A program made the position numbers and the translations under genes. The notes under the pieces were generated by a model, which saw nothing but the letters and a program-made list of their open reading frames with translations, was not told the DNA's origin and made no database searches. A stretch of 24,506 nucleotides of DNA. Origin: a virus. Location of the stretch: positions 1-24,506 of IMG/VR virus record IMGVR_UViG_3300043409_000809; one strand, given 5' to 3'. The stretch's first letter is position 1. The number at the start of each line of letters is the position of its first letter. Positions 1 through 24,506 of the stretch are shown here, one piece after another.

Positions 1-735
1 ACTGGAGTCTCTACGTTGGCCAGTGCTGTTGTTACGGGAGCTGCTACTGTAGGAACGACCCTCGGGGTGACCGGTGCGACCACGCTATCCGGTGATCTTG
101 CAGCCAACGGTAACACCACGTTGGGCAATGCAGGAACCGACACGTTGATTCTCAACTCGGACAACATCACGGTTCCAAACTTATCAACCGTTACAGTTGA
201 TCTTGCAGCCGACAAGGTGCTGATTACTGACGCAAGCGATTCGAGCAAGGTTAAAGTTGTTACTGCTAGTTCGTTTGGACAAATAGCTAAATGTGTTCAA
301 ACTGTTGATACCACAAGGCAAGTATACGGAGGATCAGCAACCGCTCCAGGTCAGGAAATAACGGTACTTAGCACAACAATAACTCCAACAAGTGCTTCTT
401 CAAGAATACTTGTAACTATTGTAATAAACTATTCAGCAATTGTAAACGGATCTCAATTCATTCTTTTCAGGTTAACAAGGGGATCAACCGAATTAGGAAC
501 ATCCACTGGAGCTAACACAAAAGGCATATCCAGTGGATCGTACGAAGATGATGATCTTACGACAATTAGTAATAAAACAATTCAGTTTTTAGATTCTCCA
601 AATACAACTTCTGCTACAACATACAAGTTGTTTAATTACGGCCCAACAAGTCAGCAGAATCTGTATCTTAATTATGCGGTAAACGATTTGACAGTTTCAA
701 CGTCTTCATCGATGACACTTCAGGAGTATTTATAA
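1..735 (+). CDS. Tail fibre protein, C-terminal part (5' end cut by window)
   Basis: The frame is open from the first base, so the true start lies upstream; the TTG at 16 is probably internal. Residues encoded by about 1-180 form Thr/Gly/Ala-rich short repeats (TTLGVTGATTLSGDL type) typical of fibrous phage tail fibre shafts. The last 140 or so residues look like a beta-sandwich tip: alternating hydrophobic strands, an SSRILVTIVINYS strand, LDSPNTTSATTYK, and a closing SSSMTLQEYL. This tip type recurs at the ends of phage fibre proteins and presumably contacts the host surface. G+C falls from 63% (61-120) to 28% (541-600), suggesting that the tip was exchanged separately from the shaft. The stop overlaps the next start by one base (TAATG). 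The fibre assignment is by sequence character; the receptor is unknown. Confidence 0.7.
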   Translation, partial: TGVSTLASAVVTGAATVGTTLGVTGATTLSGDLAANGNTTLGNAGTDTLILNSDNITVPNLSTVTVDLAADKVLITDASDSSKVKVVTASSFGQIAKCVQTVDTTRQVYGGSATAPGQEITVLSTTITPTSASSRILVTIVINYSAIVNGSQFILFRLTRGSTELGTSTGANTKGISSGSYEDDDLTTISNKTIQFLDSPNTTSATTYKLFNYGPTSQQNLYLNYAVNDLTVSTSSSMTLQEYL

Positions 736-1496
736 TGAAACCCTCCGAAGCGGCTCAAGCGGCTTGCGACAAGCTGTCGTTCACAGACTCGGCCACCATC
801 GCGTTGGCCAAGAAGTTCTGTATCCGCCGCTACTCGATGATCTGGGATTCCTGCCTGTGGAACGATACCCTCGGCATTATCTCTCATCCGGTCACCGCCG
901 GCACTGAGATCGTCACGCTCTCTGATTACGTCACTTCCGCCTACGCTTCAGGGACCGGTTACAATACCTTCATCGACTTCCCCGTAGCCATGCGCTTCAC
1001 GGTTACCGGAGATACCGATGGTCTCGAAGTGCCCGCCGCGGAATGGGTCTCGTTCTTCCAGCTCGATCCCAACACCTGGAACAACGTCGATAGCCGTAAA
1101 GCCACCCCCGGCAACTTCGTTAACTGGACTCGATTGATCGGTGGAGCTTATGGCGAGGCCGGTGTTCCCCGCATCAAGCTCGTTCCCACGCCCAATGCCG
1201 ATGGCACCCTGTTCATCCTCGCCAAGAAGCAGTCTCAGATGCGGCAGTTCGGTGAGGCGGTCACCATCTCCAACGATACCAACTTTGAGTTGCGAGGCGT
1301 AGAGAACGCTCTGATGGCCTACACTGAAGGCGATCTCCTCGAATACTCCCGGCAGTACGGTAAAGCCCAAGCCAAGTTCCAAGAAGGAGCCGCTCAGGTC
1401 TCCATCATGAAAGACATGGAACGCGGCCAACAACAGCAAATCAGCCGCATCATCCCAGATAGCTTGTACGATTACACGTTCCAAGACATCCTGTAA
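735..1496 (+). CDS. Head-to-tail adaptor (tail tubular protein A-like)
   Basis: 253 aa, soluble, with no signal peptide. An N-terminal helical segment (MKPSEAAQAACDKL, then FCIRRYSMIWDS) precedes a beta-rich middle with DFPVAMRFTV, followed by a C-terminal helical tail (ENALMAYTEGDLLEYSRQYG and a Gln-rich stretch). This helix/beta/helix pattern and length resemble podovirus neck adaptors such as T7 gp11-type tail tubular A proteins, which join the portal to the nozzle. Its position directly before a nozzle-like gene supports this. The start overlaps the tail fibre stop by one base. Identification comes from character and synteny, with no single diagnostic motif; a head-completion protein of another fold is the main alternative. 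Confidence 0.5.
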   Translation: MKPSEAAQAACDKLSFTDSATIALAKKFCIRRYSMIWDSCLWNDTLGIISHPVTAGTEIVTLSDYVTSAYASGTGYNTFIDFPVAMRFTVTGDTDGLEVPAAEWVSFFQLDPNTWNNVDSRKATPGNFVNWTRLIGGAYGEAGVPRIKLVPTPNADGTLFILAKKQSQMRQFGEAVTISNDTNFELRGVENALMAYTEGDLLEYSRQYGKAQAKFQEGAAQVSIMKDMERGQQQQISRIIPDSLYDYTFQDIL

Positions 1497-1502
1497 TCCG
1501 CC

Positions 1503-3473
1503 ATGCCATTCCAATCCTCAGATGCTCTCGATGACCAGATGCTTCTGGATGGAAGCACTGGGTTTTCGACCGGCGTAATTTCAGCCACTCGTCCCGATGG
1601 CATTCCTGCAACCAGCATGGAATCGGCCATCAACATGGACTATGACGACTTCGGAAATCTCGTCACCCGTCTAGGAGCCGTTTCACTGGCAGGCAACAGC
1701 ATCACCGCCAACTGGGAAGACGTCATCACCAACTGGGAGTCAACGACTTCCAACTTCGGCAGTAACCTTCCAATCAACGCGACGGTATTGTCCGGCTTCT
1801 ACTTCGATACATCCGCATCCGAACGCCTCGTCATCGCTGTTAATGACCTTAGCACCTCTACCAAGAGCCTCTACTACGGGTCACCCGGCGTTTCCTACAA
1901 CCTGATTTCGGGTTCAACGCTCAACGCTTCCGCTTCCTACGTCTATTTTGCTCAATTAAATGACAAATTGTTTTATTCGGACGGTCTCGGAACGCTGAAG
2001 TACGTCTCAAGCGCGAACCTCAACAGCTCGACTACAGCCGGCAAGATCAGCCGCATCGATGTAATCAATCAGGGGTCCGGTCATAACTCTGTCCCCACAA
2101 TAACCATCTCCGCGCCTCCCAGCGGCATCACGGCTACGGCCACTGCGGTTGTTGCTAACGATGGTAATCTTGTTTTCATAACCATCACCAATCCCGGCAG
2201 CGGATACGCGGCACTTCCAACTGCCGCTCCAGCGATTACTATTTCTCCCGCCGCCTCGTCTCACGCCGTAGCTTTTGTATCGCTCACGCCTCCTGCCAAG
2301 CCGATCTATCTAACCACCCATACCAATCGGTTGTTCGCGGTTTCCGCGGATACATCCATCCAGCCCGATACCCTCTACTTCTCGGATATCCTTGATGGCG
2401 AATCCTGGGATCCCCTCGGGTCTCTTCGTATCGGTGGCGATGGCGATCCCATCAAGGGACTCTACTCTTGGTTCGGCTATCAACTCATCGTCTTCAAGGA
2501 ACGCTCTATTTGGAGCGTAAATGCCGATCCTACGCAGGATGCTGCCGATTGGACCATATCACTCATCAGCGGCAATATCGGCTGCTCATCGCACCGGTCC
2601 ATCACCGCGGTTGGTCCCGATGTATTCTTCTTCTCCCGTGACGGCATCCGATCTCTCCAACAGATCCAAGCCGGTACCCAGACCAGCGTAGGTCTCGCGC
2701 TCTCCAGCCCGATCAATGACCTCATCAGTCGCATCGACAAGACCAAGCTCGATCTCTGCGACGGTGTATTCTGGAACAACCGATATCTGTTGGCTGTTCC
2801 GTTCGTTGCCGAGGAACCAACGATCCTCGGAATCGAAAGCGAGTATGCGCTCCTAACCGAGAACAACATCGATATCGCCCTCGAAGGTGCGCTCAACGAG
2901 AACAACGCGGTCATCGTGTACCACTCGTTGGCCCGCTCTTGGCTTGGTTACTGGGACAACTGGATCGTAAACGACTTCATCCCAACCTCGTTTTCAACAT
3001 TTGGACCCGTCCTTATGTTTGCCGGCGATATCATCTCGGTGTCAGCGGGAGCGGGCCAGGTCTGGTCATTCAACGATTACCTCCCGAACAGCCGGTTGTC
3101 GCCGGTCTCAAGCTCCGCGTACACCGATGGCGGTGCGAATTACGAATCCACGGTGATCACCAAGGCTTACAACCTCAACGAACCTATCCCCGACAAGATC
3201 GGGTACAGCGTTCAGTTCGCCTTCGATAACCCGTACACTACCGCCACCACGACCGCCGCAGTGTCGTTGGCCAAGGATATGTCGGACACATTCGTGACTC
3301 TCGATTCCGCGCTGGCGATCACCTCAAGCCAGAAGTTCCTGAAGGCTTACAACCTGATTAGCCAAGGCCGCTGGAATACTTTGCAATTCAAGGTAACCGC
3401 AGACGCTGGTCGCTTGTCTTTGCAATCCACCATTCTCTCTGGCTTCGTTGATTCGGTCAGACCCCAACAATGA
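1503..3473 (+). CDS. Tail nozzle / tail tubular protein B-like
   Basis: 656 aa. The opening (around residues 35-60, ATSMESAINMDYDDFGNLV and TRLGAVSL) and the middle (TNRLFAVSAD, TLYFSDILDGESWDP, GYQLIVFKERSIWSV, FFFSRDGIRSLQ) match the repeating blades of podovirus nozzle proteins (T7 gp12 or P22 gp10 type), which form the distal tail tube. Residues of about 180-255 look like an inserted pair of glycine-rich beta repeats (GSGHNSVPTITIS and GSGYAALPTA), a unit common in phage tail and baseplate proteins. The gene starts 6 bases after the adaptor stop and overlaps the next gene by ATGA. Structural role is well supported; the exact family (T7 or P22 type) is uncertain. Confidence 0.6.
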   Translation: MPFQSSDALDDQMLLDGSTGFSTGVISATRPDGIPATSMESAINMDYDDFGNLVTRLGAVSLAGNSITANWEDVITNWESTTSNFGSNLPINATVLSGFYFDTSASERLVIAVNDLSTSTKSLYYGSPGVSYNLISGSTLNASASYVYFAQLNDKLFYSDGLGTLKYVSSANLNSSTTAGKISRIDVINQGSGHNSVPTITISAPPSGITATATAVVANDGNLVFITITNPGSGYAALPTAAPAITISPAASSHAVAFVSLTPPAKPIYLTTHTNRLFAVSADTSIQPDTLYFSDILDGESWDPLGSLRIGGDGDPIKGLYSWFGYQLIVFKERSIWSVNADPTQDAADWTISLISGNIGCSSHRSITAVGPDVFFFSRDGIRSLQQIQAGTQTSVGLALSSPINDLISRIDKTKLDLCDGVFWNNRYLLAVPFVAEEPTILGIESEYALLTENNIDIALEGALNENNAVIVYHSLARSWLGYWDNWIVNDFIPTSFSTFGPVLMFAGDIISVSAGAGQVWSFNDYLPNSRLSPVSSSAYTDGGANYESTVITKAYNLNEPIPDKIGYSVQFAFDNPYTTATTTAAVSLAKDMSDTFVTLDSALAITSSQKFLKAYNLISQGRWNTLQFKVTADAGRLSLQSTILSGFVDSVRPQQ

Positions 3474-3832
3474 ACGCATTCCCAACGATTAGACTAATAC
3501 AAACGCTTGAGCAAGAAACTCAAGTTCTTCAAGCTGCACGGGCAAACAACGACTCGATCAATTATCCAACCCATGTGGTTGAAAGAAATGGCGAGATCAT
3601 TGGTGCGTCATCTATTGCAAGAGTTCCACTTCTGTTGGTTTGGCATCACACCGAAAGGGTTTCAGCTAGAGATAGCATGCACCTCAAACGGGTTTATGAC
3701 TCTATTATGGAAACAAAAGGGTTTCCTAAGTATTTCATAGCTTGCAACGAAAGAAGTCCATACAACTCATATATGAAGAGATTTGGATATAAACCTATTT
3801 GGAAAACTGAACTTTTTGAAGGAGGAGTATGA
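3470..3832 (+). CDS. Small GNAT-fold acetyltransferase-like protein
   Basis: 120 aa. The pattern fits a minimal GNAT fold: strand with ERNGEIIGASSIARVPLLLV, then HTERVSARDSMHLKRVYDSI, then FIACNERSPYNSYMKRFGYK, where the late NERSPYNSYMKRFGYK resembles the usual end of GNAT domains. No clear R/QxxGxG/A acetyl-CoA loop is visible, so catalysis is doubtful. T7-like phages carry a GNAT-fold protein (gp13) needed for virion assembly just before their ejection proteins, and this gene has that position. The start overlaps the nozzle stop and its stop overlaps the next start, both as ATGA. G+C is low (about 28-35% in 3721-3840, against about 52% before it). It may be structural, not enzymatic. Confidence 0.55.
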   Translation: MNAFPTIRLIQTLEQETQVLQAARANNDSINYPTHVVERNGEIIGASSIARVPLLLVWHHTERVSARDSMHLKRVYDSIMETKGFPKYFIACNERSPYNSYMKRFGYKPIWKTELFEGGV

Positions 3833-5250
3833 ATATAGATTTTAATACATCAATGGTTCTGGCTCACAGCGTAATGCTGTTTGCCAAAGATGACTGGGCT
3901 AAAGATTACTCCTGCATTCCTTGGGGTCATCCGCAAATGTGCGGAGATGATTACAAAGCTCCTGATTTGGCAGCGGCTAATAGAGCGGCTGTAGAGGCTA
4001 ACGCTGAAACCTTTCCAAAACTAAGGGCATTAGAAGCTGCCGCTAAACTAGGCAGGAAAATCGAGGTTGATGGAAAGACTTATGATTTTCGAGAGACTGG
4101 CGACATTCAGGTTGCTACAGCATTTGCAAGGGCTGCTGCTCAAATTGCGCCAGAGCTTGCAGGCAAACAACTTGAGCTTGCCAAGCAATTTGGAACCCAG
4201 TTTTCAGAGCAACGCAGAAAAGAACTGGAGGCTCTTGATCCTCGGAAGTTTGATCTCTACGAACAGTTCCTCAGCGATGTTAAGGGGGATGCCGCCGCTC
4301 CGGATACGCGGATAGACTCGCCCACCTACGAGAGCGTTGGCATGCCCGGGGCCTCAAAGGATACAGGGGCTTCTCAGTTGATTCGTAGCGAGCTTGAGCG
4401 TCAGATCCAACAGGGTCTTTCTCAGGTTGGCACTCTGGATCCAAGCATGGAGCGACGGGTCCAACAGGCTGCTCGCGCTCGCGGTAGTTCCATTGGCAAT
4501 GTTCTTGGCAATCCTTCGGCTCTTCGTGAGTCGCTCGCAATTCAAGACGCTCTTGGTAACGCCAATTCTCAACGCTGGAACGCTGCAATGGGATTGCTTC
4601 AGAGCGGTCAAAGCACAAGCGATACCGCCAATCGGAACGCACAGGAAGCTTTCCAGAACATCCTCGCGGCCACCGGTCAGCGGAACACCGCGGCTCAACA
4701 AAGCTTTGCAGGCCAGCTTGCTTCTCAACAGCAGATGATGGCAGGTCGCCAGCAGAACATCGCCAATGTCCAATCCGCCCTAGGACTTCAGCCGATTGTT
4801 GGACAAGCGGCAAATCTTGGAGGTCTTCAGCAGGGTGCCACTCCGTTTATTTCTCCTCAGTACACTTCAGGAATGCAAATGGGTTCTCCTGCGGATCTTC
4901 TGAAAACAGGTAGCGGATTTGCGCTGACAAACGCTCAAAAAGAATACGAGTCTGGTCAAGCGAACTCCTTCATGAACCAGTTCCAAGGGTATGCTCGTGG
5001 AATCGGAAACCTTGGATCATCCTACGCGGGCTTCGGACTTGCCGGCTGCTACGTCGCTCGTGAGTGCATTCCCGATCAGTGGGAGGCGTTCTACTTCTGG
5101 AAGGAACTCGTTGGACCCAAGTGGTTCAAGAGCTTCTACGACAGCAACGCCGAGAAGTTCGCGAAGTGGCTCAAGGACAAGCCGAAGGTCAAGAAGCTTG
5201 TGGCCAACTGGATGATAGCTCGAATCAACAGCATAATCCCCAAAAACTGA
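3829..5250 (+). CDS. Virion (ejection-type) protein, 473 aa, unrecognised
   Basis: The start is well set: an exact GGAGGAG lies just upstream and ATGA overlaps the previous stop. Residues 50-150 are Ala/Leu/Glu-rich and helical; residues 185-390 are Gln/Ala/Asn-rich and low in charge, as in internal virion proteins. The last 67 residues (407-473) form a distinct charged, Trp-rich domain: CYVARECIPDQWEAF, FYFWKELVG, WFKSFYD, KFAKWLKDKPKVKKL. A C-terminal segment of this CxVARE...W...DKP type recurs at the ends of phage structural proteins. No enzyme motif is visible. Position between the GNAT-like gene and the 1702-aa ejection protein suggests an internal core or ejection component, by inference only. 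The first third is A+T-rich, the rest is not. Confidence 0.6.
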   Translation: MNIDFNTSMVLAHSVMLFAKDDWAKDYSCIPWGHPQMCGDDYKAPDLAAANRAAVEANAETFPKLRALEAAAKLGRKIEVDGKTYDFRETGDIQVATAFARAAAQIAPELAGKQLELAKQFGTQFSEQRRKELEALDPRKFDLYEQFLSDVKGDAAAPDTRIDSPTYESVGMPGASKDTGASQLIRSELERQIQQGLSQVGTLDPSMERRVQQAARARGSSIGNVLGNPSALRESLAIQDALGNANSQRWNAAMGLLQSGQSTSDTANRNAQEAFQNILAATGQRNTAAQQSFAGQLASQQQMMAGRQQNIANVQSALGLQPIVGQAANLGGLQQGATPFISPQYTSGMQMGSPADLLKTGSGFALTNAQKEYESGQANSFMNQFQGYARGIGNLGSSYAGFGLAGCYVARECIPDQWEAFYFWKELVGPKWFKSFYDSNAEKFAKWLKDKPKVKKLVANWMIARINSIIPKN

Positions 5251-5253
5251 TAT

Positions 5254-6690
5254 ATGGCTGACGCAATCGATAATCTGGCTCAAGACCTGAATCAGGCCAA
5301 TGCCGTAGATGAGTTCCCGGGATATCCCGGATACAAGATGGGAGATTTAGTCCCCGATATGGCAGGAGTCAGGGTTGGTGATTTGTTTTACGGTTTAGAT
5401 CCGTATGGCCAAGAAGCTCCATACAACTGGAGGACGGGAGGTTTTGAATATCAGGCTGCTCCTTCAGACGTAGGTTTTGGAAACATCGATTACAACATCC
5501 GAGATCAACCCACTGAGCGAATCAACATTGGGAATACGGATGAGCAGGATGCGCTTATAAGAACAGGAATCGGAACCTCGCTGGATCCGAAGACTGAGGA
5601 TAGATATGGTTTTACAGGTCTCGTTCCACCCGGTGATCTTGGTGGCACAATCGGAGTGGTTGACGCAAACCCCTCTGACTTTGCAGGCCAAACACCTTCG
5701 GTTCCTCAAGGCGTTGTGACTCGTGGAGAACCGGTTTCAATCCCGGGAAGAACGATTCCGGATTATATACCTATCGGGCAAATGGAGAATGGAGATGTTC
5801 TCTATGCTGACAGAAACAATATTAGGGATACAATTATACGCCCAAGTGCGTATTCAGTATCTCAAGAAGATTTAGATAAAGGAGTTGTACCTCAGAAGTT
5901 TAATTTTGGAGTCAACACCGCGCCTTCAACTTCTCAAGTAACACCAACACCAGTTGAATCATATCAATCTGTTGGAGCGGCTCAACCGACAACCGCCAGC
6001 GAAGGTGGGTTTGATAACACTGGTGGAGATGTAACGGCTGGTCCTGGTGTAGCCGGTCCTAGTGTTGATGATACTATTAGGTTTAATCCCGACTATAAGC
6101 CAAAACCAGAAGTTAAACCGGGTGATGAGTTTAAGGATTCACCTTTTAAAATATTTGATCCAACAGTCAAAATAAATCCGGATTACATCAATCCAGTTAC
6201 CGGAAAAGAATTCCCCCCTGATCAGGACGGTAATAGGTGGAACTTTACAAAAGGAGACTGGGATTACGCAGATCCTACTAAAGGAATTCCTCCAGTCGAA
6301 GATACCCCTAAGCCTCCTGTTGTAACTACACCTCCCAGCGGAGGTACTAAACCTCCTGGTGGTGGCGGTCAACCCGGCGGCGGTACACCGGGCGGTGGAC
6401 TCCCCGGTGGCGGAACTCTTGGCCGTGGACCCACCCCCCTTCCCCCTAGGGAGCCAGTTACTCCTCTCGTAAGGCGCGAAACCGTCATCCCCACCAAGGG
6501 AACCAAGGAGGTTCCTCTACCCGATCGTCAGGCCGATCCTTTCGCCAAGCTCTACGCTGACTTGCTGGCCAACTCCCAACAGCAGCAGGACCAGTACCGA
6601 TACATCAACTACGACCCCGATCAGATCATGAATGCCGCCATGAGCGGGTTCAGGAGACGGGGCGCGATGCGGTCATTGCAGGGTTACTAA
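5254..6690 (+). CDS. Gly/Pro-rich virion protein, 478 aa, unrecognised
   Basis: Starts 3 bases after the preceding stop. The N-terminal half is acidic and aromatic (EFPGYPGYKMGDLVPD, FYGLDPYG), without signal peptide or membrane segment. Residues of about 345-400 are a flexible linker dominated by Pro and Gly (PPGGGGQPGGGTPGGGLPGG). The last 70 residues are more ordered, with Gln repeats and a basic end (SGFRRRGAMRSLQGY). The linker suggests two domains held apart in the particle. Codon use shifts: 5760-6200 is A+T-rich and the linker onwards is G+C-rich, which may reflect a mosaic join. No family is recognised; a virion role is inferred from its place in the cluster. Confidence 0.6.
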   Translation: MADAIDNLAQDLNQANAVDEFPGYPGYKMGDLVPDMAGVRVGDLFYGLDPYGQEAPYNWRTGGFEYQAAPSDVGFGNIDYNIRDQPTERINIGNTDEQDALIRTGIGTSLDPKTEDRYGFTGLVPPGDLGGTIGVVDANPSDFAGQTPSVPQGVVTRGEPVSIPGRTIPDYIPIGQMENGDVLYADRNNIRDTIIRPSAYSVSQEDLDKGVVPQKFNFGVNTAPSTSQVTPTPVESYQSVGAAQPTTASEGGFDNTGGDVTAGPGVAGPSVDDTIRFNPDYKPKPEVKPGDEFKDSPFKIFDPTVKINPDYINPVTGKEFPPDQDGNRWNFTKGDWDYADPTKGIPPVEDTPKPPVVTTPPSGGTKPPGGGGQPGGGTPGGGLPGGGTLGRGPTPLPPREPVTPLVRRETVIPTKGTKEVPLPDRQADPFAKLYADLLANSQQQQDQYRYINYDPDQIMNAAMSGFRRRGAMRSLQGY

Positions 6691-6700
6691 ATAATATCTT

Positions 6701-8134
6701 ATGGCTACCAGAGAAGAAACCGACAAGATCAGAGCCTTGCTTCAACAGCAGGCCAATCAGCGCATCAACCCTTTTATGAAGGGTCTCTCCATGCTCACCG
6801 GAGGTATTGCCGGCGAGTTCACCGGGACCAACGAGGATATCCGGAATCGGAACTATGCGAAGCGGGCGTTGATGGAGCAGGATATTGATGCGTTAAAAGA
6901 AGAGCGAGTGATTGCAAGAACAGAAGCTGCAAGGGTTCAAGCACTTAAAGATGAAGTTGAACGTGAAGCGCGTCAAACTGCTGCGGGGGCACGAAAAGAA
7001 TTGCTTGAAGTCACTGGTGCTGAAGAGGTTTTGACCGGAGCCGACAAAACATACGTTGGACCAGTTGAACAAGCTCAAGAAATTGGACGCAGGAAAGCTC
7101 GTGTTCAAAAGCTTGCAACAAGCGAAAGGGAAGCTGCTGAAAAGGCGAGAGTGATTGGACGACTTAAAGCAGAAATGGGTGCTACTGAGAAAGCAGCTAT
7201 TGAATCAGGTCTTACGAGTGATTATTCCAGTTTAGATATTAACACCCTTCGCCAGATGGAAGGTGCTTCTGATGTTGCTATTCGCAATAAAGCAGAAGCC
7301 AGACAGGCAAAGCAAGATGAAGGAAGGTTGTTTGTTAGCAGAAGTTCCAATGGCGCAGTAAACGTTCAAGGCCCCGTTGATCTTATCAAAAAGTTTGAAA
7401 ACGCAAACCCTGGTTTCTTTACAGAGAAAAAGGGTTCTCCGTATAAAGTTTCAATGAGGGAGACAGAAGACGGCAGGTCATTCAATGTTGATTTTGGTGA
7501 CATGAACGCTGCTGAAGTTGAGAGCATTCAACCTGAGCTTGATAAGATGAAGAAAGCGTATGGCGTTTCATCTCAAGCGGCTTTGAGCGGAGGCGGTGCT
7601 GGTGCTGGTGCTGGTGCCATAACCGCAAAGCCGCTTCCCAAAGCTCCTGCTGCAACCCCTGGAGATCCAATGGTAGCAAGAGGGAGTGGAAAACCAAGAG
7701 GAGAGGTTGCCGATATGATTGCAAAAGATGTTGCAGCTCAACCTGATATGTACGGACCACCGACACCTCGTGAACAGTTCCGTCAAACCGGAAGACGTCT
7801 TTCTGAATTAGAAAGTCGAGGCGGTGCTTCTGCTTATGGTGCCCCACAAACGCTGACAAGTCCGTTTAATGAAGCGGTGGCCTCTGAGTTAAATATCCAA
7901 CCTGAACGAGTTGGAGGTGAAAGCATTTTGGTCAAAGAAGCCAAAGCGGTTGTTGCTAGTGCGTTCCCGGTTGAACAATGGAATAAGCTTCCTCAAGAGA
8001 TTCAAAATAAAATATACATTGATGCACTGAATAAGTCAGCGGCTAGGATGGCTAATCCTCCTAGTCCTAAATCTATGTTTGGTCTCGGATACGCTGAATC
8101 CCCGTTTGCTCCTTACTCTGTTAAAAGAGACTAA
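6701..8134 (+). CDS. Coiled-coil virion protein, 477 aa, unrecognised
   Basis: Residues 1-45 are Gln/Asn-rich with MKGLSMLTGGIAGEFTG. Residues of about 50-170 are long, charged helical segments (ALMEQDIDALKEERVIARTE, REARQTAAGARKELLEV, AEKARVIGRLKAEMG) expected to form coiled coil. A beta-like stretch follows (RLFVSRSSNGAVNVQGPVDL), then an Ala/Gly/Pro-rich linker near residues 290-320 and a C-terminal helical part. No catalytic motif was found. The gene lies 10 bases after one virion gene and 11 before the giant ejection protein, so it may be its partner in the internal core. That role is inference. The first two thirds are A+T-rich with Lys AAA and Glu GAA codons. Confidence 0.6.
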   Translation: MATREETDKIRALLQQQANQRINPFMKGLSMLTGGIAGEFTGTNEDIRNRNYAKRALMEQDIDALKEERVIARTEAARVQALKDEVEREARQTAAGARKELLEVTGAEEVLTGADKTYVGPVEQAQEIGRRKARVQKLATSEREAAEKARVIGRLKAEMGATEKAAIESGLTSDYSSLDINTLRQMEGASDVAIRNKAEARQAKQDEGRLFVSRSSNGAVNVQGPVDLIKKFENANPGFFTEKKGSPYKVSMRETEDGRSFNVDFGDMNAAEVESIQPELDKMKKAYGVSSQAALSGGGAGAGAGAITAKPLPKAPAATPGDPMVARGSGKPRGEVADMIAKDVAAQPDMYGPPTPREQFRQTGRRLSELESRGGASAYGAPQTLTSPFNEAVASELNIQPERVGGESILVKEAKAVVASAFPVEQWNKLPQEIQNKIYIDALNKSAARMANPPSPKSMFGLGYAESPFAPYSVKRD

Positions 8135-8145
8135 GATACAAGATC

Positions 8146-11100
8146 ATGACGAAAAACCAGCGTGATTGGTTGATCAAAAACAACCTTGATCCAGAGATCT
8201 ATGACGTAGATGCGGAAGGAAACGTCTCTGAAAACCCAATCATGGGTAAGGGTGAGGCTGCTCTGCGATCGGCTGCTGTCAGCGTTGCTCCTTCTCTCAC
8301 TGCTATTCCTGCTTCGGTGGCAGGTGGTAAGGGTGGAGCCTTGCTTGGCGCACCGTTTGGTCCTCTTGGAATACTTGTAGGCGGAGGTTTAGGCGCGTTG
8401 AGTGCAGGTGCTGCGGCTGCTTACGCTACCAGCAAAGCTCAGGAAGCACTGCTTGAGAGGTACTCTCCTGAGACGCTTCAGAAGTTATCGCAAGCTCAAG
8501 AAGAACAGCCTGTATCTTCTTACGTTGGTGGATTTGTTCCCACCGCGCTAACCGCTCGTCCATCCCTTAAAGGACTCAGCGAACTTGGTAGGCCACTGAC
8601 TCGTCAGACTACGCTTCGTGAAGCCATCACCAAGCCGGCGTTTGTTGAGCCTGCCATGAACGTAACGGCCAACGTAGCACAAGCTACTGGCCAACAAGTG
8701 GCTGATTTAGCTCAGGGAGGTGAGTTCTCTGGTGGCCGGCTTGCAGCGGACATCGCTCTTGGAACAGTCTTCAATCGTCCAACCAGGTTGGGACGTAAGC
8801 TTGGTATGTCGGAAGGACCGCAAGACGCTCCGCTTCAGAAGCTGGATCTTGAACGTGCAAGGTTTATGGCGGAAACGCCGGAAGAGTTTACCACGCCTCG
8901 TGAAGAACGGCTTGGAATCGGACGCGAGAAGGTTGCTCCTGAACAGTTCTTTGGAACTGAAATGGATCAGCGCAATCGTCCTATCAGCGAGGAACGCGCT
9001 GCTAAACAGTACGAGAACTGGTGGAAATCCGAAGCAGAACCAACCGTTGACCTGATCAAACAAGCGGCTGAAAGCGTTAAGCTTAAGATACCTCGCGATC
9101 GCCTCAATGAGTTGGCCAACGATCCGGATGTTGCTCGTGTCATTAACGATCCAACAACGCTTCCTGAGTTTATTTCAAAGCAGTATCAGGAAGGGCTTCA
9201 AGATGCATACGAGAACGCTGCCAAACAAAGTGAGGCCGCTAAAACTCAAACCTACAAAAACATCACGGATGATGCCGCAGACCTTTTGACTAAGGTGGAT
9301 CAAGGTGGTGTTCCTGGTTTTATAACTAACAATCTCAAAAACATTGCTGAGAAAAACGGAATCAAAATTGAGGGATCAGATACGCCTAACAGCGTCATCG
9401 AAAAACTCAGGCAGAAATCAAGATCATACCAAGAAACTCCCGATTGGATGCGCCCTGCTCCAGAGGATATTGCTAAGGCAGAGTCGATTCAGAAACAAAA
9501 CGCAGAGGCTGGTCTTATGGAGGAGGGCTTGGCCGCTCAAGATCTTCTGAACGAACAGAAGAAAATGCGGAACAAGCAAGGTGTTGCCGCCGCCCGTGAG
9601 ATCTACAACGACATCTACAGCCGTTTCCAACGCGAAGGCGAAGGCGCAAAGATCACTCAGCCCGACATAGATGCAGCCGCCCAGATCGCCGCTCGCCGAA
9701 ATCTAACCATCGAGCTTGATCGTCCGTTCATTGGATCAACCGAGATCCGAGGTATGTACCTGTCTGATCCTAAGACTGGTAACCGCATCGTCCGCGTTAA
9801 CCCGTTGATGGCCACTCGTGATACGGCCATCCATGAGATCGGTCACGATGTGTTCCAAGGGGTCACGAATCCTTCCATGCGGAAGTCACTGCTTGAGTCT
9901 GCTCAAGACAGTCCCGCGTACAAAAGCGAGCTTCTGGCCCGCAATGCTGAGGTTCAGGAAGGAAAGCTCACGCCTAAGCAGGCCCAGGAACTCGCGCTTG
10001 AAGAAGGTCTTATCCAATCGTTCGGAGAGCAGATCCCCAACATCCAGCGTAGTGAGATCCGGTCTTGGTTCAACGCCTTCAAGGCTTCCACCAAGCAACT
10101 CTTCACTGGAAAGGTTTCTCCAGAAGACGCTATCGCGTGGATGCACTACGCAACCACCGAGTCAGTTCCTTGGAAGGGAGTGACTGCTCCGAAAGCTGGT
10201 GAGCAGCGGACGCAGAGGGGGAGTGTTGACGACACCGCTTATCTGAAAGCTGTCGAGTCTGGAGATAATGAGACGGCCCAGCGGATGGTCGATAAAGCAG
10301 CAAAAGAAGCTGGATACGACACTGCTCTGTGGCATGGAACCGACAAAAAATTCAACGTGTTTAAGACAGAAGAAGGTGCGTTTTTTGCCTTAGATAAAAA
10401 CACTGCGAACATATTTGGCAACACCAGAAAATATTACGTTGATTTAGGTAAAAATGCAGAGGTTGCTAAGAGTTCTGAAATTGGAAAACGGGAAATAAAA
10501 TCATTAAAGGATTCAGGTTATACATCAGCAAGTGGAGAAATATCTGGTATTGGCGGAAAGGAGTTTATTGTTTTTAATCCATCACAGATTAAATCAGCAG
10601 AAGCAATCACTCGTGATAGTTCTGGCAACGTAATTCCTCTATCAGAACGGTTTAACAGAAAGAGTTCTGACATCCGTTTCCAACGGCCCGAGGAAAATAC
10701 ACGCAAGTTCGCAGGGCGTGTTGCCGAGGCTGAGTCAGTTCCTGAAGAGGTGCGCCAGACAGTTCGCCAGTCTCCTGAATCGCAGTACGAGCAGCAGAAG
10801 GTGAACGAGGTGGTTGATCGCGCATCGTCGATGACGATGACTCAGCTCGCTGCTGATATGGCAGATGCAGAGTCCAACACCAGGGTCGCTTCTGGAATGG
10901 AAACCTTCAGTCGCCAGATCAATTCAGGCGATATGGCTGGGGCCAGTAGCACCGCGTTGTCTCTGTCCAAAAGCGGAACCACTTGGGGTCAGCTCATCAA
11001 TCAATTCAAGCTCCTCAATTCCTCCACTCCAGAGGGATTGGTTCGGCTGGTTCAAGATTCGCTCGCAAATAAGAAGCGACCGCCTCTTACCCAGCAACAG

Positions 11101-13254
11101 GCAGCTATCTTGATGGACGGTGCGAGCAGGCTAAAGCTGGCCGACAATGAAGTCCTGGCCGCAGGTCGCGTTGCCCGTGATGCGTTCGCTGCCAATGATG
11201 TCGCTGCAATAAACCAGAGCATCAAGCAACTGGACTTGGCCGATGCAAAACGATCCGAGATCGATGTCATCCTCAACGAGGCAATTTCCAAGATCAATCC
11301 AGCCGATGCCGCGGACTTGTTCATCTCGATGGTCCAGGGTTCCGTAATGGGTCCAATATCAATCGTCCGCAACGTAGTGGGTAATGCCATCAATTATCCT
11401 TTGCGTGAGCTTGGAGATGCCGGTGCCGCACTCATCGATGCGACCTTCTCAAAGGACAAGAACAACTCCTTCAACATCCGCGCTCGTACCGTTGATCGAA
11501 TCGATGCAATCGGACGATCGTTGCCAGCCGCTGCTAAGACCCTTCTAAAGGGATCTAATGCGATGCCGTATGAGTTGGGAACCAGCATTGGTAACCCGCT
11601 CAATTTCCAGCGGGCATGGCGGCGAATTGCCGAGGACTTTGCCAATGGCAAAATTGGTTCCGCGTTGTCTCCTCGAAACCTGACCGAAGCAACTATCGGC
11701 ATCCTGCCGGACATCATGCTTCGCCTCACTCAGGCCACAGACATCCCATTCCGACAGGCTGAACGCGCCCGCATCATCAGCGAGATTGGTCGCACCAAAG
11801 GTTTATCTGAAGCCCAGATCCAGATCGCCGTGCGAGATCCAAAGCTTGCGTTCGTTACCGATGTGGAAGCCCAGCGCGGTCGCCGCGGATTCACCGAAGA
11901 TGATCTGGCTACCATCGAAACCGAATCGGCTAGATCGGTGTTTCAACAAGATAACACGGCCACCAAAGCAGTCGCCGGCATCAATCGGTTCATCAAAAAT
12001 GAAATTGGATCCTCAGCCTACATTCCCTATCGCCTCATCTCGCTGTTCCAAAAGACCCCCATCAATGTAGCCGCAGAGGCTCTCCAGTTTACTCCTGCCG
12101 GCGCATTGCAGGATTGGAGCAAAATGACTCCTCGTGATCGCAACATCGCGGCATCTCGAATCGCTGTCGGAGCAATGGTTACAACGGCTTTTGGTTACCT
12201 CTACCACAAAGGGATCATCACCCCGAACCTTGATACCGCTGGTGAGACCAACAAGGCTCGTGAGTTGGCCAAAGCTGGTGGCGTGATGCCTCCAGGTACG
12301 ATCAACCTGTCAGCGGTCAAACGGCTAGTTGGTGGGGGTAAAACAGAGTTTCAAGGGGGAGACACTGTTGTCGATCTCTCTTCGCTAGGAACCGCTGGCG
12401 CATTGGGAATCATGGCTGGGACAGCCCTTCGGCAATCGGAACGTGGACGCACCAACGAGGAGCTGATGACTACGGTTTTCAAAGGCGTTCCAACCTCTGG
12501 ACTCAACTTCGTGATGGAGCAGCAGTTCCTCAAGGGAACCAGCGACTTCATCAAGCTGCTCTCGCAGGAATCCAGCAACTCAATGGATCGGTGGCTCAAG
12601 AATCTTGCAGTCACCGCTGCAACGCCCTTGGCTCCAGCCGTCCTCGGATCTGTCCGCCGCGCTGAACGTGATAAGCTGCCGGTAATCGGTGGCCAGAGCT
12701 TCATCAAGGATACCGTCGATGAACTCAATCAGCGGTACGCCGCCCTTGGGTTGGCCATCCCTGGTGTAAAGGATCCGAACGCCATGCCGGTGCGCCGCGA
12801 TCTCTGGGGACAAGCCGTTGAACAGACTCCAAAGGGCAGCAACCCTTGGGTCTATCAGTTCTTCAATGCTTGGAAGGCCCGCGAGATCGATGCCGATCCG
12901 CTCAACACATCGATCTACACAATCTGGAGGCGGACCGCGGACAACAGCGCGATACCTTCGGTGCCAAGCCCCAGCTTGACTTGGAAGCAGAAGACCTACG
13001 AGCGGATGGCTCCTGAACAGTTTGATCGATACAGCGAATTGGTGGGGCAATACCGCAGATTGCGGGCAGAACAGGAGTTTATGCGTCCGCGCTTTCAGCA
13101 GGGTGGCGATGAGCGAAAACTCAAGCTCCTGCAACGCGCCTACGATGATGGCCTGCTTATAGCCAAGAAGCAGTTTGTTCGGGAACTCATTCAATCCGGC
13201 CAAACTCTCACGCCAGTCGCCGCTCGCCGCGGGTTCCAACAACCCTCCGAGTAA
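8146..13254 (+). CDS. Giant polyvalent ejection protein with metallopeptidase and ADP-ribosyltransferase domains
   Basis: 1702 aa. In order: a short N-terminal helix; a Gly/Ala-rich hydrophobic stretch at about 42-95, possibly membrane-inserting; long helical regions; a zinc-peptidase motif HEIGH at 563-567; an ADP-ribosyltransferase-like domain at about 698-846 with LWHGT (H730, G731), GAFFALDK (F746) and the closing EFIVFNPSQIKSA from 806; then helical regions with GSVMGPISIVRNVVGNAINY, as in large phage 'polyvalent' proteins; and a C-terminal module with RRDLWGQAVEQTP and NPWVYQFFNAWK. Such proteins are packaged and injected with the DNA and often carry toxin-like domains. The peptidase may open a path or cleave a host protein, and the transferase may modify host targets; targets are unknown. 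Nucleotides 10381-10620 are 34% G+C against 55-57% in flanks. Confidence 0.75.
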   Translation: MTKNQRDWLIKNNLDPEIYDVDAEGNVSENPIMGKGEAALRSAAVSVAPSLTAIPASVAGGKGGALLGAPFGPLGILVGGGLGALSAGAAAAYATSKAQEALLERYSPETLQKLSQAQEEQPVSSYVGGFVPTALTARPSLKGLSELGRPLTRQTTLREAITKPAFVEPAMNVTANVAQATGQQVADLAQGGEFSGGRLAADIALGTVFNRPTRLGRKLGMSEGPQDAPLQKLDLERARFMAETPEEFTTPREERLGIGREKVAPEQFFGTEMDQRNRPISEERAAKQYENWWKSEAEPTVDLIKQAAESVKLKIPRDRLNELANDPDVARVINDPTTLPEFISKQYQEGLQDAYENAAKQSEAAKTQTYKNITDDAADLLTKVDQGGVPGFITNNLKNIAEKNGIKIEGSDTPNSVIEKLRQKSRSYQETPDWMRPAPEDIAKAESIQKQNAEAGLMEEGLAAQDLLNEQKKMRNKQGVAAAREIYNDIYSRFQREGEGAKITQPDIDAAAQIAARRNLTIELDRPFIGSTEIRGMYLSDPKTGNRIVRVNPLMATRDTAIHEIGHDVFQGVTNPSMRKSLLESAQDSPAYKSELLARNAEVQEGKLTPKQAQELALEEGLIQSFGEQIPNIQRSEIRSWFNAFKASTKQLFTGKVSPEDAIAWMHYATTESVPWKGVTAPKAGEQRTQRGSVDDTAYLKAVESGDNETAQRMVDKAAKEAGYDTALWHGTDKKFNVFKTEEGAFFALDKNTANIFGNTRKYYVDLGKNAEVAKSSEIGKREIKSLKDSGYTSASGEISGIGGKEFIVFNPSQIKSAEAITRDSSGNVIPLSERFNRKSSDIRFQRPEENTRKFAGRVAEAESVPEEVRQTVRQSPESQYEQQKVNEVVDRASSMTMTQLAADMADAESNTRVASGMETFSRQINSGDMAGASSTALSLSKSGTTWGQLINQFKLLNSSTPEGLVRLVQDSLANKKRPPLTQQQAAILMDGASRLKLADNEVLAAGRVARDAFAANDVAAINQSIKQLDLADAKRSEIDVILNEAISKINPADAADLFISMVQGSVMGPISIVRNVVGNAINYPLRELGDAGAALIDATFSKDKNNSFNIRARTVDRIDAIGRSLPAAAKTLLKGSNAMPYELGTSIGNPLNFQRAWRRIAEDFANGKIGSALSPRNLTEATIGILPDIMLRLTQATDIPFRQAERARIISEIGRTKGLSEAQIQIAVRDPKLAFVTDVEAQRGRRGFTEDDLATIETESARSVFQQDNTATKAVAGINRFIKNEIGSSAYIPYRLISLFQKTPINVAAEALQFTPAGALQDWSKMTPRDRNIAASRIAVGAMVTTAFGYLYHKGIITPNLDTAGETNKARELAKAGGVMPPGTINLSAVKRLVGGGKTEFQGGDTVVDLSSLGTAGALGIMAGTALRQSERGRTNEELMTTVFKGVPTSGLNFVMEQQFLKGTSDFIKLLSQESSNSMDRWLKNLAVTAATPLAPAVLGSVRRAERDKLPVIGGQSFIKDTVDELNQRYAALGLAIPGVKDPNAMPVRRDLWGQAVEQTPKGSNPWVYQFFNAWKAREIDADPLNTSIYTIWRRTADNSAIPSVPSPSLTWKQKTYERMAPEQFDRYSELVGQYRRLRAEQEFMRPRFQQGGDERKLKLLQRAYDDGLLIAKKQFVRELIQSGQTLTPVAARRGFQQPSE

Positions 13255-13308
13255 ACTTTCCGAAAGAAAACTCTCGACAGTTTGCAACACGCTGCTACTT
13301 TGGCTTGC

Positions 13309-13479
13309 GTGAGCGTAAAACTTCTAACCGTCCAAGAGATCGCATCCGCTCTCGGGACTCATCCCGAGACGGTGCGTCGGTGGATCCGGTCAGGAAAACT
13401 TCCGGCTATGAAAGCTACGAAGCGCACCATCCGTGTCCGCTCCGATGTAATCGAAGAATTGTTAAGACAAAATCCATGA
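13309..13479 (+). CDS. Excisionase-like / MerR-like HTH DNA-binding protein
   Basis: About 56 aa. The core LLTVQEIASALGTHPETVRR followed by WIRSGKLPA and a short basic wing (KATKRTIRVRS) is the standard small winged HTH of the helix_turn_helix_17/excisionase type. It binds DNA, probably as a regulator of the early block or an architectural protein; no integrase is in view, so an excision role is unlikely here. The GTG at 13309 gives MSVKLLTVQE, the usual family beginning; TTG codons at 13300 and 13282 would add up to 9 residues, and none has a good Shine-Dalgarno. Its stop overlaps the RecT-like start by ATGA. It is the first gene after the virion block. Confidence 0.7.
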   Translation: MSVKLLTVQEIASALGTHPETVRRWIRSGKLPAMKATKRTIRVRSDVIEELLRQNP

Positions 13480-14261
13480 ACAACTCAATCGCAACGACAA
13501 CACCCTCGGATAACTCCGAGATGTACTCCAAAATACAGGATCCAATCTCTGCCATCGAAAAGATGGGCGAGTGGATCGCGGCCAGCGGAATGCTTGGCTG
13601 CACCAAGGTCGAGCAGGGAAAACTTATCGCGTGGCAGTGCGCCGCCGAGAAGAAGACCCCGTTCGATTTCAAGAGAGAATACCACATAATCAACGGCTCC
13701 CTCAGCATGCGCTCCGATGCCATGCTCGCCGGATACCGTGCTCGCGGAGGTAAGATCCTCTGGAAGCAGTTCGACTCCCGCGCCGCCATCGCCCTCTGGA
13801 CCTATGATGGCAACGCTTGCGAGATCTCCTTCACCACCGAGGACGCTAAGATGGCTGGTCTATTGCCCGCCAAGCCGGGGTCTGGATGGGCCAAGGATCC
13901 ATCCGCAATGCTCCGCGCTCGTTGTATATCCAAAGCGGTTCGCATGCTCGCCCCCGAGGTTGTGGCCGGCATCTACACACCGGAGGAGACCGAGGAGTTT
14001 ACCCCCGCTCTCACCGAGGTATCGGTCGCTCCCACTAAGAGCTTCGACATCACCGCCAAACTCGAAGCCCTGTTCGAGGATCGCGAGCAAGAGGTCAACG
14101 CCCTGCTTCTCAAGGCCGGTCGCATTCAGGATGGTCAGACATTCCGCGATCTCCCCGATGCGGTCGCATCGAAGTACATCAGCAAGCCGGACCTCATCCT
14201 GTCCAAGCTCGCCGTCATCGTCACCCCTGAGATCGCCACCACGGAGGTTTCCAATGGTTGA
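13476..14261 (+). CDS. recT: RecT-family single-strand annealing protein
   Basis: 261 aa from the ATG at 13476; the frame extends upstream but that part overlaps the HTH gene. Residues 61-88 (TPFDFKREYHIINGSLSMRS, then DAMLAGYRARG) match the RecT family signature, where the 'P..F...y.I..GklsM..da..a..r..G' pattern is characteristic. SGWAKDPSAMLRARCISKAV and PEVVAGIYTPEE also follow the family order. RecT-type proteins coat resected single strands and anneal them to complementary DNA, working with a partner exonuclease, here the next gene. Overlaps: ATGA with the HTH gene and 8 bases with the exonuclease. The C-terminal 90 residues are more variable. Confidence 0.72.
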   Translation: MNNSIATTTPSDNSEMYSKIQDPISAIEKMGEWIAASGMLGCTKVEQGKLIAWQCAAEKKTPFDFKREYHIINGSLSMRSDAMLAGYRARGGKILWKQFDSRAAIALWTYDGNACEISFTTEDAKMAGLLPAKPGSGWAKDPSAMLRARCISKAVRMLAPEVVAGIYTPEETEEFTPALTEVSVAPTKSFDITAKLEALFEDREQEVNALLLKAGRIQDGQTFRDLPDAVASKYISKPDLILSKLAVIVTPEIATTEVSNG

Positions 14262-15030
14262 TATCATGCACGACATGCCCGCCGCGGATTACCACGAGGC
14301 GAAGGCACTCTCGAAGTCCGGTCTCGATCAGTTCCGTAAGTCGCCCGCGCACTTCCGCTCTTGGCAGGATGGCAAGACCCGCAACGAATCCAGTCCCGCG
14401 CTGGAGTTCGGTACCGCCGCACATTGCGCCGTGTTGGAGCCAGAACGCTTCATCCTGACCTACAGGCTCTTCAATGGTGATCGTCGCACCAAGCAGGGTA
14501 AGGAAGACCACCAACTGATCATCGACAACGGACAGATACCGCTTCCTCCGGATCAGTGGAACAACCTCACCGGAGCAGCCGATGCGGTTCACGCTCATCC
14601 TGCTGCCGCTGGCCTGCTGGATGGAATCAAGACCGAGGTCTCCTACTTTGCCGAATGGTCCGGCATCGAGGTCAAAGCCCGTATCGATGGGATTGGCAAG
14701 GATTACATCATCGACCTCAAGACCACTCAGGACGCCTCACCCGCGGCCTTCGCCAAGTCTTGCGCTCAGTTTCGGTACCACGTTCAAGCCGCTTGGTATC
14801 AGCGCATCACCGGCATCAATCGGTTCATCTTCATCGCAGTCGAGAAGGAAGCACCCTACGGAGTCTGCTGCTACGAACTCGACCAGCAGGCCATCGATCT
14901 TGGTAACTCCATTATCGACGAGCAGCTCCGCACGTTCATCGAATGCCAAGAACTCAACTCTTGGCCTTGTTACCCTTCAACCACCCAAACACTCTCGCTG
15001 CCCGCGTGGGCGGCTCGTCAGTCCGAATAA
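14254..15030 (+). CDS. PD-(D/E)XK exonuclease (RecE/DUF3799-like)
   Basis: 258 aa from the ATG at 14254. The frame is open far upstream, but the RecT-like gene occupies that stretch. The nuclease core is visible: LSKSGLDQFRKSPAHF near the start, FGTAAH with H57, VKARIDG with D145, IIDLKTT with D154 and K156, and the Q178..Y182 pair (VQAAWYQ) typical of the exonuclease-VIII-like/YqaJ group. These residues would bind metal and cut one strand, producing the single-stranded DNA that the adjacent RecT-like protein coats. The 8-base overlap with that gene points to coupled translation. Length fits the family. Confidence 0.78.
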   Translation: MVDIMHDMPAADYHEAKALSKSGLDQFRKSPAHFRSWQDGKTRNESSPALEFGTAAHCAVLEPERFILTYRLFNGDRRTKQGKEDHQLIIDNGQIPLPPDQWNNLTGAADAVHAHPAAAGLLDGIKTEVSYFAEWSGIEVKARIDGIGKDYIIDLKTTQDASPAAFAKSCAQFRYHVQAAWYQRITGINRFIFIAVEKEAPYGVCCYELDQQAIDLGNSIIDEQLRTFIECQELNSWPCYPSTTQTLSLPAWAARQSE

Positions 15031-15055
15031 CAAACATCAACCAACGCACAATAAT

Positions 15056-15475
15056 ATGACATTCAAAGTAGATAGAGCATCCGCAGAAGTTAAGCCGTTC
15101 GCCGCTCCCGGCGAATACACCGTCACCGTCAATTCCTGTAAGGACGATGGACTCGACAAGTCTGGCAACGCCGTCGCAACCCTCCGTTACAAGGGGCCAG
15201 CCGGTGAGGTCATCAGTGACCGCTTCGTTCTCAAGGACACGATGATGTGGAGGCTTCAGGCACTCATCAGTGCCACCGAAGCTAACATCGCTGATGGAGA
15301 TGAGTTCGATTTTAGCATTGGAGGGGCGTTCCTACGGTTCTTGCAGGGATTCGTTGGCTTGTCCCTTGTGATCGTAATCGAGGAAGAGAAGTACATCGAC
15401 AAGCATGGTGCCGAACAAACGACCTTCCGAGTGCGCCGCATGAAGAAAGTGCCCGCTGATCTCGACGCCATCTAA
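15056..15475 (+). CDS. Candidate ssDNA-binding protein (DUF669-like)
   Basis: 139 aa. A beta-barrel-like pattern with PFAAPGEYTVTVNSC, ATLRYKGPAGEVISDRFVL and WRLQALISATE resembles the DUF669 group of phage proteins found beside recombination genes and thought to bind single-stranded DNA. A late strand (SLVIVIEEEKYIDKHG) and a basic FRVRRMKK end also fit. It would protect the strands made by the exonuclease. The ATG at 15056 follows an A-rich leader (AACAAACATC) in a 25-base gap, with no clear Shine-Dalgarno. A hairpin follows the stop by 14 bases. Identification by pattern and position only. Confidence 0.5.
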   Translation: MTFKVDRASAEVKPFAAPGEYTVTVNSCKDDGLDKSGNAVATLRYKGPAGEVISDRFVLKDTMMWRLQALISATEANIADGDEFDFSIGGAFLRFLQGFVGLSLVIVIEEEKYIDKHGAEQTTFRVRRMKKVPADLDAI

Positions 15476-15489
15476 TATCTAAACGAAAG

Positions 15490-15515
15490 CCCCCGGGAGG
15501 TGCAGCTCCCGGGGG
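15490..15515 (+). terminator. Perfect 10-bp G/C hairpin (terminator-like)
   Basis: CCCCCGGGAG (15490-15499) and CTCCCGGGGG (15506-15515) pair perfectly around a 6-base loop GTGCAG. It lies between the DUF669-like gene and the helicase. No T-tract follows on the + strand; read on the - strand the hairpin is followed by CTTTCGTTT, so it would end antisense transcripts better. It may be an attenuator, RNA-stability element or weak terminator. Confidence 0.4.
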
Positions 15516-15522
15516 TGATCGA

Positions 15523-15535
15523 GTCCCAAACAAAC
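15523..15535 (+). repeat. Leader repeat GTCCCAAACAAAC, copy 1
   Basis: This 13-mer stands 18 bases before the helicase ATG (15554). The same 12 bases recur exactly at 16764 and all 13 at 20974, each just before a gene start, where no Shine-Dalgarno is visible. Function unknown; see the finding on this motif. Confidence 0.6.
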
Positions 15536-15553
15536 ATAGTCGCAACGAACGCT

Positions 15554-16675
15554 ATGCAGACCAAAGATCATCCCGAAACCAATTCGACGCAAGCATTTCT
15601 GCTTCGTCCCTACCAGCAACGAGCCGTCGAGTGGGCTAAGTCTGGAGCCGATGGACTCATCATCGCTCCTGCTGGATGCGGCAAGACCGTCATCGCTTCT
15701 TCCATCATCAAGCACTTTGCTCGATGGCCCGAGTGGACCTTTGGTTGGCTTGCTCCTACCCGTGAGACCTGTCAGCAGGCGATCGATTCGCTCATAGCAG
15801 TAGGAGTCGATACTTCACGGGTCGAGGTTCGTTGCCCCCATGAATCCGTAGATTTCTCCCGCAAGAACCTGATCATCGTCGATGAGGCCAAGCATGCGCC
15901 GGCGACCACTTGGAGTAAGATCATCGAGTCCTGCAAAGGACTTCGCTTCGGCTTTGACGCGACCCCCTGGTCCGATGATCCCGAGCGCAATGAGATCCTT
16001 CGTAAGATGTTCCGCGATACCCAGTTTGAGATCCGCCGTGATGAACTGGCCGGTGTACTCGCTCATGCCACCGTGTTCATGAATGACGCCACCGACCTCC
16101 ATCTCCAGCAGAGAATCGATGATCAAATCGAGAGGCTGTTTACCGATCGCAAGAGGTACATGCAGGTGAGTCAGCCCATCCTTCGGGCTATGTGCGCTTG
16201 GGAAGCACTCACCGAGATCGGTATCTGTGGCAACAAAGCCAGAAACCACATGGCAATCATGATGGCCGCAGCCGGTGGTCCTCAGTATCCCACACTCGTT
16301 CTGGTTCCACGAGTCACACTCGGAGAATATTACAACCTGTCCTTGAGCGGCTCCGTACTCGTTCACTCGAAGATGCCGAAGAAGCTTCGCCGCGAAGCGA
16401 TGGAAGAATTCAAGGCAGGGAACATCTCAACCATGATCGCCACTTCATTGGCCGATGAGGGGCTTGACCTTCCTAACGTCCACACCCTCGTGATGGTATC
16501 TGGAGGGCGGAGCGCACAGAAAACCATCCAGCGGGCCAGCCGTGCGCTGCGGCGGGCACCAGGCAAGGACACTGCCCTCATCCATGACTTCAAGGATACC
16601 TTCCATCCTCTGGCTCAGGCTCACTCCAAGAAACGGGTCAAGTGCTACAAGGAACTTGGATGCGCGATTCTATGA
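15554..16675 (+). CDS. Superfamily 2 DNA/RNA helicase (DEAD/DEAH-like)
   Basis: 373 aa from the ATG at 15554. Visible motifs: Walker A APAGCGKT (residues 38-45, K44), DEAKH as motif II (110-114), FGFDATP as a motif III equivalent, then a C-terminal helicase domain with VLVHSKMPKKLRREAMEEF, ATSLADEGLDLP and QRASRALRRAPGKDT (motif VI arginines). An opening with LRPYQQRAVEW is the Q-motif-like region of RecG/UvsW/RAD3-type phage helicases. It probably remodels forks or recombination intermediates in the recombination module. A GTG at 15500 would add 18 residues but lies inside the hairpin, so I prefer the ATG. The stop overlaps the next start by ATGA. Confidence 0.85.
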   Translation: MQTKDHPETNSTQAFLLRPYQQRAVEWAKSGADGLIIAPAGCGKTVIASSIIKHFARWPEWTFGWLAPTRETCQQAIDSLIAVGVDTSRVEVRCPHESVDFSRKNLIIVDEAKHAPATTWSKIIESCKGLRFGFDATPWSDDPERNEILRKMFRDTQFEIRRDELAGVLAHATVFMNDATDLHLQQRIDDQIERLFTDRKRYMQVSQPILRAMCAWEALTEIGICGNKARNHMAIMMAAAGGPQYPTLVLVPRVTLGEYYNLSLSGSVLVHSKMPKKLRREAMEEFKAGNISTMIATSLADEGLDLPNVHTLVMVSGGRSAQKTIQRASRALRRAPGKDTALIHDFKDTFHPLAQAHSKKRVKCYKELGCAIL

Positions 16676-16803
16676 ACACCGCACTGACTATCATGGGCAT
16701 GGCAGTACTGCTGCCACTGTGCGTGATCGCCGGGATCTATGTCGGCCACTCAATCACAATCAAGTCCCAAACAAATGAAACAAAAACAAAAAATGAGCTT
16801 TGA
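16672..16803 (+). CDS. Small single-span membrane protein, 43 aa
   Basis: The ATG at 16672 overlaps the helicase stop (ATGA), the same coupling used across this region. The product has one hydrophobic stretch at residues 5-25 (LTIMGMAVLLPLCVIAGIYV) followed by a short polar tail rich in Thr, Lys and Asn, so it is probably a one-pass inner membrane protein with a cytoplasmic or periplasmic tail. The tail encodes the second copy of the GTCCCAAACAAA motif and runs 11 bases into the next ORF. Short length leaves real doubt. A membrane-located accessory, lysis or superinfection role is possible, with no direct support. Confidence 0.45.
   Translation: MNTALTIMGMAVLLPLCVIAGIYVGHSITIKSQTNETKTKNEL
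16764..16775 (+). repeat. Leader repeat GTCCCAAACAAA, copy 2
   Basis: Exact 12-base match to the copies at 15523 and 20974. It overlaps the ATG at 16775 and stands 17 bases before the ATG at 16793. Here it lies inside the end of the 43-aa membrane protein ORF. Confidence 0.55.
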
Positions 16804-17023
16804 GGAGCATGTCCGATTCGGGCAACTGCTCAAAGAAGTAGACCATTATCTGTTCAAAGTGCTGATCAACGCGCCTACAAAATCACACCGGACCTCCAAG
16901 GGGGGGTTAAAGATGTCTAAACTGATCATGGTATTCAAAAGCGACATGGAGGAAATCCTTTTCAAGGATCATCCGAAGCAAGCCAACACGAGCGTCTATT
17001 ACGGAAACATCCCAAACCAATGA
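16793..17023 (+). CDS. Small unrecognised protein, about 76 aa
   Basis: Reads MSFEEHVRFGQLLKEVDHYL, then a basic middle (KSHRTSKGGLK) and MSKLIMVFKSDMEEILF. Three in-frame starts compete: 16775 (touching the leader repeat), 16793 (chosen, overlapping the previous stop by 11 bases) and 16913, which follows a run of seven G preceded by AA and has the best ribosome-binding context. It could thus be one 76-82 aa protein or a 36-aa one. Stop overlaps the RuvC-like start by ATGA, supporting the end coordinate. No family is recognised. Confidence 0.5.
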   Translation: MSFEEHVRFGQLLKEVDHYLFKVLINAPTKSHRTSKGGLKMSKLIMVFKSDMEEILFKDHPKQANTSVYYGNIPNQ

Positions 17024-17475
17024 ACAAAACAATCGTAGCCTGTGACCCAGGCGTAAACGGGGGGTTCGCTATCCACACCAAGGACGGCATCCTTCTCTTC
17101 GCAATGCCCGAGTCCCTCCCCGATATGGCGCAACTCCTCAGCGGATTCAAGGTGGCGGACAGTCACCTATGGATCGAGAAGGTACCCAAGTTCGTGTCCA
17201 AGCTCACGCCCTCAGCAAGCGTGGCAACCCTGCACGAGAACTACGGAATCGTCCAAGGACTGGCCTACTCTCAAGGCTACGCGCTTCACCGCGTGGAACC
17301 CAAGATATGGCAGGATCCTCTTGGACTCGGTGGAAAGCGGTCATGCGCCAATTCCGCGGAATGGAAGCGTAAGCTCAAGAGCAAGGCCCAGGAGCTGTAT
17401 CCGCAATTAGACGTCACATTGAAGAACTGCGATGCGCTCCTCATCCTGCACTACGCACTCGGAGGTGGCCGATGA
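17020..17475 (+). CDS. RuvC-like Holliday junction resolvase
   Basis: 151 aa. An RNase H fold is indicated by ACDPGVNGGFA with D9, LWIEKVPKF with E53 and NCDALLILHYAL with D138, the expected spacing of RuvC-like acidic residues. EPKIWQDPLG and AQELYP match phage resolvases of this group. It cuts branched DNA and four-way junctions made by replication and recombination so the genome can be packaged. The start overlaps the previous stop by ATGA and follows TCCCAAACCAATG, close to the leader repeat. At 151 aa it is typical in length. A fourth acidic ligand is not obvious, so activity is inferred. Confidence 0.75.
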   Translation: MNKTIVACDPGVNGGFAIHTKDGILLFAMPESLPDMAQLLSGFKVADSHLWIEKVPKFVSKLTPSASVATLHENYGIVQGLAYSQGYALHRVEPKIWQDPLGLGGKRSCANSAEWKRKLKSKAQELYPQLDVTLKNCDALLILHYALGGGR

Positions 17476-17627
17476 GCGACAAGATCAAGAGCTTCATCGA
17501 TAGCGGCACCGGCGTGTACAGCATCAGCAAGAAAGAGGCTGGAGAAATTCACAAAGCGGCCAAGAAGGTTAAAAACTATGCGTTCAGTTACTGGACAAGG
17601 AATCGCAAGAACAAGGAGGTAAAATGA
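17472..17627 (+). CDS. Small basic protein, 51 aa, unrecognised
   Basis: Found by translation coupling: ATGA overlaps the resolvase stop, and its TGA overlaps the next ATG the same way. The product is Lys-rich and helical (SISKKEAGEIHKAAKKV, then NYAFSYWTRNRKNKEVK) with a net positive charge, so it may bind nucleic acid. The strong Shine-Dalgarno of the next gene (AAGGAGG) lies in its last codons. No homologous family is recognised. Confidence comes from the paired overlaps more than from the protein itself. Confidence 0.55.
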   Translation: MSDKIKSFIDSGTGVYSISKKEAGEIHKAAKKVKNYAFSYWTRNRKNKEVK

Positions 17628-17974
17628 ACATCGAAGAAACAATAGAAGCCATCCGTATCATGCAGGCATTTGTGGATGGGAAGGAACTGCAGGTTTTAGG
17701 TCCGGTTGGAAAATGGGAACCAGTACATTTCCCTCGGTGGGGCTGGGACGACACAAAGTACCGCATCAAACCTATTGCCACAATCCGCCCGTGGACTGCG
17801 GATGAGGTGCCGCTAGGAATGCAGGCGAGGAATCGTGAATACCCCAAAACACGTTGGTTGATCGACCGCACATCTAGCGAAGAGAACAGAAAGGATTGGT
17901 GTGAAAAATACGAACATTCAATCGATGGTGGCAAAACGTGGCTCCCGTGCGGGGTGATGGAGGAGGCGAAATGA
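17624..17974 (+). CDS. Trp-rich phage hypothetical protein, 116 aa
   Basis: AAGGAGG precedes the ATG by 4 bases. The N-terminal helix (MNIEETIEAIRIMQAFVDGK) carries a pattern common in phage accessory proteins. A beta-like Trp-rich segment follows, with KWEPVHFPRWGWDDTKYRIK and then RPWTADEVPLGMQARN. KYRIKP after a 'W..W' patch recurs in small phage proteins of unknown function. The tail contains a CxxxY-type stretch and GGKTWLPCG. No catalytic motif. It sits in the dense small-gene cluster, coupled by ATGA on both sides. Function unknown. Confidence 0.6.
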   Translation: MNIEETIEAIRIMQAFVDGKELQVLGPVGKWEPVHFPRWGWDDTKYRIKPIATIRPWTADEVPLGMQARNREYPKTRWLIDRTSSEENRKDWCEKYEHSIDGGKTWLPCGVMEEAK

Positions 17975-18246
17975 GCGATCATATTCCTGACGCCACGAAA
18001 ATGATCAGCAATACACCGAGGACGGATGCCGAAGCATTCCTTCCGCATGATTCAAAGTATCGTGTTTGTGATGCCGATTTTGTCCGCCAACTCGAACGAG
18101 AACTCAACGCGGCCAATGAGCGCATCTCAAAGCTATACGACTACGTTGCCGCGCTTGAAACAGGAGGTGACTTGATGGCCAACGAACTAAGCTTTGGATA
18201 CGACGTTGATCTGTGGAACAAAGCCAGAGGGGAGGCCAAGCCGTGA
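17971..18246 (+). CDS. Small coiled-coil phage protein, 91 aa
   Basis: The ATG at 17971 has GGAGGAGG upstream, overlaps the previous stop (ATGA), and is preferred to an upstream ATG at 17938 that lies inside the neighbour. The sequence carries ISNTPRTDAEAF, a recurrent opening of small phage/prophage proteins, then FVRQLERELNAANERISKLY, a probable coiled coil. C-terminal part is neutral and ends with LWNKARGEAKP. It could act as an adaptor or a regulator, with nothing to decide. The stop overlaps the next GTG start. Confidence 0.6.
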   Translation: MSDHIPDATKMISNTPRTDAEAFLPHDSKYRVCDADFVRQLERELNAANERISKLYDYVAALETGGDLMANELSFGYDVDLWNKARGEAKP

Positions 18247-18437
18247 GTCTCGAAGAACAACTGCGAAATGACGCTCAGTCACTTCGAGAAGTGGGGTGGT
18301 TCAACCGCGCAATAATGATGGATGCAGCAGCTAACGAGATTCAGAAACTGAACGAGCGCATCACTCAACTAGAGCGTGAGAACGACGCTCTCCGCGCCGA
18401 TCTGCTGCTGTGGGAGAATGGAGGACCGTTGCCGTGA
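18243..18437 (+). CDS. Small coiled-coil protein, 64 aa
   Basis: GTG at 18243 overlaps the preceding stop (GTGA), with GGGGAGG 6 bases upstream; an ATG at 18213 lies inside the neighbour. Residues of about 30-60 (NEIQKLNERITQLERENDAL) form a leucine-zipper-like heptad pattern. The N-terminal part (LRNDAQSLREVGWFNRAIM, MDAAANEI) is also helical. It resembles its upstream neighbour in ending with a coiled coil, so the two may pair, but that is speculation. Its stop overlaps the next GTG. Confidence 0.55.
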   Translation: MSLEEQLRNDAQSLREVGWFNRAIMMDAAANEIQKLNERITQLERENDALRADLLLWENGGPLP

Positions 18438-18634
18438 AAGACAGCCCCGCATTCATCTACGTCCACGCATTTAACGGACTGGTGCGTGTAGAGAGTCTTG
18501 ATACAGCCAGGCACGTCGATGGCAATCCAGAGTGGAAACACGTCGCGACAATCAACCCTCACGTTGTGCTGGAACAAATCCTCCGAGCGACAATCAAAGA
18601 CAGGAACCTAATCATCAAACACCTACTGACATGA
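18434..18634 (+). CDS. Small unrecognised protein, 66 aa
   Basis: The GTG at 18434 continues the GTGA coupling; an ATG at 18410 is in frame but lies within the upstream gene. A beta-like N-terminal half (AFIYVHAFNGLVRVESLDTA) leads to EWKHVATINPHVVLEQILR and a helical, basic end (ATIKDRNLIIKHLL). The second half resembles 'W...ATI.P...LE.ILR' in small phage proteins, which I cannot tie to a function. Stop overlaps the following ATG by 4 bases. Confidence 0.55.
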   Translation: MKDSPAFIYVHAFNGLVRVESLDTARHVDGNPEWKHVATINPHVVLEQILRATIKDRNLIIKHLLT

Positions 18635-19143
18635 GCACACACATCAAAATCGAAAACCAAACCGAAGTCCCCGTCCTTGTGGCGCTCTTTGAGCAGCCTA
18701 AATGCAACGACCATCCGACTCGCTCGGCTGTTCTCAAACCCGGCGAGAGCTGCGACTGGGGCAGTGGCTCCGTACCGCTAGGCAACTACCAGTGCTACGC
18801 GGTTATGTCCGGTGACGCCAGCAGCCATGATGAGTGGGTGTGGCACTTCCCCGGCATCGCAGAAGTCGTCGCACCTCTGGAGCTAGGCTTCAAGCTGTGG
18901 CACGAGGGCGACATCGATTGGGCCAACGTCAAGGCTATGTCGAGCGACGACTTGAACGCTACGTTTGGCTCTGCTTATACATCCGCCAAGAGCAGCACCA
19001 AGTCATGGAACGGAATGTCCTCCTGCATATTCCATATCAGGGGCGGCCCCTCCTGGGTCGAGGAAACCGAGCAGGTGGGGATCTTTAGGCCGAAGACCAT
19101 CGCATACAACGGAGTGCAAAGCACCCCCATGAAGAGCGAGTAG
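18631..19143 (+). CDS. Unrecognised beta-rich, Trp-rich protein, 170 aa
   Basis: The ATG at 18631 overlaps the previous stop by ATGA. It is the longest product in the small-gene cluster. The N-terminal half alternates short hydrophobic strands: HIKIENQTEVPVLVALFE, LKPGESCDWGSGSVPLGNY and YAVMSGDASSHDEWVWHF. The C-terminal half is Trp/Ser-rich (LWHEGDIDWANVKAMSS, SSTKSWNGMSSCIF, PSWVEETEQVG). No signal peptide, membrane span or known catalytic motif. The pattern suggests a beta-sandwich fold. Because it is long and unlike its tiny neighbours, it is a good candidate for an accessory factor, for instance host takeover or counter-defence, but this is inference. Confidence 0.6.
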   Translation: MSTHIKIENQTEVPVLVALFEQPKCNDHPTRSAVLKPGESCDWGSGSVPLGNYQCYAVMSGDASSHDEWVWHFPGIAEVVAPLELGFKLWHEGDIDWANVKAMSSDDLNATFGSAYTSAKSSTKSWNGMSSCIFHIRGGPSWVEETEQVGIFRPKTIAYNGVQSTPMKSE

Positions 19144-19150
19144 ATTAAAA

Positions 19151-19393
19151 ATGAGTCTACTTCAAGAATTAGGGTTGACGAAGGAGTCAATGGCGAAGAT
19201 GTTGGGACCAGTTCCCGCCTTCAAAGCCCCTGATCCATTGATCTGCCGGCGGTGGGAAGCTGTTCCAGCAAAGATCAGAGAATCGATTCTAAGGGATAAC
19301 TCAACATTCACCTACAGAGAGTTGGCCAAGAAATACGGTATCTCGCATTCATGCGTATGGAACATCAAGAACAAACAACCAAACAAACAATAG
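19151..19393 (+). CDS. Small helix-turn-helix DNA-binding protein, 80 aa
   Basis: Starts 7 bases after the preceding stop. The C-terminal part contains FTYRELAKKYGISHSCVWNI followed by KNKQPNKQ, a clear helix-turn-helix of the homeodomain-like type (tYrELAkkyGISh..Vwni). The N-terminal part (LLQELGLTKESMAKMLGPV, then PLICRRWEAVPAKI) is helical. The protein most likely binds DNA and regulates transcription, or acts as a partner of a nuclease; such HTH ends also occur beside HNH enzymes. No operator-like repeat was found upstream. Its end overlaps a Cys-rich small ORF. Confidence 0.6.
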   Translation: MSLLQELGLTKESMAKMLGPVPAFKAPDPLICRRWEAVPAKIRESILRDNSTFTYRELAKKYGISHSCVWNIKNKQPNKQ

Positions 19394-19533
19394 AGGAACT
19401 ACAACGATGGAAACTGTTATGTCACGAATTGGCCGCATGCTTGGGCTGCGGATGCACAACTCAAAGCGACCTTTGTGTCCAGTGCCACAAAGCATACAAA
19501 CGGTATCGAGCAGTCCAGATACCGTTGCAATAG
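19357..19533 (+). CDS. Small Cys-rich protein, possible zinc ribbon, 58-60 aa
   Basis: The frame from ATG 19351 or 19357 overlaps the HTH gene by 37-43 bases and runs to a stop at 19531. The end part has paired cysteines (CLGCGCTTQSDLCVQCHKAY) that look like a zinc-binding knuckle, and a basic tail (KRYRAVQ). Small phage proteins with a C-x2-C pair and a helical N-terminus are common. The overlap, absent Shine-Dalgarno and competing frame at 19407 leave doubt, but the cysteine spacing is hard to explain as chance. Function unknown. Confidence 0.4.
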   Translation: MEHQEQTTKQTIEELQRWKLLCHELAACLGCGCTTQSDLCVQCHKAYKRYRAVQIPLQ

Positions 19534-19580
19534 ATAAAGAACCAAAGAAGAAAAAAAGAAAGTATCTCAAACATACATAC

Positions 19581-19958
19581 ATGAAAACCAACGATTCAAT
19601 CGATAAGGTAAGAGCATTCAGGGTTAAGGGACTTACCTACAAAGCTATCGGTGCAGAGTTAAACATCTCAAAGCAACGGGTGTTTCAGATCATTGCCGCT
19701 GGCAAGAAGCGGGATGCCTCGAATAACAAATGGACCGCCGGTCTCAGCTCTCGTAACGCGAACCTGATGGAGAAGCTTGGGATCAAAGACAAGGAGACCG
19801 CCATCCATGCAATCCATACCCGTGACATCGTACCGTTCAAGTGGCCGAACTTCGGTGTTCGATCCTACCACGATCTGTGCTCGTGGCTTGGTACTCTACC
19901 CGCCGATCCCGGTCTAGGCCGGCACTGCCCCCATTGCGGTAAAACCTCTAAGCAATGA
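19581..19958 (+). CDS. HTH protein with C-terminal CxxC, 125 aa
   Basis: The ATG at 19581 is preferred: the upstream extension (from 19407) reads as basic low-complexity sequence and overlaps the Cys-rich ORF. The N-terminus (IDKVRAFRVKGLTYKAIGAE, then LNISKQRVFQII) is a good sigma-70 region 4/LuxR-like HTH, YkaIGaeLnISkqrV. The C-terminal half ends with LGRHCPHCGKT, a CxxC pair that may bind zinc. It could be a regulator of the late genes or a DNA-binding subunit. Compared with the HTH protein at 19151, it shares type but not sequence. The stop overlaps the next start by ATGA. Confidence 0.6.
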   Translation: MKTNDSIDKVRAFRVKGLTYKAIGAELNISKQRVFQIIAAGKKRDASNNKWTAGLSSRNANLMEKLGIKDKETAIHAIHTRDIVPFKWPNFGVRSYHDLCSWLGTLPADPGLGRHCPHCGKTSKQ

Positions 19959-20215
19959 GCCGTCACGCATTGCCGCTCGTCGAATCCATCAAGGTGGTCC
20001 ATCTCTCAGATGGAAGAACCATCCGAGTGCGGCGTGATCGAACCGAAGAGAATCTAAAAGCCAACTACGGAGATGGTGATATCCACCTCACTTGCGTGTC
20101 CCAAGCTCATGATCCCATCGAGATGGTCAAGACCTTGGCCCGCATGGAGAGCGTTCGATCCGTAGAACTGGTTGATTCCAAAGGCAACGGACTCGTAGTC
20201 CACAAACAAAAATGA
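19955..20215 (+). CDS. Small unrecognised protein, 86 aa
   Basis: Coupled by ATGA to the HTH gene and to the next gene. The product is beta-rich (IKVVHLSDGRTIRVRRDRTE) with GDIHLTCVSQAHDPIEMVKT, then ESVRSVELVDSKGNGLVVH. The strand-helix-strand order with conserved-looking glycines suggests a small alpha/beta fold. No cysteine or active-site motif stands out, and no family is recognised. It is not membrane associated. Confidence 0.55.
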   Translation: MSRHALPLVESIKVVHLSDGRTIRVRRDRTEENLKANYGDGDIHLTCVSQAHDPIEMVKTLARMESVRSVELVDSKGNGLVVHKQK

Positions 20216-20457
20216 AACAGTCCTCAACACACGACCTCGTCAACGCGCTCAATATCCTCTCAGCCGAACTAGATACCCAAGATGGAATCCCCAATGCGCT
20301 CTGTGCAGAAGCATCCACTCGTCTCCTTGAGCTGGTCCAGCTCACGAGCGACCTTACAGCACACATCATCTCCAACCCTGTGCATCATGGTCGATGCAAC
20401 GCCAAGACCAAGGGTTCCTACTGCAACTGTATCCTGGCTCGCCTCATCACCCCATGA
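20212..20457 (+). CDS. Small unrecognised protein, 81 aa
   Basis: ATG overlaps the previous stop (ATGA); a variant of the leader repeat (GTCCACAAACAAA, one extra base) lies directly before it. Residues 5-50 are helical (HDLVNALNILSAELDTQDG, ALCAEASTRLLELVQLTSDL). The end holds HHGRCNAKTKGSYCNCILAR, with three Cys and a His pair that could form a small metal site. Function unknown. Stop overlaps the next start. Confidence 0.55.
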   Translation: MKQSSTHDLVNALNILSAELDTQDGIPNALCAEASTRLLELVQLTSDLTAHIISNPVHHGRCNAKTKGSYCNCILARLITP

Positions 20458-20714
20458 AGACCCCAAGGCAAGAGCAACCCTGGTACGAATCCCGCCTCTC
20501 AAATAACAAGAAACCCGGCCCCATAACCGAAGATGAACGAACCATCATCACCGATGAGAACCGCCGGCTCATCGAGCAGTCCGCTCAGATAATTGCTTGG
20601 GGCATCGCTAAAGGCTGGATCGCTTACCCCGAACCCATCGAACGTCGCATATGGAAAATCCCTCAGCTATCCCACCCTGCCGGTTCGTCAATCGATCCAA
20701 CCCTGGAGTCATAG
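20454..20714 (+). CDS. Small unrecognised protein, 86 aa
   Basis: ATG 20454 overlaps the preceding stop (ATGA). N-terminal part is polar (TPRQEQPWYESRLSNNK), followed by a charged helix (PITEDERTIITDENRRLIEQ, then AQIIAWGIAKGWIAYP). The C-terminal 20 residues share DNA with the start of the next ORF in another frame, a 64-base overlap that is longer than elsewhere in this cluster. No family is recognised, and the true end of coding sense may be shorter than the stop suggests. Confidence 0.5.
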   Translation: MKTPRQEQPWYESRLSNNKKPGPITEDERTIITDENRRLIEQSAQIIAWGIAKGWIAYPEPIERRIWKIPQLSHPAGSSIDPTLES

Positions 20715-20851
20715 TCACAGTCCTTCATGTCGGCCAATATCGGCTCGCAGAACTCAAAGCACCCGTCATCATCTACCAAAGAGGCAGCAACATCTACGTT
20801 CGCCTCACCTCGGAATTCCACACCAAATTCAAACCCTATGAAGAAAGCTAA
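20651..20851 (+). CDS. Small beta-rich protein, 66 aa (weak DUF1653 resemblance)
   Basis: Starts at ATG 20651, inside the preceding gene. The second half has GVIVTVLHVGQYRLAELKAP followed by VIIYQRGSNIYVRLTSEF, a beta pattern that weakly recalls DUF1653-type small proteins ('lvvYq...iWvRp...F'). The overlap with the upstream gene is 64 bases, so either that gene's tail or this gene's first 20 residues may be unreal. It overlaps the following 40-aa ORF by 14 bases. Function unknown. Confidence 0.45.
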   Translation: MENPSAIPPCRFVNRSNPGVIVTVLHVGQYRLAELKAPVIIYQRGSNIYVRLTSEFHTKFKPYEES

Positions 20852-20960
20852 AGCCAAGCCCGCCGCCTACGCCGCCAAGCCCAGCACCAAGAAGATCGGA
20901 ACCTATTCCCCCAAAACTCAAGCCATCAAACGGCTGATGAAGATAGACAAAATGAAGTAA
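20838..20960 (+). CDS. Small Lys/Ala-rich basic protein, 40 aa
   Basis: The ATG at 20838 gives MKKAKAKPAAYAAKPSTKKI and a helical basic end with KRLMKIDKMK. The frame is open upstream to 20727, but that part overlaps another gene and reads as Ser/Thr-rich noise. The charge and Ala/Pro/Lys composition are like histone-tail or DNA-compacting peptides, and the product would probably bind nucleic acid. Short, so the call is tentative. It is the last small gene before the primase leader. Confidence 0.4.
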   Translation: MKKAKAKPAAYAAKPSTKKIGTYSPKTQAIKRLMKIDKMK

Positions 20961-20973
20961 CCCCCAACGATCG

Positions 20974-20986
20974 GTCCCAAACAAAC
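20974..20986 (+). repeat. Leader repeat GTCCCAAACAAAC, copy 3
   Basis: Exact 13-base match to the copy at 15523; the first 12 bases match the copy at 16764. It lies 6 bases before the primase-helicase ATG (20993) in a 32-base gap with no Shine-Dalgarno. Confidence 0.6.
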
Positions 20987-20992
20987 AACGAT

Positions 20993-22780
20993 ATGACACC
21001 GCACCAACGTGCGGCCCTTTGGCTTTCCAAGGTGCCGCCAGCCGTCTCCGGTCAGTCCGGACACTCAACTACCTACACCGCTGCCGTCGGCCTCGTACAC
21101 GGCTTCCAGCTATCCGAGGCGGACTCTCTAGCCCTGCTCTCTAGCTGGAATCAATCCTGCCAACCACCTTGGTCCGATCGCGAACTCATCCACAAACTCC
21201 GCGAGGCCGCTTCCAAGTCTCACTCCAAGCCAGCCGGCCATCTCCTTCAGTCAGGGGTCTCCCCCTCAACCGCTCCATTCGATATCACCAAGGTATCCTT
21301 CAAGAGGTTGTCACCGGCCACACCGCCCGATCCTCAAGCCAGCGAGTTCAAGCGGTTCCTTCAAGCCGCCTTCGCGCCCACCGAGGTGGTCTGTATCTGT
21401 GATGCGGTCGAAGAGGGTAGGCCAGTTAGTGCTGGATCATTCATCCCCATCGAGGAATGGATCAACCGCTTCGATGATCCGGCATCCCGCATCCTGTCAC
21501 CGGAACGCGAGGGGATCTTCGTTCGCATCAACCCCTTCCGGCCCAACCTCTACAGCGGCTCCGACAACGATGTCAGCGCGTATCGCCATGTCCTGGTGGA
21601 GTTCGACGACAAGCCCAAGGCCGAACAGGAGAAGCTCTTCCGCGATTCGGGCCTACCCATCACCGTCCTCATCGACTCTGGCGGCAAGTCCATCCATGCC
21701 TGGGTCCGCGTAGATGCGCCCAACCGCAAGGAGTGGGACATCCGCCGGGATATCATCTACTCGTCGATCCCCGGCATCGATGCCAAGAACAAGAACCCCT
21801 CGCGCTACAGCCGGCTCCCGGGCGCATGGCGTAGCCCTACGTCCCAGCAAAAGTTGCTGGCCACTAACCTCGGCTCCGCTTCATGGGAAGACTACCTCAC
21901 CTCCCGCGAGACCGATGATGATCAATCCACGGTGGTCTCGATCAAGGATCTCATATCCTTCGATTCATCCAATGATCCGGACAACCTGATCGGCCAACGC
22001 TGGCTTACCCGCGGCTCCTCCATGATCGTCAGCGGTGGCACCGGTATCGGGAAGTCCAGCCTGATGATGCAGATCGTCATCCAATGGGCACTCGGCAAGG
22101 ATTTCTTCGGCATCGCCCCGGTGCGCCCATTGAAGATCGGAGTCATCCAAGCCGAGAACGACAAGGGCGATCTCGCCGAAGCATTCCAGGGCGTAGGGTT
22201 CGGACTCAACCTTAGCGGGGGCGACATGAAGATGCTCCAGCAACAGCTCGAATTCCGGACCGAGGCCGTCCGTACCGGTGATCAGTTCCTCGCCTACGCC
22301 CGCCGGTTCATTCACAAATCCAAGCTCGATGTCATCGTGGCCGATCCTTTGTTCTCCTACTTCGGCGGTGACCTTTCGGACCAGGGCGAGGTCAGCGTGT
22401 TCCTTCGCAACAAGCTCCAGCCCATCCTTCAGGAAACCAAGGTCGCTTGGATCTGGATGCACCATATCTCCAAAGCCCAGCGCAAGGACGGTGAACCCAT
22501 GACCACAATGGAACTCGCTCACGCCGGATTCGGATCCTCGGAGCTTGCCAACTGGGCGCGTGAGATAGCGGTTCTGGCAGAGGTAGGCCAGTTCAAGCCT
22601 AGACGCTTCCAGCTAGCCTTCTGCAAGCGTGGAGGGCGGCTTCCCAAGCCCATCATCAACCTCCAGCACGGGACCGATCGAATCAAGTGGGAGGAATACA
22701 ACCCGCTGGTCATCACCGGTGCCCAGCTCAAGGAGAAGAAACCGTTCAACAACAAGGCCAAGAGGAAAGATAGTATATGA
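20993..22780 (+). CDS. Primase-helicase fusion (PriCT, AEP-like primase, RepA-like ATPase)
   Basis: 595 aa. Residues 24-76 (HSTTYTAAVGLVHGFQLSEA, then WNQSCQPPWSDRELIHKLRE) match the PriCT primase-associated helical domain. Residues of about 195-310 look like an archaeo-eukaryotic primase: HVLVEFDDK with E203 and D205, IDSGGKSIHAWVRVDA with H235, and SRYSRLPGAWR. Residues of about 335-560 form a RecA-like ATPase of the RepA/AAA_25 type: Walker A GGTGIGKS (348-355, K354), VIQAEND, Walker B IVADP (D451) and WIWMHHISKAQ. One protein would thus prime and unwind DNA at phage forks. PriCT usually follows the primase domain, but here it precedes it. The next gene overlaps by ATGA. Confidence 0.75.
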   Translation: MTPHQRAALWLSKVPPAVSGQSGHSTTYTAAVGLVHGFQLSEADSLALLSSWNQSCQPPWSDRELIHKLREAASKSHSKPAGHLLQSGVSPSTAPFDITKVSFKRLSPATPPDPQASEFKRFLQAAFAPTEVVCICDAVEEGRPVSAGSFIPIEEWINRFDDPASRILSPEREGIFVRINPFRPNLYSGSDNDVSAYRHVLVEFDDKPKAEQEKLFRDSGLPITVLIDSGGKSIHAWVRVDAPNRKEWDIRRDIIYSSIPGIDAKNKNPSRYSRLPGAWRSPTSQQKLLATNLGSASWEDYLTSRETDDDQSTVVSIKDLISFDSSNDPDNLIGQRWLTRGSSMIVSGGTGIGKSSLMMQIVIQWALGKDFFGIAPVRPLKIGVIQAENDKGDLAEAFQGVGFGLNLSGGDMKMLQQQLEFRTEAVRTGDQFLAYARRFIHKSKLDVIVADPLFSYFGGDLSDQGEVSVFLRNKLQPILQETKVAWIWMHHISKAQRKDGEPMTTMELAHAGFGSSELANWAREIAVLAEVGQFKPRRFQLAFCKRGGRLPKPIINLQHGTDRIKWEEYNPLVITGAQLKEKKPFNNKAKRKDSI

Positions 22781-23100
22781 AATACCGCGATCAGTTCGGG
22801 AAGATGCCGCCGCTTAAGCATGATAAGATCATTGCTTCCAGCGAGGTGGTTATGCACATAGCCAGTGGGGTATCATGCGATATCGAGCGGGCCAATAAGT
22901 TGTTCAATGAGCTTCGCAAGCGTCGGATCATCGTCTTCGACAAGCTCGACCGGACATGGCACGGCATCGACAACCGCTCCATCCGCCACACCGATTCGGA
23001 CCGTATCCGGATGCTGGAGATCCGGCTGGAGACCCTCGAAAACAAGCACAAGAAGCTCCTCGCCGCCTACCGCGCCCACATCGACCTAATTCCCAACTAG
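22777..23100 (+). CDS. Small unrecognised helical protein, 107 aa
   Basis: ATG 22777 overlaps the primase-helicase stop (ATGA), so it may be co-translated as a partner. Residues 15-60 (HDKIIASSEVVMHIASGVSC, then IERANKLFNELRKRRIIVFD) suggest a winged-helix-like element. The C-terminal 35 residues are strongly coiled-coil (DRIRMLEIRLETLENKHKKL). A role in loading or regulating the helicase is plausible but unproven. It is the last + strand gene before the non-coding junction. Confidence 0.6.
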   Translation: MKYRDQFGKMPPLKHDKIIASSEVVMHIASGVSCDIERANKLFNELRKRRIIVFDKLDRTWHGIDNRSIRHTDSDRIRMLEIRLETLENKHKKLLAAYRAHIDLIPN

Positions 23101-23136
23101 GGGGGTTCACTAGGGGGTAGTCTATAGGCCTATGTG

Positions 23137-23187
23137 CCCCCCCTTTCTAAGAATTTACCCCCCCCTAGGAACGCCCCCACTAACCCC
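23137..23187 (-). other. Candidate G-quadruplex tract
   Basis: On the - strand this stretch has four G runs (4, 5, 8 and 7), separated by 5, 8 and 14 bases; a fifth G5 run lies at 23211-23215. Loops are longer than in a classic quadruplex, so folding is possible but unproven. Confidence 0.3.
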
Positions 23188-23202
23188 TCTAATATAGGGG
23201 TA

Positions 23203-23247
23203 TGGTTGCTCCCCCTTAATTGCTACTATGGCAATGGGGGGCAACCA
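23203..23247 (+). terminator. Long two-tier hairpin in the convergent junction
   Basis: The outer stem pairs 23203-23214 (TGGTTGCTCCCC) with 23236-23247 (GGGGGGCAACCA), 12 pairs including one T-G. The inner stem pairs ATTGC (23219-23223) with GCAAT (23231-23235) around a 7-base loop. This is much stronger than chance and lies where transcripts meet, suggesting a bidirectional terminator or RNA-processing site. No long T-tract follows on either strand. Confidence 0.45.
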
Positions 23248-23393
23248 CAGTAAACTAAACTCAACTACGAAATCGCTCATCCGCTTGGACCCCCTATTTG
23301 GATTTTCTATTTTCTTCTCCTCGCCGGGGTCAGGGTACGGGTAGGTGGTTGGATGGATGGATGCGAATGCCGATTGCTGGAGCTTGGAGGGGT

Positions 23394-24026
23394 CTAGGAG
23401 AGGGTTTGATGGTTGGATGGAGTGTAGGGAGCGGAACCCCATTGAGCGGCCATGGCGCGGGCGATGCCGGGATAGGTCTTGGAACGCTCCTTCCAGCGGG
23501 TTGGACTGGGACCGAGTTTGTTCTGGCCACTGGGGGTTTGATTGGCCCACCTACCGGATGGCGATAGCGGCAGGATGTCGGTGGGAACCAGCGGTGGAAG
23601 GTTCTTGAGCCAGAGACAGGTGCGCTTGCTCGCGTCATCACCGAACTGATACGGCTGGATTATTTGAGTGGGTTTGCATATACGAGTGTTGATAGCACCT
23701 ATTGGATTCTCTATTGCTATACGGGGGGGGGTACTATTCATTAACAGATGGACAAACTCCAGTGCTTCCTCGGTCAGCTTAGGGTCGCGAAGCCCCCGCG
23801 TAGTCCAGTGCATGCCGCTCGCGCATAGGTAGGTGCATGGCGGAAACGCGATCAGCATGTCCCAGTGGTGGATCGGCTTGAGGAGATCCCTCACATCACC
23901 GCGGTAATGCTGGCCCACTGTGTCTGACTCCTCGAAATCGCAGCTCCACGCATCCCAGCCTCGGGCCGCGAACTCATCGCGAACCCGGCCACTGTACTCA
24001 CAGGCCACAAGGATGCGGGGTTTCAT
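23394..24026 (-). CDS. Phage DNA cytosine methyltransferase-like protein
   Basis: 210 aa from the ATG at 24026, which has GGAGGAGG 4 bases upstream; this beats the longer frame starting at 24065. Motifs: ILVACEYSGRVRDEFAARGW (residues 5-24) as the cofactor-binding region, FPPCTYLCASG with the PPC catalytic loop (62-64, C64), IENP (105-108) in place of the usual ENV, and YQFGDDASKRTCLWLKNLPP. This group of short phage enzymes resembles C5-cytosine methyltransferases without a large target-recognition domain. It may shield phage DNA from host restriction. A C9 tract (23723-23731) in the gene, just before IENP, could make expression phase-variable. Its start overlaps the upstream gene's stop (ATGA). 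Confidence 0.7.
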   Translation of the reverse strand: MKPRILVACEYSGRVRDEFAARGWDAWSCDFEESDTVGQHYRGDVRDLLKPIHHWDMLIAFPPCTYLCASGMHWTTRGLRDPKLTEEALEFVHLLMNSTPPRIAIENPIGAINTRICKPTQIIQPYQFGDDASKRTCLWLKNLPPLVPTDILPLSPSGRWANQTPSGQNKLGPSPTRWKERSKTYPGIARAMAAQWGSAPYTPSNHQTLS

Positions 24027-24184
24027 TGAACCTCCTCCGCTACCTCCACACTCACCAACTCCCACCCGTAGCGATGAGCGTCCTCCTCAGCAGCCTCGCG
24101 GGCCTCGCCGATCGGTTCATGGTAGCTGGAGTCCTTCTCGATCTCTCCATCCGGCTTGCGGAACGTGGCGACAATGCTGATCAC
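24023..24184 (-). CDS. Small acidic protein, 53 aa
   Basis: Identified by coupling: its GTG (24184-24182) overlaps the upstream stop as GTGA and its TGA overlaps the methyltransferase ATG as ATGA. The product begins MISIVATFRKPDGEIEKDSS, then EPIGEAREAAEEDAHRYGWE and ends in a hydrophobic/acidic strand (LVSVEVAEE). A short alpha/beta protein is likely. The methyltransferase's Shine-Dalgarno lies within its final codons. No family recognised. Confidence 0.55.
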   Translation of the reverse strand: MISIVATFRKPDGEIEKDSSYHEPIGEAREAAEEDAHRYGWELVSVEVAEEVQ

Positions 24185-24414
24185 AGCGCACCTCCGATCA
24201 CCGCCCGAATAGTGGAGGCAAACACCACCGGCCCTTTGACCGGCTGGGCACCGTCCCAGTCCTCGATATCACCGAACACCGCGTCCGGATCTTTTACGAA
24301 CGGGACTAGAGCTTGGATATCATTCCCGTAAATGTCCTGCCCCGTGTACAGGGTGCAGTTGGGGACGGTGATGGCGTTGGTGGAGTCGTCGCTGACAATG
24401 GTTTGTTGGTTCAC
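24181..24414 (-). CDS. Small unrecognised protein, 77 aa
   Basis: First gene of the - strand operon. The GTG at 24414 gives MNQQTIVSDDSTNAITVPNC; a TTG at 24423 would add 3 residues. It continues with TLYTGQDIYGNDIQALVPFV, then KDPDAVFGDIEDWDGAQPVK and VVFASTIRAVIGGA, acidic and beta-rich, without membrane span. Its stop overlaps the next GTG. Upstream on the - strand, TTGACG (24451-24446) resembles a -35 box, but no good -10 follows, so I call no promoter. Function unknown. Confidence 0.5.
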   Translation of the reverse strand: MNQQTIVSDDSTNAITVPNCTLYTGQDIYGNDIQALVPFVKDPDAVFGDIEDWDGAQPVKGPVVFASTIRAVIGGAL

Positions 24415-24434
24415 GCCGCCCAACCTACCGCACC

Positions 24435-24506
24435 ATGATCCACCTCGTCAAGGGGGAATCTTTCATGGCATGGAGAAATCGCTGTACCCCGATTCCCGAT
24501 TCTGGA
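24435..24506 (+). CDS. 5' end of a + strand ORF, possible HNH endonuclease (cut by window)
   Basis: From ATG 24435 (or 24465) the frame is open to the last base, giving 24 codons ending FMAWRNRCTPIPDSG. That pattern, Phe then 'R..RC.P.P.SG', is the usual opening of phage HNH endonucleases whose next residues are often CWEW or similar. The opening is too short to prove this. It would be divergent from the methyltransferase operon, with starts 20 bases apart. HNH genes are common free-standing inserts in phages. Confidence 0.3.
   Translation, partial: MIHLVKGESFMAWRNRCTPIPDSG

Follow-up and report, generated by a model that had tools for sequence, protein, structure and literature searches.

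In the parts consulted here, two sources attribute the phase variation of phage receptor-binding proteins to hypermutable polyG or SSR tracts (PMC11868660, a review of 2025; PMC10579305, 2023). Both cite Sorensen et al. 2021 (Cell Rep 35:109214) on Campylobacter phages, and the review also treats phase-variable bacterial methyltransferases. The locus described here shares with the Campylobacter phage tracts a G repeat within a phage gene, and a change of its length would switch expression as it does there. However, the switched product of the Campylobacter phages is a receptor-binding protein with a plaque phenotype, as far as the consulted parts of PMC11868660 and PMC10579305 go, whereas the gene at hand encodes a DNA methyltransferase of an uncultured phage known from sequence alone. 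Phasevarions provide the second likeness: the expression of a DNA methyltransferase or RM gene is switched by a repeat tract within it (PMC11868660 and, for type IIG, PMC4889913). In contrast to their bacterial type I, III or IIG RM enzymes, the enzyme considered here is short, phage-borne and of the C5 type. It belongs to the same family as the phage DNA methyltransferases of phrog_757, but the C9 tract is not general among the IMG/VR relatives examined. Within titles and opening abstracts of the literature we found no homopolymer-switched phage methyltransferase, although one may still be in print. The C9 tract gene is presented as a candidate addition to the known polyG phase variation of phages.

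The C9 tract and the methyltransferase gene

The window, i.e. the whole stretch of DNA analysed, comprises 24,506 bases and is an entire virus record (G000). It also encodes RecT-like, exonuclease, helicase, Holliday-junction resolvase and primase genes; Rfam at the gathering score and a tRNA search yielded no match within it. The following features are relevant:

23394..24026, minus strand: phage DNA methyltransferase gene, 210 amino acids; phrog_757 (E 1.2e-63), predicted fold resembling C5-cytosine methyltransferases
23723..23731, minus strand: C9 homopolymer (G9 on the plus strand) that spans methyltransferase codons T99-R102; relatives have a length of 8, 9 or 10
23835..23837, minus strand: encodes Cys64 of FPPC, a residue shared by all 30 aligned rows
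23709..23711, minus strand: encodes Glu106 of IENP, likewise shared by all 30 rows but missing from the C8 and C10 products
23394..23722, minus strand: 3' part of the gene, no longer in frame where the allele is C8 or C10

The initial annotation had described nine C residues that encode T99 to R102 ahead of the IENP motif, and this description is exact: the coding strand reads ACC CCC CCC CGT (T99-P100-P101-R102), immediately followed by I103-A-I-E106-N-P. The frame is intact, as had also been stated, from the ATG at 24026 to the stop at 23394. The tract is the longest homopolymer of the window and its sole run of at least nine bases, the runner-up being a C8 at 23158. G or C runs of at least nine occurred in 18% of 300 order-1 and in 3.7% of 300 order-2 Markov simulations of the window; by this measure the run length alone is unusual, but not extreme. 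Removal of one C in silico leads to a stop after 102 amino acids and addition of one C to a stop after 129, and both frames lack the ENP motif and all residues beyond. A long, pure coding homopolymer whose frame is broken by a change of ±1 is a mark of contingency genes and is present here.

Further C/G runs, apparently non-coding, are situated near the gene at 23137-23143 and 23158-23165 of the window, and those upstream of the gene in L082, L084, L087, L089 and L109 vary from G6 to G8 and from C7 to C9. Since such lengths differ among relatives, the region appears to be rich in slippage-prone runs. A regular expression, possibly too strict, for a second G8 run located behind the gene of relatives remained unmatched.

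The match to phrog_757 (DNA methyltransferase) spans residues 1-207 of the protein, while Pfam and NCBIfam gave zero matches at E up to 1. At the protein level, 453 annotated phage records match, all with less than 60% identity. Compared as DNA, the final 6 kb of the window matched two records of the phage collection over 1% of the query; as a near DNA relative of this segment is absent from the collection, we term the group uncultured. Hallmarks of C5-cytosine methyltransferases are a catalytic PC motif and an ENV motif. In an alignment of the window protein with 29 relatives, FPPC (Cys64) and E106-N107-P108 are invariant in all 30 rows, with ENP in place of the ENV typical of the C5 motif. 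We take Cys64 to be the catalytic cysteine of motif IV and Glu106 to be the glutamate of motif VI.

The predicted model has a mean pLDDT of 74.5 and a pTM of 0.78. VIA-align superimposed 176-194 of its residues with Z scores of 8.7-10.2, an rmsd of 3.8-5.3 and 10-15% identity, and the 50 rows listed contain DNMT3A/3B complexes, M.HhaI, M.HaeIII and other cytosine-C5 or DNA methyltransferases. The closest structures by this comparison are thus C5 methyltransferases with a class I methyltransferase fold. In Foldseek the top match was DNMT1 with an E-value of 1.4e-3, none reached 1e-3 or better, and methyltransferases of other kinds ranked close behind. Sequence searches against solved structures gave nothing, or E-values of 0.086 or worse. 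Overall, the gene product is most likely a compact C5-type methyltransferase, as judged from the model. The tract encodes a loop ahead of the strand predicted at residues 102-107, and loss of the frame at this point takes away Glu106 plus everything downstream.

Tract lengths among relatives

A protein search of IMG/VR matched 204 relatives. Of the best 80, eight carry C9, one has an in-frame C10 (L052, the same contig as L117), and in the remaining ones the run is interrupted or shorter, as in GGCATCCCCCGT. At the homologous site, other IMG/VR relatives examined show SGIPR or a variant of it, and their C run is shorter or interrupted. The uniform C9 of the close clade that this search suggested is refuted by the OFF alleles found in DNA pattern scans; the protein search was misleading because the best 80 of 204 matches favour unbroken frames. 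To remove this bias, the scans of IMG/VR permitted other tract lengths. The first returned 11 long-tract contigs, and wider scans, one covering long and short tracts (47 contigs) and one without the upstream flank, added L117 to give 12 contigs with a run of at least 8, or 13 including the window. No match to the tract site was obtained in a scan of bacterial genomes.

Eight contigs possess C9 (L083, L006, L084, L089, L086, L088, L090 and L091), two C8 (L082 and L085) and two C10 (L087 and L117). The initial annotation had proposed a comparison of relatives for lengths of 8 to 10, and such lengths do occur, with the frame broken at the tract in L082, L085 and L087 and the rest of the gene intact. 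The C8 product terminates in STPPV and the C10 product of L087 reaches a stop near residue 130. Behind the tract, the usual frame of all three is open to its normal end and nearly identical to that of intact relatives. When contigs were collapsed at 98.5% identity, 7 of the 9 long-tract lineages were ON, and the OFF lineages were one C8 and one C10. Length polymorphism in close relatives with an otherwise intact gene, a further mark of contingency genes, is thus present at the level of consensus contigs.

In our judgement there is an even chance that C9 is a slippage-prone site in a phage C5-type methyltransferase gene with natural ON and OFF alleles. The tract, the in-frame gene, the C8, C9 and C10 alleles in assembled contigs and the open, conserved 3' part of the OFF alleles are seen directly, and the most likely cause of the different lengths would be replication slippage at the C run. 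Copying slips that gain or lose one C would produce ON (C9) and OFF (C8, C10) states, similar to bacterial contingency genes. OFF products would end just short of the presumed catalytic glutamate and without the remaining fold, and for these reasons should be inactive; one more slip would restore the frame.

In the methyltransferase relatives L112 (contig of L063) and L066-L069, residue 146 is followed by an in-frame insert of some 60 residues, at a place that might hold a target-recognition domain; the insert of L112 is cysteine-rich.

Real alleles or sequence errors

Sequencing error had been named at the outset as the simple alternative to phase variation. All phages could truly be C9 and the C8 and C10 tracts the result of PCR stutter or of low-coverage assembly. 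At the tract site itself a read error seems to have occurred once: L117 and L088 differ at 3 positions in 3106 bases (L117:5481-5509 versus L088:5079-5115), all just past G9, all to G in that direction and about 140 bases from the contig end of L117. Changes that all run to G onward from a G9 run are a typical read-error pattern. The in-frame C10 of L117 was therefore rejected as a real length variant and the contig assigned to the L088 lineage; it serves as a warning about sequence accuracy at this site.

Against a general error speaks that coding tract length agrees within the near-identical record pairs L083/L006, L082/L085 and L084/L089, so that pure assembly error is less likely, although the members of a pair may share one sample. 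L082 and L085 are separate records, possibly from the same sample, with 2 SNPs in 8460 bases and an identical C8. In addition, 11 of 12 homopolymers of at least 7 bases are equal in length across L083/L006, L082/L085, L084/L089 and L109/L004, the unequal one belonging to a segment of L084/L089 that is divergent and apparently non-coding, and the three broken tracts (L082, L085 and L087) all lie in contig interiors. On this evidence we consider consensus error to be an unlikely source of the C8 and C10 alleles. For the phase variation originally suspected, ON and OFF lengths do occur among relatives; on the other hand, near-identical contigs have equal coding tracts in every pair but L088/L117, where the difference is attributed to read error.

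Frame breaks in short-tract contigs and in other genes

None of the 34 contigs with a short or interrupted tract and the same downstream site is broken (32 are readable over their full length, and 2 run off a contig end). L106 fits the pattern but is a distant homologue with 49% identity and was excluded from the interrupted-tract counts. By lineage, OFF alleles occur in 2 of 9 long-tract versus 0 of 18 interrupted lineages (Fisher P = 0.10), a contrast that is not significant and only suggestive. A stricter frame-break test flagged L082, L085 and L087, plus L112 with its in-frame insert in the gene.

Other genes of the 47 contigs provided 126 gene-contig comparisons, which control for general assembly quality rather than for long homopolymers as such. 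A query labelled 'ssb?', whose frame was wrong, does not enter any of the counts. A first check found none of the comparisons in more than one frame. By the stricter test 124 are continuous, with 113 genes covered to at least 90% in a single frame and 11 truncated where the contig stops. The two exceptions are an in-frame insert in the helicase of L090 and a frame-changing deletion in a small ORF of L092. The former, about 1 kb at L090:654-1673, is placed between ...IIVDE and the part that resumes after VHNC and looks like an intein. In the latter, a homologue of window 20212-20457, residues 55-70 near the end are missing and the frame changes from 1 to 3; as far as seen, the deletion is not at a long homopolymer.

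Selection and history of the tract

Both OFF lineages are under strong purifying selection behind the tract. Compared with 13 relatives, L087 has 12-17 synonymous and 1-3 nonsynonymous changes in this part, and L082 has 2-9 synonymous and 0-1 nonsynonymous changes compared with 12 relatives (L087 left out). As the sequence is open and under purifying selection, the shifts of the OFF alleles should be recent, reversible or bypassed.

A bypass could consist of a ribosome shift at CCC-C or a slip of RNA polymerase, in which case C8 and C10 alleles would still yield some enzyme and tract length would hardly matter. CCC-C is prone to +1 ribosomal shifting. The tract includes this motif, a +1 shift would put C10 back in frame, and the persistent selection behind the tract would fit as well. 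However, C8 requires the opposite shift, and a recent slip accounts for the selection equally well. Recoding at CCC-C could soften the effect of C10 but not that of C8, and we regard bypass as a general explanation as very improbable. Nor do we claim an overlapping gene: an apparent drop in synonymous divergence behind the tract within the clade fails across 40 sequences, where 325 of 780 pairs are more divergent before the tract than behind.

Fourfold sites were unchanged at 3 of 3 countable positions in the tract codons (P100, P101 and R102; T99 was lost to an alignment gap in L082) versus 51 of 79 in the remainder of the gene, as counted over 8 rows. This conservation is not unusual, and these countable sites thus give no sign of selection on the tract itself. 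In a tree built without the tract columns, C8, C9, C10 and interrupted alleles are intermingled in one 15-row set (support 100/99), which points to block exchange by recombination or to repeated change. As most other relatives examined carry an interrupted or shorter run, the switch, if one exists, is limited to one small clade.

These observations also bear on the possibility that the tract is a mutational hot spot and the switch unselected. Slippage would then be real, but OFF phages would be short-lived loss-of-function mutants. The gene would be an accessory one, and the tract would have come along with an STPPR replacement spread by recombination. This agrees with the restriction of the long tract to a small clade and its mixture with interrupted alleles on the tree, with synonymous sites of the tract that are not specially conserved, with the length differences of apparently non-coding G/C runs in the region and with the low number of OFF lineages, only 2. 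Yet tract alleles endure in lineages that are about 13-41% divergent at synonymous sites of the 5' half (pairs computed), and the tract persists even though interrupted codon choice would remove the hazard. An unselected hot spot thus appears possible, though on the doubtful side. Even a neutral tract would be a reason for caution: where the methyltransferase of an assembled phage is broken, the cause may be the slip of a single base, with the gene otherwise conserved.

If, on the other hand, slippage yields natural ON and OFF alleles, a likely consequence would be a phage population mixed for methylation of its own DNA. Such a mixture could be useful if unmethylated DNA is restricted by some hosts and methylated DNA by others. 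The phage would then hedge between hosts by a homopolymer contingency switch in its own methyltransferase: methylated DNA of ON particles would escape conventional restriction, and unmethylated DNA of OFF particles would escape methyl-directed restriction. We put this forward tentatively, as a rather doubtful reading. If true, it would represent a phasevarion-like switch at the level of the phage that serves counter-defence instead of receptor binding, and with such a switch in a DNA-modification gene, phages would be able to hedge against restriction inside one population.

The surroundings of the gene differ as well. The ORF adjoining the methyltransferase gene in L083 (L083:7813-8460) seems by eye to be related to window 22777-23100 but is encoded on the opposite relative strand, a possible inversion or module swap. 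A G8 run is located near the start of this neighbouring ORF in L083 and L084, and at equal distance in L087 and L089.
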